This document shows, one piece after another, positions 1 to 64,000 of a DNA stretch of 64,000 nt. This DNA comes from Caldilineaceae bacterium (GTDB lineage: Bacteria > Chloroflexota > Anaerolineae > Caldilineales > Caldilineaceae): positions 62,001 to 126,000 of the forward strand of contig JAJEDJ010000030.1 of NCBI GenBank assembly GCA_022821545.1, written 5' to 3'. A program made the translations under genes and the position numbers. Numbering within the stretch: position 1 is the stretch's first letter; each line of letters opens with the position of its first letter. The notes beneath the pieces were generated by a model. The model did not search any database and was not told where the DNA came from. It saw only the letters and a program-made list of their open reading frames with translations.

Positions 1-732
1 CTCCGGTCGCGGCACCTGTTGGGCAATGGTAATCGCGACCGGAATCAGCACCGCGGCCGTGGCCGTGTTGAGGACGAACATGCTGAGCCCGCCGGTGATT
101 GCCATGAGCGCCAGCAGCAGCGGCCCGAACCGTCCCCTGCTGCTCACAATGGCCTGGAGGGCCAGGCGACGCGTCAACCCATGTTTTCGCAAGGCCTCAG
201 CGAGGAAAAGGCTCCCCAGGATGAGGAAGACGACCGGCGTGCCGAACGGTTCGAACGCGCCTCCAGCGTCATCCACTCCGAGCGCGATCTGGACAATCGG
301 CACCAGCAGAGCGACGATTGGCAGCGGCGCCGGTTCCAGCGCCAGGATCAGGCCGGAGAAGGCAAAAAGGGCCAATGCCTTGTGGCCGTCTATGCTCAGG
401 CCGGCCGGCGTGGGCAGGAGCAGAACGATTGCGGTTACGCCCACCACAAAGAGGAGGCGGCGCAGGTCGAAGACCTTGCGCATTCCCGCCTGAATCGGCT
501 GCTGCAAGACTCTAAGGGTCGGGCCGGGACGCTGCAGGCGTCGCTTGGAAGTAACTGTACGGGTGGCGACCCGCTCCCGGATCAAGGCGCTGCGTTCGGC
601 CTGGGAAGGCGGCCGCACGGGCGCGGGCGGCTGGGCATCCTCTTCCGGCTCGGGCCTGCCGTTGGCGCGCGAGGGAGCCCCGATAGTGGGGCGGGGCAAG
701 GAGGATTTCAGACGGGCGCGGTTGTAAGACAT
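1..732 (-). CDS. SLC13/DASS-type anion:sodium symporter, N-terminal part (runs off the left edge)
   Basis: Open frame of 244 codons from ATG at 732 to the window edge with no stop. The first 85 residues are a basic, proline-rich cytoplasmic extension. Hydrophobic segments follow, beginning with FVVGVTAIVLLLPTPAGLS, then a segment ending in LEPAPLPIVALLVPIVQIAL. The run VFLILGSLFLAEALRKHGL and later FVLNTATAAVLIPVA match the SLC13/DASS (CitMHS/ArsB-like) fold, where the NTA-type motif lies in a sodium/substrate loop. The family imports dicarboxylates, sulfate or similar anions; the substrate cannot be told here. The C-terminal half is outside the window. The long N-terminal extension is unusual for the family. 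Confidence 0.7.
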   Translation of the reverse strand, partial: MSYNRARLKSSLPRPTIGAPSRANGRPEPEEDAQPPAPVRPPSQAERSALIRERVATRTVTSKRRLQRPGPTLRVLQQPIQAGMRKVFDLRRLLFVVGVTAIVLLLPTPAGLSIDGHKALALFAFSGLILALEPAPLPIVALLVPIVQIALGVDDAGGAFEPFGTPVVFLILGSLFLAEALRKHGLTRRLALQAIVSSRGRFGPLLLALMAITGGLSMFVLNTATAAVLIPVAITIAQQVPRPE

Positions 733-826
733 TTGTAACGACAGTTCGTAACGGTAGGACCGCTCTGGTTTGCCAGCGCAGAGTTGGGAGCGTCAACAAA
801 AGCCCAAAAAAGGAATCGCCAGCCTG

Positions 827-1957
827 CTAACTGGAACTACACTGACGCAGGCCGTATAGAGCGGAAGACAGCCCAGGAGCGAACTCCAGCGTCTTGTGCA
901 GCCAGGGAACGCCCAAATGGCATTCCTGCGGCTTCTTCAGGACGTGAGACAGTCCCAGAATCAATGTGAATTGGGCATTGAGTTCATCTTCTTCCAGAAG
1001 GCTTGCGGCGCGCTCCATCGTTTCGGCTGCGCTCTCGTAGTTGAGACGGCGATAATACGCCATGCCCAAGTGGGACAATACAAGGCCATTGTCGGGTTCC
1101 AACTCTGCCGCCCGACGCAATATCCGCAACGCCTGCAGGAAATCGTTGCTCTGCCACAACGCCCAACCGAGAGCGTCGAGCGAGAAAGCGGTCTCTCCCG
1201 CGGCTACGGCCTTCTCGTAGGTCTCGATCGCGAGATCCCACTCGTCCAGGCGTTCGTATTGGCGTCCCAGTTCTATGAACAGATCGGGCCGATTCGGCGC
1301 CAGCTCGATGGCCCGGCTGTACTCGGCAATTGCGCTCTCGTGCTCCTTCTGAATTTCATACAGATACCCCAGGTTGCGGCGGGCCATCACATTCGCCGGA
1401 TCAATGGCCAGAGCCTCCTCCAGGTAGTCCAGCGCGACTGCGTAGTTCCCCACGTCACTGTAGATTTCGCCCAAAACCGCCAGAACGTCCGGGTTGTCGG
1501 GCTCCAGTTCGAGCGCCTGGAAAGCGAAATCGCTGGCCGAATCGTAGTTCCCGCGCCAGTCCAGGACGCGTGCATGCATCGCCAGCGCAGCCACGTTTTT
1601 TGCCTCGAGCCGAACTGCCTTCTGCGTGAGAGCATGGGCCTGTTCGACGCGGCGCGCCATCAGGTGCAGCCCGGCCAGGGCAACCAGGGGGTAGGCATTC
1701 TCAGGTTCCAGGGCGGCCATCTGCTCAAGCGCGGCGGCAGCTTCGCTGAAATGCCCGGCGGCAATGTGCGCTTCGGCCTTCGTCTGCCAGTAGAGTGCGC
1801 TGGGCGTAGGCGTTGTCGCGGGGGGCGGCGGCTGCCTCACAAGCCAGTCCGGTCGCTGAATGTAAAGATAGACGGCCAGAAGCAGAACCAATCCGCTCCA
1901 AACGAAGCACCCTCTGCGCTGACGACGGCGCGGCCTGTAAGTCCAGTCAAGGTCCAT
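827..1957 (-). CDS. Membrane-anchored TPR-repeat protein
   Basis: 376 residues. A short basic N-terminus (RPRRRQRRG) precedes one membrane segment at about 18-35, then a proline-rich linker. From residue 50 to the end there are about nine tetratricopeptide repeats with the usual pattern of A at position 8 and 20 and P at 32 (for example EPDNPDVLAVLGEIYSDVGN, DPANVMARRNLGYLY). The topology suggests a signal anchor with the TPR solenoid outside the membrane. TPR arrays are protein-interaction scaffolds; no enzyme domain is present. A TATACT box at 1966-1971 (minus strand) sits only about 8 bases from the ATG, so the mRNA may be nearly leaderless. Partner unknown. Confidence 0.75.
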   Translation of the reverse strand: MDLDWTYRPRRRQRRGCFVWSGLVLLLAVYLYIQRPDWLVRQPPPPATTPTPSALYWQTKAEAHIAAGHFSEAAAALEQMAALEPENAYPLVALAGLHLMARRVEQAHALTQKAVRLEAKNVAALAMHARVLDWRGNYDSASDFAFQALELEPDNPDVLAVLGEIYSDVGNYAVALDYLEEALAIDPANVMARRNLGYLYEIQKEHESAIAEYSRAIELAPNRPDLFIELGRQYERLDEWDLAIETYEKAVAAGETAFSLDALGWALWQSNDFLQALRILRRAAELEPDNGLVLSHLGMAYYRRLNYESAAETMERAASLLEEDELNAQFTLILGLSHVLKKPQECHLGVPWLHKTLEFAPGLSSALYGLRQCSSS

Positions 1958-2079
1958 ACCAGGTAAGTATAACGCAAGTGGACAGCTTCATATGTATCGT
2001 GTTTCAGCCAGTACGGGCGTGCAGCCGACCTTTGCGAAGGGGATGAAGCGGAGATGGATCGGGGCGGCCCGGCCGGAAT

Positions 2080-2655
2080 TTACAGGGCCGTACCGGACTC
2101 ATCGCGGGAATAAAGTTCCAGGACAATCGAAGCCTCTGGGTGAAAGTCGTCGACCAGGGCTGTGATGTCCTGGCCGGGCCGCAGGCTCGCCCGCTTTTCC
2201 CGCCGCCAGTTGCGGCGAATGGCATTGCGGCCGGCGTAGGCTCGCTGCTGGAACCAGTACACGTAGTCTACGCTGAACTCCAGCGGAGTGAAATTCAGAC
2301 TCCTGATCTGACCGGGGACGGTTGTAGTGGAAAGCAGGATGCGGCGGAAGTGCTGGATTCGCCAGTAGAAGGTCGGAGCCGCCAAGAGGAGGACCGTTCC
2401 CGCGCCTACCAATAGCAAAGGGATCTCCGCTCCTTCAAACACCAGCCTATCCATGTTGCCGCGACCGAAGGCGGCGTTGAGAAGGCTAAAGGGCAGATAG
2501 CCGAGTGTGAGGACAAGCGATGCAGGAATAATGGCGCCAATGACAAAGATGACGCTGACGATTGCGGGCAGGTCCAAGCTGAGCATACCGACGAGCGTCA
2601 GGCCGTGTCCGCTTGAAGAGATCTGTTGAGAACGATTTCGAGGAGAGCTGCTCAT
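2080..2655 (-). CDS. Two-TM membrane protein, DUF3592-like
   Basis: 191 residues. Two hydrophobic segments near 31-56 (AIVSVIFVIGAIIPASLVLTLG) and 78-96 (EIPLLLVGAGTVLLLAAPTFYW) are followed by a soluble C-terminal part with RILLSTTTVPGQI, VDYVYWFQQRAYAGR and a final segment about VLELYSRDESG. The motif order membrane helix, T-x-x-G-x-I, Y-x-[FV] and YxPxxPxxAxL-like end resembles DUF3592 proteins, whose function is not known. It lies 48 bases downstream of the cysteine desulfurase on the same strand, so the two may be cotranscribed. The family assignment is tentative. Confidence 0.5.
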   Translation of the reverse strand: MSSSPRNRSQQISSSGHGLTLVGMLSLDLPAIVSVIFVIGAIIPASLVLTLGYLPFSLLNAAFGRGNMDRLVFEGAEIPLLLVGAGTVLLLAAPTFYWRIQHFRRILLSTTTVPGQIRSLNFTPLEFSVDYVYWFQQRAYAGRNAIRRNWRREKRASLRPGQDITALVDDFHPEASIVLELYSRDESGTAL

Positions 2656-2703
2656 GCCAAGGTGTAGCCGCCGCGGTCAACATCCGGGCGGCGATGAATT
2701 CGC

Positions 2704-3897
2704 TTACAGAGGCGCCGGCGAGAACTGACGGCTCCGGTCGACGATTTGCGGCAGCTTCTTCAGCAGGAAATCGATCTGGTCTGCGTCGTTGCTGAGGCCG
2801 AGGCTCAACCGCAACCCCCCCGCCAACTCCTCTGCAGGAACTCCGACCGCTTCCAAAACGTGACTGGGCTGCTGGCGCGCGCTTGTGCATGCGCTGCCGC
2901 TGCTGGCCGCAATCCCGGCCAGATCCAGGGCGATCAGAATGCCCTCCGCCTCGACGTCACGAATCGTGAAACTGGCGTGATTGGCCAGCCTGTTCATCGG
3001 GCTGCCGGTCAAGCGCGCCCCCGCAACCGACTCCAGCGTCCGGCCGATAATCCGGTCTCGCAACCGGCGCAGTCGGGCCATTTCCGTTTCTCGTTCCGCT
3101 TCGCACAGAGCCAAAGCGGTCGCCATCCCCACGATGCCGGGCACATTATGTGTGCCTGCCCGCCGCCTTCCTTCGTGACTGCCGCCGGTAAGAAAGGGAT
3201 GATAAGACGTCCCTCGCCGGAGGTAGAGAAATCCAACGCCCTTGGGCCCGTAAAATTTGTGTGCGCTGGCACTGAGCGCATCCACGTTCAACCTCTCGAC
3301 ATCCAGCGGCAACTTTCCCGCGGCCTGCACGGCATCGGTGTGGAAGGGCACGCTGCGTTCCCGGCAAAGCGCGCCCAATTCGCCAATCGCCTGCACGCTG
3401 CCTATCTCGTTGTTGGCATACATGACGCTGACCAGCGCAACGTCGGAGCCGTCGCCCAGCGCCCGCCCCAAGTCGTCCGCATTGACCAAACCCTCGCCGT
3501 CCACCGGCAGCAGCGTCAACTCGAATCCGAAGTAGTCTCGCAGGTCTTCGGCGGTATAGAGCACTGCATGATGCTCAACCGGGGTGGTAATGATACGGTT
3601 TGCGCCGAATTGGGCGCGGCGGGCGAGGGCAATCCCGCGCAGGGCCGCGTTATCGCTTTCGCTCCCGCAACCGGTCAGAACGACTTCGTCCGGTTGGGCG
3701 CCCAGGACGCCGGCAATCGTGCGCCGGGCCTCGCTCATTCCAGCATGGGCCGCTCGACCCGCTCTGTGGATGCTGGACGGGTTGCCGTATTTCGAGCTGT
3801 CCGGCAGGTCGGTCGAACCGTAATACGGCTCCATGGCCGCCAGAACTTCAGGGCGTAACGGCGTTGTAGCCGAGTGGTCCAGGTAGATTATGGTCAT
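2704..3897 (-). CDS. Cysteine desulfurase (NifS/IscS family)
   Basis: 397 residues, normal length. This PLP enzyme releases sulfur from L-cysteine as a persulfide for Fe-S clusters, tRNA thiolation and cofactors. The N-terminus YLDHSATTP is the family signature, GSESDN and VEHHAV build the cofactor pocket, HTDAVQAAGK is conserved, K214 in SAHKFYGPKG is the PLP Schiff-base lysine, and C337 in SSGSACTS is the persulfide cysteine. The short loop around this Cys is typical of NifS/IscS rather than SufS. A good sigma70-like promoter lies at 3973-4000. No iscU or iscR neighbour is present, so it may supply sulfur generally. Confidence 0.93.
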   Translation of the reverse strand: MTIIYLDHSATTPLRPEVLAAMEPYYGSTDLPDSSKYGNPSSIHRAGRAAHAGMSEARRTIAGVLGAQPDEVVLTGCGSESDNAALRGIALARRAQFGANRIITTPVEHHAVLYTAEDLRDYFGFELTLLPVDGEGLVNADDLGRALGDGSDVALVSVMYANNEIGSVQAIGELGALCRERSVPFHTDAVQAAGKLPLDVERLNVDALSASAHKFYGPKGVGFLYLRRGTSYHPFLTGGSHEGRRRAGTHNVPGIVGMATALALCEAERETEMARLRRLRDRIIGRTLESVAGARLTGSPMNRLANHASFTIRDVEAEGILIALDLAGIAASSGSACTSARQQPSHVLEAVGVPAEELAGGLRLSLGLSNDADQIDFLLKKLPQIVDRSRQFSPAPL

Positions 3898-3972
3898 GCG
3901 CCAATCTTTCTTTCGCTGCCGGCATCCTGCGCAACTTGCAGGATCACTGCATGGGCACTATCGTAGTGGAAA

Positions 3973-5411
<1,439 letters not shown>

Positions 5412-5480
5412 CCGGGTCTGCGAAGCAAGGGTGGGGAAAGAGAAGCAATAGAGGGAGAATCAATTGAAGGAGAAACAGTA

Positions 5481-5517
5481 AAGGGATGCGTGAGCGGACT
5501 CCTCACGCATCCCTTTT
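5481..5517. terminator. Intrinsic terminator between enolase and tRNA-Leu
   Basis: A perfect 14-bp stem, arms 5481-5494 and 5502-5515 around a 7-base loop, followed on the plus strand by TTTT. On the minus strand the arm is followed by a short T-containing tract, so it could end transcripts from both convergent genes. Confidence 0.85.
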
Positions 5518-5521
5518 GCGG

Positions 5522-5604
<83 letters not shown>

Positions 5605-5738
5605 GCACACACCTGCAAGCATAAGCGCCGGCGCCGAAACTGTCAAATGCGGGGCTCTCCCAAAACCTTGCTCTCCCCAATCAATCCTCTCTCAGCTTCT
5701 GATCGGGCCTACCATGTGAAACGGCCGGCAGTCCGCGC

Positions 5739-7469
5739 TCAAGCCATCTTGCGCTTTTCCTCTTCAATCAGCACACGCCGCAGGATCTTGCCCACCTGGC
5801 TTTTTGGCAGTTCGTCTCGGAAGTCCACCAGCCTTGGCACCTTATAAGGAGCCAGATTTTCCCTGCAGAAAGCCTCGATTTCTTCCTGTGTACTCGTCTG
5901 GCCCGCTTTCAGAACAATATAGGCCTTGACCGTTTCGCCCCGAATCGCGTCCGGTACGCCTGCCACCACGGCTTCCTGCACGGCCTCGTGCATGTACAGA
6001 ACTTCCTCAATCTCCCTCGGCACGACGTTGTACCCGCTGGCGATGATCAGGTCCTTCTTCCGGTCCACAATGTAAAAGCAGCCGTCTTCGTCCATGCGGG
6101 CGATGTCACCGGTGTGGAACCAGCCCTCTTCGGTAATTGCGTCCGCCGTTTCCTCGGGGCGCTTCCAGTAGCCCTTCATCACCTGCGGGCCCCGGACGAT
6201 CAGCTCACCTTCTTCCCCGGCGGCGACAGTTTCGAATTCACCCGCTTCATTCGGGTCGAGGCCTACGATGGCGACCTCAGTGCTGGGCACGGGAAAGCCG
6301 ATCGATCCCTCCTTGCGCATGCCGTTGATGGGGTTGGCGCAGGCCACGGGAGAAGTTTCGGTCAGGCCGTAACCTTCCACCAGCTTGCCGCCGGTGATCT
6401 GTTCAAAACGGCGCTGAATCTCAATCGGCAACGACATACCGCCCGAAAGGCAGGCCTTGATCGAACTGAGATCGGCTTCGTCCACCTTGGGATGGTTGAT
6501 GATCGCGGTGTACATCGTGGGGATGCCGGGGTACATCGTCACTTTTTCGCGCTGAAGAATGTCAAGCACCAGATCGGTCTGACGGGGGTCCGGCGTCACG
6601 ATCAGTTCGGCGCCCGTATACATGGAAAAGAGCATGGCAACGGTCATGCCATAGACGTGGAAGAACGGGATCGCGCCCAGCATCCTCTCGCCGCCGTATT
6701 CCAGGTCTCGGTACCAGGCCTCGATCTGCTGCACGTTGGACATGACGCTGCGGTGCGTCAACATGGCCGCCTTGGGAGAGCCGGTCGTGCCGCCCGTGTA
6801 CTGGAAGAGGACGACGTCATCCGGCGAGACGTCAATGCTGGGCGGGTTGGGCGCGCTCGTCTCAAGCAGATTCTCGAACGCCCACACGCCCGGGCCGTCC
6901 GGCACGTCGGTCATCATGCCCGAAGCGCGGACCTTTTTCGCCACCAGCTTGTTGAATGGAAAGCCCAGCGGGTCGGGCACGTCGGTTACGATAACGTGCT
7001 TGAGATCAGTACCTTCTTTCGCCTGCGCCACCCGTTCGTGAAAGCCGCTCAGAATGACGATGGCAGCCGCGCCGCTGTCCTCCAGCAGATGGTTCAGTTC
7101 CCGGGCCGTATAGGTCGGGTTCGTGTTGACAATGACGCAGCCTGCCTTGAGCGCGCCGAAAAAGGAGATCACCTGCTGAGGGATATTGGGCAGCATGATG
7201 GCGATGCGGTCGCCTTGCTGCAATCCGATGCGGCGCAGGGCAAAGGCGAAGCGATCAGCGGCGTCCTTCAGTTCCGAATAGGTCTGCTTAGCCTGTACCG
7301 TGATGCCCAATGGCAGGTATGCGAGAAGCAGACGGGTCGCCACCTGGTTGGCATAGGTCTGGGCCGAGGCATCCAACATTTCATGTGTGAGCTGGCCGTT
7401 GTACTCAATTGAGTCCGGTACACCCGATTCGTACTTCTCTACCCATGGTTTCTGTTCGTATGCAGACAT
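5739..7469 (-). CDS. Long-chain fatty-acid-CoA ligase (AMP-binding, FadD-like)
   Basis: 576 residues. Activates a carboxylate with ATP and CoA through an acyl-adenylate. ATG at 7469 is chosen for the AAAGGAGAAAC ribosome site 8 bases upstream; a longer frame to 7523 lacks one. Visible motifs: P-loop YTGGTTGSPKAAMLTH, EGYGLTETSP (A5), GWFHTGDIARMDEDG (A7), DRKKDLIIASGYNVVPREIEE (A8), and the catalytic A10 lysine in PKSQVGKILRRVL near the C-terminus. Substrate-pocket features are of the medium/long-chain FadD group, but chain length cannot be read. Monocistronic, with a promoter at 7587-7616. Confidence 0.9.
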   Translation of the reverse strand: MSAYEQKPWVEKYESGVPDSIEYNGQLTHEMLDASAQTYANQVATRLLLAYLPLGITVQAKQTYSELKDAADRFAFALRRIGLQQGDRIAIMLPNIPQQVISFFGALKAGCVIVNTNPTYTARELNHLLEDSGAAAIVILSGFHERVAQAKEGTDLKHVIVTDVPDPLGFPFNKLVAKKVRASGMMTDVPDGPGVWAFENLLETSAPNPPSIDVSPDDVVLFQYTGGTTGSPKAAMLTHRSVMSNVQQIEAWYRDLEYGGERMLGAIPFFHVYGMTVAMLFSMYTGAELIVTPDPRQTDLVLDILQREKVTMYPGIPTMYTAIINHPKVDEADLSSIKACLSGGMSLPIEIQRRFEQITGGKLVEGYGLTETSPVACANPINGMRKEGSIGFPVPSTEVAIVGLDPNEAGEFETVAAGEEGELIVRGPQVMKGYWKRPEETADAITEEGWFHTGDIARMDEDGCFYIVDRKKDLIIASGYNVVPREIEEVLYMHEAVQEAVVAGVPDAIRGETVKAYIVLKAGQTSTQEEIEAFCRENLAPYKVPRLVDFRDELPKSQVGKILRRVLIEEEKRKMA

Positions 7470-7586
7470 CGCAACCGTTTCTCCTTTGGTATAGTCCGCG
7501 GAGCCCAGTGTTGCACCGACCAACGCGACTCAATTGCCTGGAACCGCCTGCGCAGCGGAGGTATTCTGCCGGTCGAATGTGTGAAA

Positions 7587-7616
7587 AGTATATCAGAGAA
7601 AAAGCACGATTGGCAA
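7587..7616 (-). promoter_or_regulatory. Promoter for the acyl-CoA ligase
   Basis: Minus strand: TTGCCA (7611-7616), 18-base spacer, TATACT (7587-7592). It gives a leader of about 110 bases before the ATG at 7469. Confidence 0.45.
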
Positions 7617-7747
7617 TGAAGTCAACTTAAGCGGGTATCCGCCCCTTGGTCGACATGGCGCCAAACATTGAGCGAATGCCAAGCCAGGGAGAGATTCTCA
7701 GCTACGCAAACCAGATGCCGTACTGCCTGAACGGACTTGACCATTTG

Positions 7748-7777
7748 TTGACACAGCAGTTCGGACGAAAGTATACT
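7748..7777 (+). promoter_or_regulatory. Promoter for the CoA-binding protein gene
   Basis: TTGACA (7748-7753), 18-base spacer, TATACT (7772-7777), a near-consensus sigma70 pair about 75 bases before the ATG at 7856. The downstream word CTTTTGCGG also lies beside the desulfurase promoter (3982-3991), which may be chance. Confidence 0.6.
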
Positions 7778-7855
7778 TTTGCGGCAGGCAGGCCGGCATC
7801 TTGTCTGAGGCATGTCAGTTTGAAAGATCGACCCATTTTCAAGGCAGGAAGCACG

Positions 7856-8335
7856 ATGCAGGATATGAACTCCCTGATCGAGAAATATGTAAACGAACCG
7901 GTTTGGGCTGTTGTGGGCGCCAGCAACAGCAGGGCCAAATACGGCAATCGAATCTATCTGAAGCTCAGGGAAGCAGGCTATACGGTCTATCCGGTGAACC
8001 GGCGCGAGCGACTGATAGAGGGTGACACCGCCTACGGCAGTCTGGCAGACCTGCCAGAACCGCCAACGGTCATCAATATGGTCGTACCCCCGGTTGAAGC
8101 CCCTGCGATCGTGGAGCAGGCAAAAGCCGCCGGCGCGCAAGCCATCTGGTTCCAACCGGGGGCCGAAAGCGCGGCCGCCGCGCGGTGGGCGCAGGCACAC
8201 GGCCTGGACGTGATCGAAGCCTGCATTCTGGTCCAGCTTGCCCTGATGCCCCGGCCAGAGGGAACTGAACTGAACCGGCCGCCATCGCGATCGCGGCCAA
8301 CCCCCTCCCCAGACCCTACATCCTCCACCCGCTGA
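7856..8335 (+). CDS. CoA-binding domain protein (YccU-like)
   Basis: 159 residues with one Rossmann-type CoA-binding domain: WAVVGASNSRAKYGNRIY is the glycine-rich nucleotide loop, followed by GYTVYPVNRRERLIEGDTAYGSLADLP and the conserved ending QPGAESAAAARWAQAHGLDVIEACILV, which resembles the succinyl-CoA synthetase alpha fold. ATG at 7856 is preferred to upstream starts because it follows AGGAAG and the near-consensus promoter ends before it. Members bind CoA, but the physiological role is not established. A short non-conserved proline/arginine-rich tail follows the domain. Confidence 0.82.
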   Translation: MQDMNSLIEKYVNEPVWAVVGASNSRAKYGNRIYLKLREAGYTVYPVNRRERLIEGDTAYGSLADLPEPPTVINMVVPPVEAPAIVEQAKAAGAQAIWFQPGAESAAAARWAQAHGLDVIEACILVQLALMPRPEGTELNRPPSRSRPTPSPDPTSSTR

Positions 8336-8484
8336 TATTTTTTCGCGTAGACACGGGTGGAGGAACCGCAGTAGAGCAGTATTGAAGCCATTGAGCGTCA
8401 AGGGGCACTCTGACACAGAGGCTTTCCCTTGCACGCAGTGGTAAGAGGCCGGTTGTACAGGAAATCAATCAAGGACAAATTGAA

Positions 8485-10269
8485 ATGCGGATGTCGAAAC
8501 TGTTTTTCCAGACACTGCGCGAAGCCCCCGCGGACGCCGACGTGCGCAGCCATCAGCTGATGGTGCGCGCGGGCCTGGTCCGGCAAGTGGGCGCCGGGAT
8601 TTTCGAATACATGCCCCTGGGGCTGCGGGTCAAGAAGAAGATTGAAAGGATCATGCGGGAGGAGATGGACGCCATCGACGGGCAGGAGATCGTCATGCCG
8701 GTCGTGCAGCCGGCCTCGCTGTGGAAGCGGACGGGCCGCTGGTACGAGCTCGGCGACGACCTGGCGCGCCTTACCGATCGCGCCGGCCGGGAGCTGGTCC
8801 TTGCCATGACGCACGAGGAGGTCATAACCGAGCTGGCCGGCGGCGTGATCAGCAGCTACCGCCAGCTGCCGGTCATGCTCTACCAGATTCAAACCAAGTT
8901 TCGAGATGAGCCCCGTCCCCGCGGCGGCCTGATTCGCGTGCGGGAGTTCACCATGAAGGACGGCTATTCTTTCCATCCCGACATCACCAGCCTGGATGAA
9001 TACTATCCGCTGGTATATCAGGCCTATTTCAACATTTTTGGCCGTGCCGGGCTCGAAGTAATCGCTGTCGAAAGCGATACCGGCATGATGGGCGGTACCA
9101 TGGCCCACGAGTTCATGGCCCTGACGGCAGTCGGAGAGGACACGCTGCTCCTTTGCGACGAATGCGGCTACAAGGCAAATCGTCAGGTCGCCACCTTCGT
9201 GAAGAAGGACGACAGTGAGCGGTCTGAAGAGTCGCCGCTGCCACTGGAGGAGGTCTCCACGCCTGGCGTGGACACGATCGCCGCGCTGGCGGAATTCCTT
9301 GAAATTCCCGAGAGCCGCACGGCCAAGGCCCTGTTCCTGGTTGCAACGGTCGAGGAGGAGGGCGAAGAGAAGGAGCAGTTTGTCTTCGTCGTCGTGCGGG
9401 GCGACATGGAGCTGAACGAAACCAAGTTGACAAACGCGCTGAATGCCCGCCAGCTGCGTCCGGCCCAGCCCGAGGAGATCCGGGCGATCGGCGCGGAACC
9501 GGGATACGGCTCCCCCGTCGGCATCCGCGGAGACGCCGTCCTTCTGGTCGTTGACGACCTGATCCCCGACAGCCCAAACCTGGTGGCGGGCGCAAACCGC
9601 GAGGGATGGCACCTCAGGAATGTCAACTGCGGCAGGGACTATCACCCCGATCTGATCGCGGACGTGGTTGCCGCGGCCGATGGACATGCCTGTCCGATCT
9701 GCCAGGCGCCCTTGCGATCAGTGCGCGGCGTGGAAGTGGGAAATATCTTCAAGTTGGGGACGAAGTACAGCGAGGCGATGGACGCTACTTTCCTCGACGA
9801 AGAGGGCGGCAGCGCGCCGATGGTCATGGGCTGTTATGGGATCGGCTCCGGTCGACTTATCGCCAGCGCGATCGAAACGAGCTACGACGAGAACGGCATT
9901 GTCTGGCCGATAACGATCGCTCCCTATCAGCTCTATCTGGTCAGCCTGGCGACTCGCCGGACGCCGGAGGTGACTGAAGCAGCAGAGCGAGTTTACAGTC
10001 AGCTTCAGGAAGCCGGTGTCGAAGTACTTTATGACGACCGCGATGAAAGGGCAGGCGTAAAGTTCAACGACGCCGACCTGTTGGGAATCCCTCTGCGACT
10101 GACAATCGGAGCAAGGGGCGTGAAGAACGGGGTGGCCGAGCTCAAGCTGCGAAATAGCGATGAAGTCCGCGAACTGCCTCTCGACGAACTCGTTGAACAG
10201 ATTCAGTCGGTTGTGGAGGCCGAGACGGCCGCGGTTCTGGCAAGGGTGGTCACCGAGCCGCTGCAGTAG
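8485..10269 (+). CDS. proS: Proline-tRNA ligase (bacterial type, with editing insert)
   Basis: 594 residues. Charges tRNA-Pro with proline. Class II motifs: motif 1 around GIFEYMPLGLRVKKKIERIMREEMD, motif 2 TKFRDEPRPRGGLIRVREFTMKDGYSFH, motif 3 MGCYGIGSGRLIASAIE. Between motifs 2 and 3, about residues 225-400, is the YbaK-like insertion domain that clears Ala-tRNA-Pro (KALFLVATVEEE, VRGDMELNETKL, GYGSPVGI). The C-terminal anticodon-binding domain follows (APYQLYLVSL, LYDDRDERAGVKFNDADLLGIPLRLTIGARG). ATG at 8485 or 8491 fits AAGGAC upstream. Full length and likely the housekeeping enzyme. Confidence 0.96.
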   Translation: MRMSKLFFQTLREAPADADVRSHQLMVRAGLVRQVGAGIFEYMPLGLRVKKKIERIMREEMDAIDGQEIVMPVVQPASLWKRTGRWYELGDDLARLTDRAGRELVLAMTHEEVITELAGGVISSYRQLPVMLYQIQTKFRDEPRPRGGLIRVREFTMKDGYSFHPDITSLDEYYPLVYQAYFNIFGRAGLEVIAVESDTGMMGGTMAHEFMALTAVGEDTLLLCDECGYKANRQVATFVKKDDSERSEESPLPLEEVSTPGVDTIAALAEFLEIPESRTAKALFLVATVEEEGEEKEQFVFVVVRGDMELNETKLTNALNARQLRPAQPEEIRAIGAEPGYGSPVGIRGDAVLLVVDDLIPDSPNLVAGANREGWHLRNVNCGRDYHPDLIADVVAAADGHACPICQAPLRSVRGVEVGNIFKLGTKYSEAMDATFLDEEGGSAPMVMGCYGIGSGRLIASAIETSYDENGIVWPITIAPYQLYLVSLATRRTPEVTEAAERVYSQLQEAGVEVLYDDRDERAGVKFNDADLLGIPLRLTIGARGVKNGVAELKLRNSDEVRELPLDELVEQIQSVVEAETAAVLARVVTEPLQ

Positions 10270-10305
10270 ACTGAGCATCCCGCCATCAGAGGAACCATAC
10301 ACCCG

Positions 10306-13300
10306 ATGCCCCGCATATTCGACAACATCGACAGCGACCTCCGCGACGCCCTGGCCGAGACCCTGCAACACGCCCACCGCGCCGACTTCTGCGTCGGTTA
10401 CTTCAACCTGCGCGGCTGGAGCTCCATCGACAAGCACATTGAACCCTGGCCCGGCGGCGAAGGCAACTGCTGCCGCCTCCTCGTCGGTATGCAGAACCTC
10501 CCCCACGAAGAGCTGCGCCGCGCCCGCAGCCTCGCCCCAGCCGAAGACCAGCTCGACAACCAGGCCGCGCTCCGTCTCAAAAACAGACTGGCCGCGGAGT
10601 TCCGCGAGCAGCTCACCTTCGGCGCGCCCTCCAACCGGGACGAAGCCGGCCTGCGCCGGCTGTCAAAGCAACTCAAGGCAGGCAAGGTCGTCGTAAAGCT
10701 CTTTCTCGCCCACCCGCTCCACGCCAAGCTCTACCTGCTGCACCGTAAAGATCCCATCAATCCCATCGTCGGCTACCTCGGCAGCAGCAACCTCACCCAG
10801 GCCGGGCTTTCCCGTCAGGGCGAACTGAACGTCGACGTCCTCGACCATGACGCCTGTAGCAAGCTCGCCGCCTGGTTCGAAAAGCGCTGGAACGACCGCT
10901 GGTGCATCGACATCTCCGCAGAGCTTGCCGCCATCATCGACGAAAGCTGGGCGCGCGAAGAGCTTATCCCTCCCTACCACATCTACGTCAAGATCGCCTA
11001 CCATCTCTCACAGGAGGCACGCGCCGGCCTTACCGATTTCCGCATTCCCTCCGACTTCGGCAATACCTTACTCGACTTCCAGACCGCCGCCGTCAAGATC
11101 GCCGCCCACCATCTCAACAAGCGTGGCGGCGTCCTCATCGGCGATGTCGTCGGGCTTGGCAAAACCCTGATGGCCACCGCCCTCGCCCGCATCTTCGAGG
11201 ACGACTACGGTCTGGAAACACTTATCATCTGCCCCAAAAATCTCGTCCCCATGTGGGAAAACTACCGCGACGAGTACCGCCTCCGCGCCCGCGTGCTCTC
11301 CATCAGCCGCGCCATCAATGAACTGCCAGACATGCGCCGCTACCGCCTCCTCGTCATCGACGAGAGCCACAACCTGCGCAACCGCGAGGGCCGTACCTAC
11401 CGCGCCATTCACGAGTACATCAGAGAGAACGACTGTAAGTGCATTCTCCTCACCGCCACGCCCTACAACAAGACCTACCAGGACCTCTCCAGCCAGCTCC
11501 GCCTCTTCGTGCCCGAACACGATGACCTCGGCATCCGTCCTGAACGCCTATTGGCCGAGATCGGTGAGATCGGGTTCATCCAGAAGCACCAGGCCCCGCT
11601 CCGCTCGCTCGCTGCTTTTGAACAGTCCGAGCACGCCGACGACTGGCGCGAGCTGATGCGCCTCTACCTCGTCCGCCGCACGCGCAGCTTTATTCAGCAG
11701 AACTACGCCCAGACCGACCCGGAAGACGGGCGCAAGTTTCTTACCTTCGAGGACGGCAGCCGCTCCTACTTTCCAGTGCGCGTGCCGCGCACCGCGTCCT
11801 TCGATATCGACCAACAGTACGCTCGTCTTTTTGCCGATGACGTCGTTGACGACATGAACGCCCTTGAGCTGCCCCGCTACGGCCTCGGCAACTTCGTCGC
11901 AGCCTCGCCCGCCGACCCGCCGACGCAAACCGAGACCCAAATTCTGGGCGACCTCTCCCGCGCCGGCAAACGGCTTATGGGCTTCTGCCGCACTAACCTT
12001 CTTAAGCGCATGGAGAGCAGCGGACATGCCTTTCTGCTCTCGCTTGAGCGCCATATCCTGCGTAACTTCGTCTTCCTCCATGCCATCGAGACCGGCCAGC
12101 CGCTCCCCATCGGCGCCACCGACGCCGGTATGTTGGATACCCAGTCCTACGACAAGGACGCCGACGCCGCCATCAGCAATATCTTTGACCAGGAAGAAGA
12201 AGACACTCCGGCCGATCCGGTCGCACCCGTCCTCCTACGCACCGAAGATGAATTTCGCCAGCGCGCTGCCCAGGTTTACGACAGTTTTACCTCGCGCTAC
12301 CGCCGTCGCTTCCGTTGGCTCAGCCCACATCTCTTCACCGACGCCCTGCACCAACACCTGCGCTCCGACGCCGACACCCTGCGCGCCGTCCTCGAAAGGT
12401 TCGGCCAGTGGGACTCCGCTCAGGACGCCAAACTCGCCGCGCTGCGGCAAATCCTTATGGAGACCCATCCCGGCGAAAAAGTCCTCGTCTTTACCCAGTT
12501 CGCCGACACCGTTCAATACCTGGAAGAGCACCTCAAGGACGGCGGCGTTGCGCATCTTGCCGCTGTGACAGGCGGTTCGACCGACCCGACGCAACTAGCC
12601 TCGCGCTTCAGCCCCGTTGCCAACGGCAAGCGTGCCCAGGTATCGGCCGAACAGGAGCTGCGCGTCCTCATCTCCACAGACGTGCTCAGCGAAGGCCAGA
12701 ATCTCCAGGACTGCGCCATCGTCATCAACTACGACCTGCCTTGGGCCATCATCCGCCTCATCCAGCGCGCCGGCCGCGTCGACCGCATCGGCCAGCAGGC
12801 GCGCGATATCCTCTGCTACTCCTTTCTCCCCGCCGAGGGCATCGAAAAGTTGATCCGCCTCCGCGCCCGTGTGCGCACTCGCCTCAACCAGAACGCCGAA
12901 GTCGTCGGCACCGATGAGGCCTTTTTCGAAGACGAAGACACCCGCGCCGTCCACGATCTTTACAACGAGCAGGCCGGCATCCTCGACGGCGACGACGATA
13001 CCGAAGTCGATCTCGCCTCCTTCGCTTACCAGATCTGGAACAACGCCACCGACGGCAACTCCGCCCTCAAGAAGGCGATCGAAGAGATGCCCGCCGTCGT
13101 CCACTCGTCCAAAGCCAACCAGCCGGTGCTGGCGCGGCCCGATGGCGCACTCGTCTACATGCGTACGGCCCAGGATCTCGACGCTCTCGTCTGGCTCGAC
13201 CGTGACGGCGGCAGCGTTACCGAGAGCCAGTTCGAGATACTGCGCGCGGCCCATTGCCGACCCGATACGCCCGCATTGGCCCGCCATGAGACGCACCATG

Positions 13301-13671
13301 ATCTGGTCCGCCAGGCCGCACAGCAGGTTGCCAGCCACGAAAAGCAGGTCGGCGGCCAGTTGGGCCGCCCATCCGGCGCCCGCTTCCGTACCTATGAACG
13401 TCTCAAGCGCTATGCCGAAACCGTAACTGGCCAGCTTATCTCTGAGCCGCTGCGTCGGGCGATCGACGATATCTACAGCCATCCCCTGCGCCAGACCGCG
13501 GTCGACACGCTCAACCGCCAACTGCGCAGCGGAATCTCCGACGACGATCTGGCCTATCTGGTCGTCGAACTGCGTGAGGACGACCGTCTTTGCATTGTCC
13601 ACGCCGAAGAGGGGCGCCGTGATCCAAACATTATCTGCTCAATGGGCCTCATCGGGCCGGAGGAAGATTGA
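10306..13671 (+). CDS. PLD-like domain fused to SNF2-family helicase (restriction/defence)
   Basis: 1121 residues. An N-terminal phospholipase-D-like domain (about 1-190) carries HAKLYLLH near residue 139 and GSSNLTQAGL. A superfamily 2 SNF2-type motor follows: Walker A VVGLGKTLMATALA (about 282-295), DESHNLRN (about 351), LLTATPYNKT, and C-terminal helicase motifs ISTDVLSEGQNLQ and QRAGRVDRIGQ. A charged helical tail ends the protein. The methylase starts 2 bases after its stop, so the pair is one translationally coupled operon. Such pairs act as ATP-dependent restriction systems; DISARM DrmD is a related helicase, but drmA, drmB and drmC are absent here. Third codon positions are strongly C-rich. 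Confidence 0.88.
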   Translation: MPRIFDNIDSDLRDALAETLQHAHRADFCVGYFNLRGWSSIDKHIEPWPGGEGNCCRLLVGMQNLPHEELRRARSLAPAEDQLDNQAALRLKNRLAAEFREQLTFGAPSNRDEAGLRRLSKQLKAGKVVVKLFLAHPLHAKLYLLHRKDPINPIVGYLGSSNLTQAGLSRQGELNVDVLDHDACSKLAAWFEKRWNDRWCIDISAELAAIIDESWAREELIPPYHIYVKIAYHLSQEARAGLTDFRIPSDFGNTLLDFQTAAVKIAAHHLNKRGGVLIGDVVGLGKTLMATALARIFEDDYGLETLIICPKNLVPMWENYRDEYRLRARVLSISRAINELPDMRRYRLLVIDESHNLRNREGRTYRAIHEYIRENDCKCILLTATPYNKTYQDLSSQLRLFVPEHDDLGIRPERLLAEIGEIGFIQKHQAPLRSLAAFEQSEHADDWRELMRLYLVRRTRSFIQQNYAQTDPEDGRKFLTFEDGSRSYFPVRVPRTASFDIDQQYARLFADDVVDDMNALELPRYGLGNFVAASPADPPTQTETQILGDLSRAGKRLMGFCRTNLLKRMESSGHAFLLSLERHILRNFVFLHAIETGQPLPIGATDAGMLDTQSYDKDADAAISNIFDQEEEDTPADPVAPVLLRTEDEFRQRAAQVYDSFTSRYRRRFRWLSPHLFTDALHQHLRSDADTLRAVLERFGQWDSAQDAKLAALRQILMETHPGEKVLVFTQFADTVQYLEEHLKDGGVAHLAAVTGGSTDPTQLASRFSPVANGKRAQVSAEQELRVLISTDVLSEGQNLQDCAIVINYDLPWAIIRLIQRAGRVDRIGQQARDILCYSFLPAEGIEKLIRLRARVRTRLNQNAEVVGTDEAFFEDEDTRAVHDLYNEQAGILDGDDDTEVDLASFAYQIWNNATDGNSALKKAIEEMPAVVHSSKANQPVLARPDGALVYMRTAQDLDALVWLDRDGGSVTESQFEILRAAHCRPDTPALARHETHHDLVRQAAQQVASHEKQVGGQLGRPSGARFRTYERLKRYAETVTGQLISEPLRRAIDDIYSHPLRQTAVDTLNRQLRSGISDDDLAYLVVELREDDRLCIVHAEEGRRDPNIICSMGLIGPEED

Positions 13672-13673
13672 CC

Positions 13674-16600
13674 ATGCCCACAACCCTCGACCGCGTTAAG
13701 GTCAAACAATACCTCGATGATTTCGATCTTCGCTCCCTCTTTACTCAGGAACTTGGCTGGGACTATGGCGGCAGCGACACCGAAGTTTCCGTCAAAGATC
13801 GCGCCTACCCCCTACAGGCTATAGCCCACAAGCGCGGCATGGTCGCCTACCAGTATCTCGCCCAGCCCGGCGAAGAGCTTCCCGACCATCCCACCCGCCA
13901 GCAGATCGAAAGAAGGGTCGCCAGGCAGGTGCGCGAGCATATCATTATCTTCGCCAATCACGACCGCACCACCCAGTACTGGCTCTGGGTCAAGCGCGAA
14001 CCGGGCAGGCCGGACCGCCCGCGCACCCATATCTACCGTTCCTACCAGAGCGGCGAACCCCTCATCCAGAAGTTGGAAAGGATTGTCTTCACACTCGAAG
14101 ACGAGGCTGACCTCTCGATCGTAGACGTCACAGGCCACGTACTCGCTGCCTTCGACGTCGAACAGGTCACCAAACGCTTCTACGACCGTTTCAAGAGCGA
14201 ACATCAGGACTTTCTTGACTTCATTGAGGGTATAGCGGAGGTGGCCGACCGCGAATGGTACGCCTCGCTGATGCTCAACCGCATGATGTTCATCTATTTC
14301 ATCCAAAAACGCGGCTTCCTCGACAACAACTCCAACTACCTGCGTGACCGCCTCCACACCGTGCGCCAGCAGCACGGAGCCGACAGGTTCGATGGCTTCT
14401 ACCGTCTCTTCCTGTTGAGCTTGTTCCACGAGGGGTTGGGTAAGCCCGAATCCGAACGTGACGCGGAATTGGTGGCTGAGCTCGGTCAGGTTCCATACCT
14501 CAACGGTGGCCTTTTCGACGTCCACGATCTGGAGCACAACTACCCGGACATCACTATTCCCGACGAAGCATTCGAGAAGATCTTCGCCTTCTTCGACGCC
14601 TATCAGTGGCATCTCGACGACCGACCGCTGCGCAACGATAACGAGATTAACCCCGACGTACTCGGCTACATCTTTGAAAAATACATCAACCAGAAGCAGA
14701 TGGGAGCCTACTACACCAAGGAGGACATCACAGGCTACATCAGCCGCAACACCATCATCCCCTTCCTCTTCGACCGGGCGAAGAAGGAGTGCTCAATCGC
14801 CTTCCAACCAGGCAAGGGCGTATGGCGACTGCTCCAGGAGGACCCCGACAGCTACTTCTACGCGGCCGTCCGTCACGGCATCACCTACGACATCCACAAC
14901 AACAAGGAATTGGCCGTCGTACAGGAGTTGCCGGCCGGCATCGCCGCCGGACTAGACGACGTCGCCCAGCGCGGCAGCTGGAACGAACCCGCCCCGAAAG
15001 AATACGCCCTCTCCACCGAGACCTGGCGCGAGCATGTCGCCCGCCGCCGTCGATACGAAGAGATCCATGCCAAGCTGGAGGCCGGCGAGGTCACGTCGAT
15101 CAACGACCTCATCACCTACAACCTCAATATCGAAAAGTTCGCCCTGGACGTAATAGCCAACAGCGAAGGGTCCGAACTGGTGAGCGCCTTCTGGAAAGCC
15201 CTTGCCAGCGTCTCCGTACTCGACCCCACCTGCGGCTCCGGCGCCTTCCTCTTCGCTGCCCTCAACATCCTCGAACCCCTCTACTCCGCCTGCCTTGAAG
15301 CCATGGAAGGCTTTCTCGACGACCTGGAACGCTCGCGGCGCAAGCACAGCCCCCGGAAGCTGAGCAATTTCAAGGCGGTGATAAAGGAAGTTGACAAGCA
15401 CGCCAGCAAGGAATACTTCATTCTCAAGTCGATCATCATCAGCAATCTCTACGGCGTCGACATCATGGAAGAGGCCGTAGAGATCTGCAAGCTGCGCCTC
15501 TTCCTCAAGCTCGTCGCCCAGCTTGAGACCTACGACCAGATCGAGCCGCTCCCCGACATCGACTTTAATGTCCGCGCCGGCAACACCCTCGTAGGATTCA
15601 CGACGCTACAGGAAATAAAGGACGCCGCTGAAAAAACACCGGTCGCACGCGGCAGTGAGACACCGGCCACACAAGACAGAATGATCTATGCCGAGGAAGA
15701 AGCCAAACTGGACCGCATTGACGAGGACGCCGAACTGGCCGCCCGCTCCTTTAGGAAGTTCCGCGAAATGCAGACCGATTATGGTATGGACGCCGGCGAC
15801 TTTGCCGATGCAAAGCTCGATCTGCGCGAGCGACTGGACGCGTTGCGCGCCGAACTCGACCGCTATCTGGCCAGCGAATACAGCGTCCGCGAGGGGGATG
15901 ATGCGGCATTCAGGCAGTGGCGGGCCAGCCACCAGCCCTTTCACTGGTTCGTCGAGTTTTACGGCATCATGCACAACGGCGGTTTCGATGTGATCGTCGG
16001 CAATCCACCGTATGTTTCGACAAAGAAAATCCCATACAGAATGCTGGGGCCGTCAGACACAAAGATTCCCGACATCTATGGTCACATTTTGCTGAAGTCT
16101 CTGGCGCTCACGAAACGCGGCGGACGAACTGGAATGATTATTCCCCTTTCCATTACCTTTAGTGGTGGCTTCAAAACTATTCGTCAAGAGCTATGCGACT
16201 GGGGAGAGGCTTGGTTCTCGTCTTATGACAACATTCCGGCAGCACTGTTTGCGGGCGTCAGCCAACGTTGCACGATCTGGATTGGCAGCCGCGTTCCATC
16301 TGAGACGTTTGTTGCTCCTATGTACCGATGGCGCGCCGTCTCTCGAAAACATCTCTTGCCAAATCTGTCGTACGTTCCAGTGAGAAATCGTCTAGATGTT
16401 GGAGCATCAGGACTGCCAAAGCTCGCAAGCGGCTTCCAAGAAGCCACGTTAAGTGCCATTCTTGCTTCAAGTCCTTCGAGATTTAGAACAGTTATTGACA
16501 CAGGCAAGGGCACACACGCATTGGGTTTCTCGCAGACGGCCCGAAACTTTGTTTCGGTTTTTCTCGAAGATCCGCCAAACATTGATGCAACTTCGCTCAT

Positions 16601-17195
16601 CAATGTTGCTTCTTCTGTAAACGGAAACTTGAGCTTGAACAACAGCTCGGACAGATTTGCGGCTCTGGCTGCCACGGCAGGGGAACTTTTTTTCTGGTAT
16701 TGGATTGTTCGGGGCGATGGATTTCATGTAACCAGCTTCTTGGTTCGTGATTATCTCACTACATTGGAACATCTATCTCCTGCTCACTATAGGCTACTCA
16801 CACGACTTGGCCATTTGCTCCATACTGAACGAAACAGGTGGTTAGTATTCAAGAAGAACGCAGGGAAATATGTAGGTAACTACAACTATCGAGGAGCTTT
16901 CCGCATAACGAGGAGAGCCGATCTCTTGATTATGAATGGCTTGTCCAGGAATCGAGAAGAGGCTCTTGATATCTTCGATTATGTTCAGCGAATACTGGCA
17001 ATCAACAAACATGCCGGGGAAAAGGGAATCCCAGCGGAAGTAAAAGCTATGTTTCCCGCCCCGCAATCGGAATCTGACAGCGCTTCTCAGGTCTTCACGG
17101 AGACTGATTCGAAGTTAAGCAAGGGATATCGCTTCTTGCAAGAAGAGTTGGATTTCATTTTTAACTACGACGTCAAGTATGTTACTGGACAGTGA
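13674..17195 (+). CDS. Eco57I-like N6-adenine DNA methylase, possibly a type IIG-like RM protein
   Basis: 1173 residues from ATG at 13674, with GGAGGAAG 7 bases upstream. The N-terminal 300 residues (LFTQELGWDYGGSD, AIAHKRGMVAYQY, EHIIIFANHD) are those of Eco57I-type restriction-methylation proteins, followed by NRMMFIYFIQKRGFLDNN and GAYYTKEDITGYI. AdoMet motif I is LDPTCGSGAFLFAAL (near residue 520) and catalytic motif IV is NPPY at about 777-780. The C-terminal 400 residues should hold the target recognition domain. Codon usage shifts sharply right at NPPY (about 15998): upstream is C-ending and GC-rich, downstream is much richer in A and T, as if the recognition half came from another source. 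It pairs with the helicase at 10306. Confidence 0.88.
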   Translation: MPTTLDRVKVKQYLDDFDLRSLFTQELGWDYGGSDTEVSVKDRAYPLQAIAHKRGMVAYQYLAQPGEELPDHPTRQQIERRVARQVREHIIIFANHDRTTQYWLWVKREPGRPDRPRTHIYRSYQSGEPLIQKLERIVFTLEDEADLSIVDVTGHVLAAFDVEQVTKRFYDRFKSEHQDFLDFIEGIAEVADREWYASLMLNRMMFIYFIQKRGFLDNNSNYLRDRLHTVRQQHGADRFDGFYRLFLLSLFHEGLGKPESERDAELVAELGQVPYLNGGLFDVHDLEHNYPDITIPDEAFEKIFAFFDAYQWHLDDRPLRNDNEINPDVLGYIFEKYINQKQMGAYYTKEDITGYISRNTIIPFLFDRAKKECSIAFQPGKGVWRLLQEDPDSYFYAAVRHGITYDIHNNKELAVVQELPAGIAAGLDDVAQRGSWNEPAPKEYALSTETWREHVARRRRYEEIHAKLEAGEVTSINDLITYNLNIEKFALDVIANSEGSELVSAFWKALASVSVLDPTCGSGAFLFAALNILEPLYSACLEAMEGFLDDLERSRRKHSPRKLSNFKAVIKEVDKHASKEYFILKSIIISNLYGVDIMEEAVEICKLRLFLKLVAQLETYDQIEPLPDIDFNVRAGNTLVGFTTLQEIKDAAEKTPVARGSETPATQDRMIYAEEEAKLDRIDEDAELAARSFRKFREMQTDYGMDAGDFADAKLDLRERLDALRAELDRYLASEYSVREGDDAAFRQWRASHQPFHWFVEFYGIMHNGGFDVIVGNPPYVSTKKIPYRMLGPSDTKIPDIYGHILLKSLALTKRGGRTGMIIPLSITFSGGFKTIRQELCDWGEAWFSSYDNIPAALFAGVSQRCTIWIGSRVPSETFVAPMYRWRAVSRKHLLPNLSYVPVRNRLDVGASGLPKLASGFQEATLSAILASSPSRFRTVIDTGKGTHALGFSQTARNFVSVFLEDPPNIDATSLINVASSVNGNLSLNNSSDRFAALAATAGELFFWYWIVRGDGFHVTSFLVRDYLTTLEHLSPAHYRLLTRLGHLLHTERNRWLVFKKNAGKYVGNYNYRGAFRITRRADLLIMNGLSRNREEALDIFDYVQRILAINKHAGEKGIPAEVKAMFPAPQSESDSASQVFTETDSKLSKGYRFLQEELDFIFNYDVKYVTGQ

Positions 17196-17283
17196 GGGTT
17201 AGAGCATAAGAAAGTCGCTTCCGCAGCTCGAGAAGTCTTGCGTTATTGAGAAGAGAATTGCGGCTGCACAGTTAGGAGGCCAG

Positions 17284-18153
17284 ATGGGTTCTAATTTTCC
17301 CAGACGAAATCATTACATAGCACAGATGATAGTTCGAAATTTTGCGGACGACAGCCGACGTCTCCACATGCTAGACAAGGAACGAGGCAAACAATACAAG
17401 GTTAAGGCACAGAATGCCTTCGTGGAAAAAAGACGTTATGTCCGGTACCGCGACGGAGGACGGCAGGATGACTTCGCAGTTGAGGAGCAACTCAGCAAAA
17501 TCGAGAGCGCCGCAGCACCTGCGCTAAGGAAAATGGTGAAATCTGCAAGGGAAGGGGATTACCCCAAACTCACCCTTAACCATTGGTATGCTTGGAAGCA
17601 GTTCTTCTTTACGTCCCTTCTCCGCACACCCCAACACGCCACCCGCATATTGAGTGAGCTTGCCTCTGAACAAGCCTTGGATGAAGCAATCAATCACGTG
17701 CTCCAGGAAGGAGGCTTTCCTGCCCTCGACAGAAGGGCATATGACTTAAACCCGCATTGGGCCAACGTAAAAGAAATGGCCAGGCACAACAATTTGGCAA
17801 CTCTCGCCGCTGGTTTGCCTCCCCAAGTAAACAGCGAGTTAAGACGCTACAGTCGCCAAGTCGGCTTGCTGGTTGGCTTCATTCGGGATTCTAGCACTGC
17901 ATTCATATTGGGAAGTTGCGGCCCCGTCGTAATCCCTTCTCAGGCGGAGAATGACTCACTGGCGGGAACGTGGTTTCCCATATCCTATGACGTTGCTATC
18001 AGTCTTACGGCGTTTCCTGATAGGGAGTACTTGCTGCCACTTGGACCGGCGGAACTTCAGAAAATCAACAGTGCTTCGTATGAACAGAGCGAGATTATCG
18101 CTGCACGGTCCAAATCACAACTGCAACCATTCATGCAGAAAACCTCGAATTAA
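17284..18153 (+). CDS. DUF4238 protein
   Basis: 289 residues, strong AGGAGG site 7 bases before ATG. The start NFPRRNHYIAQMIVRNFAD matches the DUF4238 opening (R-x-HY-x-x-x-x-x-x-x-F), followed by VEKRRYV and the helical core around LRKMVKSAREGDYP and WYAWKQFFFTSLLRTPQ. The function of the family is unknown; members are frequent in defence and mobile regions. It lies 88 bases after the methylase on the same strand and could be an accessory gene of that system. Composition is AT-richer than the helicase but like the methylase C-terminus, hinting that both came in together. Confidence 0.75.
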   Translation: MGSNFPRRNHYIAQMIVRNFADDSRRLHMLDKERGKQYKVKAQNAFVEKRRYVRYRDGGRQDDFAVEEQLSKIESAAAPALRKMVKSAREGDYPKLTLNHWYAWKQFFFTSLLRTPQHATRILSELASEQALDEAINHVLQEGGFPALDRRAYDLNPHWANVKEMARHNNLATLAAGLPPQVNSELRRYSRQVGLLVGFIRDSSTAFILGSCGPVVIPSQAENDSLAGTWFPISYDVAISLTAFPDREYLLPLGPAELQKINSASYEQSEIIAARSKSQLQPFMQKTSN

Positions 18154-18170
18154 CTTGACCACGGAGTATG

Positions 18171-18250
18171 GTGAGCCCCAAACTTTGGACCACATGATGG
18201 GAAAAATAGAGTGCATCCAGACGGGTGAACCCGGCCCTGATTAGAACGGG
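18171..18250 (-). repeat. Degenerate end of an IS3-like element
   Basis: GCCCCAAACTTTGGACCAC at about 18174 and the next 60 bases align with the end at 27676 (shared words TGGACCACA, GGGAAAA, GCATCCAGACGGGTG against ACATCCAGATGGGTG). It is one terminus without any transposase, between the DUF4238 gene and the reverse transcriptase. Confidence 0.6.
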
Positions 18251-18309
18251 TAGGGTCGCTATTCCGGCTTGAAGTTCACTCGATAAATCCTTTCTTCACC
18301 CTGAAATCA

Positions 18310-21300
18310 CTATAGGCCTGCTGGCGGGCTTTTCCAAACCGGATCCTTTTCCCGTGGACCGTCTCTCTTGACAAGCTGTCGACGGTCTAACACCTTGCCT
18401 ATGTCCTCAATCTCAAAAAATGCAATCGATGCCTGTGGCTGCCCATGTAAGTGAAAAATCTGTCTCTTGAACTGATCGTGAACAGGCCAATAGGCATTGC
18501 TGCCTCCGTACAGTCCATTGTTTACGACGACTACATGTTGGAACATATGATAATTTAGCGCATGCGCCATCTGATCAAAGGTGCCGACATCTTTGTTGAA
18601 GGAGGGGATCGCGAATACATCTGATTCGTACCGCAGATCGGCAGCCAAATTGAGGTCGGTGGCGTCATAGCAAACAGCCGCCGACAGCCACAGTGGTCTC
18701 ATATCGGTCTCGCTCCATGGGTAGCCAATCAACCACTGGCATGGTCGAAAGCCATCCACATCATATTTTTTCTCCGTGGGAGCAAGATGGAGTTTACCCT
18801 GCCGCCGAGTCAGGATCTGTAGTCCCTGCTCTTCGGGCTGCTTGGGCAGGATCCATAATGCAGAATTAACTGGTTGTCTATCATGAAGTAACTTCTGATA
18901 GGTAAGACCGGCCAAAACAATCGACTTGAATTTCTGCGCGAATGGTATCAAATGTGTTTTCACGTCATTCGGATGGACGGCTAACTCTGGCAAAATAAGC
19001 CAGTCAAGGCGGCCGTCGTCCTCTAAATGTGTCTTGCGCAGGTAGAGCATTTTCTTCACCGCTTCAAGTGCGGCTGATAGGTGGTTGCGGTGTCTTCTGC
19101 GAATCTCAGGTTGTGAAAAAGTAATGTCACAGTTGTCGAAATCCTTGTCCTGTGGCACGACCGTTTGCACTACACAACCGCGTAAAGATCGAGTCTTGGC
19201 TCTTTGTGTGGGCCAATCCGCAATCATGGGCATCATAAGAGTTTGGGTCGCAGCCCCCCTCTGTTTTTCAAGAGATTCAATCCGATCCTTGATTTTCCGC
19301 AATGATTTACTGATCCCCTCTTTGATCCACTCAAAGTCAGCAGGCGTTCTGCAACCGGGCCAGCGGAGAAGCGTCAGCAGAAATCGTTCCATCCAGTCGG
19401 TAATGGGTAGCCAGTCATCACCGAATGCCGACTGACCGTTGTATAGGCCATAGATCCGTTGGTGCCAGTGACTCCGAACTGGCCTGTAGGTCGCGTGATG
19501 GACTTTCCAATACTCGGGTCCTACGAAGGCGGTAAAATCTGGCCGCCGGGTAAGGATGAAACGTAAGAGAAACCCCAACTGGAACCGCCAACGGTCATCT
19601 GGTTCGCACCACTCTGGAGGCTGATAAAGCGCACTCGTGGGAAGAGGTTGACTCACAGACACATCTAACTCCGAAACGCTAACGATGTCACCATCGTCTT
19701 CCAATCTTACACTTACACTCCCAGGAGGGATTACTTTGTCCTGAAGTTCTTTCTGGAGACGAAGTCTCTTCAAAAACGAAACCGCGAAGCGTAGAATAGA
19801 GAGCTCATTTCTCAATGGGCTCACAGCAGCCGTGCCCAATACTGTCTCCGCAAGACTCCGAAGGCCAGTTCCTGTCACACGGTTCTCAAGGCACAAACTG
19901 TCTTTGACGCCTGCCGATAAACCTTCGTCAAAGTTTAGGTCAGCATTTCTGAGTTCAAGGGCGAACGACGGATCCATCTCTGCAATTGCGTTTTTGCGTT
20001 CTGCCGTCAATCCCCAACGAATCAATTCAGCGGATTTGTCGGCATCCAATATCGCGCGGCGAGCAACTACCGATAGCGTCGCGAATTCCGAACTGCTGAG
20101 GTTGCTACTCTCCCCCCGAAGAAACAGTATAAGCTTGTGGTACTCCATTAACTCTGCTTTTCGACTTGCGCGCTTATTCGGTGCTGCGGCAGGGGCAAAG
20201 CAGGCAAGGAAAAGAAGCGCTTGCTGTCGGAGATACCACGGGATAGTCGTCAGCTTGGGCGAAGCTAGTTTTGCCGCTTCTGCACACAGGATTTCCCTGT
20301 ACCTTCTGGGGTCGGCGACTTCTGGGAGGCAATCCTTGTCGTCTACGATACTGGTTTCCGTTGCGCCTCTTCGCAAGACCTCGGAGAGACAGTACCAAGC
20401 GACTTGTCTCTTTTTCCGGCTCTGTTGGCCTTCACTGGTGTAAATGTAGGGTCTCAACAACCTGAGGACTTCCTTCAAAATCTCGGGATCGGGCCAAATG
20501 TCTAGTCCGACCCATAAGAGCCGAACATTCGAGGGATCTTCTATCCATCGCTCGATTATTCGGAGAGCAAATTCCTTTGCGTCTTCATCAAGTTCCTGCC
20601 GACTATGGGGTCCTACGACATTTAAGAAGAGTTCAGACTCGCTAGGAATGTCTTCAGATTCAGCATCAGCTTTTTCAGGCTCGCTGGCGGACCGTCTGTC
20701 TTCAAAGAGAGGTCTGATGAAGCGATAAGTCGTGCGAAAGCGGTTTGCCGCAAACCTAGCAACCCTCTCTTCACGCACATCGGATTTCGGAGAGAAGTCC
20801 CAACCGCTATCAGATTGCGTTCGGTCCAAATCCTGCTGTGACCGAACCAGACCTTGGATCATATCCAGGAGAACCCACCCTTCGGCAATACCAAATGGAC
20901 CGGACACTGCTTCCTGAATACGCTTCATCCTTTCACTTTGCCGCACAATTGGTCGTTGGGACGCACCGAACTCCACAGCCTCTGTCTTCTTTTCGGATAT
21001 TAAGAGCCCTTTAGCCTCGCTGTTTAGTAAGCTTTGAAGCCACTTCTCTGCGGCGATTCTGCATTCATCTGCATCACGATCTGATGTTACGACTAAACGC
21101 AAATCGTCGACATATCGGCAGGCATCTTCAAGGCCAATTCCGCTTTCGATATTTAGTTCGAACTTGCTCCTGAGCTGTTGGTCGAAGGACAAAAGAACCA
21201 CATTGGCAAAAAACCCCGCGGCAACCAAGCCTTGAGGAAGCGCCACTCGCGTGAAATCATCAAGGTCCGAATGCTTGGCGTATTTCTCGATGTCATCCTC

Positions 21301-22059
21301 GTCGTTTTCGTCCCACTTCCAAGTCAGCACCCTTTTTGCAAAATCATAGAATTCCGGATCCTCGTCACTTTCTTTCAATTGATCAAGAGCATACATGAGC
21401 ATTTCTGGACGTACCCGGTCGTAAAATTTGTCTAAGTCTGCCTCAACAATGATGACTCGTTTCCCATCCTTCGATTCTATCGACTCCGCCACCGTATTGG
21501 GCCGGGAAATGAACGAACGATAGTCTTGATAGTAGGATCGATAGAGCTTTGATGAACCCCATCGATGGTGCAGCTCGTGTTCTTCCCTGTCACAAAACAG
21601 TCGATTGCCGTAGGAAACCACCCTTTTTCGAAAATCGGACTTCTCAAATCTTAGCCGTGGATCCTGTTGTGCTGTCTCGACTCCATTTGCTAGGCATAAC
21701 ATCAGTGCGGTTGCAACGACCTGATCGCGCAGGCTCACGTGAGCAAGTGGCCGCATTTGAATTTTGTCGTCACCGCTTTCAACTGGCTCCCATTTTTTGT
21801 CCTTTGACACACACCACTTCTGGCTTTTGGGTGCCAGCACCAAGCGAAGAGGATCGCTCTCCCACTGCTCGGGAACTTCTAGACATCTCATGATTTCGGC
21901 AATGAACTTCGGAAGGTCGGACGCAGCCCTATCGAGCGCTAAAGTGTCAGAATACCAGTTATGATATCGAATGTAGTTCGAGGTTTTCTTCCAGGCTTGG
22001 ACAAGAACGTACTCTTGGCGCAAACAGTCTAAGTTCGGTTTGAGAATTTCGTACGTCAT
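18310..22059 (-). CDS. Defence-associated reverse transcriptase with C-terminal nitrilase domain (DRT type 1/UG1 architecture)
   Basis: 1249 residues from ATG at 22059 (AGGAAG just upstream; a TTG at 22122 would add 21 residues). The RT domain lies in the first 400 residues: motif A VEADLDKFYD (D about 208), then LPQGLVAAGFF, and YVDD at 316-319. A long middle region (about 430-960), mostly helical and of no recognised family, is followed by a nitrilase-fold domain with the full E-K-C triad: E1025 in LILPELAVHP, K1089 in GKLHLAP, C1130 in SAAVCYDATD. RT plus nitrilase is the DRT1/UG1 anti-phage arrangement. It is a single gene, transcribed against its neighbours, with IS relics on both sides. 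Whether it uses a non-coding template RNA cannot be seen. Confidence 0.9.
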   Translation of the reverse strand: MTYEILKPNLDCLRQEYVLVQAWKKTSNYIRYHNWYSDTLALDRAASDLPKFIAEIMRCLEVPEQWESDPLRLVLAPKSQKWCVSKDKKWEPVESGDDKIQMRPLAHVSLRDQVVATALMLCLANGVETAQQDPRLRFEKSDFRKRVVSYGNRLFCDREEHELHHRWGSSKLYRSYYQDYRSFISRPNTVAESIESKDGKRVIIVEADLDKFYDRVRPEMLMYALDQLKESDEDPEFYDFAKRVLTWKWDENDEDDIEKYAKHSDLDDFTRVALPQGLVAAGFFANVVLLSFDQQLRSKFELNIESGIGLEDACRYVDDLRLVVTSDRDADECRIAAEKWLQSLLNSEAKGLLISEKKTEAVEFGASQRPIVRQSERMKRIQEAVSGPFGIAEGWVLLDMIQGLVRSQQDLDRTQSDSGWDFSPKSDVREERVARFAANRFRTTYRFIRPLFEDRRSASEPEKADAESEDIPSESELFLNVVGPHSRQELDEDAKEFALRIIERWIEDPSNVRLLWVGLDIWPDPEILKEVLRLLRPYIYTSEGQQSRKKRQVAWYCLSEVLRRGATETSIVDDKDCLPEVADPRRYREILCAEAAKLASPKLTTIPWYLRQQALLFLACFAPAAAPNKRASRKAELMEYHKLILFLRGESSNLSSSEFATLSVVARRAILDADKSAELIRWGLTAERKNAIAEMDPSFALELRNADLNFDEGLSAGVKDSLCLENRVTGTGLRSLAETVLGTAAVSPLRNELSILRFAVSFLKRLRLQKELQDKVIPPGSVSVRLEDDGDIVSVSELDVSVSQPLPTSALYQPPEWCEPDDRWRFQLGFLLRFILTRRPDFTAFVGPEYWKVHHATYRPVRSHWHQRIYGLYNGQSAFGDDWLPITDWMERFLLTLLRWPGCRTPADFEWIKEGISKSLRKIKDRIESLEKQRGAATQTLMMPMIADWPTQRAKTRSLRGCVVQTVVPQDKDFDNCDITFSQPEIRRRHRNHLSAALEAVKKMLYLRKTHLEDDGRLDWLILPELAVHPNDVKTHLIPFAQKFKSIVLAGLTYQKLLHDRQPVNSALWILPKQPEEQGLQILTRRQGKLHLAPTEKKYDVDGFRPCQWLIGYPWSETDMRPLWLSAAVCYDATDLNLAADLRYESDVFAIPSFNKDVGTFDQMAHALNYHMFQHVVVVNNGLYGGSNAYWPVHDQFKRQIFHLHGQPQASIAFFEIEDIGKVLDRRQLVKRDGPREKDPVWKSPPAGL

Positions 22060-22796
22060 ATGACTTCCTAAGTATGTGATTCGCAACTTCTGCGTCAGAT
22101 AGCGACTGAGAGTGGTTGGCAACGGTATTTATACCACGAAGTCAGGCTCACCCGGCTTTTTCGCTTGCGCTACGTTGAGCGCAAGGATTTCGCAGCGGCC
22201 TTCTAGCTCCCTGCTTCGCAGAGTGGACCCAAAAACTGGACCACGGGTTTGGGTCTACTATGAGCCAATAACCAAGAGCGTGCAGAGACAGAATTGGGAC
22301 CAAAGCCCGTCGACAAACTTTCTGCTCTAACGTATACATTGCACCGAACTATAACGTGGCGCGCCATCTTACCGGCATCGAAAGCCTTGATACCACGCCG
22401 CGCCTGGGTAGCCTGGAGCCACTCAGATAGCCCATCTTCGAAGACAGCGCCCACAACGAGACAGACAACCAAATCACAGCCGGGTTGTAATCTTGTCACT
22501 TCTCTAATCCCCAGAATCTCGGTTCAAATATACGCCCCCAACAACGCAATCTTTTTAGCGCGTCAACTGCTACATTCAGCAATGTCTGGGGAGGTAGCGC
22601 CTTATCAGGAAAATGACACCGCATCAATGACAAACTGCCTGCTGCCACAGTGGAAAAGGACGCGCCGCGCAGGTAAATCTGTACCAACCTGCTAGATCAT
22701 TTTTTTGACAAGAGAACCGTTAATGGATTAGATCGTAGCGTAGATTCCGGGGATAAACGCACAAGTCTCAACATGTGGTGAAGGGACGACAGCAAA
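22060..22796. other. Intergenic stretch with an IS3-like relic
   Basis: About 740 bases between the divergent RT and TIR genes. It should hold both promoters. At 22223-22330 there is a plus-strand IS left end: GACCCAAAAACTGGACCAC, followed by TATGAGCCAATAACCAAG and GCAGAGACAGAATTGGGA, which matches the intact copy at 26667-26740 with many changes. No credible reading frame was found in the rest. Confidence 0.55.
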
Positions 22797-24503
22797 ATGC
22801 AGAGAGAGTTTGATGTTGCCTTGTCCTTCGCAGGAGAAGATCGACAATACGCAAGGGAGTTAGCGGATCTTCTCAAGTCTGGAGGATATGAGCCCTTTTA
22901 CGACGACTACAGCCAAGCGGATCTTTGGGGCAAAAATCTGTACGACCACCTATCATCGGTTTACAAGGATAAGGCGCGCTTCTGCGTAATGTTTCTGTCA
23001 AGAAACTATGCAAGGAAGTTGTGGACGCGACACGAACGCGAAAGTGCTCAGGCGCGGGCGTTTGAGGAAAACAGGGAGTATATACTTCCTGTGCGGTTGG
23101 ACGATACTGAGATCCCAGGAATCTTGTCGACGATTGGGTATCTTGATCTGCGTGAGGTGTCAATTAAGGAAGTCTATCAGGCATTGGAACAGAAGCTGTC
23201 GGGCACGCTTCAAACACAGGTCGCCGTTGCCACTTCCATCACCACTAAGCGCGAATCCACGACTCACTGTTGTCGGAACTGTCATTTCTTAGCCAAATAC
23301 GCGCTTACTGATGGGGGGCAGGAGCACAGATGGACATGGGACGCAAAAGAGCGATCCGACCTTGAAGTCAAAGAGCACTATGGCGTTGAGTGTGCCAAAG
23401 GCATTTGGAGCGCAGGGATTGACCCTGAAATCAATTCACGTCTCGAGGAAGAATTACTGAAGGAGAGAAATGAGTGCTTCTTTCTTGAATATGACGAGGC
23501 TAACAAAAGTATGACGTTCGATGCAGCATCCGAGCTTATTCAGTTGAGGGGGGAAGAATCCCATCAAATTCGAGAAGCCACGGTACCGGTGGAGAAAGCA
23601 TCCGAGCCCCGTCCACTTTCTGAGGAATCTGCTGTCACAAGTCTAAAACGTTTTCTGGCGGAACCAAGATACCGCATTCAACTTGCAGACCTGATTGATG
23701 AGACTGTCGAGCGTGTGATAGAGGAAACGTCAGGACACGACTTTGATGCAAACCACCCGCGTCCGACAACAGAAACTGTTACAGCACGCATTCGCGCATA
23801 TGAGGAGGTCTGCTCTACGCTGATCGAGATGGCGGTTGTGGGGGGCCGTTGGGCAGAACAACAACATTGTGAATTCTGGCATCGAGCCTTGCGGCGGCTC
23901 TCTATGGTTCTTCGCACTGGCGGGATGCCCGCATGGCTAGATATGCAGCTTTATCCAGGCATGCTTCTCCTGTATGCTTTGGGGCTTGGTGCCGTTGAGG
24001 CGGACCGGCTTGACTTTCTCGGCCGCATATTTCCAGCCGCGGTTCGTCGTGAGAACAACGAAAGGATGACCGTTGTACAAGCCTTCGCGCCTTATCAACG
24101 ATTTGAGCCCGGAGGACCGATGACGATGTTGGAGGGAATGGAGAATTATCAGCTTCCTCTCAACGAATGGATGTTCAAAACCTTGCGGCAGTTCACCAAC
24201 GGATTGATTCCTGATGCAGATCGATACCGCCTTAACTTCGTCAAACTTGAGATACTCATGTCAATGAACAGCGTATACCGACGCAGTCCAGCTTGGCAGG
24301 GTCAAACCAGGGGCATTTTCTTGTACTACTTTGAGACCGCTGGGGTTATCCTCCAAGAGATCACAGATTCCATTGCCGACCACCGCGACGAGTCGTCTTT
24401 CGTCAGGGCAGATATCTTCGGTCAGACTTCTGAAGATTGTATGCAGCGTATCGGTGACTTGAAGCAGTGGATTTCTAAAGAAGTCATTAGACGGTTTTCT
24501 TGA
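22797..24503 (+). CDS. TIR-domain protein with a Cys-containing middle and unknown C-terminal domain
   Basis: 568 residues. Residues 1-135 form a TIR domain: FDVALSFAGEDRQYARELADLL, YDDYSQADLWGKN, RFCVMFLSRNYARKLWTRHERESA (candidate catalytic Glu at about 80) and ILPVRLDD. Prokaryotic TIR domains usually cleave NAD+ or make signal nucleotides. Residues 155-215 hold a short Cys/His cluster (HCCRNCHF, then VECAKGIW), maybe metal binding. The C-terminal 300 residues are helical and match nothing I know; they probably sense the trigger. The Pycsar pair begins 174 bases downstream on the same strand, so TIR may be a further effector of that system. No cyclic-nucleotide-binding domain is visible. 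Confidence 0.82.
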   Translation: MQREFDVALSFAGEDRQYARELADLLKSGGYEPFYDDYSQADLWGKNLYDHLSSVYKDKARFCVMFLSRNYARKLWTRHERESAQARAFEENREYILPVRLDDTEIPGILSTIGYLDLREVSIKEVYQALEQKLSGTLQTQVAVATSITTKRESTTHCCRNCHFLAKYALTDGGQEHRWTWDAKERSDLEVKEHYGVECAKGIWSAGIDPEINSRLEEELLKERNECFFLEYDEANKSMTFDAASELIQLRGEESHQIREATVPVEKASEPRPLSEESAVTSLKRFLAEPRYRIQLADLIDETVERVIEETSGHDFDANHPRPTTETVTARIRAYEEVCSTLIEMAVVGGRWAEQQHCEFWHRALRRLSMVLRTGGMPAWLDMQLYPGMLLLYALGLGAVEADRLDFLGRIFPAAVRRENNERMTVVQAFAPYQRFEPGGPMTMLEGMENYQLPLNEWMFKTLRQFTNGLIPDADRYRLNFVKLEILMSMNSVYRRSPAWQGQTRGIFLYYFETAGVILQEITDSIADHRDESSFVRADIFGQTSEDCMQRIGDLKQWISKEVIRRFS

Positions 24504-24677
24504 ATGGAAATTCCTACAGAAGCAGGCAGATTATGACCACCTTTATCTGGAGAGAACATAGAGAAGGAAGCGGCCCCTTGCAGGACGGAATTGCCGCGTA
24601 ACCCTGTCATCTATTGTACCTTATGCCGCCAGCAGCAGCTTGCGGCGACTCCACACGACACGAGGTGAACCATCACA

Positions 24678-25514
24678 TTGCTATTGGACGAGGTCTTGGC
24701 GACTCTGACTTCACAGCTGGATGACCAAGCCGAATTAGGCGTGAAAATAAAGCAGCAGACGGAAGTACCGTCGGAGGGGCCGATCGACAAGGGCCTGTGG
24801 TTTTATATGCAGAATGTCACCGCTGTGTTTGTCGATCTGAAGGGTTCCACTGAATTGAGCGCTTACAGAAGCCCGAAACCTTCAGCTTTTGCATATACCT
24901 ACTTCGTAAGGGCAATGGTCGTGATATTCGAACGTTTCGGTTCAAAGTATGTCGATATACAAGGCGACGGCGTCTTTGGCCTTTTCAGCGGTCCGCAGTC
25001 TGAATTTTACGCCGTGGCCAGCGCGATCACGGCAAGAACCCAGATTGAACGCGACATTGATGCCCGCTTCGAGAAGGATACGTCGTCCGAGTGGAAAATG
25101 ACGGCCGGAATCGGCATTGATAGGGGGCCGCTGCTTGTCCGACGATTGGGCCTAAGGGGCACCAAGCAGAATGAAGTGTGGGCGGGTAAACCTGTAAACA
25201 TGGCGGCGAAACTCAGTTCGGTGGCATGTTCCAACCAGGTGGTGGTTTCGGAGAGAGTTTTCTCTCAGTTCCGAAAAGCTTCCCCTATCCGGCGACGGGC
25301 GCTCCTCTGGGGCTGCGGTTGCTGTAAGGAAATCCAGGGAGACGGCCTTGGCATAACCATCGGCGAGACGAAATGTCTGTGGACGAAAGAGCCGGCGCCC
25401 GCGGAGATGGGTCTGGATTTCGATCAACTCTACAGATTGAAATCAAAATGGTGCTGCGTACACGGCGCCGAGCTCTGCGAGACGATAGTGACCGGCTGCA
25501 GACCTGAAGCATGA
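24678..25514 (+). CDS. Pycsar-type class III nucleotide cyclase (PycC-like)
   Basis: 278 residues from a TTG start with GAGGTG 10 bases upstream. Class III cyclase fold: first metal aspartate D53 in FVDLKGSTELSAY, second D97 in DIQGDGVFGLF, then TAGIGIDRGPLLVRRLG and the clade-typical VWAGKPVNMAAKLSS. The C-terminal extension has paired cysteines (WGCGCCKE, then SKWCCVHGAELC) as in Pycsar cyclases. These enzymes make cCMP or cUMP on phage infection to trigger the neighbouring effector. The stop overlaps the effector start (ATGA at 25511), which supports the pairing strongly. The base made cannot be decided from sequence by eye. Confidence 0.88.
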   Translation: MLLDEVLATLTSQLDDQAELGVKIKQQTEVPSEGPIDKGLWFYMQNVTAVFVDLKGSTELSAYRSPKPSAFAYTYFVRAMVVIFERFGSKYVDIQGDGVFGLFSGPQSEFYAVASAITARTQIERDIDARFEKDTSSEWKMTAGIGIDRGPLLVRRLGLRGTKQNEVWAGKPVNMAAKLSSVACSNQVVVSERVFSQFRKASPIRRRALLWGCGCCKEIQGDGLGITIGETKCLWTKEPAPAEMGLDFDQLYRLKSKWCCVHGAELCETIVTGCRPEA

Positions 25515-26026
25515 TTATGGAAGAACGTCTGAACTCCCATTACGAATCGTTGTCGCGCTGCATTGCGTTTACCAGGACGGCCGACGCCAAAGCGGCGCCC
25601 GTCCTGGCGCTCCAAATCGCGGTCCTGGGTGCATTGGCGGCAAGATTCGAGAAGCTTATTCCCGCTCTTTTGGTCGAGTCATGGTCTTTTGAGAGAGCGC
25701 TTCTCTGGGTCGTTCTCGGCATTTACCTTGTCTTCATGGGCGCCGCCGTTGCCATGGCAGCCTGGGTCTACATGCCGACGCACCCGCGAACCGGCCAATC
25801 CCTCATCTACTTCGAAGACATCGCGGCGATGCGAAGCGAGGAGTTTGTGAAGCGTTCCAAGGAAATGTCTTCAGACATGATTGAGGAACAGCTTCTCAGC
25901 CAAATCCACATTGTTTCCCAGATAGCCAGCGCCAAAATGCGCAGGGTTCAGTGGGCTTTCTGGTTGAGTATGCCGTCGCTCGCCCTGGGTCTCACTCTTC
26001 TGGCCTGGGGGAGCGTCCGACTCTGA
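25511..26026 (+). CDS. Pycsar transmembrane effector (PycTM-like, DUF5706)
   Basis: 171 residues. Start ATG at 25511 overlaps the cyclase stop; a second ATG at 25517 is possible. Hydrophobic stretches lie at about 30-55 (APVLALQIAVLGALAARF), 62-88 (ALLWVVLGIYLVFMGAAVAMAA) and 146-168 (WAFWLSMPSLALGLTLLAWG). Between the second and third is a soluble segment with SLIYFEDIAAM. This matches the DUF5706/PycTM effectors that bind the cyclic pyrimidine signal and damage the inner membrane, stopping phage spread by cell death. Composition agrees with the cyclase rather than the backbone. Confidence 0.87.
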   Translation: MIMEERLNSHYESLSRCIAFTRTADAKAAPVLALQIAVLGALAARFEKLIPALLVESWSFERALLWVVLGIYLVFMGAAVAMAAWVYMPTHPRTGQSLIYFEDIAAMRSEEFVKRSKEMSSDMIEEQLLSQIHIVSQIASAKMRRVQWAFWLSMPSLALGLTLLAWGSVRL

Positions 26027-26664
26027 CTATGCAATGCACCGCGAAAAACGCCTTTATCCAACACAGCTTAACGGCACTACGCGCTCTGATCAGCGCCGGC
26101 TACAACCGTCCGAATGCACCTTATTTTTCCCATTTCGTGGTCTAGGAGTCGTTGACATTTCAATGAGGCAGGCAAGATCCGCGCAATCGAAAGCGGGGAA
26201 GTGGGGGGTCAGACGATACCTGACCGTGCGCCAGGGGCCCAGAACCCTATCGTTTCTAATGTAGATCCCAAACGGGTCCACGAGCTTGCGAGTTTCATTG
26301 GAGCGAGTGAGACGCCTGCCATGTCAGACGTCAGCCCGTGCGAAAACTCTTGGTTTCAAATTGAACGCACATGAATTTCCTTTCATCATATAATCTCTAT
26401 ATCATTGAAAATGTGCGTTGTTCTGTCTCTTGAAAATTTTTTCTCGTAAACGCTCGTAAACGCTCGTGGATCGCTCGTAAACGCTCGTACGAGCGTTTAC
26501 CTGTTCCCTACGAGTTCCCGTACGAGCGTCCGACCTGTGTTCAGGGAGCGCCCAGCCCAGCTTTTCCTGCAGTTACACTGAAACAGTGTCTCTTCAGCCC
26601 GTTTTGAAACCCTGCCTTTTCACCGAACGCAGCCGGAAGAGCTTGCCTTCTTCGACACTGAGCT
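26027..26664. other. Intergenic stretch after the Pycsar pair
   Basis: No convincing gene. Contains the CGCTCGTAAA repeat/palindrome block described separately and an AT-rich part near 26365-26440 that could carry a promoter. It ends at the left end of the IS3-like element. Confidence 0.5.
26441..26530. repeat. CGCTCGTAAA direct repeats with a 24-bp palindrome
   Basis: Five 10-base units with core CTCGT start at 26441, 26451, 26461, 26472 and 26482, close to helical phase. The last two form a perfect 24-bp palindrome at 26477-26500 with half-site GTAAACGCTCGT. An inverted copy TACGAGCG recurs at 26521-26528. The layout resembles an operator, iteron cluster or recombinase site. Its owner is unclear. 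Confidence 0.7.
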
Positions 26665-27110
26665 TGGCCCCAAAAACTGGACCACCAGCTAAGGTGTATA
26701 ATGGAGCAATTCACCAAGCCTGTGGAGGGGCAGAACGATGGTCAAGAAACAGCGGCGACACACAGCGGCCTTCAAGTTCCGGGTTACGCTGGAAGGCAGC
26801 AAGACGATCAGCCAGTTATCGAGTGAACATGAGATTCATGCCAACCTGATACGGGCCTGGAAACGGCAGTTGCAGGCAGACGGGCCCCGGGTCTTCGCCA
26901 CGAACGGCGAACGTAAACAGCGGGAGCAGGAGGCGCAGGAAGCAGAACTCTATGAACAGATTGGGCGACTCAAGATGGAACTTGAGTGGCTGAAAAAAAA
27001 GCTGCCCGCTTCGGTCAGGGAGAGACGGTGCATGGTCGATAGCCAGCATGCGGTCCTGAGTGTACGACGGCAGTGTGAGTTGCTGGGGCTGAATCGGGCC
27101 TCCTTCTACT
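26665..27110 (+). mobile_element. Truncated IS3-family element (left end, orfA and start of orfB)
   Basis: Left end GGCCCCAAAAACTGGACCAC at 26666, a short leader, then a transposase frame from ATG 26738 with GGAGGGG upstream. The homology to IS3-family protein breaks at about 27110, where the reading frame runs into an unrelated toxin gene. The right end and nearly all of orfB, including the DDE residues, are missing, so it cannot transpose by itself. This is the best-preserved member of the degenerate family scattered through the island. Confidence 0.82.
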
Positions 27111-27148
27111 ATACAGACCAGGCTATCGTGTCTACTTCGGTGACTTAG
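26738..27148 (+). pseudogene. IS3-family transposase fragment (OrfA plus first residues of OrfB)
   Basis: 136 codons. MVKKQRRHTAAFKFRVTLEG is the OrfA helix-turn-helix opening, followed by HEIHANLIRAWKRQL and the leucine-zipper-like ELYEQIGRLKMELEWLKKKL. An A8 run at 26993-27000 is the usual frameshift site, but here the OrfB start (SVRRQCELLGLNRASFYY) is in the same frame as OrfA, suggesting an indel or no need to shift. The last 12 residues are read out of frame from the toxin gene. No DDE domain remains. Confidence 0.8.
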
Positions 27149-27255
27149 AAGGCGATATCGTCATCCTCTTATGCGGAGGCACAAAGAAAACCCAGAGGCA
27201 GGACATTCAAAAAGCCCAAGCCTACTGGGAAGAATTCGGGAGGAGACAGCCATGA
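27112..27255 (+). pseudogene. 5'-truncated RelE/HigB-type toxin
   Basis: The frame ending at TGA 27253-27255 reads YRPGYRVYFGDLEGD, IVILLCGGTKKTQRQDI and QKAQAYWEEFGRR, the C-terminal half of the HigB/RelE-like (phage-derived Gp49-like) mRNA-interferase toxins. Its N-terminal half is replaced by the IS fragment ending at about 27110. The stop overlaps the antitoxin ATG (ATGA), the normal layout of this toxin-antitoxin family. It has no own start, so it is probably dead. Confidence 0.8.
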
Positions 27256-27608
27256 ACAGAGACTTTGTCTTGGAAAACACAGGAAGTTACGACGACTGGC
27301 TTATCGAACGCTTAAAGGATCCCCGAGAAGCGCTTTCCTATCTGGAAGCCGCGCTTGAAGCATACGAAGAAGACAGTGACACCATTGCCTTGCTGCTCGC
27401 TCTGCGGAGTGTTGCCTATGCGCAGGGTCGCATCGGGAAATTGACGGCGGGAACCGGAATCAGTCGAGATCTTCTCGACGCGGTGCCGGCTGGTAATCTT
27501 AACCCCCGACTGGACAATCTGCCGGCGATTCTTTCCTCATTGGGTTTCCGCGTCCGACTCGAGCGCGTCGAATCCGCATCCGCCAACGTCTCTGCCGCCA
27601 TTTTGTAG
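27252..27608 (+). CDS. Orphaned HigA-like addiction-module antidote
   Basis: 118 residues. YDDWLIERLKDPREALSYLEAALEAYEED and LLALRSVAYAQGRIGKLTAGTGISRDLLDAV, then LNPRLDNLPAILSSLGFRVRLE, give the XRE-type DNA-binding antidote that follows HigB/RelE-like toxins and represses its own operon. The start overlaps the truncated toxin stop, with GGGAGGAG as ribosome site about 8 bases upstream. With the toxin broken it is either a leftover or an antidote that guards against related modules. The final 12 residues are not conserved. Confidence 0.82.
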   Translation: MNRDFVLENTGSYDDWLIERLKDPREALSYLEAALEAYEEDSDTIALLLALRSVAYAQGRIGKLTAGTGISRDLLDAVPAGNLNPRLDNLPAILSSLGFRVRLERVESASANVSAAIL

Positions 27609-27675
27609 ACCATCAAACGACAAAGTTCAATTGCCGCGCCCGAGCCACGCGCATCACAATTCCTCGTAGTATGGT

Positions 27676-28012
27676 TGGCCCCAATCTTTGGACCACAAGA
27701 CGGGAAAACCAGGGTACATCCAGATGGGTGCGGTCAGGGCTGATCAGGGCGCATAACGCCGTTCGATGTGTAGACTCTTTGCCTGTCTTCTTGCAGTTGC
27801 CGCTTCTAGGCCCGTATCCGGTGGCACAAACATCGTGTTCACTCGATCACTGGGCAAACCGTCTTGCTGCCTTCAAGCGCCCCCAGCGCAGCCCGGAACT
27901 TGAAGGCCGCCGTGTGTGTCGCCGCCGTTTCTTGACCATCGTCCTGCCCCTCCACAGGCTGGGCAGTTCGCTTAAATATACACCTTACTTGTGGATCAGT
28001 TTTTGGGGCCCA
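27676..28012 (-). mobile_element. MITE-like deletion derivative of the IS3-family element
   Basis: About 337 bp with both ends: GGCCCCAATCTTTGGACCAC at 27677 and, on the minus strand, GGGCCCCAAAAACTGATCCA at about 28012. Reading the minus strand, the leader, GGAGGGGCAGGACGATGG and the first codons of orfA (ATG at 27939, MVKKRRRHT) repeat the copy at 26665, with indels and stops; homology to orfA ends near 27780. The middle of the element is deleted. The family ancestor may have mobilised it. Confidence 0.72.
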
Positions 28013-28037
28013 TTTCACCAACAAGGGGCAACACTAC

Positions 28038-28844
28038 ATGAAAAGATTCCTTTTGTTCCTGAATTTATTTCTCGGTGTACTCTTAGTTTTGCATCTCGTT
28101 GCTATGTGGAATCTGGTGGAGACCGTGACCAGTCCTCCACCAGAAGATGCGATCAGAGATCTGAATATGCGAATGAGCTATTTCAATGAATATTTTCCTC
28201 TTCTTGAAGACGCCCATTTCAAACTTGAAGAGAAGTACAATGAAGACTTCGAAGAAATAGTCCGTGTCTTAAATTCCCACACAATTGCCTTGGAGATTCT
28301 TCTCCAGGTCCCCGAAGGATCCTTAGAAGAAACCAAGCCTCCCTCACCTGACCTATCCGAAAAAACTCCTAAATATATCCTCGGTGTCAGAATTGCTCCA
28401 GAAGAACGCTGCTCACCCTACAGCGAACTTGACTATACTTATCCACAAAGCACTGAATCTGCCATTGTTACGAAACTTGACGGACGTATTTATAATCCCT
28501 ACACTGGACAATTCTTTCAAGATACATCTGAAACCGAAATCGATCTTATCGTTGCACGTTCAGAAGCACATGACAGCGGTCTTTGCGGAGCTTCTCCAGA
28601 GACCAGAAAAGCCTTCGCAAGTGATCTCGACAATCTAGCCCTTTCAAGTTCCAGCCTAAGTCGCGATTCCAAGCGAGCACACGATCTTGCGGAATGGTTA
28701 CCCATAGTGAACGTATGTTGGTATGTAAACACTGTTGTCGAGGTAAAGAAAAAGTACAACCTAACGATGGACTTGGCCGAAGGCCGAATGGCTGAAAAAG
28801 TCCTATCTGTCTGCAAATCTACTGAAATGCTCATTCCTGACTAG
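28038..28844 (+). CDS. Membrane-anchored HNH-like protein (GmrSD/DUF1524-type C-terminus) without the catalytic His
   Basis: 268 residues. One N-terminal hydrophobic segment (about 4-24) anchors the protein or acts as a signal. The C-terminal 110 residues match the HNH nuclease family of the form DPYTG..F, EIDHIV..SEAHDSGLC, F..D..NL, NR..K..D..EWLP and CW. Here they read NPYTGQFF, EIDLIVARSEAHDSGLCG, SDLDNL, LSRDSKRAHDLAEWLP. The catalytic His is L170 (one base from a His codon) and the usual Asn of the NR pair is Ser, so nuclease activity is doubtful. The codon use is AT-rich. A relic IS ends 26 bases upstream and another starts 16 bases downstream. Confidence 0.7.
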   Translation: MKRFLLFLNLFLGVLLVLHLVAMWNLVETVTSPPPEDAIRDLNMRMSYFNEYFPLLEDAHFKLEEKYNEDFEEIVRVLNSHTIALEILLQVPEGSLEETKPPSPDLSEKTPKYILGVRIAPEERCSPYSELDYTYPQSTESAIVTKLDGRIYNPYTGQFFQDTSETEIDLIVARSEAHDSGLCGASPETRKAFASDLDNLALSSSSLSRDSKRAHDLAEWLPIVNVCWYVNTVVEVKKKYNLTMDLAEGRMAEKVLSVCKSTEMLIPD

Positions 28845-29291
28845 AGTGGAAAGGTATGGGTGGCCCAAATCGCTAAACCACAAAATGGGACAAACAAAGA
28901 GCTCTCGTCCTGTTGCGGCAGACCGCCAATTGTCGACTGCGCGCTCTAATCCTTGAACTGCCCCTCGAAGTGCTGTGTGAATTGGCCTTTGATGCTCTTT
29001 GGCTTATGGTGGGTCCTTATGACTGAACCACGGAGCAGAAAAGGAGAGTACATTCGACTTGCTACAACAGCCCACAATCTGTCGACCCCGTTTCTTGCCC
29101 ATCCAGCTACCCCTCCACGCATAGGGTGCATTGTTGCGTTTTGCGCCCTGGCCCCCCGATTCAGATTCGGGGACAGAATTCTGAAGAGTCGCCTAGGGTT
29201 GGCAGAACCGTGGCTGGAAAGTGGGTGAAATACCGCATCGCTGAAGGCAAGAGCCGACGCTATGCTAACAACGCAAGCACAGAGGTAAGTC
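28845..29291. other. Intergenic stretch of IS3-like relics before darT
   Basis: A minus-strand relic spans about 28860-29035: right end GGCCCAAATCGCTAAACCAC at 28862, and on the minus strand CAATTCACACAGC and CGAGGGGCAGTTCAAGG echo the IS leader. A second, weaker trace at about 29098-29170 (minus strand GTGGAGGGGTAGCTGGATGG, then CAAGAAACGG) repeats the orfA start. No intact frame is seen. The darT promoter must lie in the last 100 bases. Confidence 0.5.
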
Positions 29292-29990
29292 ATGTCAGAT
29301 CACGTCCGGGAGATAAGAGAGCAACGGCGCGTGAAGGAAATCAAGTGGATCGTGCGGGATCGCAAGATAGACGTGCTGTTCCATTTCACCCGGCTTGAAA
29401 ATCTGACTGGTATTCTGCAGAATGGCTTGCTGAGTCGGACAACCTTAAGTGAGCGGCACATACCGTTTTGCGTAGTCGACCACGAGCGACTGGACGGCTG
29501 TCAGGACGCAGTCTGTTTGAGCGTTAGTTTTCCAAATTACATCTTGTTCTATAGCAAGAGAATGAATTATTTTAGAGAACAGCAGGTGAGTCTTTCTCAG
29601 TGGGTTGTCCTGCTCTTGGATGTAAGAATACTTTGGGAATTGGAGTGCGAATTCTGCCAGGTGAATGCGGCGAGTAATGTTGAGAGGAGAATTCCTCAGT
29701 GGGAAAGACGAATGCCAGAGGCCTTGGAGAAAATGTTCAATGACTTTGAAGATATCAGGCGTTACGATCTGAACCTGCCTCGCGGCTTTCCTACGAATCC
29801 ACAAGCGGAAGTCTTAGTCTTTGGGAATATACCTGCAGTGTACGTAAAGCAAGTACATTTTTGGGACTACTTTACTTTTACTAACTGGCAGGAACATGTG
29901 CGTTCGTTAACGGCAGCCTGCGTTTGCCACAATCCCGATTATTTCAGCGCGAGAATGGACTATGAGGTCTGGAGTGGCCGGTCGACATGA
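29292..29990 (+). CDS. darT: DarT-family DNA ADP-ribosyltransferase toxin (DarT1-like)
   Basis: 232 residues, AGAGGTAAGTC before ATG. The DarT (DUF4433) fold uses NAD+ to ADP-ribosylate single-stranded DNA. Visible are LFHFTRLENLTGILQNGLLSR at 29-49 with the HFT pocket, the substrate-loop region ISVSFPNYILFYSKR-like (77-90), and the catalytic Glu E173 in NPQAEVLVFGNIP. The partner downstream is a NADAR-type hydrolase rather than a macrodomain DarG, which places it with DarT1, whose target is guanosine rather than thymidine. The pair works as a toxin-antitoxin system with anti-phage action. Only 77 bases separate the genes. Confidence 0.87.
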   Translation: MSDHVREIREQRRVKEIKWIVRDRKIDVLFHFTRLENLTGILQNGLLSRTTLSERHIPFCVVDHERLDGCQDAVCLSVSFPNYILFYSKRMNYFREQQVSLSQWVVLLLDVRILWELECEFCQVNAASNVERRIPQWERRMPEALEKMFNDFEDIRRYDLNLPRGFPTNPQAEVLVFGNIPAVYVKQVHFWDYFTFTNWQEHVRSLTAACVCHNPDYFSARMDYEVWSGRST

Positions 29991-30067
29991 GAGTTCGTAG
30001 TCAGCAGATTCCTACCTTGCCCGACCTACGATTCTGATGACGATGAAGCTGGCTAATTGGAGACAAA

Positions 30068-30802
30068 ATGGCAAGACGCCCTGTTTTCATCCCCGACATC
30101 AGTGGATTTCCCTACGTCAGTTCCATTGACATTGAGTTTCAATGGTTCGCTGGCTTCTCGAAAACGCAAGCGCAAAAGTCTATCGCCTCTTTGCACGAAG
30201 CTGCTAAGAAAATGGAGATATACCCAATTCTGGAGGTATCCGGAAAGTCGGAGTTTGCCTTGGGAGTCTCCCTGAGTGCATTCGACCTCTCACTAAGTAA
30301 CCAGGGTTCAAAAACGATCAGCGTTGAATGCGCCTATCAGGGAAGCAAAGTGTTTGAGGACGGTGGCCCATTTCACGATCTCTATACTGTCTCAAGCCGG
30401 GAAGCCAAGACCGACCTCAGGCTGCGTAACTCGGGAGAGGTGACCGGTTTCGATCTCTTGGGTGAAAGATTCCCAATTGAGCCTCAGACAGCATTTTATA
30501 ACTGGTTGTATATGACAGCACTCAGTCAAATGGAGCCCCCTGTAATACAGGAACTGAACCAGTTCAAAGGGTTCTCGGACATCGCTTTCAATCCAAAACG
30601 CTCGATAAACTGCCAGGCACGTGCTGTAGCAGTTTATGTCGCCTTGCACAACACTGTACCAGACGAGCTGCAAACTCTGGGCGATTGGGATTCGTATATT
30701 GAGCTAGTGACAGGCGCGAAGAACGGTTCGCCGGATGAGCCAGCTCCGCGCCAACTTAATCTGTCATTTGAAGACGTACCCGATGCGCACCCGCCGCCAT
30801 AG
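30068..30802 (+). CDS. DarT1-associated NADAR antitoxin
   Basis: 244 residues, GGAGAC before ATG. The order RRPVFIPD, IEFQWFAGFSKTQAQKSIASLH, ILEVSGKSEFALGVSLSAFDL, CAYQGSKVFEDGGPFHDLY, REAKTDLRLRNSG, FPIEPQTAFYNWLYMTAL and FNPKRSINCQARAVAVYVAL matches the NADAR-like antitoxins linked to DarT1, which remove ADP-ribose from guanosine in DNA and so neutralise the toxin. All these blocks are intact. It follows darT on the same strand and the two should be cotranscribed. Confidence 0.85.
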   Translation: MARRPVFIPDISGFPYVSSIDIEFQWFAGFSKTQAQKSIASLHEAAKKMEIYPILEVSGKSEFALGVSLSAFDLSLSNQGSKTISVECAYQGSKVFEDGGPFHDLYTVSSREAKTDLRLRNSGEVTGFDLLGERFPIEPQTAFYNWLYMTALSQMEPPVIQELNQFKGFSDIAFNPKRSINCQARAVAVYVALHNTVPDELQTLGDWDSYIELVTGAKNGSPDEPAPRQLNLSFEDVPDAHPPP

Positions 30803-30980
30803 AAACGGCTGCACTGTCGTAAGCAAGGCTGACTACGAGGCCAGGGATGATCCATTAGTTATTCCCTCTCACGTTCAATGGCTCTTTGGCCGAGTTGCTG
30901 AAAGCCAGAAGTTGAAGGGGTAGGATCTTCCTAAGGTCATGCCATTCATTGACTGACTCAAAACTCCGGCCCGGCCTGGT

Positions 30981-31008
30981 ATCCCCTCCTCGTCCCGACG
31001 GAGGGGAT
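30981..31008. terminator. Hairpin downstream of the DarT1-NADAR pair
   Basis: A perfect 9-bp stem (ATCCCCTCC, 30981-30989, with GGAGGGGAT, 31000-31008) and 10-base loop. No T run follows, so it may be a weak terminator or a leader structure of the next gene. Confidence 0.4.
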
Positions 31009-31055
31009 GGCGGCTGGGTTTCCTGTACACATGAACAGTCCAACAAGGAGGGAGT

Positions 31056-31346
31056 ATGACGATCAGACCGCCTATAAATCTTGAATATATAGGTGTACCG
31101 GTAGGTGCGATTCTGACGCTGGCCGACAAGGATCATGTTTCGGTTGTCGTAGTCCAGCAGTATCCCCCCAGAGTTGCCTATGAGGAACACGTTCTCTCAT
31201 TGAATCAGGCTGCGAAACGGGCTTACGACACACCTGATGATGAGACGATTCAGGCTACGCTGTACTGGCGGTATGAGGGGGAATCTCTCTGGGACCGCAG
31301 GATGCGATTCGAGAAGCATCATAACAGCCGATTTCAGGATCTGTGA
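31056..31346 (+). CDS. Small RAMA/DUF4357-like domain protein
   Basis: 96 residues with AAGGAGGGAGT directly before ATG. The sequence LEYIGVPVGAILTLADKDHVSVVVV, then VLSLNQAAKRAYDT and ATLYWRYEGESLWDRRMR, has the layout seen in RAMA (restriction enzyme and adenine methylase associated) and DUF4357 modules: a G-x-x-L strand, an SL-x-x-AA helix, and a W-Y-x-G-x-x-L end. Such domains are thought to recognise modified DNA. Similarity is by eye and weak. Its place after DarT1-NADAR suggests an accessory role in the island. Confidence 0.45.
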   Translation: MTIRPPINLEYIGVPVGAILTLADKDHVSVVVVQQYPPRVAYEEHVLSLNQAAKRAYDTPDDETIQATLYWRYEGESLWDRRMRFEKHHNSRFQDL

Positions 31347-32336
31347 AGGAAGGAAAGATCGACATGGCTCCGGAACAATTGCACCTTCTCACTGAAGATG
31401 CTTTCGAGCCGATCTCTTTCCTTCCCGCTACGATTTCCCTCTCGATCGTCGATCTTCTCTACTGGTTCACGAACATATTCCTTCCCGCCGTTTAGACCAT
31501 GTTCTCTGCTTGGCCAGGCCGATACGTGGAGGTGTCAGGATTTGCATGCGAACCCCCATCTACCCAATTATAGCTGGCTCCAATGACTTGACCACGAATT
31601 AGGCAAAACGGAGTGCTTTCGCTCTGCTGCGACAGGTCGCCGTGAGTCCCAGCCGCCCCTTGTCCCCTGACCTGCCCCTCCACGCATCTGGCGAGCAGCT
31701 CCATCAGGCAGGCGGCCAATTTATCGGTTTCCGTACTTTCTGCATACGCTTGTTATGCGAAAAGCATGTGAACTACCTACAAACTTTCTACGATTTATCT
31801 GCGGAATACCTACGATCCGCTCACTCTGTCACGTTTGCCAAGTCAGCTGGAAAGATGAAACCCCGGTGGATGCAAACGTCCCGTCTGACTTGCCAGTTCA
31901 ATGAGCTGAATAAGCCATTAGTTTTGATACTCTTCTGATCTGTTCCTAGGCTTGCCCCACGGTGCAGTTGATCCGTGAAGGGCCGCGCAGTCACGCAAAG
32001 AAAATGCGATACACCTTTGATGTTCTTCGCGACCTTTCGCGTATCGAGCGGTTCTGTCTATCACAAGAGTCAGGAGTTCAATGTATGGTATCATGTGGTC
32101 TCAGCGATCTGCCGTGGCTGCCGTAGGTGACCTGAAGTGAGCTATCTCACTGCGGACAGAAAAGCATGGACGATATGGTCCCATACTGTCGGCCCCTAAT
32201 CGACACACCGCGAGCGTAAAGACAGGTCGCCAACATCGAACTTTTCCAACCTTCGAAACGGCACCTACAATCTGAATCTCTCCGCCCTGGAAACTCTCAC
32301 CACATACTCGCCCCACCTTGAGTCAGGATCTTTCCC
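31347..32336. other. Gene-poor stretch at the right border of the defence island
   Basis: About 990 bases without a credible gene. At 31575-31725 lies another minus-strand IS3-like relic: GGCTCCAATGACTTGACCAC at 31576, and GCGTGGAGGGGCAGG on the minus strand near 31683. The rest, including the repeats of GATC-rich pyrimidine text near 31405-31460, shows no recognisable function. Past it, codon use returns to the GC-rich backbone type. Confidence 0.5.
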
Positions 32337-32981
32337 TTGCAGATCACGCGATATGAGTCCGGTTCGCCGCTCGCGCCCCCTTGCCTTCGCCCCTGCGCCG
32401 AACTTGCAGGAACTCCCGCCATCTCCCTGATCGGCGATCCCGCCCTCCTCGACCGTAAACTCATTGCCCTCTTCTGCTCAGTCCAATGCCCCGGCGACCT
32501 CATCATCAAGAGCTACGACCTCGCCCGCGCCCTGCGCGCCCACCCCGTCACCCTCATCGGAGGCTTCCAATCCCCCATTGAAAAAGAGTTCCTCGAACTC
32601 CTGCTGCGCCAGCCCGCACGCCAGCCCGAGTCCCCGCCGCCATCGGTCATCGTCTGCCCCGCTCGCGGCCTCGCCAATATGCGCATCCCTCGCCCCTGGC
32701 GCGATCCCCTCGCCGCCGGCCGCCTCCTGCTCCTCTCCACCCTCCCCGACAGCCTCCGCCGTCCCACCGCCGCCTCCGCCTCCCGCCGCAACACCTGCGT
32801 CGCCGCCCTCGCCCACAGCATCCTCATCCTCCACGCCGCACAGGGCGGCAAAACCGAAGCGCTCTGCCGCAAGGCCCTCGCCGCCGCCAAGTCCGTCTAC
32901 ACCCTCCCCTCCCTCCACAACGCCCACCTCATCGCCCTCGGCGCCCAGCCCATCGCCGCGGACGACTCGTCCCCCCTTTGA
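32337..32981 (+). CDS. DprA/SMF-like (SLOG-fold) protein
   Basis: 214 residues, TTG start after AGGATC. The frame carries a Rossmann-like DprA/SLOG domain: AISLIGDPALLDRKLIALFCSVQCPGDLIIKSYDLARAL, then IGGFQSPIEKEFLELLL (the SMF-type GG-x-x-x-x-x-E loop), VIVCPARGLANM, RLLLLSTLP and GGKTEALCRKALAAAKSVYTLP. DprA loads RecA on incoming single-stranded DNA, but this short form lacks the usual N- and C-terminal helical domains, so a nucleotide- or DNA-binding role of another kind is possible. Third positions are strongly C-rich, as in the helicase at 10306. Confidence 0.65.
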   Translation: MQITRYESGSPLAPPCLRPCAELAGTPAISLIGDPALLDRKLIALFCSVQCPGDLIIKSYDLARALRAHPVTLIGGFQSPIEKEFLELLLRQPARQPESPPPSVIVCPARGLANMRIPRPWRDPLAAGRLLLLSTLPDSLRRPTAASASRRNTCVAALAHSILILHAAQGGKTEALCRKALAAAKSVYTLPSLHNAHLIALGAQPIAADDSSPL

Positions 32982-33010
32982 CCGTCTGAACCGCGCCGCG
33001 TCCCAAACTT

Positions 33011-33039
33011 TTGACTTCAGTTCGGTTCCGTGCTACGCT
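33011..33039 (+). promoter_or_regulatory. Promoter of the attenuated GNAT transcript
   Basis: TTGACT (33011-33016), 17-base spacer, TACGCT (33034-33039). It predicts an RNA that begins near 33046 and carries the leader peptide and terminator below. Confidence 0.55.
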
Positions 33040-33103
33040 GTGGGTTGTGTCTTGACACGAAATCGGCAATCAGAGCAGACTTACACAGAAAGGAGCGAAC
33101 ACC

Positions 33104-33175
33104 GTGCGAACTGATACGACCGTCAAAACCGGTGTCAACGCGTCCTTCGTGAGGGGTTCTGCGCCTGGCTGTTGA
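33104..33175 (+). CDS. 23-residue leader peptide
   Basis: GTG start 7 bases after the strong site AAAGGAG, 23 sense codons, TGA at 33173. The peptide begins MRTDTTVKTG and ends VRGSAPGC. Codons 12-14 (AAC GCG TCC) can pair with the left arm of the terminator downstream, and the stop codon sits in the loop of a small hairpin (GGCTG 33167-33171 with CAGCC 33178-33182). It has the position and size of a translated attenuator leader; no run of one amino acid reveals the signal. Confidence 0.55.
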   Translation: MRTDTTVKTGVNASFVRGSAPGC

Positions 33176-33236
33176 GTCAGCCCTGAACTGTTTTCTAAAC
33201 CGTGGACGCGTGTTCCGACCGCTCCACGGTTTTTTT
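33138..33236 (+). promoter_or_regulatory. Transcription attenuator upstream of the GNAT gene
   Basis: Terminator stem AAACCGTGGA (33197-33206) with TCCACGGTTT (33223-33232), followed by TTTTTT-like sequence to 33236. ACGCGTCC (33138-33145, inside the leader peptide) is the exact complement of GGACGCGT (33204-33211, terminator left arm and loop), so an antiterminator can form when a ribosome stalls early in the leader. Confidence 0.65.
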
Positions 33237-33346
33237 GTTGTCTGGAGAAGTCGAAGGCATCAGATAGGAAAGGAGGCGCAAAATCAACAGTTTCGTCGAC
33301 TTCAATCCCCGGAAATCCGATGAACTTTCAAAATGGAGCAAGAGCC

Positions 33347-34378
33347 TTGATCACAATTCGCCCCTTTGAGAACAACGACCGCGACTACCGCCAGGCGGTC
33401 GACATAATGAACGCTGTCTGGCCGGAATATCCCGATACAGTGGAAGAGTGGAAAGAGTCCGATGAGAAGCGCTCCAAGCTGGTCAAGAGAGGCAGATTCT
33501 TCGCCGAAATCGATGAAACGCCTGTCGGCTTCGCCAATTACGGCCAGTCCTTGTGGCTGAACCATCCTGGCAAGCTGTTTATAGGCGTGGAGGTATTGCC
33601 GGCGTTTCGCAAGCGCGGTGTGGGAACGGCGCTGTGGGAGCGCCTCTGCCAGGAGATCCAGCAGTTCGACCCTTTGCGCCTTCTCGCCCACACGCGTGAA
33701 GACTACGAAGACGGAATTCGATTTGCACAGAAACTCGGCTTCAACGAGTGTATGCGGGACTGGGAGTCCCGCCTGGACCCGGCGAGCCTCGACCTTGACG
33801 AGTGGAGCCGGTATCCCCGGCAAGTGGCAGAGCAGGGGATAGAGATCAAGACCGTCGCCGAGCTGGCGTCCGATCCAAACCGGGATCGAAAGCTTTACGA
33901 ACTGGAATGGCTTATCGACCGCGACGTCCCCAGCCCGGAACCTCCCTCCAAAGTGCCTTTTGAGGAGTTTCAGAAGGTGTGGGAGCGAACGAATCTGCTG
34001 CCGGATGCCTGGTACGTCGCAGTCGACAATGACGAATATGTGGGCATGACCAATCTGTGGACGAGCCAGGCAGATTCCAAGTTGCTCTATGTTGGAATAA
34101 CCGGCGTGGCCAGATCCCATCGAAAGCGCGGCATTGCGATGGCCCTGAAAGTCCGTTCGGTGGAGTTTGCGCTGCAAAAGGGTTTCAGCGAAATCCGAAC
34201 CTGGAACGAGATCAACAATCAGGCGATGCTGGGGATCAACAACCGGCTTGGCTTTGTGCGGCAGCCCGCTCACATCGAGTTCATGAAAGCGATGCGGGAG
34301 GAGCGTCCCGAGGACGCCGATCTGAAGATTCAAAACGCGGACAAGGAAGAGGAGAAGCCGGAAGTCGGTCCCAACTGA
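33347..34378 (+). CDS. Tandem GNAT N-acetyltransferase
   Basis: 343 residues from TTG at 33347, giving MITIRPFENNDRDYRQAV, a usual GNAT opening, with TGGAG 9 bases upstream; ATG at 33320 is the alternative. Two GNAT domains: the first has GVEVLPAFRKRGVGTALWERL (acetyl-CoA loop R-x-x-G-x-G/A), the second GITGVARSHRKRGIAMALKVRSVEFAL followed by WNEINNQAMLGINNRLGF. GNAT pairs of this kind acetylate small amines, including antibiotics, but the substrate is not readable. The gene lies behind an attenuator, which is typical of inducible resistance or metabolism genes. A charged tail follows the second domain. Confidence 0.85.
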   Translation: MITIRPFENNDRDYRQAVDIMNAVWPEYPDTVEEWKESDEKRSKLVKRGRFFAEIDETPVGFANYGQSLWLNHPGKLFIGVEVLPAFRKRGVGTALWERLCQEIQQFDPLRLLAHTREDYEDGIRFAQKLGFNECMRDWESRLDPASLDLDEWSRYPRQVAEQGIEIKTVAELASDPNRDRKLYELEWLIDRDVPSPEPPSKVPFEEFQKVWERTNLLPDAWYVAVDNDEYVGMTNLWTSQADSKLLYVGITGVARSHRKRGIAMALKVRSVEFALQKGFSEIRTWNEINNQAMLGINNRLGFVRQPAHIEFMKAMREERPEDADLKIQNADKEEEKPEVGPN

Positions 34379-34512
34379 GAAACTTTGGCAGGGCGTCCGG
34401 CTGAAAACCCTGCATAAGAACGCAACTGGAAGGTACTCTTCCAGAGTACTCTTCCGGAGGGGCGGGGGCCTGCACAGCGGGGCTCTGCCCTTTCTTTCGC
34501 GGCCCCGACGGG

Positions 34513-35376
34513 CTACAGCCGTCCCAGTACGGCCGTCAGCAATGCCGTCAACTGCGGCACAACGACTCTGCCCGTTTCCATTACCTCTTCCGCGCTGGTC
34601 TCCTTGTCCGAATCCAGTTGATCGACCGCCACATTGGTGATTGTGCTGATGCCCAGGACTTCAATCCCGGCATGAACCGACACCAGCGCCTCCGGCACTG
34701 TGCTCATACCTACGGCATCGGCCCCCACCAGGCGCAGGAAACGAACCTCGGCCGGGGTCTCAAAGTTTGGGCCGGCGAGAAAGGCGTACACGCCCTGGCG
34801 CAGCGTGATCCCCAGTTCCTGCGCCGACGCCAGCGCCGCCCTGCGCAGTGACCGCGCGTACGTATGCGTCAGCGAGGGAAAACGCGTGCCGAACGCAGAG
34901 GCGTTCGGACCTATCAGAGGATTCTGACCCGCCATGCCAACGAAGTTCAGGTGGTCCACGATCAGCATGAGATCGCCGGCGCGAAAGCCGGGATTTACCC
35001 CACCGGCTGCGTTGGTCAGGATCAACTTGCCCACGCCAAGCCGCTTCATTACCCTGATGGGAAAGGTAATCTCCTCGGCCGTATAGCCCTCATAAAAGTG
35101 GAAGCGTCCCTGCATCGCCACCACCGTCTGACCGGCAAGCCGGCCCACGATGAGCCGCCCTGCGTGACCGGGCGCCGTGCTGGCGGGGAAGTAAGGGATC
35201 TCCTCGTAAGGGACTGCTACTGCCCCCTCCACCGCCTCCGCCAAAGAGTTCAGCCCGCTGCCGAGCACCAGCCCGATCGGGCGGCCTTCGACCAACTGCA
35301 ATCCCCTGCGCTCGACCCGTTGGCGTAGCAGCTCCGCCGCGCGGTCATATTCGGCCAGACCAAACTTTTGGGTCAT
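34513..35376 (-). CDS. Purine-nucleoside phosphorylase (trimeric class)
   Basis: 287 residues from ATG at 35376 (AGAGG upstream; a frame to 35427 adds 17 unlikely residues). Splits inosine and guanosine with phosphate to base and ribose-1-phosphate. Motifs of the trimeric class: GLVLGSGLNSLAEAV, STAPGHAGRLIVG (phosphate His), QGRFHFYEGY, TNAAGGVNPGFRAGDLMLIVDHLNFVGMAGQNPL, GPNFETPAEVRFLR, DAVGMSTVPEALV (base pocket) and ISTITNVA with the purine-binding Asn. It closes a minus-strand run after the flavoenzyme and aldolase, likely cotranscribed (60 bases between). Confidence 0.92.
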   Translation of the reverse strand: MTQKFGLAEYDRAAELLRQRVERRGLQLVEGRPIGLVLGSGLNSLAEAVEGAVAVPYEEIPYFPASTAPGHAGRLIVGRLAGQTVVAMQGRFHFYEGYTAEEITFPIRVMKRLGVGKLILTNAAGGVNPGFRAGDLMLIVDHLNFVGMAGQNPLIGPNASAFGTRFPSLTHTYARSLRRAALASAQELGITLRQGVYAFLAGPNFETPAEVRFLRLVGADAVGMSTVPEALVSVHAGIEVLGISTITNVAVDQLDSDKETSAEEVMETGRVVVPQLTALLTAVLGRL

Positions 35377-35436
35377 TGGGTAACCTCTGCGCCATCCTGT
35401 CTCTTTTGGGGCGCTGAAGGCGCCCAATTGCGACGC

Positions 35437-36636
35437 CTATCGCCCGCCGTCAGCGTCGCCATGGTACCGCGAGGCCTCCTGCCCGGTGGTGTCGGGTGAG
35501 AGGTCGCGCCACCGAAACAGCTCGGCCCATTCATTTGGCTTGTCCTCGACCACGTCGGCGATCAGATCACCGAGCACCGGCCCGAATTTGAAGCCGTGGC
35601 CGCTCCCCCCCGTGGCTACACTTAATCCCTCTTTCTGCGGATGGTGATCGATCCAGAAGTGCTCATCCAGCGTGTCGTTGTACAAACAGCGTCGCGTATA
35701 GGTGATTTCAGCATCCACGAGCGCTGGAAAGGTGTCCTCCAGGAAGGCGCGCAGTTCGGCGTAATCCTCTTCGTATACCGTACGCTCGTCGTGCTCCGGG
35801 TGGAGCGTCACGCCAACCCCGTGCCGGGAAACCTTGACGATGCCTTCCCGCAACATGGGGAACCCGTACCAGCCGGTGCGCGCAGTGTCGCCAAAGTAGA
35901 CGACGAAGTCAGGGGCAAGGAAGGGCGCCGGATCCTGCGGCTTCAGGTGGAAGATCGGGTGGCCGGTCGCCGTCATCACCGACTGCAGTTCAGGCAGCAG
36001 CCAGGGCGTCCACGAACCGGCCGCTATCACGGTGTGATCGGCGTTGAACGTTGCGCGCTCACGCGTACGCACACCCTGCACACGGTCGCCATCCAGCAAG
36101 AGTTGCTCCGCGGTCTGACCGGGCCGGACGTCGATGCCGACAGCGGCGGCCCGTTCGGCCAGCTTGCCTACCACGCGCCCGCTTTCCGCGTAGCCCCCGC
36201 GCGCATTATAGAAGCCGTCCGTGTAGACCCCGGTCGACCAGGCGGGAAACCGCCGCGATATCTCTCCATCGGGCAGGCGTTGCGGCTTCTGTCCCTCCTC
36301 CAACAACATCTGGAAACTGCTGTTGACGAACTCGTTTTCCGACATCGGCCCCTTGGAGGCGGCAAGGACGCCGGTCTCATGGTACAGAGTCTCTCCGAAA
36401 AGTTCGTTCCAACGATGGAATCCCTCGATCGAGCCGATCGCCATGCGCGTGTACTGGCGGTTGCTGCCGTACTCCATGCGTACAACTTTGCTGACATCCG
36501 TGGAAGCAGCCAGAGGGTAGGGAAGAGGCCCAGGGTCGATTAAAGTAACGGTGTAACCGCGGCTGCGCAGCGACAAAGCAGTCGTCACTCCGAATATACC
36601 GGCGCCGACGACAAGAAAATCAGATGAAGAAGACAT
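35437..36636 (-). CDS. Monomeric sarcosine oxidase-like FAD oxidoreductase
   Basis: 399 residues from ATG at 36636, after AGGAGTGG. N-terminal dinucleotide fold FLVVGAGIFGVTTALSLRSRGYTVTLID, then STDVSKVVRMEYGSNRQY as in MSOX and N-methyltryptophan oxidase. The segment RRCLYNDTLDEHFWIDHHP holds the cysteine that in MSOX attaches FAD covalently, and ATGGSGHGFKFGPVLG closes the FAD site. The family oxidises N-methyl or other secondary amino acids with release of H2O2. Substrate not identifiable. It lies between the PNP and an HpcH/HpaI aldolase on the same strand. Confidence 0.85.
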   Translation of the reverse strand: MSSSSDFLVVGAGIFGVTTALSLRSRGYTVTLIDPGPLPYPLAASTDVSKVVRMEYGSNRQYTRMAIGSIEGFHRWNELFGETLYHETGVLAASKGPMSENEFVNSSFQMLLEEGQKPQRLPDGEISRRFPAWSTGVYTDGFYNARGGYAESGRVVGKLAERAAAVGIDVRPGQTAEQLLLDGDRVQGVRTRERATFNADHTVIAAGSWTPWLLPELQSVMTATGHPIFHLKPQDPAPFLAPDFVVYFGDTARTGWYGFPMLREGIVKVSRHGVGVTLHPEHDERTVYEEDYAELRAFLEDTFPALVDAEITYTRRCLYNDTLDEHFWIDHHPQKEGLSVATGGSGHGFKFGPVLGDLIADVVEDKPNEWAELFRWRDLSPDTTGQEASRYHGDADGGR

Positions 36637-36757
36637 CACTCCACTCCTAACCGTTTATCTGCCCTGGGGAAGCGCGACTCAACAGGCCCGTTTCCGGCAC
36701 ACCAGCCCGTTCAGTTTCAGGCTCCCAGGCAGTTCGGGCAACCAATTGGGAGACAGG

Positions 36758-37522
36758 CTAGGCCGCGAAGTCAGCCAGGCGAGCGACCGCACTGGCTGCG
36801 CCGGCGCTCAACAGGCCTCCGTCGCTGGTCGCGGTGACAAACCGAAAGCCCTGGCCGGCCCTACGCAGGGCGTCTTCCACGCCGCCCCCTGCAATCCCAG
36901 GAATTTTGCCCGTGTTTTTGCAGGCAGTCAGGATAGTTTCAAGCGCCCGTGCATGCTCGTCGCGCTCGTCCATTTCAGAGGGGTGAAAGCCCAAAGAGAG
37001 AGACAGGTCGCTCGGCCCGGTCCAGCAAGCGTCGATGCCCGGTGTACTGAGAATCGCTTCCGCATTCTCTACAGCCTCCACGCTTTCCAGTTGAACTGCG
37101 ACAAAGAGCTGCTCGTTGATCCACTCAGCATAGTCGTCCCCGTACAGTTTGGCCCGGCCCCAACCCCACGAGCGGCGTCCGTGGGGAGGAAGGCGGCAGG
37201 AGTCCGCCGCGGTTCGGGCCTGCTCCGCGGTATCGACCATCGGCACAATCATGCCCATGACACCTTCGTCCAGCAACCGGCCGATGAAGGTGTAGTCGTT
37301 GCGGGCGACACGGGCCATGGGAACCGCCGAACTCCCGTTGATGGCGACGAGGGCGGCAATGGCACTGTCTTCTCCCCAGGACCCGTGCTGCCTGTCGATC
37401 ATAACAAAGTCGATGCCGCTGCGGCTCATCAGCTCCGCATTAAGCGCCGACCCCATTCCCAGCGTGAATCCGAAGGCGGGCTGGCCGGACTGCATCTTCG
37501 CTTTGGCTGTATTTGGAATCAC
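36758..37522 (-). CDS. HpcH/HpaI family aldolase
   Basis: 254 residues from GTG at 37522 after GAGGGGGATTTT. Class II metal-dependent aldolase fold: FGFTLGMGSALNAELMSRSGIDFVMIDRQHG, GVMGMIVPMVDTAEQARTAADSCR, WGWGRAKLYGDDY, QLESVEAVENAEAILSTPGIDACWTGPSDLSLSLG. The metal Glu lies in VQLES and Asp in GPSDL. Members cleave 4-hydroxy-2-oxo acids such as 2-keto-3-deoxyglucarate. The conserved R of motif R-G-x-G reads WGWGRAK, so the substrate loop is a variant. A consensus-quality promoter lies at 37657-37685. Confidence 0.87.
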   Translation of the reverse strand: MIPNTAKAKMQSGQPAFGFTLGMGSALNAELMSRSGIDFVMIDRQHGSWGEDSAIAALVAINGSSAVPMARVARNDYTFIGRLLDEGVMGMIVPMVDTAEQARTAADSCRLPPHGRRSWGWGRAKLYGDDYAEWINEQLFVAVQLESVEAVENAEAILSTPGIDACWTGPSDLSLSLGFHPSEMDERDEHARALETILTACKNTGKIPGIAGGGVEDALRRAGQGFRFVTATSDGGLLSAGAASAVARLADFAA

Positions 37523-37656
37523 AAAATCCCCCTCGTCTGGAAAGTTGGAGAGACGCTCAAGGACGCGTCGCTCTGAAGCAAAACAGAATGTGTGCCTGAA
37601 TCGAATCCAGGAATAGAAGCAGAGGCAAAGAAAGTTCGGGACGAACCGTCACTTCG

Positions 37657-37685
37657 ATAGTAGCTGTAGACGCTTGCCCTGTCAA
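37657..37685 (-). promoter_or_regulatory. Promoter for the aldolase-flavoenzyme-PNP run
   Basis: Minus strand TTGACA (37680-37685), 17-base spacer, TACTAT (37657-37662), a strong sigma70 match about 135 bases before the aldolase start. The rest of the 308-base gap between the aldolase and the divergent MFS gene shows a possible plus-strand TACAAT at 37741-37746 and nothing else. Confidence 0.65.
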
Positions 37686-37830
37686 GAGATTTCTCTCACC
37701 CCGCTCGATTCGCAGTGAACCTGTTCTTATGCGTGTATGTTACAATGGCTCGAATCGGTTAACCCCTCGCAGTCGAGAAAAGAGGCCAAAACTGCAAGCG
37801 GCCGCCTGCCATTGCAGTTTGGCTGCCGTC

Positions 37831-39180
37831 ATGTCCCGAACCGACTTGAAACCACAGCCCGACCCGTCTTCCGTGGAGCGGCCTTCACGCCTTTCGTCCC
37901 CCTTTGCCCTGGTGCTCGTGGTTTCGGGGGCGGTCGCCTTTGCCATCATGGGCGATTCGCTGCTCTATGCAATTCTTCCTCTCGCGGCGCGACAACTGTT
38001 ACTTTCGCCCCAGCAGGTCGGCCTCCTTTTAAGCGCCAATCGCCTTATCCGGCTTTTCTCCAATTCGTGGCTGGGAGCGATATTCGCCCGTTTCGGCCCA
38101 TACCGGGCGTTCGTCGTTTCAGCAGTTCTTGGGGTGCTGACGACGGCCCTTTACGGCCTAGAGGTCGGCTTCCTCCTGTTCCTCGCGGCTCGCATAGGGT
38201 GGGGTGTCGCCTGGTCCGGACTTCGACAGGGAACCTTTCAATCTATCTGGACGGGGGATCGAGCCGATGCAGGCCGGCTGATGGGCGTAATGTGGGGGGT
38301 TGTACGCGGCGGAAGTGCAGTCAGCGCCCTGATTGGAGGGTTTCTCTTTGACCATTTCGGCTTTCAGACCACGGTGTGGATAATCGCGGGCCTGTCAGCG
38401 GTCGCCATCCCAATCGCATTCGGCCTGTCCTGGCCCGCCAGCGCATCTCCCGGGCACGAGGAAGAGCAGAAGGGTTCGGGCTCCGGTTCCGTTGCGAGCA
38501 ACACAGAGAGCGACCGGAAGTCACAGCGCGGCGATCACGAGATCCTTGGCGGCTGGGTTGAGGCCCTGTCCGATCCATTGCAACGATCGGTGCTCCTGGT
38601 AGGGTTCTTCAAACTGCTGCTGAACTCCATCCTTGTCGCCACGGCTTCCGTCTTCCTGGCGGACCGCTTCGAAAGCTTCACCGGCGGATTTCTGCTGGGT
38701 CTTCAGGTTGGCGCGCTAGCTGGAATTGTGCTTGGCACCCGCTGGTTTTCCGACCTGTTTCTCGGGGCCGCGATGGGCGCACTGGCAGACCTGGTTGGGC
38801 GGATTCGATTGAGCCTCGTGCTGGTCTTTCTGCTCTGTCTCGGGCTGACAATGATGCTGACCGTTCAGAACAACTTGTCTTTCGTCGCGTTGCTTGCCGT
38901 CCTGATCGTCAGCACCGGAGTGAACGTAGTATTGGACGCATACGCAAATCAAGCCGCCCTGGTCACTCACCATCCCCAGATGTTCGTTGCTACCTATGCA
39001 ACCGCTTCGGACCTGGGCTCCGCGGTGGGCCCGCTGTTTGCGTTCTCGCTGGTTGCGTCCTGGGGATTCGCGATGGTCTACGGGATCGCCGCGCTGCTGG
39101 TCGTACTGACTCTCTTGTACCTGGTCATGCTCGACGCGCGCTACAACAGGCCGCAGGCGCCAGTGTCCGGAGGTCTGTGA
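37831..39180 (+). CDS. MFS transporter
   Basis: 449 residues from ATG at 37831. Twelve membrane helices can be traced (FALVLVVSGAVAFAIMGDSLLYAILPL, LLSANRLIRLFSNSWLGAIFARFG, and so on). The loop between helices 2 and 3 has RLFSNSWLGAIFARFGPYRAF, a degenerate G-x-x-x-D-R-x-G-R motif; after helix 8 GALADLVGRIRLSLVLV repeats it. The central loop (about 200-245) is hydrophilic. Probably a drug/metabolite exporter; substrate unknown. The frame extends upstream to 37729, but that part is not protein-like. A DUF6504 gene follows 42 bases downstream. Confidence 0.83.
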   Translation: MSRTDLKPQPDPSSVERPSRLSSPFALVLVVSGAVAFAIMGDSLLYAILPLAARQLLLSPQQVGLLLSANRLIRLFSNSWLGAIFARFGPYRAFVVSAVLGVLTTALYGLEVGFLLFLAARIGWGVAWSGLRQGTFQSIWTGDRADAGRLMGVMWGVVRGGSAVSALIGGFLFDHFGFQTTVWIIAGLSAVAIPIAFGLSWPASASPGHEEEQKGSGSGSVASNTESDRKSQRGDHEILGGWVEALSDPLQRSVLLVGFFKLLLNSILVATASVFLADRFESFTGGFLLGLQVGALAGIVLGTRWFSDLFLGAAMGALADLVGRIRLSLVLVFLLCLGLTMMLTVQNNLSFVALLAVLIVSTGVNVVLDAYANQAALVTHHPQMFVATYATASDLGSAVGPLFAFSLVASWGFAMVYGIAALLVVLTLLYLVMLDARYNRPQAPVSGGL

Positions 39181-39222
39181 GTAACCTGCCCGCAAATTGC
39201 GCCGCTGTACAGAGGTGAACGG

Positions 39223-39600
39223 ATGCAATTCATCGGTCGCGAGATTTCAGTGAAACTGCCCCCCGGCTTCTCGCTGGAGAAAAAGCCGCCTGTTCCGGAC
39301 ACCTTCAGCTGGCAAGGCAGGACACATGCGGTTGTCGAGATGCTTGCGAACTGGCACCGCTATGGAAAGCCGGAGATTCGGACACAGGGCGGGCGGCCCC
39401 CTTACTTCGTCCGCAGCGGCCGTACCCAGGGATCCTGGGGACAGGGCAGGGTCTACTACCGCGTGCGCACGGAAGAAGGCCGCCTGTTTGATCTCTATTA
39501 CGACCGGGCGCCCAAGGGGCAGCGCCGCGCCGGGGCCTGGTTCCTGTGGCGGGAGCTGTCCGCCGAAGAAGAGGAAGTTGGACTGGAAGAGGACCTCTAG
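39223..39600 (+). CDS. DUF6504 family protein
   Basis: 125 residues, AGAGGTGAACGG before ATG. A small soluble protein with PDTFSWQGRTHAVVEMLANWHRYG, then GRVYYRVRTEEGRLFDLYYDRAPKG and GAWFLWREL, matching DUF6504, whose role is not known. Cotranscription with the upstream MFS gene is likely. An acidic C-terminus (EEEEVGLEED) ends it. Confidence 0.7.
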   Translation: MQFIGREISVKLPPGFSLEKKPPVPDTFSWQGRTHAVVEMLANWHRYGKPEIRTQGGRPPYFVRSGRTQGSWGQGRVYYRVRTEEGRLFDLYYDRAPKGQRRAGAWFLWRELSAEEEEVGLEEDL

Positions 39601-39626
39601 CGCCGGAAGGTCCGGGGTGGTTCCCG

Positions 39627-42600
39627 TTACCGTTCGTCGATATTCTGCACCGTGGGCAAATAGACCCTGTAGCCGCTCGACGCGCCGCCTTCCTGGGTTG
39701 AAGGCGTTGTGGAATTGGGAGGCGGCGGCACGTCCGCAGGCCGCGGTCTGGCCGACGGCGCGCTGCTTGTCGGGCCAGGCGCCGGCACGTTGCTGAGCGT
39801 TACAACGTCGACAAGCGCGGTCGTGCGGCGGTTCGGCGAGGTTTCATAGACATTGAAGATCAGGTTGATCTCCTTGCCAGCGTACTGCGCCATGTTGAAC
39901 GAGCGGTACTGCCACCCGCTGCTCTGGCGCTGCACTAACATGTAGTTTGCCGGCTGACCGTCCTCCACGGCAATGACCTCGAAGGAGTCGGCGCCCGCGG
40001 CCGGTTCTGCGGTATCCACCTTGTACGCTATTGCCAGAAACGGCCTTCCCGCCGGCACAGTCACGCGCTGAGATACCGTGCTGTTTCCCCCGTCGCTGCC
40101 TTCGGTCCCGGGTACGCCATCATTCGCCACGAATTCACTGGCCAGCCGCAGCGCATGATCCGACGCGCCGGTCTGTGCTTCGATCCGGGAGGAAGAGCTG
40201 CCCGACTTTGTCCAGCCACTGAAGGCATTCTCGAAGTCCCCGTTTGTTACAGCGTTCGTCCCGGGCGAGTAAAGCAATGCAAGGCTCTCGCTCGTACCGA
40301 AAACGCGCCTGCGCATGAGCAACTGGCTGCCTACCGAGATATTCCAGCTCCCAATCGGCACCGTCATCGTAAACCGGCCGCTTGCATCTGTCGCGGCCGT
40401 CGTCGCGCCAATGCTCACCTGAACACCGACCGCAGGCTCATTTGCCGGGTTGATCACCCTGCCGGTAACTGAGCTGTGCTCGGCAACCGTCGTAGAGGCC
40501 AGCGCTGTATCGGGCTCCAGTCTGTAGCCCAGCGCGTCCTCAGCTGCAACGCTGAATGCGTAGCTCTTTCCAGCCTCCCCACTGTAGGACGCCTTGCCGT
40601 ATGCATCGACGCCTTCCTTCCAGAGTTCCCAATCTCCATCATCGACCTTGACATAGACCGAAGTCGATTTCACCCCGGAGCCCCAATCTCTGGCGTGCCA
40701 TGTCACATCAAAGGTCTGCGGGGAGTAGGCCGGCAGATCCAGAATCGAGGCTGTGGGCGCGATCGTGTCCGTTTCTATCAGCAGGACAGGTTCACCGTAA
40801 ATGCCCATGCCGTAACCGCCCTGTCCGTCAGGCCAGTTGGCATTCGTCGCGCCATTGAGGCTGATCTCATAGATACCGGCGACCGGAGTGAGGGTAGTGG
40901 TCGTCCCGTCCAAGCGAATCAGTTGTCCACTCGTACCCGTAGCCGGAATCGCGGCCGTCTGCGCCTGCGAATTGAGCGACCACGTCAGCAGGCGCCGCTC
41001 CTTTGTCTCCGGGTGATAGAATGCAATCCTCCGCACGCGGAAACGCTCGATGTCTGCCCAGGCAACCTCCGTGCCCGTCAGGTGCTGATTCGCCAGTTTG
41101 AATGCGGTATAGGCCAGCCGCGTTTCGGCATTCGAAGGGGAGCAAAAACTGGAACTTTCATTCCTCGCCAGCCCGAAACCGTCCGGCGAATCGACCGCCA
41201 CCACGTTCCCACAATCATCGTGGAGCATAAAGTGGAAGATGGGACCCCCGCCGGCCAGTCTCGTATAGGCGATATTCTGCCAAACATAGGACGCCTGTTC
41301 ATTCGCCGTGGCCCGCCACGGGCTTGGGCAGTTTGGTCCAGGGTAATCGTTGCAAACGGGTACCCCGCTCTCCGTTATCCAGATCGGCTTGTCCGTCCAG
41401 CCCCGCCTGTCCAGGGCACTGCGAACTTTCCGTGTGTACTGATAGCCGACATAGGAGAGGGAATAGTGGTGGCTGCCCGCCGCGTCGAAGAAACCATTGT
41501 ACTGTTCACTCAGTGCATCGGCATCCAGCGCGTCCAACATTATGTCGAGCCACTGCCCGTTTTCGAAGTGCGCCAGGCCGCCAAACACAACAAAGGCCTC
41601 CGGGTCGATCCACTTTATGACAATGTAGGCAACCTTCAGCAACCGGGCGAACTCCTGCGGCGTCCCTGACCAGAAGTGACACAGGTCCGGTTCGTTCCAG
41701 ATCTCCCAATGACGAACGTTGGCGCCGGCATGGCCCCCGGGCCGGTACCGGTTCACCGCCGCGCCGACAAACCGGGCCCACGGGTTTGTTGGATTCAGGC
41801 GCCCGTCGTCTGGCGGCACATCGGCGCCGTTTGTAAATATCGGGTTCCACAGCCCGAAGGGTGCAGGAGGACCCTCGTGGCGGTGGCAGGCGCCGGACTG
41901 TACCTGCAGCCCGTCCTGGGCAGTTCGTACCTGCCTCCCTGACGCATCTGTCGCTTCCAGGACGTCGCACTCGCCACCGGCCTCCTGCGCGACGCAGTCA
42001 GCCGACCTCGGCGCCATGCCCGCCGGCAGTTCAGTAAACGACCCGCCAAGAGGTGTCGACACAGTCCGGACGCCGGCGCGGTATTGACGCGGCGTACCCA
42101 ACAGAATCGCCAGCGTATTGAGGCTTTTGCCTTCGTTGGCTCTTATGGCCGCGTCCTGGCCGGTCCAGGTGAACTCGCCAATTCTCTTTTCGACCTGTTC
42201 CCAGTAGACGGGGAAGCGGTCCATGCGGACGCCGGTGTCCACGCCCCGCTGAATGCGCCCGGCGGCGCTGTTGGATTCCGCCGAGTTGACAAATGCAAGG
42301 CCGAATTCGGATATATCTAACGTCTTCGTAAAGGGGACAGGTGCCGTATGGTTCGTAGAAACGCTCAAGAGAGGGCGGCTTTTGGGCAACCTGCCGCGCC
42401 GAGCCTGTGTCTCCGGCGGATCGGTGCGTTCTAACTCAGTTGACTGGTGTACATCCTGTGCGAAGACGGGAAAGTCCGTTCCGCCTTGATAGAGCAATAA
42501 GAGGAGCATGGCGCCCGCCACCGCCACGGCCACTGCCAGGCGGCGGGCTACAAATAGCGAGCGTCGAATGGGAGGAAATTCGCCTTCGCGGTCCGTTTTT

Positions 42601-42716
42601 CGACAGTTTTTCTCTGCCCAGGCCCTCATGCGCCCGCCGGGCAACAGGCCGCTGAGGGCGCGTTTCGACATCAGCGATTGCAAGAAATATCGATTGAGAA
42701 AAAAAAGGCGCTGCAT
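39627..42716 (-). CDS. Large signal-anchored glycoside hydrolase, clan GH-A type, with C-terminal beta domains
   Basis: 1029 residues. A basic N-terminus and membrane segment (about 58-78, LAVAVAVAGAMLLLLL) anchor or export it. Residues 130-560 form a TIM-barrel glycosidase: acid/base E342 in HWEIWNEPD and nucleophile E449 in PIWITESG, as in GH39 and related families. A carboxypeptidase-regulatory-like beta domain (about 735-800, SSVTGRVINPANEPAVGVQVSIG) and a jelly-roll-like domain (NGDFENAFSGWTKSG onward) follow, and a proline/serine-rich tail ends in YLPTVQN. It probably trims plant or microbial polysaccharide outside the cell. The start is uncertain; ATG at 42671 or 42626 is possible and no ribosome site is clear. 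Confidence 0.8.
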   Translation of the reverse strand: MQRLFFLNRYFLQSLMSKRALSGLLPGGRMRAWAEKNCRKTDREGEFPPIRRSLFVARRLAVAVAVAGAMLLLLLYQGGTDFPVFAQDVHQSTELERTDPPETQARRGRLPKSRPLLSVSTNHTAPVPFTKTLDISEFGLAFVNSAESNSAAGRIQRGVDTGVRMDRFPVYWEQVEKRIGEFTWTGQDAAIRANEGKSLNTLAILLGTPRQYRAGVRTVSTPLGGSFTELPAGMAPRSADCVAQEAGGECDVLEATDASGRQVRTAQDGLQVQSGACHRHEGPPAPFGLWNPIFTNGADVPPDDGRLNPTNPWARFVGAAVNRYRPGGHAGANVRHWEIWNEPDLCHFWSGTPQEFARLLKVAYIVIKWIDPEAFVVFGGLAHFENGQWLDIMLDALDADALSEQYNGFFDAAGSHHYSLSYVGYQYTRKVRSALDRRGWTDKPIWITESGVPVCNDYPGPNCPSPWRATANEQASYVWQNIAYTRLAGGGPIFHFMLHDDCGNVVAVDSPDGFGLARNESSSFCSPSNAETRLAYTAFKLANQHLTGTEVAWADIERFRVRRIAFYHPETKERRLLTWSLNSQAQTAAIPATGTSGQLIRLDGTTTTLTPVAGIYEISLNGATNANWPDGQGGYGMGIYGEPVLLIETDTIAPTASILDLPAYSPQTFDVTWHARDWGSGVKSTSVYVKVDDGDWELWKEGVDAYGKASYSGEAGKSYAFSVAAEDALGYRLEPDTALASTTVAEHSSVTGRVINPANEPAVGVQVSIGATTAATDASGRFTMTVPIGSWNISVGSQLLMRRRVFGTSESLALLYSPGTNAVTNGDFENAFSGWTKSGSSSSRIEAQTGASDHALRLASEFVANDGVPGTEGSDGGNSTVSQRVTVPAGRPFLAIAYKVDTAEPAAGADSFEVIAVEDGQPANYMLVQRQSSGWQYRSFNMAQYAGKEINLIFNVYETSPNRRTTALVDVVTLSNVPAPGPTSSAPSARPRPADVPPPPNSTTPSTQEGGASSGYRVYLPTVQNIDER

Positions 42717-42993
42717 GGGGCCAGCATCCCAACTTCATGGAGGGGGCCGCGCCTCAGTCCGAAGAAAACGCAACTGAGGCTTTCAGCGAATATGGCTCGC
42801 CTCTGAAGTGTACCATAGGCAATTTGCCTTGATAACGGAAAAGTAATGAAAACCTGGCCGGTTTGCGGCGCACTTTGCGTCTGCCGCGCCAAGAGGCGCA
42901 GAAGCGTCGTTCATTCGAACGGCATTCGTAGAAACTTCGACGGTTCGCGGGGGGCCTGCCAGAGGAACGAAAAGTTGAGGCGGTCTCAATCCA

Positions 42994-44013
42994 TCAGGGC
43001 GAGAATTCGCCAACTGCGACTGACCGCTTCTCCCGGTACGACTTCTCAGCAGCCAGAGCCAGCACAACCGGGGCCCTCCCGTCGCTGCCGGTTACTTCGA
43101 CTTCCGTGTCATTCAGGATAGCGCGTATGAAGGAACGCAGCTCATCTGCATAGGCCGCGAGGTACCGTTCAAGGAAAAAGTAGAGCGGCTTTGCGTGGAT
43201 CACCCCGGCCTCGGTCTGCCTGATGACCCGGTCGGGCGTGTTGTTTTCGCACAAGACAGACCCAAGCGAGCCAAGAACTTCAACTCTCTGGTCACCACCG
43301 TAAACAGCCTGGCGCGAGTTGGTGATGACCGCGAGCGCGCCGCATGCGTAACGCAGCGTAACGATGGCCGTGTCGATGTCGCCTGCCTCGCCAATAGCCG
43401 GATCGACCCGAACCGCCCCGGTGGCCGACACCTCCTCCACCTCATCGTCGAGCAGGAAACGGACCATGTCGAAGTCGTGGATCATCATGTCCAAAAAAAG
43501 GCCGCCCGAGTCCCTGATATAGCTTAGCGGCGGCGGCTCCGGGTCGCGGCTGGTAATCTGTACCAGGTAAGGCGCGCCGACCTCACCATTGCGCACAGCA
43601 TCCCGAATGCCGCGGAAGTTGGGGTCGAACCGCCGGTTGAAGCCGATCTGCAGCTTCGTCCCGCTTTCGGCCACAGCCGCCAGTGCAGCGTCGACCGCGG
43701 GAAGACGGAGCGCAATCGGCTTCTCGCAGAAGGCGTGCTTGCCTGCACGAGCCGCCTGAGTGATGAAGTCGGCGTGCGTCTCTGTAGAAGAGCAGATGGC
43801 GATCGCGTCGACGTCATCTCGACGGATCACTTCCGCCGGGTTTCCGCTGGCCTCCGCAATGCCGAATCGCCTGGCCGTCTGCTCCGCCGCCTCCGGGACA
43901 AGATCGGCGATCGCGACCACCTCCGCTCCCTGGATACGGCGCGTCAGATTTTCTGCATGAACCTGCCCAATCCGCCCGGCGCCAATGATCGCGAATCTGA
44001 CCTTTTGCTCCAC
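42994..44013 (-). CDS. iolG: Inositol 2-dehydrogenase
   Basis: 339 residues from GTG at 44013 (TGAGGAG upstream). First step of myo-inositol breakdown: oxidation to scyllo-inosose with NAD+. Rossmann motif FAIIGAGRIGQVHAENL, CEKPIAL with the conserved catalytic Lys, and the C-terminal GFNRRFDPNF and DMMIHDFDMVRFLL segment (Asp/His of the active site) match IolG. It is the last gene of the minus-strand inositol locus, 10 bases after the neighbouring dehydrogenase. Confidence 0.88.
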   Translation of the reverse strand: MEQKVRFAIIGAGRIGQVHAENLTRRIQGAEVVAIADLVPEAAEQTARRFGIAEASGNPAEVIRRDDVDAIAICSSTETHADFITQAARAGKHAFCEKPIALRLPAVDAALAAVAESGTKLQIGFNRRFDPNFRGIRDAVRNGEVGAPYLVQITSRDPEPPPLSYIRDSGGLFLDMMIHDFDMVRFLLDDEVEEVSATGAVRVDPAIGEAGDIDTAIVTLRYACGALAVITNSRQAVYGGDQRVEVLGSLGSVLCENNTPDRVIRQTEAGVIHAKPLYFFLERYLAAYADELRSFIRAILNDTEVEVTGSDGRAPVVLALAAEKSYREKRSVAVGEFSP

Positions 44014-44023
44014 CTCAGTCTCC

Positions 44024-45133
44024 TCAGATGATCTCCTGCAGGCGGACCCAGCGGCCCTCACGCGCGCTCAAATCAGCCGCGTCGGTAATCCGCTGGACGT
44101 AAGCGCCGTCTTCGAGACTCGGGCTGAAGGGCTCGCCGCCGGCAATCGCGTTGATCCAGCCCCGCGTCATGTGGTCCTCGACGCGAAAGACGTCGCGGTA
44201 GGTGTTATGTACGGTATCGCGCCGGGCCGCGCCCCATACACGCCCCGGCAACTCCAGCGGACGCGTCGGACCTTCGCCGCGGCGCGTGCCCTCAATATCT
44301 TGCCGCTCAACCCAGTCGATCACGCTGCGCAGCGTACCGTCTTCCCCGTGCAGATCGAATTCATGCCGCTGGCCGAAGACCGACTCCTCAGTGCAAACGG
44401 CCGAGGCTTGCACAAGCCCCTGCGCGCCGCTGGCGAAGCGCAGCAACGTGTACGCCGCGTCTTCGGTACGCTCATACGGCTTCCCCTCCGGCGTGACATC
44501 GGGCCGGTCGACAAACTCGCCCGCCAGGCAGAATACGTCGGTAACCTCGCCAAACCACCAATAGGCCAGATAGAAGAAGTGCGAAGCGATGTTGCCGAGC
44601 ACCCCCGTAGCCGCAACAGCGCGATCGTGCCTCCAGCCGTAACCCGGCTCGCGCGCATAGCCGGTGTAGTAACGCAAATTGAGGTGGTAGGGCCTGCCGA
44701 TATAGCCTTCCTCCACCAGTTCCTTAATGTACCGGTTGGTGGGCATGAAACGGTAGGTAAACGGCGTGCAGTGGATGACGCCCTTTTTTGCTGCCAGCGC
44801 CGCCATCTCGGCCGCGTGATCGTATTGCAGCGCCAGCGGCTTCTCGCATAGCACGTGAAGGCCGGCCTCCAGGGCCTGCATCGTGATCGGGTAGTGACTT
44901 TCGTGACCCGATGCCACTATCAGCGCCTCGATCTCACCGCTTGCGAGCAGCGACTCGTAGCTCGTGTAGACTTGAGGAATGTTCCAGCGCGCCGCGAAGG
45001 CGTCTGCCCGCTCCCGGTTTCGACCGCAGACTGCTACTACATCGGCCCCAGGGTGGGCGTCCAGTGCCGGCAGATACATTGCGTCCGCCCACCAGCTGGT
45101 GCTGACGACGCCTACCCTTACAGTCTCAGACAT
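44024..45133 (-). CDS. Gfo/Idh/MocA family oxidoreductase
   Basis: 369 residues, GGAGTGAAC before ATG. Nucleotide motif VGVVSTSWWADAMYLPAL departs from the usual GxGxxG, so the cofactor loop is altered. CEKPLAL keeps the catalytic Lys region and ASHFFYLAYWWFG sits at the active-site His position. It is one of three extra dehydrogenases of the inositol locus, perhaps for scyllo-, chiro- or another inositol isomer or for an inositol glycoside (compare IolW, IolX, IolU). Substrate unknown. Confidence 0.8.
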   Translation of the reverse strand: MSETVRVGVVSTSWWADAMYLPALDAHPGADVVAVCGRNRERADAFAARWNIPQVYTSYESLLASGEIEALIVASGHESHYPITMQALEAGLHVLCEKPLALQYDHAAEMAALAAKKGVIHCTPFTYRFMPTNRYIKELVEEGYIGRPYHLNLRYYTGYAREPGYGWRHDRAVAATGVLGNIASHFFYLAYWWFGEVTDVFCLAGEFVDRPDVTPEGKPYERTEDAAYTLLRFASGAQGLVQASAVCTEESVFGQRHEFDLHGEDGTLRSVIDWVERQDIEGTRRGEGPTRPLELPGRVWGAARRDTVHNTYRDVFRVEDHMTRGWINAIAGGEPFSPSLEDGAYVQRITDAADLSAREGRWVRLQEII

Positions 45134-45182
45134 CTCAGTTCACTCCCTGATTCTTGACTCCGGTTCCTGTTGAAGGGTCTGT

Positions 45183-46370
45183 CTACCCGATGCTCTCGGC
45201 GGACAGCGGGCGCACGTCCTCCCAGGCGCCGCTCTCCCAAGAGCGAGCCATCGCCTGCTGCACTTCCGCCAGACGCAGGGCATCGGAAAAGCTGGGAGAT
45301 CGCTGCACACCTTCGGCTATCGACATCAGGAAATTGTGGGCCTCGAGCACCTTCAGGTCTTCATAGCCCAGCCCGATGCCATCCCCCGGATTGAAACGGC
45401 CGTGGCCAGGGTAGGCGGGTCCGCCCAGCAGCGTTGTATAGCCGTCGTGCATTCCGTCCGCGCCAGGCAGGTACAGCTCCAACTCATTCATGCGCTCGAA
45501 GTTCCATTTGGCGGCGCCCGCAGTCCCGTTGACTTCGAAAGACATTTCGCACTTGGGCCCGAAGATTGCACGGCACGCCTCAAAGCTGCCCTGCACGCCA
45601 TTCTCAAATTCGACCAGCGCGCCAACATAGTCTTCGTTTTCCACTTCGCCGGTCGGGTCGCCTTCCTTGCCCACCGAAAAATGCGTGCCCTGTCCGGGCA
45701 CGGGCAGAGGACGCTCGCCGATGAAGACGTGCCGGCTGCTGACAAGCCGCTTGATCGGTCCAACAAGCATGTGGGCCATATCTGCCGTGTGGGACATGAT
45801 ATCCCCCAGGACACCCAGCCCGGCCTGCTCTCGCTTGAAGCGCCACGTCAGCATGCCCAGGGGGTTGCTGCCGTACATTGCAAAGAAGCGGCCCCGGTAG
45901 TGGGTCAGGCGGCCCAACTTGCCGGCTTGGATTAGCTCTCTGCAATGCTGCACCATTGGCGCCCAGCGGTAGTTGAAGCCGACAAAGCTCATCACACCGG
46001 CCTCACGCGCCAACTGCTCGATGTCAGCGGTCTCCCGCGGGCTGCGTCCGACCGGCTTTTCGCAAAAGACATGCTTCCCGGCCGCGGTGACGGCCTCCAC
46101 CATCTCCTTGTGCAGAAAGTTTGGCGCGGCGATGTTGACGACATGCACCTCGGGGTGTGCGACGACCTCATGCCAGTCGGTCGTAGACTCGGCGAAGCCC
46201 AACGTAGTTCTCGCTTCCTCCGCCCTGTGCGCCACGTCGTCGGCGCAGATCACAAGGCGCGCCCGGACGCCGCTGTCGTGGAAACGGTCGTTCACCAGCC
46301 TGTACGAACGGCTGTGAGCCGTACCCATCCAGCCCATGCCAATTATGCCTATGCCAATCTCCTGGGCCAT
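45183..46370 (-). CDS. Gfo/Idh/MocA family oxidoreductase
   Basis: 395 residues, AGGAGG 13 bases upstream of ATG. Classic Rossmann start [29 protein letters not shown] with the catalytic Lys, [12 protein letters not shown], and [16 protein letters not shown] at the active site. C-terminal sheet domain complete. Likely an NAD-dependent sugar or inositol dehydrogenase (IolG/IolX-like). It shares the strand and short spacing (49 bases to the next gene) of the locus, so the function should relate to inositol or a derivative. Confidence 0.83.
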
Positions 46371-46497
46371 GCGTTTCTCGCCTGCCTCCTATCAATCTGA
46401 TGCTGACAAGCCAAAACGGCCCCACCGCAGGCCGCGTCCACAAGACACTGCTGTTGGTAGGGCCGTCGCAGTTCCGAACCGATCTGGCCGCCACCGC

Positions 46498-47985
<1,488 letters not shown>

Positions 47986-47999
47986 ATTTCTTTCCTCTT

Positions 48000-48473
48000 C
48001 TAAGAAAATATCTTGTCCAGCGCGACCTGGACGTCCAGCGTAGGATCAGTGACATCGCCCTCTACAAAAACGTGCGGTTCCATATCCGGCATGAATACGG
48101 CAACCTGCTTCAAGGGCGGTTGCACCAACCATACCGACTTTATCCCGAACCGGAAGTAGGTCTCTATTTTGGGGATGACTTCATTGACGCTCTGAGAAGG
48201 GGACAATATCTCGACGACTGTGATTGGAGGGTCCGCAGCACGCACTTCATCGTGCAGCCAGTCAGGCTGCCGCAGACTGCAAATGGAGATATCGGGAGTC
48301 ATTGGAGGTTTAGACGCCAGGGAGAGCTCGCCTCCGACGAGAAACCTGTCCCCGCAGGCTTCATGCAGAGCAAACTGCAGCTGTGACTGAACGTAAAAGT
48401 GATTGAAACTCGGCATTGGTTTCCCACGTTCCTGCTCGTATTGCTCCGAGAAGGTTGTTTCCGATGGAAGCAT
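48000..48473 (-). CDS. Uma2 family (DUF820) protein, PD-(D/E)XK-like
   Basis: 157 residues from ATG at 48473; an upstream ATG at 48527 is possible. The Uma2 pattern is [20 protein letters not shown], then [40 protein letters not shown], the form E-I-x-S-P-x-x-x-x-x-x-x-x-x-K-x-x-x-Y of the restriction-like fold. Uma2 genes are numerous in Chloroflexota and cyanobacteria and their role is unproven. It interrupts the inositol locus between iolD and iolA and has no known link with inositol. Confidence 0.8.
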
Positions 48474-48641
48474 TGCATTCACTGAATTAATCCTCCCAAA
48501 AATAGTCGGGCATGCCGAATGGGCCACCCCACCTTCAGTGCAGACCTCTAAACTGCAGGCGTAAAGTCGACCCGCTCTTCACCTTAAAGACGAGACAATC
48601 GTAAAGATTCGACACTTACCCCCATCGTTCAAAAGTCAGCC

Positions 48642-50555
48642 TCAAATATAGTACCGCTCCTGCGTGCGCATCTCTTCCCATTCTTCACGCGCCGCGTTGA
48701 CCGCGTCCAGCTCGCTCACCTCCGCCACCGGCACATCCCACCAACTGTAGCCCTGCACGCCCAGGTAGCGATCGTCCGGCACGTAGATCACAGTAGTTCT
48801 GTCGACCAACTTGGCGTCCTGCAGCGCCTGTACGACGTCGCTCACGTTCTGGCAGCGGATGACATGACACCCCAGGCTTTCTGCGTTCGCCGCCAGATCG
48901 ACAGGCAACGGGTTGACGTCGTAGCCGGGCTCGTCGGTCGGCAACCCATTAAAGGACTGGCCGTTGCGGTGGGCCGCTTCGACCTGATCGGGATAAACGT
49001 AGCGCGTGCCGAAACCGTCCTGCCCCAACGAGCGGCTAAGAGAACCGATCGAGCGGAAGCCGGTATTGTCCATGAGAATGACGGTGAGCTTGTAGCCCTC
49101 CTGAATCGAAGTGATCAGGTCAGTGTTCATCATCAGATAACTGCCGTCGCCAACCATGACATAGACCTCGCGATCCGGCTCCGCCATCTTGATGCCAAGA
49201 CCGCCCGCGATTTCGTAGCCCATGCAGGAGTAACCGTACTCGAGGTGATACTGCTTCGAATGCCGCGCCCGCCACAGCTTGTGCATGTCGCCCGGCAGAC
49301 TGCCGGCCGCGCCTACCATCACGGCGTCGGGGTCGCCATGTTCATTTACCGCCCCGATCAGCGCGCCCTGGTAGGGCAGTCCGCTCTCGGCCTCGTGCGT
49401 GTCATAGTTGCGCTGCACCTCGGCTTCCCACTCCTCATGCAGTCTCCGGGCCTGCGCAACGCTTTGGTCGTCGTTGCGGTAGCCGGCCAGCAGTCCGCTC
49501 AACTCCTCGAGCGTGACACGCGCATCGCCCACCAACGGAATGGCGCAATGCTTGTAGGCGTCAAATTCGGCAACGTTGATGTTCACGAACTGCACGTCCG
49601 GATGCTTGAAGGCAGTCTTGCTGGAGGTGGTGAAGTCGCTGTAGCGCGTGCCGATGCCGATCACTACGTCAGCTTCGTCGGCCACCTGTTCCGCCGCAAA
49701 TGTGCCGGTTGCGCCGGCCGCCCCCAACTGCAGCGGGTGGTCGTACGGCAAACTGCCTTTTCCGGCCATCGTCTCTGCCACGGGGATGCCGAAACGGTCG
49801 ACGAACTCTTTCAGAGCGACCGTCGCCTCACTGTAAAGGACGCCGCCGCCGGCAATGATCAGCGGTTTCTTCGCCTCGTGTATCGCCGCCGCCGCCCGCT
49901 GCAGCGCGGCCAGATCCGGCCTGTTGCGCGGCACGGACCAGACACGCTTCTCGAACAGCGCCGCCGGGTACTCATGCGCTTCGGTCTGCACGTCCTGCGG
50001 AATCGAAAGCGTAACCGCTCCCGTGTCCGCCGGGCTTGTAAGCACTCGCATCGATTCGATCAGCGAGGTGGTCAGCTGATCCGGGCGGTTTATCCGGTCC
50101 CAATACCTGCTGACCGGTTTGAAGCAGTCATTGACGGAAATGTCCTGGCTGTGCTCTGACTCCAGCTGTTGCAGAACGGGCGCGACATTGCGGCGAGCGA
50201 AAATGTCACCGGGCAGGATCAGCACAGGCAAGCGGTTGATCGTGGCCGTCGCCGCTCCCGTAACCATGTTGCTGGCGCCGGGGCCGATCGAGCTTGTGCA
50301 GGCCAGAGTGCGCATTCTGTTGCTGTGCTTGGCGTATGCCGCGGCCGTATGCACCATCGCCTGCTCGTTTCGCGTCTGATAGTAGCGAAAGTCCGGATAC
50401 TGCTGCAGGGCCTGTCCGATTCCGGCTACGTTGCCGTGGCCGAAAATACCAAAGCAACCGCCAAAAAAGGGTTGTTCCACGCCATCCCGTTCACTGTACT
50501 GGTTCTTCAAGAACCGTACGATAGCCTGCGCCATAGTCAATCGTTCAGTGTCCAT
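48642..50555 (-). CDS. iolD: 3D-(3,5/4)-trihydroxycyclohexane-1,2-dione hydrolase
   Basis: 637 residues, TTGAGGAAA before ATG. A thiamine-diphosphate enzyme that opens the inositol ring (third step). N-terminal GCFGIFGHGNVAGIGQAL and the TPP domain GDGSYLMMNTDLITSIQEGYKLTVILMDNTGFRSIGSLSRSLGQ, plus IGPGASNMVTGAATATINRLPVLILPGD, are characteristic IolD blocks. Length is normal for the family, and no frameshift is seen. Confidence 0.93.
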   Translation of the reverse strand: MDTERLTMAQAIVRFLKNQYSERDGVEQPFFGGCFGIFGHGNVAGIGQALQQYPDFRYYQTRNEQAMVHTAAAYAKHSNRMRTLACTSSIGPGASNMVTGAATATINRLPVLILPGDIFARRNVAPVLQQLESEHSQDISVNDCFKPVSRYWDRINRPDQLTTSLIESMRVLTSPADTGAVTLSIPQDVQTEAHEYPAALFEKRVWSVPRNRPDLAALQRAAAAIHEAKKPLIIAGGGVLYSEATVALKEFVDRFGIPVAETMAGKGSLPYDHPLQLGAAGATGTFAAEQVADEADVVIGIGTRYSDFTTSSKTAFKHPDVQFVNINVAEFDAYKHCAIPLVGDARVTLEELSGLLAGYRNDDQSVAQARRLHEEWEAEVQRNYDTHEAESGLPYQGALIGAVNEHGDPDAVMVGAAGSLPGDMHKLWRARHSKQYHLEYGYSCMGYEIAGGLGIKMAEPDREVYVMVGDGSYLMMNTDLITSIQEGYKLTVILMDNTGFRSIGSLSRSLGQDGFGTRYVYPDQVEAAHRNGQSFNGLPTDEPGYDVNPLPVDLAANAESLGCHVIRCQNVSDVVQALQDAKLVDRTTVIYVPDDRYLGVQGYSWWDVPVAEVSELDAVNAAREEWEEMRTQERYYI

Positions 50556-50629
50556 TTTTTCCTCAACTTTGCTGCTGTATCCGGATTCTCAGAGCGGTCT
50601 CATTCTATGCTCAATGCAGGCGAGCCTAC

Positions 50630-51640
50630 TTACCGGTAGATAGCCGGTCTCTCCGGCAATTTGACTGCTTGTGGCCGGAATTGCAGACCAGATTCGATGC
50701 AAGCATCGGCCACAAGCATCGAAACATATCCATCCCACGCGCTTGGCCCAGCGGCTTCGCCGTCCAATACCGACTGTACCCACGCCTGGGCCTCAAGGAC
50801 ATAGGCCTCATTGAATCGCTGCAACCAGTCTTCCTCCACCCACTGGCCGCTTGCATTGCTGTGACGCACGACGGGGCTCTGCAGCGGACTCGAATGGACC
50901 ACACCAGTTTCCCCCGTGATACTGACTTCGATCTCATAGCCGTATCCGGAATCGGCGTTGCACTCGAGCCCGCCCAAGGCGCCGCCGGCGAACTCCAATT
51001 GGACCATGACGTAGCGCGCGCTGTCCGGTGTATCGGCCGAGAAGGGAATGTAGGAAGTATGCACGCGCACGATCTCATCGCCCATCATCCAGCGCGCCGA
51101 ATGAATGTCATGGATGAGAGAGCCGGTTATGACGTCGCCAAGGGAAGGAGACCCATCACTGGACGGGTTGATGTGTACGCTGCGGAATACGAGCGCATTC
51201 CCCTGTGCCCCGCTGTCACTGATCCGCTTGACGGCAACGTGGGCCGGGTCAAACTGACGCATCAGGCCGACCTGAACGAGCCGTCTCCCGCCCGACGCCT
51301 CGGCCTCAATAACTTCCCTGGCTTCCGCTCCGCCTGTGGCGAGCGGCTTTTCGCAAAGCACCGGTTTACCGGCATCTATGCAAGCCTTCGTCAACTTGGC
51401 GTGAAAGCGGTTAGGCGCCGCAATCACCACTGCTTCGACCTCAGGCGCGGCGATGAGTCGCTCGGCGTCACTGTAAATCCGTGCGCCCCCGCACCTCGCC
51501 GCGATCTTCTCGGCGCGCGCCGCATCAACATCCATGATCGCCGTGACTTCAGACGCGGCGACCATGTAGGTCAGATTCGACGCGTGCCGGGCCCCCATGC
51601 CGCCTGACCCTATAATGCCGACATTTACGGTTCGGCTCAC
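50630..51640 (-). CDS. Gfo/Idh/MocA family oxidoreductase
   Basis: 336 residues from GTG at 51640 (AGAGGGG 6 bases upstream; TTG at 51646 also possible). VGIIGSGGMGARHASNLTYM is the NAD loop, CEKPLATGGAEA the catalytic Lys loop, GDVITGSLIHDIHSARWMMGD the active-site His. Close in size and motifs to IolG-type inositol dehydrogenases and may be the second inositol dehydrogenase of the locus. It lies 74 bases before iolD. Confidence 0.85.
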   Translation of the reverse strand: MSRTVNVGIIGSGGMGARHASNLTYMVAASEVTAIMDVDAARAEKIAARCGGARIYSDAERLIAAPEVEAVVIAAPNRFHAKLTKACIDAGKPVLCEKPLATGGAEAREVIEAEASGGRRLVQVGLMRQFDPAHVAVKRISDSGAQGNALVFRSVHINPSSDGSPSLGDVITGSLIHDIHSARWMMGDEIVRVHTSYIPFSADTPDSARYVMVQLEFAGGALGGLECNADSGYGYEIEVSITGETGVVHSSPLQSPVVRHSNASGQWVEEDWLQRFNEAYVLEAQAWVQSVLDGEAAGPSAWDGYVSMLVADACIESGLQFRPQAVKLPERPAIYR

Positions 51641-51693
51641 TCCCAACCCCTCTTGTCCCGCTTATTTTTCGTCCGGACCTACCGAAACACCCA

Positions 51694-52569
51694 CTACCAC
51701 GCGTTGCTTTTTGCCCCAACGTTCCAATATGGGTCGTCCAACGGAGGGGGCTTCGACACCGGACCGCCGCCGCGAACGGACTGGTCGAAGTCAATCAGAC
51801 TGCCCGTCATCATCCCTGATTCGTCCGACGCCAGAAAGGCGATACCCCGCGCCACCTCATCCGTCTTGAGCAAGCGCCCGAAAGGTTGCTCAGCTTCAGC
51901 CTTCTGCAACCAGTCTTCCCCGTCGGAATGAAATGTACGCTGAATATAGTCTTCGGCCGGTGAATCCATCCAGCCCACCGCGATGGCGTTTACACGGATC
52001 CGGTAGCGCATGACCGCGAAGGCGACATTCTTGGTCATCGCGTTGAGCGCACTCTTGGAGGCCGTATAAGGAAGCAAAAACTGCTCGCTGCCGAAGGAGG
52101 CCACGCTGGAGATATTGACGATCGACCCGCCCTTTCCTTCGCGCCGCATCACCTTGCATGCGTCCTGCATGAGCAGTAACGGCGCGCGCGTGTTGACGGC
52201 TATCATCCTGTCAAAGAGTTCAGGCGTCGTATCCCAGATATTTGCGCGTACAGTCAGGGCGCCGCAATTGACCAATACATTCAGCGCCCCAAACCGTCTG
52301 TCCGCTTCGGCTACGATGCCGCGGCAAGCGTCAACGTCGGCCAGGTCTGCCTGAACGAAGTGGGCCTGGCAGCCGCCCCCGCGCAGGTCAGCCGCCACCG
52401 CGTTGCCCCTTTCGGCATTTCGGCCGCTGACGATGATCCCCGCCGCCCCCCGTTCTGCAAATAGCCGCACCGCCGCCTCGCCAAGACCTTGCGTGCTGCC
52501 CGTGACAACGGCATACCGGCCCTCCAAGGAGCTGTGCATGTTCGATCGCAACTGCTCGTTTCTATCCAC
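51694..52569 (-). CDS. SDR family oxidoreductase
   Basis: 291 residues from GTG at 52569 (AGAGAG upstream); ATG at 52536 gives the shorter [10 protein letters not shown] start. Classical short-chain dehydrogenase: [34 protein letters not shown] (catalytic Ser), YTASKSALN (Tyr and Lys), and a C-terminal [17 protein letters not shown]. Typically NAD(P)-dependent oxidation of sugar alcohols or ketones. In this locus it may act on an inositol isomer. The pseudogene at 52583 abuts its start. Confidence 0.85.
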
Positions 52570-52582
52570 TATTCTCTCTGCC

Positions 52583-52850
52583 CTATTTTTCTCTTGCGCC
52601 GGTTATCGGGCCGGCAATGTCCTGCTGCGACAGGTCACCTTTCTGGTAGGTCCCGACCCTTTCTCCCTGGCGTATGATTGTATAACTGTCAGACACCTGG
52701 TTGATGTGATTGACGTTGTGGGTAATGAAGATGACGGGCAGTCCCCTTTCTTTAGCATTCTCGATATTAGGTCAGCACCTTCTGCGTCTTAGCCGCGGAC
52801 AGCGTCGAAGAAGGCTCGTCAAGGATTAGCAGCTTTGCCACACCTACGAC
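52583..52850 (-). pseudogene. Remnant of a sugar ABC-transporter ATPase
   Basis: Minus strand: AKLLILDEPSSTLSAAKTQKVLT is followed by a stop; after a shift of frame near 52768 comes NIENAKERGLPVIFITHNV, NHINQVSDSYTIIRQGERVG and a tail ending at TAG 52583. This is the Walker B, switch-His and C-terminal part of a RbsA/FrcA-type sugar importer ATPase (LLILDEPTSAL and FITHNV are diagnostic). The N-terminal half and Walker A are gone. A lost inositol or sugar importer is the simplest reading. Confidence 0.75.
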
Positions 52851-52949
52851 AAAGATGCCTTTGATACTGGCGATTGTGAGTATGTTCGTCAAAGAAACGA
52901 GGGAAAGGAAGTTCTCAGCGCGAATGGAGAAGAAAAAGGGCCTTTTCTC

Positions 52950-53849
52950 CTACCATCCGAGACTCTCCCGCAAAAACGCGCGGTTTCGCTTTGCGCTTTC
53001 CAGCGCATCGATTCCCATTCCGGGCAGAATGTCCTGTTCGACCGTTCCCCAACCATCGAAATCCATCTCATGCAGGATACGATTGATCCCTTGCCAGTCA
53101 ATCGTACCCCGTCCCAGTTCGGGGAAGACGCCCGAAGTAACTCCGTCGTAGTAATCGCCATCACGTCCGACTACTTCCTCGCGAACGCGGCCGTCACACT
53201 CTTTGATGTGCAAATACCAGGCGCGATCTCGCCACTTGTCGAGCACAGCGACCGGATCGCCACCGCCGTAAGAGATGTGCGCCATGTCAAAACAGAGGCC
53301 GACAAGCTCCGGATCGGTGCGCTCCAACAGAGCATCGATTTCAAACTCGGTCTCCAGGTATCCGCCGATGTGCGGATGGGCCGCGCACTTCATGCCGTAC
53401 TCGTGGTGGACCACTTTAGCGAAGGCATCGACGTTCGCGGCAGCCTGGTCCCACTCGGCCGCGCTGAGAGAATCCTCCCGGCGTATACGCCCGGCGCGGC
53501 GCGCGCGGCTTTCCTTCACAAACAGCGCGTCCGAAAGCACGATATGCGTACAGCCCATCGCCGAGAGTACCTGGGCAGTCTCCAGCGCCTCACGATAGAC
53601 GGTCTCATCCTCCCTGCCAGCCAGAAAATTGAAAATCGTGAACGCTGAGATCAGTGTTAGCCCGCGCTGTTCAAGCTCATCGCGCAGCTTGGGGATGTCG
53701 AACGGCAGGTAACCGTACGGCCCCAACTCAGTTCCCACATAACCGGCTTCATGGATCTCGTCCAGGACCTGACTATAGGGCGGGACGTTTGGCGTGTCTT
53801 TCATCAGTACGCCCCAGGATACTGGGGCTGTCGCAATTCGGACTTTCAT
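52950..53849 (-). CDS. iolE: Myo-inosose-2 dehydratase
   Basis: 299 residues. Second step: dehydrates scyllo-inosose to the trihydroxycyclohexanedione. TIM-barrel sugar-phosphate-isomerase-like fold with RIATAPVSWGVLMKDTPNVPPYSQVLDEIHEAGYVGTELGPYGYLP, AHPHIGGYLETEFEIDALLE, GLCFDMAHISYGGGDP and WYLHIKECD holding the metal ligands, ending GWGTVEQDILPG. All blocks of IolE are intact. ATG at 53849 follows an AGGAAAAGGAAG ribosome site 3 bases upstream. Confidence 0.9.
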   Translation of the reverse strand: MKVRIATAPVSWGVLMKDTPNVPPYSQVLDEIHEAGYVGTELGPYGYLPFDIPKLRDELEQRGLTLISAFTIFNFLAGREDETVYREALETAQVLSAMGCTHIVLSDALFVKESRARRAGRIRREDSLSAAEWDQAAANVDAFAKVVHHEYGMKCAAHPHIGGYLETEFEIDALLERTDPELVGLCFDMAHISYGGGDPVAVLDKWRDRAWYLHIKECDGRVREEVVGRDGDYYDGVTSGVFPELGRGTIDWQGINRILHEMDFDGWGTVEQDILPGMGIDALESAKRNRAFLRESLGW

Positions 53850-53861
53850 TTCTTCCTTTTC

Positions 53862-54560
53862 CTAGTCAGTTTGCGCTAAGCGAATTCGCAACTCTTGAAA
53901 TAGAGGACATTTGCCACTCACAACTTCTGGCGAGATTTGTCGCAAAAACCTTGCTGTATGGATACCTTTGGAATACCGGGCGCGTGCGCCGCAATGTACT
54001 GAGGATTCGATGATTGCATCGGAAAGCTTGTCACGACACGAAACCTTCTCCTCGTCGAAGATCCCAAACGTCTCCGGTTGGGCAAAGGGAACAGCCTTCT
54101 GCGTGCTGAGCCAGTGACGCATCTGACCATGACAACTCCGAAAACCGGGATCCGTTGCAATTGAATGGTCCCAATCGGCAATTATCCACGATTCGATTTC
54201 TGGTGAGGCAAATCCAACAAAGTTTTCGATCTCTGCCGCATTCTCCACCTTCCCAATCGATGATTCGAAGAGTTCTCGCCTGACGTTCGGGTCATGGCAG
54301 TCAAGATCATCAATGATGAGAATCAGATCACATCGTTCACCAGAATCCAGCGATTTAGAGAGGAGCTCTTCGATCTGTTGGCCCAGGCTCTTTCCCGTCC
54401 TCCCATAACCCGGCACCTGTGGCGCTTGCGGTCCGGGCTTTCGCCTGACTGGAGACTTGCGTTCGTAACTGTGATCCGAACAGATTCTTTCGAGAATAGG
54501 AATCAGCCCCTTTACCTCAGATTCTCCTCCTCCTGCAAAGACCCACACTACCACGGCCAC
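53862..54560 (-). CDS. TOPRIM-like DUF4276 protein, partner of the AAA ATPase
   Basis: 232 residues from GTG at 54560, overlapping the ATPase stop at 54548-54550 by 13 bases. E13 in FAGGGESEVKGL and the DDLD at 84-87 (LILIIDDLDCHD) are arranged like a TOPRIM nuclease or OLD-type domain, with PEIESWIIADWD further on, a block typical of DUF4276. Such proteins pair with SMC-like ATPases in defence systems. Composition is lower in GC than the flanking inositol genes. Function of this pair is inferred only. Confidence 0.68.
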   Translation of the reverse strand: MAVVVWVFAGGGESEVKGLIPILERICSDHSYERKSPVRRKPGPQAPQVPGYGRTGKSLGQQIEELLSKSLDSGERCDLILIIDDLDCHDPNVRRELFESSIGKVENAAEIENFVGFASPEIESWIIADWDHSIATDPGFRSCHGQMRHWLSTQKAVPFAQPETFGIFDEEKVSCRDKLSDAIIESSVHCGARARYSKGIHTARFLRQISPEVVSGKCPLFQELRIRLAQTD

Positions 54561-55861
54561 CCCCCAATCGCGGGATTGCCTACTCTATAGAGATCGCCCA
54601 ACTGCCACCCTTCCTCGAGCCAACCTGAAACTGCCTCTCTGGAGATTCGATGAGGTGTAAAGTGATTTGGGCTCTTGTCGACAGGCCCAAATACGTATAT
54701 GAATCCACCACTATCGAGTTGGTCTGTGAAGTGATCCAATAGATCGGGGCTGTGAGTGCTTACGATTATCTGCGTCCTCTGAGAAGCCATTTTAATCCAC
54801 TCCGCCAGAAGCGGCATCCAGGCAGGGTGGATTCCGAGCTCCGGTTCATCTATAACGATTAGTCTGGGAAGAGTAGGCGAGTGCAAAACGACAGCCCAAC
54901 TCAACATGCGTACTGTTCCGTCCGACATTTCCCTGAGGAAGAAGGGTTTAGAGCAACCATCTACGTACCATTCAATGGTAAGTGAGAGCATTCCGGATGT
55001 AACGGCGCGAACTCTTCTGGTTAGGGGCAAGATGTCTTTCATTACCAGATTGAGCGACTCTTCAAATTCAAGGTCTCTCTGAAACAGGTTGTACAAAACA
55101 AGGGCCAGGTTTACTCCTGTCGGTGACAAAAAACGGTCCGCCTGACCCAATTTGGGTTCCGCCGACCGAATTCGCTGCGGGTTCATTTCGTTTGCACTGT
55201 AGAACACGCTTGTAGCAGCAATGGCTCGGATTGCTGCACGCGGTCCGTAAAGGGGAGTTGCCTCAGGAGAAAAGTTGCTTCTTTCAAGCAGACGAGGCAT
55301 TACATCAAGTGCGAGTTCATTTAGCGGTACCTCCTGAATCTTCTCGAAGTGGCTCCTGGGCGACTGACCAGAGGTCTGAGGGTCATCGTATACGGAGACA
55401 ACACCGTTGCCGCTGCCCCCGCTGAGCTGGTTGTGGGTATTGTAGTAGACAAATGGTTCAGGCCGCCCCTGATCCCTGGTGAGAGATTCCCTGGCAATTA
55501 TAACCGGGTGATGGGCGCTCTGAACCAGCAGCTCGATGTTCAGAACCGTATCTCTTTCCGAAAGAGGGAAACTATATTCGATTCCCACGCGCGCGGGAGA
55601 TTCTCTGAAACCATCCAGAATGCGATCACCACCCAAGTTAAAAACGGCGTCCTCGAAGGTCGTCTGACCCCGCTGGTCATCCGATACGGAGCCGGCAATG
55701 CCTTGCTGGAGGAATCGCAAGAGCGAGACAAGGTTGCTTTTGCCAGAGCCGTTTGACCCGATGAAGACGGTCAAGTTTCCCAAGTCGATCCCGTCTTCCA
55801 ATCGGAGATTCTTGAAATTCGTTGCAGCTACTTTCGAGACACAGAGCGTACTCATTGGCAA
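54548..55861 (-). CDS. SMC-like AAA ATPase of a defence pair
   Basis: 437 residues. VAATNFKNLRLEDGIDLGNLTVFIGSNGSGKSNLVSLL opens with Walker A at 35-42; the ABC-type signature FLREMSDGTVRML lies near 309-320 and Walker B LIVIDEPELGIHP at 335-346 (D338, E339), followed by IVSTHSPDLLDHF. This is the AAA_21-like ATPase found with TOPRIM or other nucleases (RloA/PARIS/OLD-like arrangements). ATPase and TOPRIM-like gene overlap, so one operon. It sits between iolC and iolE on the same strand and is read through with them or has its own promoter; it does not belong to inositol metabolism. Confidence 0.83.
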   Translation of the reverse strand: MPMSTLCVSKVAATNFKNLRLEDGIDLGNLTVFIGSNGSGKSNLVSLLRFLQQGIAGSVSDDQRGQTTFEDAVFNLGGDRILDGFRESPARVGIEYSFPLSERDTVLNIELLVQSAHHPVIIARESLTRDQGRPEPFVYYNTHNQLSGGSGNGVVSVYDDPQTSGQSPRSHFEKIQEVPLNELALDVMPRLLERSNFSPEATPLYGPRAAIRAIAATSVFYSANEMNPQRIRSAEPKLGQADRFLSPTGVNLALVLYNLFQRDLEFEESLNLVMKDILPLTRRVRAVTSGMLSLTIEWYVDGCSKPFFLREMSDGTVRMLSWAVVLHSPTLPRLIVIDEPELGIHPAWMPLLAEWIKMASQRTQIIVSTHSPDLLDHFTDQLDSGGFIYVFGPVDKSPNHFTPHRISREAVSGWLEEGWQLGDLYRVGNPAIGGWPW

Positions 55862-55945
55862 TAGACCTGAATAAACGTTGCCAAGACAGGACTACAAGTC
55901 ACCTAGGCGGAATCCTCGCAACTCTCCAAATGTATCGCGGTCAGA

Positions 55946-56971
55946 CTAAAACCCACCCCGCTCTTCAACAAAGGCCATCACCTCATCGTACGTCGGCATA
56001 AAGTTCGCGCACCCATGTGCCAGCACCACGATCGCGCCGCACGCGTTGCCCAGCCGCGCCGACCGCTGCCACCCCCAGTCGTTCACGAAGCCGTAGATGA
56101 AGCCGGCGCCGAACGCATCGCCGGCCCCCAGAATGTTGTAAATCTCGACCGGAAAGCCGGGCGCCTCCAGGACCTCTCCTCCCGCCAGGTGTACACGCGA
56201 ACCAAGCGCGCCCACTTTTTCCACCACCGCCTTCGGCCCCAGCTGCAAAAGCCATTCAATGGCCGATTTGACGTCTCCCTCAACCTTCGCGTCGGACACC
56301 TGCGAGTGGGTCAGCGACATTTGACTTGCATCGCTGAGCACAGCCGCGTTAATCTCATCCTCCGTACCGATTACGACGTCAACATTGGGAAGCACAGAGC
56401 GCGCGACCACACCAAACGCACGCGGGTCATGCCACTGATCGGGCCGAAAATCAAGGTCGAAAATGACTGTCGTGCCTACCTGCTGGGAATACTCAGCGCC
56501 AAACATCGTAGAGCTGCGGCTCGGCTCCTTGCTCAGATTCGTACCGGCAAACTGGAATACCTTCGCATCTGCGACAGGGGCAGCCAGCACGTCGTCAATC
56601 GTCAGCTCGATATCGGCACAGTTTTCCCTGTAATAGACCAGGGGAAACTTGTCAGGCGGCTCGATGCCCAGAACGACCGCGCTGGTGCGGTGCCCTGGCT
56701 TACGCGGGCTGAAACTGAAATCAACGCCCTCCTTTTGCAGAAAGTCGGCGATGAAATCTCCCACCGGGTCCTCGCCCAGCCCTGTAACGAGTGCCGTCCT
56801 TAAGCCCAAACGCGCTCCGCCTACACTGATGTTTGTCGGAGAACCGCCGACGTAAGCCGCGAAGCTGCCGATTTCCGCAAAAGGCGCGCCGACGTCGTTG
56901 CTGTAAAGGTCGATAGAGGAACGCCCCATGTGCAGTGAGTCGAACGTTCTGGCTTCGTTATCAGTTGTCAT
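55946..56971 (-). CDS. iolC: 5-dehydro-2-deoxygluconokinase
   Basis: 341 residues from ATG at 56971 (AGAGGAAGCC upstream; 36 extra codons up to 57079 look spurious). PfkB family: DLYSNDVGAPFAEIGSFAAYVGGSPTNISVGGARLGL at the substrate end and the ATP signature YNILGAGDAFGAGFIYGF. It phosphorylates 5-dehydro-2-deoxygluconate to the 6-phosphate. The following aldolase IolJ is not in the window. Confidence 0.9.
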   Translation of the reverse strand: MTTDNEARTFDSLHMGRSSIDLYSNDVGAPFAEIGSFAAYVGGSPTNISVGGARLGLRTALVTGLGEDPVGDFIADFLQKEGVDFSFSPRKPGHRTSAVVLGIEPPDKFPLVYYRENCADIELTIDDVLAAPVADAKVFQFAGTNLSKEPSRSSTMFGAEYSQQVGTTVIFDLDFRPDQWHDPRAFGVVARSVLPNVDVVIGTEDEINAAVLSDASQMSLTHSQVSDAKVEGDVKSAIEWLLQLGPKAVVEKVGALGSRVHLAGGEVLEAPGFPVEIYNILGAGDAFGAGFIYGFVNDWGWQRSARLGNACGAIVVLAHGCANFMPTYDEVMAFVEERGGF

Positions 56972-57056
56972 CTTCTTGGCTTCCTCTGACTGCGTCCGGG
57001 AGTTACTTAACCCGTCACTAACTTCGTGGGACCTGTCCAGATTCAGTACAGCGGCT

Positions 57057-57944
57057 TCAGTACAGCGGCAATCTCTCATCTACGCCGCCATACTTCTCCT
57101 TCACCCACCCGTAATTGGGATCCTCCTGGTTGGCCAAACTCTGCGCGCTGCCCGCCAGGACGTTCAGATAGTATGTCGTGTATCCAGGCATGCTGACCAC
57201 CGGATGATAACCCTCCGGAACAAGCACGGCCTCATTGTGGCCGACGCGGACCAGCGCGTCGATCGGATTGCCCGCCGCGTGCATCGGCGAGTTCTCGTCG
57301 GTATATACTCTCTGGTAGGCAAAACCTTCCGGCCGGTCTATCTGATAGAAATAGACCTCCTCCAGATCGGCTTCAATCAAACTGCCCGCGTCGTCCTCGA
57401 TATGAACATCGTGCTTGTGCGGCGGATAGCTGCTCCAGTTGCCGCTCGGCGTGTAGACCTCGACCAGCACGATCCTGTGGACCGGCGATCCGGGAGGCAG
57501 TAAATCATTGATCTGGCGGCTGACGTTGTCTCCCCCGCGAATACTGACATCAACGTCCTCGGGCCGGACCAGCCACGGTTCGTGGTCCTCGGACGTCGGT
57601 ATCCACGTGACGGCAAACTCGCCGGCCTCCTCCGCTGTCACTGTAAGACTGGTCCGCCGCGGCAAATAAAGAGCATGGCCCCCACCCGCGAAAACATGAG
57701 GTCGCCCGCCTATCCCTGCCCAGGAGCCTCTGCTACTGTTTATAGTGTAACGCCCGCTTAAGTTGACAAACGCAAACTCGTTTTCTTCTGTATCGAAGGA
57801 CCATTCTTCACCTGCGTCCAGTCGCCTCGCCTGGAAAGATATATACTCCCAACCCGCGCTTTCGGGTGTAATCGAAAGGATCAAGTCCGGGTCTTTACCT
57901 TCACTGTTCTCTCTTATCAGTACGCTTTCTGCCGTGTAGAGCAT
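57057..57944 (-). CDS. iolB: 5-deoxy-glucuronate isomerase
   Basis: 295 residues, AAGGAAAG before ATG. Double cupin enzyme converting 5-deoxy-glucuronate to 5-dehydro-2-deoxygluconate. GREWSFDTEENEFAFVNLSG-like N-terminal cupin and SYPPHKHDVHIEDD with the metal histidines, then VLVPEGYHPVVSMPGYTTYYLNVLAG, are IolB hallmarks. First gene of the inositol run as transcribed right to left, so the promoter of the locus should lie between 57945 and 57997 or upstream. Confidence 0.92.
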   Translation of the reverse strand: MLYTAESVLIRENSEGKDPDLILSITPESAGWEYISFQARRLDAGEEWSFDTEENEFAFVNLSGRYTINSSRGSWAGIGGRPHVFAGGGHALYLPRRTSLTVTAEEAGEFAVTWIPTSEDHEPWLVRPEDVDVSIRGGDNVSRQINDLLPPGSPVHRIVLVEVYTPSGNWSSYPPHKHDVHIEDDAGSLIEADLEEVYFYQIDRPEGFAYQRVYTDENSPMHAAGNPIDALVRVGHNEAVLVPEGYHPVVSMPGYTTYYLNVLAGSAQSLANQEDPNYGWVKEKYGGVDERLPLY

Positions 57945-57997
57945 TATTGTTTTCTTTCCTTAGTTCGGCTGCAATGGCAGACCAACGGATGCCTCAC

Positions 57998-58495
57998 TTA
58001 CTCTTTCCTCCTCATGGCAAAGCGGCCAAAGCCGAGAGGCTCCGTCGGATGCCCCAACTGTGCCAAAACAGGAGTCATCTGACTGCGGTGTTCGGTGGCG
58101 TGATTGAATACGTGGCGCAACACGTCTTCCACCTTCAGCTCATAGTCCGTGCCTTCGATGTTGCGGTACTCAAGAGACTCATCAAACCTGCTATCCGTCA
58201 GCGTGCCCAGGAAATTCCCCCATGCCTCCCAAAGGGGATCCCACGCCGTCCGAAGTTCTGCGAAAGAGGCAAAATCAGAAGCTCCAGGCAATACCGTAGG
58301 GTTGGCTCCCTCCAGTCGCTGAAGCCACACCCTTTCAGCGCCGTAACCGTGAGCTGTCAAGCCATGAAGCGACTGCCAGAAAAAGGGGCGTTCCGCGAAA
58401 TACTCCTCTTGCGAGAGCGCCTCCAAACTGGGAAAGACCCGCCGCCAAGCCCACTTGTTGTATTCAAAAAGCCTGCTTACGGATTGAACGGTCAT
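57998..58495 (-). CDS. DinB-family protein, paralogue 1
   Basis: 165 residues from ATG at 58495 (AAAGG 9 bases upstream). DinB four-helix bundle: LFEYNKWAWRRVFPSLEALS, FAERPFFWQSLHGLTAHGYGAER and the metal triad segment HVFNHATEHRSQMTPVLAQLGHP. DinB and YfiT proteins are metal-dependent thiol transferases or hydrolases; the substrate is unknown. It is the near-duplicate of the next gene, roughly 60% identical by eye. Confidence 0.87.
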   Translation of the reverse strand: MTVQSVSRLFEYNKWAWRRVFPSLEALSQEEYFAERPFFWQSLHGLTAHGYGAERVWLQRLEGANPTVLPGASDFASFAELRTAWDPLWEAWGNFLGTLTDSRFDESLEYRNIEGTDYELKVEDVLRHVFNHATEHRSQMTPVLAQLGHPTEPLGFGRFAMRRKE

Positions 58496-58649
58496 CTGAC
58501 TCATCCTTTCAAATCGTGGTTGCGAGTCCCACTCAGGTACAGCTTCTCTGCACTGTAACGATGTACGGTATTTGACAAGTATGCGGGGTATGGGGCTAGC
58601 TTGGCCCGCCTCATTCCCACATGGCCGGCGCCTGCAGCAACCACAGGGA

Positions 58650-58678
58650 CTTATAGCACGCAGGGGGTGAAAAGTCAA
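58650..58678 (-). promoter_or_regulatory. Promoter of DinB paralogue 1
   Basis: Minus strand TTGACT (58673-58678), 17-base spacer, TATAAG (58650-58655), upstream of ATG 58495. Confidence 0.6.
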
Positions 58679-58885
58679 CCATTTGTGCGTTTAGGTGTCA
58701 CGCAGAGTGCTGGACAGTTCCCCTTCGCAGCAACTCCGAGAGAGTGTGCCCGCTACCGCGTGGAGAATACGTACGCGTCGAAAAGAGTGACCGCAGTCGC
58801 CATTCCTCTTTCCGGGAGTAGAATGTGGTGCGGAGCCATCTGTCCGCAGATCAGGCAATTGGCGGCCAGACCAAGTGTGCGAAGC

Positions 58886-59383
58886 TCACCTTCTATCAGT
58901 TATCGCAAAATAGGCCAAATCGAGAGGCTCCGTCGGATGTCCCAGCTGAGCCAGCACCGGAGTCATCTGGCTCCTGTGCTCTGTACCATGATTCACTACA
59001 TGCCGCAACACGTCGCCCAACAGAATGCTGAAGCCCTCACTCTCATCACTTCGGTACACCACTGGGCTGGTTAGCGCAGTCGGTGTCAGCGAGCCGAGAT
59101 ACTCTTGCCACGAATCCCAAAGTGGTCCCCACGACTCGTGTAAGGCCGCAAACGTTGGAAACTCCCCCGCTGTCGCCGGTTGCGGCGAACTGCCATCCCT
59201 TGATCGAAGCAGCCAGTTTCTCTCAGAACTGAAGCCGTGGACGGCGAGGCCATGAAGAGAGTTCCAGAAAAAGGGGCGTTCCGCGAAGTATTCCTTTTCG
59301 GGGAGCGCCTCTAAACTGGGGAAAACGCGGTTCCATGCCCACATATTGTAGGCGAAAAGTCGTTCTGCAGACTGTGTTGACAT
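58886..59383 (-). CDS. DinB-family protein, paralogue 2
   Basis: 165 residues. LFAYNMWAWNRVFPSLEALP, FAERPFFWNSLHGLAVHGFSSER and HVVNHGTEHRSQMTPVLAQLGHP repeat the neighbour at 57998 with the same length and three conserved histidine positions. The pair is a recent tandem duplication; divergence is concentrated in residues 60-120. Confidence 0.87.
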   Translation of the reverse strand: MSTQSAERLFAYNMWAWNRVFPSLEALPEKEYFAERPFFWNSLHGLAVHGFSSERNWLLRSRDGSSPQPATAGEFPTFAALHESWGPLWDSWQEYLGSLTPTALTSPVVYRSDESEGFSILLGDVLRHVVNHGTEHRSQMTPVLAQLGHPTEPLDLAYFAITDRR

Positions 59384-59487
59384 ATCTACTGTCCTCTCAA
59401 AAACTTGGTTATGGAATGTTACCAGATCCAGCTGTTCTTCGCCTTTGCACTGACAGGATTCGAGACCAGTCGTTAAGAGTTACTCCT

Positions 59488-59904
59488 TCAATCCTGATGC
59501 CACACACTACCCGTTCGCGGCAATTCTGTCAGGGGGCCGGAAGCCGCCTGGACCCTACTTACCCGCAGAAAGTCTACCGACTGTTTCAGGACGTTCTCAG
59601 CCGACAGAAAGCTGGTGTCGATAACCAGGTCGGCATGGAGACGCGCATGCGCCAGCCGTTCCAGTTCCGTCCGGCGCCAGGGCTCGTCCCAACTGACGTC
59701 CGGACGCCTCTCACCCTGCGCCGTCAAATCTGCATCCAGAAATATCAGCCAGTTAGGAGGCCTGATACGCTGCCACATGTCGGGCACTTGGCTGTGCTCC
59801 TGCGCAACAGGGCGGGCATTGTAGCCCAACTCCCTCAGACCGGCCACTAAAGTCGACTTGCCGGCCGCGCTCACGCCCACGATTTTGACAAGGTCCAGAT
59901 TCAT
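59488..59904 (-). CDS. P-loop kinase-like protein
   Basis: 138 residues from ATG at 59904. Walker A VKIVGVSAAGKSTLVAGL near the N-terminus, then RPPNWLIFLDADLTAQGERRPD and HADLVIDTSFLSAENVL. A short AAA_33/nucleoside-kinase-like fold; no lid region is recognisable. It lies 62 bases after the phosphatase on the same strand. Substrate unknown. Confidence 0.65.
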   Translation of the reverse strand: MNLDLVKIVGVSAAGKSTLVAGLRELGYNARPVAQEHSQVPDMWQRIRPPNWLIFLDADLTAQGERRPDVSWDEPWRRTELERLAHARLHADLVIDTSFLSAENVLKQSVDFLRVSRVQAASGPLTELPRTGSVWHQD

Positions 59905-59965
59905 TTGGCCGCCCCCGCCGGCGGTCAGAAAGAACCACACGACGTCCTATACTATAGGAGAGACC

Positions 59966-60703
59966 CTATATGGGCAGAGAAATCTCCATGCGGCGGATTT
60001 TCTGTTCCCAATGATGCGACCCAACCTTGATGACAAGGACTGTTGAGTCGTCTTTTGGGCGTCCATTGTCCAGTTCAAGCGCCGCCTCCAGAACGCGATC
60101 GGCGATCTCTTTGGCTCTTCTCTCCCCCGCAGAAGCATCGATGCTCGCCTGGCTTGCTTCGTTCAAGCTCACCGCCCCGGCCACATCCATCGCGCCGCCG
60201 CTGCGGTGCCCGGCGCTCCAAATCCCATCAGTAAACACGACCGCGGTCAATCCCGGCACGAGCGGAAGTTCAACGATACTGGGTTTCGTGTTTCGATAGA
60301 TGCCGATCGCGTCGCACTGTTCGTCTAACCATTCCGTCCCGCCATCCCTCTGCACCAGGACGGGGCATCGGCTGTTGCGGCTGAGAACAAGCGTCTCTGT
60401 GACCAGATCAACGCTCGCAATGACCAGCTCCGCGCTGACCTTACCGCCTCGATTCGTGCGCAGATAGTCGTGCGTGGCGCGCGCCACTGCGCCGTCCCGC
60501 ACCCCTTCGGCAATCAGGCTCATCGCCTTCCTTGCCACGACATTGCTGATCGCTTTTGCGCTGCGCCCACTGCGTTGACCGTCCGATACGATGATGCTGA
60601 TTCCCCCGTGAGGACGTTCAACGACCTCAACCGTATCCCCGCTCTCGCTGGACGCGTACTTTGACACCTTGGCAACCGCGATTTGAATCTCGATTCGGTT
60701 CAT
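59966..60703 (-). CDS. SpoIIE/PP2C-type serine phosphatase domain protein
   Basis: 245 residues. [32 protein letters not shown] is the PP2C metal core (DG motif), [12 protein letters not shown] the second Asp block, and [10 protein letters not shown] the end motif of SpoIIE-like phosphatases. No sensor domain is attached. These enzymes dephosphorylate anti-sigma-factor antagonists or other Ser-phosphorylated regulators; none is nearby. Likely cotranscribed with the P-loop protein. Confidence 0.8.
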
Positions 60704-60901
60704 TGCTCAGCGGGGTCTCCAAGTGATGGAGTTTCTCTCCCCCTTCGACTTCCGGCAGCGAACTCTATGTCGATGAGTGAAAGAGGTGACTTATTCGTGT
60801 CTGCCCGTAGGGCAACTTAGTGGGGGTTCCCCATTTGCTCGCCATCAAAACACAGCAGCAGCGATATGTCAATCGAGAACGGAAAAAGTACTCTTGAACT
60901 C

Positions 60902-60930
60902 TTGACACGGAGAGCGGAGTCAACGATAAT
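60902..60930 (+). promoter_or_regulatory. Promoter of the enolase-superfamily gene
   Basis: TTGACA (60902-60907), 17-base spacer, GATAAT (60925-60930), 29 bases before the ATG at 60960. Near-consensus. Confidence 0.65.
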
Positions 60931-60959
60931 TCCTGCAATCCGCCACAGGAGCAATTCCC

Positions 60960-62099
60960 ATGAAAATCACTCGCATAGACACGCACTTGACCGAACTGGC
61001 CAATCGCTCGATTCCCTACGTCGTCGTCCATACCGACGAAGGGATTCACGGTGTTGGCGAGCCATTCTCCTGCGGGCCGGACGGCGCCACCGTCGCCGCC
61101 ATTCATGATTTCGCAGAGTGGCTGACCGGCCGCGATCCGCGCGATGTCGAGGGCCTGTATCACCTCATGTACGCAGGGGGTCGCTTCCCCGGCGGCTCCG
61201 TCGTCAACGCCGCCATCAGCGGCATAGAACACGCACTTTGGGACATCGCCGGTAAAGCTGCCGGCCTGCCCGTATACAGGCTTGTCGGCGGCAAAGCCCG
61301 CAACCGCGTTCGCGTCTACCAGAGCATCGGGGGCGATACGCCCGAAGAGGCGGCCGACGACGCCGTTCGCCTCATCCAGACCTACGGCTATACCGCCCTG
61401 AAGATGGGCCCGCTGCCTCCCGGCTGGCACCAAATGCCCTGGAACCGCGTCCTGCGCGAGACCGAGAGGAGAGTCGCTGCCGTGCGTGATGCGGTCGGAC
61501 CCGACATCGACATCGGACTCGATCCCCACGCCCGCATCCTCGAAATAGGTCGCGCCGCACAACTCTGCGACGTGGTGGCTCCCTACCGTCCCTTTTTTGT
61601 CGAAGAACCCCTGCGGCCGGAGAACTATGAGGCCCTTGCCAAGCTCAGCCACAAGGTCAACGTTCCCATTGCCACCGGTGAGATGCTCTATAGCCGCCAT
61701 GAATTCCGGGAGTTGCTGAGTCATCACGCCGTGGACATCATCCAGCCTGATATCTGCATTACCGGCGGCCTCTGGGAAATGAAAAAGATCGCCGCCATGG
61801 CCGAAGTACATTACGCCAGCGTCGCCCCCCACAATCCCTGCGGTCCAATAGCGACCGCCGTCAACGTCCACTTCTCCGCCAGTACCTCGAACTTCTTGAT
61901 ACTGGAGTACAAGGCCGATGAAGGCCGCCGCGCAGACATCGTGGATGAACCGGTCAAACTGATTGACGGCTACCTGGAGTTGCCCGATCGGCCCGGCCTC
62001 GGCATCGACCTGAATCTGGACGCCCTCGCCGCCCGTCCCGGCCGCTCCTGGCACAGACCGTTCCTCATTCGCCCGGACGGTTCCCTGGCCTACCAGTAG
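60960..62099 (+). CDS. Enolase-superfamily sugar-acid dehydratase, galactonate-dehydratase-like
   Basis: 379 residues, CAGGAGC before ATG. Mandelate racemase/muconate lactonising subgroup: ALWDIAGKAAGLPVYRLVGG, GYTALKMGPLPPG, DIDIGLDPHARI (metal Asp plus DgoD-type His), PFFVEEPLRPEN, IATGEMLYSRHEF, DIIQPDICITGGLWEMKKIA and VAPHNPCGPIATAVNVHF (second His). The residue set resembles DgoD-like sugar-acid dehydratases acting on galactonate-type acids. The substrate should be tested; no kinase or aldolase neighbour exists. Confidence 0.87.
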   Translation: MKITRIDTHLTELANRSIPYVVVHTDEGIHGVGEPFSCGPDGATVAAIHDFAEWLTGRDPRDVEGLYHLMYAGGRFPGGSVVNAAISGIEHALWDIAGKAAGLPVYRLVGGKARNRVRVYQSIGGDTPEEAADDAVRLIQTYGYTALKMGPLPPGWHQMPWNRVLRETERRVAAVRDAVGPDIDIGLDPHARILEIGRAAQLCDVVAPYRPFFVEEPLRPENYEALAKLSHKVNVPIATGEMLYSRHEFRELLSHHAVDIIQPDICITGGLWEMKKIAAMAEVHYASVAPHNPCGPIATAVNVHFSASTSNFLILEYKADEGRRADIVDEPVKLIDGYLELPDRPGLGIDLNLDALAARPGRSWHRPFLIRPDGSLAYQ

Positions 62100-62184
62100 A
62101 CTAATCTACTGCGGACAGAGCGTCTTGACTCATGTACTCCTATGCAGGATTCCGTCTTCAGCACTTGCCACAAGGAAGTGATTC

Positions 62185-63165
62185 ATGCACGCAATCGAAG
62201 TCGAACAAACGCGATCAGGCCCCCAGCTTGTCTGGCGGGAGGTGGAAGACCCGGTTCTGAAACAGGGCGAAGCGCTCGTGTCCATCCATGCGACAACGCT
62301 CAACCGCGCCGACCTGTCTCAGGCCGAAGGCAACTATCCTCCGCCCCCCGGAGCGCCGCAGATCATGGGTTTGGACATGTCGGGAGAGATCCTCGAACTT
62401 GGCGCGGAGGTAGAGGGATGGCGGATCGGGGACAAAGTCTGCGCACTGCTGGCCGGCGGCGGATATGCCGAACGCGTAGCCGTTGACCAGCGGCTCATGA
62501 TCCCGGTCCCAAGCGGTTGGTCTTTCGAAGAAGCGGCCTGTTTAGCGGAGGTCTACCTAACCGCCTACGTCAACATCTTTATGGAAGCCGGTTTTCAGGC
62601 TGGCGAGTCAGTCCTCATCCACGGTGGAGCCAGCGGGGTTGGAACTGCCGCCATCCAACTCGCGAAGGGCGCAGGGGGACGCGTCATCACGACATCCGGA
62701 CGCCCCGACAAAGTGGAGACCTGTCTCGACCAGGGCGCTGACCTGGCGATCAACTATAGGACCGAAGAGTTCGCCGCCCGAGTCTTGGAGTACACGGAGG
62801 GTGAAGGCGTCGATGTCGTCCTCGACATGGTGGGGGCAGAATACCTGGAGACGAACATCGGCCTGCTGAAGGTGAAAGGCCGCCTGGTATTTATCGCTAC
62901 GCTTGGAGGCTCAGAAGCAATGGTTGACATCAGGCAACTCATGGGCAAGCGCGCGCGCTTGATCGGGTCTGTGCTTCGCCCCCGGCCAGTCGCGGAGAAA
63001 GCCGAAATCATCCGACGCTTCCGACAGCAGTTCTGGGGCCAGATCGAAGAGGGCCTGATCCGACCCGTCATCGACAAAGTAATGCCAGTTTCCGAAGCCC
63101 ACGCTGCACACGAACGCATGCGCGCCTATGAGAATATCGGCAAGATCGTTCTCAAAGTGCGCTGA
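62185..63165 (+). CDS. NAD(P)H:quinone oxidoreductase (zeta-crystallin-like MDR)
   Basis: 326 residues, AAGGAAG before ATG. Medium-chain dehydrogenase without structural zinc ligands: NRADLSQAEGNYPPPPGAPQIMGLDMSGEI, VLIHGGASGVGTAAIQLAK (NADPH loop), and GGSEAMVDIRQLMGKRARLIGSVLRPR of the quinone-oxidoreductase subgroup. Probably reduces quinones or enones with NADPH. Its 3' end overlaps the convergent phosphatase gene by 14 bases. Confidence 0.88.
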   Translation: MHAIEVEQTRSGPQLVWREVEDPVLKQGEALVSIHATTLNRADLSQAEGNYPPPPGAPQIMGLDMSGEILELGAEVEGWRIGDKVCALLAGGGYAERVAVDQRLMIPVPSGWSFEEAACLAEVYLTAYVNIFMEAGFQAGESVLIHGGASGVGTAAIQLAKGAGGRVITTSGRPDKVETCLDQGADLAINYRTEEFAARVLEYTEGEGVDVVLDMVGAEYLETNIGLLKVKGRLVFIATLGGSEAMVDIRQLMGKRARLIGSVLRPRPVAEKAEIIRRFRQQFWGQIEEGLIRPVIDKVMPVSEAHAAHERMRAYENIGKIVLKVR

Positions 63166-63586
63166 GTTCATCCAATAGCGCCAGCACTGCATTCTCAATC
63201 GCCGCCAACCCCGAGTCTGCGTCCGCCACATCCAGGTCGTACATCTGCCAATAGCGGACACTTTCTGCCCATTCGGGAAAGCGCGCCTCCATAAGGGGGC
63301 GGTGCTCGATTTCGTTCATAGCGATCGTGAGCGCCGCCGCCGTCAGATCTGACGCCTGCAAATCCATGGGCATTCGGACAGGTTTGCGCGGCTCGATTCC
63401 AAGCTTGCGTAGCCGGTCCAGGGTATGCTTGGACATATAGCCGAGATTCTCCAGACTTAGCTGCAGACCGCGGCTGCCCGCCTTCCAGTCCAGATTTCGC
63501 TGACCGGCCTGCTCGTTGAAAAAGTGCTCGGCAAAGCGACTGCGGTAATAGTTCCCAGTGCAAACAAAAAGCACAGTGGCGGTCAT
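63152..63586 (-). CDS. Low-molecular-weight protein tyrosine phosphatase-like
   Basis: 144 residues from ATG at 63586. The P-loop CTGNYYRSR is C-x5-R-S, and residues after it (AEHFFNEQAG, AGSRGLQ) and the RKPVRMPMDLQASDLTAAALTIAMNEIEH region follow the LMW-PTP fold; the general acid Asp is less clear (YDLDVADAD near the end). Either a phosphatase or an arsenate reductase-like relative. It follows the methyltransferase on the minus strand by 20 bases. Confidence 0.75.
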   Translation of the reverse strand: MTATVLFVCTGNYYRSRFAEHFFNEQAGQRNLDWKAGSRGLQLSLENLGYMSKHTLDRLRKLGIEPRKPVRMPMDLQASDLTAAALTIAMNEIEHRPLMEARFPEWAESVRYWQMYDLDVADADSGLAAIENAVLALLDELSAL

Positions 63587-63605
63587 CTGTCCCGCCCCTC
63601 GGTTC

Positions 63606-64000
63606 CTATCGAAGATTGCGTAATGATACCGCCTGACGACTGTCACCGCTTTCCTCGCCTCTCGTGATCACCTGGAAGGAAAGTACTTGAAAAAAGCGCT
63701 CCAGAATCCTCCGTAACTCGTCATCCGCGTAGAGCGCATAGAAGCGTTTGGGCTCATAGAAGTCCTTCTCCCGCACGCCTTCAAAGCTTCTGCCGCCGTG
63801 CATTACGATGAAAATCAACCCTCCCGGCCTTACGACCCGACGGACCTCCCGCAAGACGTCCGCGAAGTCCTCCTTCGGCACATGTAGCAGACAGTTCTGG
63901 GCGAACAAACCATCAAAGTGGCCGTCCGGGAAATCCAGCCGCAAGAAGTCCATTTCGTGTGCATCCAGCCCCTTCTTCCGGCACAGACGAACCATTTCCG
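63606..64000 (-). CDS. Class I SAM-dependent methyltransferase, C-terminal part (runs off the right edge)
   Basis: At least 131 residues in frame to the window edge. DFLRLDFPDGHFDGLFAQNCLLHVPKEDFADVLREVRRVVRPGGLIFIVMHGG is motif III to motif V of the Methyltransf_11/25 fold. The AdoMet loop (motif I) is outside. Substrate unknown. It stands upstream of the phosphatase-like gene on the same strand. Confidence 0.8.
   Translation of the reverse strand, partial: EMVRLCRKKGLDAHEMDFLRLDFPDGHFDGLFAQNCLLHVPKEDFADVLREVRRVVRPGGLIFIVMHGGRSFEGVREKDFYEPKRFYALYADDELRRILERFFQVLSFQVITRGEESGDSRQAVSLRNLR

What the first reader, a model, noticed from the sequence alone, without database searches (positions are those of the whole stretch)
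18310..22059. RT-nitrilase (DRT1/UG1-type) in a probable Chloroflexota background
YVDD and motif A are intact and the C-terminal nitrilase keeps E1025, K1089 and C1130, so both enzymes look active. A 500-residue middle part has no known match by eye. Most studied members are from Proteobacteria; this one would be a divergent representative. No template RNA is obvious in the flanks.
Basis: partly seen in the sequence, partly recalled or inferred. Interest (0 to 1): 0.7.

Follow-up and report, generated by a model that had tools for sequence, protein, structure and literature searches.

The report
Chloroflexota DRT1 anti-phage reverse transcriptase
This gene is an intact member of a known bacterial anti-virus enzyme family (DRT1, a reverse transcriptase fused to a nitrilase), found here in an uncultured Chloroflexota bacterium; the mechanism and structure of the family were published in 2026, so this is an ordinary new member.

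Summary
Confirmed, and ordinary. The ORF is real but lies on the minus strand (ATG at 22059, stop at 18310; 1249 aa). It matches the Drt1a model end to end (1262.6 bits) and the solved DRT1 filament 9YFD (E 2.8e-128; profile E 2.5e-177 through the middle and nitrilase parts). Motif A D208, YVDD 316-319, E1025, K1089, E1096 and C1130 are intact. So are features that the 2026 mechanism paper (PMC13275509) showed to matter: a priming-loop serine (S386, 74 of 75 homologues) and the C-terminal lid K1243/A1247. The '500-residue part without a match' is the DRT1 alpha-helical repeat domain. No template RNA is needed: DRT1 makes protein-primed, template-free DNA. The host is a Caldilineaceae (Chloroflexota), as guessed. 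The protein belongs to a multi-phylum DRT1 clade (56 of 75 rows) separate from the one that resembles 9YFD; drt1b was seen only in the latter. It is under purifying selection (dN/dS 0.125), low in GC for the genome, and sits in a defence island, so probably horizontally acquired. New member of a known kind.

The parts
18310..22059 (-). drt1 (drt1a): RT / helical-repeat / nitrilase fusion protein, 1249 aa
   Evidence: ORF; Drt1a HMM 1262.6 bits full length; 9YFD homologue; dN/dS 0.125 against the 85% relative
20905..22059 (-). N-terminal extension and RT domain (residues 1-385)
   Evidence: Pfam RVT_1 E 1.2e-10, residues 193-363; aligned to 9YFD 8-461
21418..21444 (-). RT motif A (residues 206-214, contains D208)
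   Evidence: D208 invariant in 75 homologues
21103..21114 (-). RT catalytic YVDD (residues 316-319; D318/D319 match D324/D325 of the solved DRT1)
   Evidence: invariant in 75 homologues; alignment to 9YFD
20902..20904 (-). S386, predicted protein-priming serine (QEAVSGPFG)
   Evidence: S in 74 of 75 homologues; S402 of 9YFD lies in the same loop, two residues further on (PMC13275509)
19210..20901 (-). alpha-helical repeat domain (residues 387-950)
   Evidence: AlphaFold2 model, mostly helices; homologous to 9YFD by profile
18313..19209 (-). nitrilase (CN-hydrolase) domain (residues 951-1249)
   Evidence: structure match to amidases Z 23; 9YFD E 8.3e-53
18985..18987 (-). nitrilase E1025
   Evidence: invariant in 75
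18793..18795 (-). nitrilase K1089
   Evidence: invariant in 75
18772..18774 (-). E1096, probable fourth residue of the nitrilase tetrad
   Evidence: among the most conserved columns
18670..18672 (-). nitrilase nucleophile C1130 (C1116 in the solved DRT1)
   Evidence: C in 74 of 75
18319..18333 (-). C-terminal lid motif K1243-S-P-P-A1247 (K1219/A1223 of 9YFD)
   Evidence: K in 72 and A in 72 of 75; aligned to 9YFD; K1219A and A1223F strongly reduce defence in the studied DRT1
18172..18261 (+). relic of a transposon end in the 3' flank; not part of the defence gene
   Evidence: repeat copies in the window and genome

Best explanation
A stand-alone DRT1 (UG1, class 3 UG/Abi) anti-phage system in a Caldilineaceae bacterium. 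By homology to the studied DRT1, the RT domain adds nucleotides to its own serine (predicted S386) without a template, giving short A-rich single-stranded DNA adducts. These hold the protein as tetramers, stacked into filaments in which swapped C-terminal tails (lid K1243-A1247) cover the nitrilase active site (E1025, K1089, E1096, C1130). Phage infection (in the model system needing a Dda-type helicase) releases the lid; the nitrilase then acts on a still unknown cell metabolite and the cell aborts the infection. Shown here: gene, domains, catalytic, priming-loop and lid residues, nitrilase fold, purifying selection. Inferred from the homologue: adduct, filament, trigger and abortive infection.
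For: Full-length Drt1a HMM match; homology to 9YFD over RT, middle and nitrilase; catalytic residues conserved; S386 in 74 of 75 homologues; K1243 and A1247 at the positions whose mutation impairs defence in the studied DRT1; confident model with nitrilase fold; dN/dS 0.125 overall, 0.066 in the nitrilase; defence-island context with RM, TIR, Pycsar and DarT1-NADAR genes; no drt1b or conserved RNA found; mechanism paper PMC13275509.
Against: Only about 30% identity to 9YFD-type DRT1, on the other side of the deepest fork of the tree. The predicted primer S386 is two residues before the aligned S402, in a loop unresolved in 9YFD. The tail between the nitrilase body and the lid is about 10 residues longer than in 9YFD, so domain swapping and filament geometry may differ. 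The trigger (Dda) was identified only in E. coli with T4. No activity was measured here.
Confidence: 0.87

Rival explanations
1. DRT1 by descent, but its clade works differently in a key step (another priming residue, other oligomer, or another trigger).
For: Deep split between the two DRT1 clades; shifted priming serine and longer C-terminal arm; in four clade members a RecD/UvrD-like helicase gene (PDC-S68) directly follows drt1.
Against: All residues tested that matter in the studied DRT1 are conserved across both clades; domain order is the same; PDC-S68 is absent at the window locus.
Confidence: 0.1
2. An RNA-templated retron or class 2 DRT-like system with a hidden template RNA in the flanks.
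For: 113 nt of 5' and about 143 nt of 3' flank are shared with the 85% relative.
Against: No Rfam match; no unusual folding (z -1.6, -1.2, +1.0); no flank similarity to the 64% relative although the gene aligns; the 3' shared part is a transposon-end relic; the homologue is template-free.
Confidence: 0.02
3. A decayed, non-functional gene carried on a mobile relic.
For: Transposon-end relics on both sides.
Against: Intact 1249-aa frame, all catalytic residues, dN/dS 0.125.
Confidence: 0.01

Closest known systems
DRT1 of PDB 9YFD (Neville et al. 2026, PMC13275509)
   Same: Same domain order end to end; same RT and nitrilase catalytic residues; serine in the priming loop; C-terminal lid K..PA; works without drt1b
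   Different: About 30% identity; priming serine two residues earlier in the alignment; C-terminal arm about 10 residues longer; different DRT1 clade; Chloroflexota host
UG1 RT-nitrilase in PADLOC (Drt1a PDLC03745)
   Same: 1262.6 bits over residues 5-1249
   Different: Nothing notable
DRT1 of other Caldilineaceae (L030 = OX638330.1, L013 = JAJDXQ010000019.1)
   Same: 85% and 64% identical over the full length
   Different: Different genomic neighbours
UG5 RT-nitrilase (class 3, DRT5)
   Same: RT plus nitrilase; template-free synthesis according to the DRT1 paper
   Different: Mainly the C-terminal nitrilase part matches (126.7 bits, best stretch residues 1014-1217)

Membership tests
DRT1 / UG1 (class 3 UG/Abi RT) | Full-length match to the Drt1a family model, better than to any other UG class | tested here: met
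   1262.6 bits, residues 5-1249; next class UG5-nitrilase 126.7
DRT1 / UG1 (class 3 UG/Abi RT) | RT active site with motif A Asp and YVDD | tested here: met
   D208, YVDD 316-319, invariant in 75 homologues
DRT1 / UG1 (class 3 UG/Abi RT) | C-terminal nitrilase fold with E-K-E-C residues | tested here: met
   E1025, K1089, E1096, C1130; model aligns to amidases Z 23, rmsd 2.7, 238 residues
DRT1 / UG1 (class 3 UG/Abi RT) | Helical repeat domain between RT and nitrilase | tested here: met
   AlphaFold2 model; profile match to 9YFD 455-1227
DRT1 / UG1 (class 3 UG/Abi RT) | Conserved priming serine | tested here: met
   S386, 74 of 75 homologues; two residues before 9YFD S402 in the alignment
DRT1 / UG1 (class 3 UG/Abi RT) | Conserved C-terminal lid (K1219, A1223 of 9YFD) | tested here: met
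   K1243, A1247
DRT1 / UG1 (class 3 UG/Abi RT) | Covalent template-free DNA adduct, filament, phage-triggered abortive infection | not testable with these tools
   Needs biochemistry and phage assays
DRT1 / UG1 (class 3 UG/Abi RT) | drt1b membrane protein (optional: about 18% of loci according to the paper, not a defining feature) | tested here: inconclusive
   No match in the genome, but the control genomes did not ring either; no gene stands in its place, the next gene being convergent. Seen only in plasmid loci L010-L012.
Class 2 DRT / retron (RNA-templated) | Conserved noncoding RNA next to the RT | tested here: not met
   No Rfam hit, no conserved flank in the 64% relative, no unusual folding

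The most novel reading that the evidence does not exclude
The large environmental DRT1 clade to which this protein belongs is regulated differently from the solved DRT1, e.g. with a longer swapped tail and, in some members, a dedicated RecD/UvrD-type helicase gene (PDC-S68) directly downstream of drt1, which would tie in with the helicase requirement for triggering.
Probability: 0.1. Interest if true: 0.45.

Novelty: new member of a known kind. Interest (0 to 1): 0.2.

Why it matters
It extends experimentally explained DRT1 to Chloroflexota with the functional residues conserved, and the alignment shows the priming-loop serine and C-terminal lid to be near-universal across two deep clades spanning many phyla, which supports the published mechanism as general. 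It changes no concept. The nitrilase substrate and the full trigger stay open; a distant homologue may help by showing which pocket residues never change.

Tried and rejected
Template RNA in the flanks: Rfam at gathering and permissive thresholds, folding z-scores and comparison with the 85% and 64% relatives, all negative. DRT1 carried by phages: no relative in phage records or, with single-protein patterns that find close relatives only, in viral contigs (the second was an accidental repeat). DRT1 as passenger of one transposon: transposon-end relics lie at 18172 and 22223 but are not a proper inverted pair, so not claimed. The structure search did not list 9YFD; the fold library stops at 2026-04-08, so its absence means nothing. 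UG5-nitrilase was considered and rejected on HMM score. Alignment A1 was too diverse to scan with; A2 worked. No sigma-70-like promoter was found upstream, which says little.

Full report
OBSERVATION. The frame at 18310-22059 is real but on the minus strand: ATG at 22059, stop ending at 18310, 1249 residues. The protein matches Drt1a over its whole length with 1262.6 bits; the next class, UG5-nitrilase, reaches 126.7 bits, mainly with its nitrilase part. The gene is under purifying selection: dN/dS 0.125 against the 85% relative, 0.066 in the nitrilase part.

HOST. The genus-mates G015 and G008 carry 85% and 64% identical copies. Their contigs have the same lengths and match lengths as records OX638330.1 and JAJDXQ010000019.1, titled Caldilineaceae, a family of Chloroflexota.

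WHAT IT IS. The solved DRT1 filament, PDB 9YFD, is the only PDB sequence that matches (E 2.8e-128). A profile of residues 385-1249 from 53 homologues aligns continuously to 9YFD residues 455-1227 with E 2.5e-177. So the 500-residue middle part, said to have no match, is the helical repeat domain of DRT1. An AlphaFold2 model of residues 385-1249 (pLDDT 86.3, pTM 0.87) shows helices followed by a nitrilase fold that aligns with amidases at Z 23, rmsd 2.7 over 238 residues.

MECHANISM. PMC13275509 showed that DRT1 primes DNA synthesis from its own S402 without a template, forms tetramers and filaments held by the DNA adducts, and keeps its nitrilase shut by swapped C-terminal tails. Mutation of D324/D325, S402 or C1116 abolishes defence, K1219A and A1223F reduce it as much as tail deletion, and T4 escapes by losing its Dda helicase. 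I tested whether these residues exist here, over 75 full-length homologues. D208, D318, D319, E1025 and K1089 are invariant. C1130 is in 74 of 75 (exception L050). S386 is in 74 of 75; the exception, L012, has the 9YFD-like arrangement in which the serine comes two residues later. K1243 and A1247 are each in 72 of 75. The loop that holds S402 is unresolved in 9YFD, so a shift of two residues is no obstacle, but that S386 is the primer remains a prediction. Adduct, filament and trigger are inferred from the homologue.

PHYLOGENY. A tree of 75 full-length proteins splits into two parts, drawn from a midpoint root: 56 rows with the window, from Chloroflexota, Acidobacteriota, Gemmatimonadota, Rhodothermota, Pseudomonadota, Myxococcota and others; and 19 rows with the Gammaproteobacteria, Paenibacillus and the 9YFD-like plasmid protein L012. 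9YFD itself is not a row in the tree; its side is judged by L012, which shares its priming-loop and tail sequence. The window groups with the Caldilineaceae copies (100), then with a set of 22 rows (100). It is thus typical of a large environmental clade. Differences that I could see: arm length before the lid (25 residues here, about 15 in 9YFD; mostly 20 in clade I, 17 in clade II), and drt1b, confirmed by HMM only in clade II loci L010-L012. Neither changes membership.

FLANKS. No Rfam family, no notable folding. Against the 85% relative, similarity extends 113 nt upstream and about 143 nt downstream; against the 64% relative it stops inside the gene. The downstream stretch holds a relic of a transposon end, with copies elsewhere in the window and genome. 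There is no sign of a conserved template RNA, and by the known mechanism none is needed.

SURROUNDINGS. The gene lies in a defence island: an HKD/SNF2 helicase and type IIG restriction enzyme (10306-17195), a TIR protein (22797-24503), Pycsar PycC and PycTM (24678-26026) and a DarT1-NADAR pair (29292-30802). GC is 0.50 against about 0.60 for household genes nearby, and the neighbours differ in the relatives, as expected of a horizontally moved defence gene.

VERDICT. It is an intact new member of a solved family. Interest 0.2.

Noticed in passing
L017:9776-13534, L053:7992-11750, L022:9768-13505, L020:9746-13561: A 1250-aa RecD/UvrD-like helicase gene (PADLOC candidate PDC-S68) follows drt1 directly (4-nt overlap or about 10-13 nt gap, same strand) in four loci of the window's DRT1 clade, with truncated remnants in L064 and perhaps L034. 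Striking because a phage helicase (Dda) is needed to trigger DRT1.
   Followed up: partly
contig G000:C29:54052-54510, about 8 kb before the window (L008:601-2325 -): A second defence RT, class UG36 (557.9 bits), with a 310-aa upstream partner gene that matches part of the UG35 model.
   Followed up: partly
window 10306-30802: Dense defence island: HKD+SNF2 helicase, type IIG RM, DUF4238, DRT1, TIR/PDC-S65, Pycsar pair, DarT1-NADAR.
   Followed up: partly
window 18172, 22223, 26069-26142, 26664, 27675, 28012(-): Scattered copies of a transposon end (TGGNCCCCAAANNNTGGACCAC) around an IS3-type orfA-like remnant (26738-27148, HTH_Tnp_1); the one at 18172 marks the end of similarity downstream of drt1 in the 85% relative.
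   Followed up: partly
window 26443-26489: Short tandem repeat of CTCGTAAACG (4.6 copies) next to its inverse CGAGCGTTTAC.
   Followed up: no
L050 (JAAXGT010000061.1): DRT1 homologue with Gly aligned at the nitrilase nucleophile position; near a contig end, so possibly an artefact.
   Followed up: no
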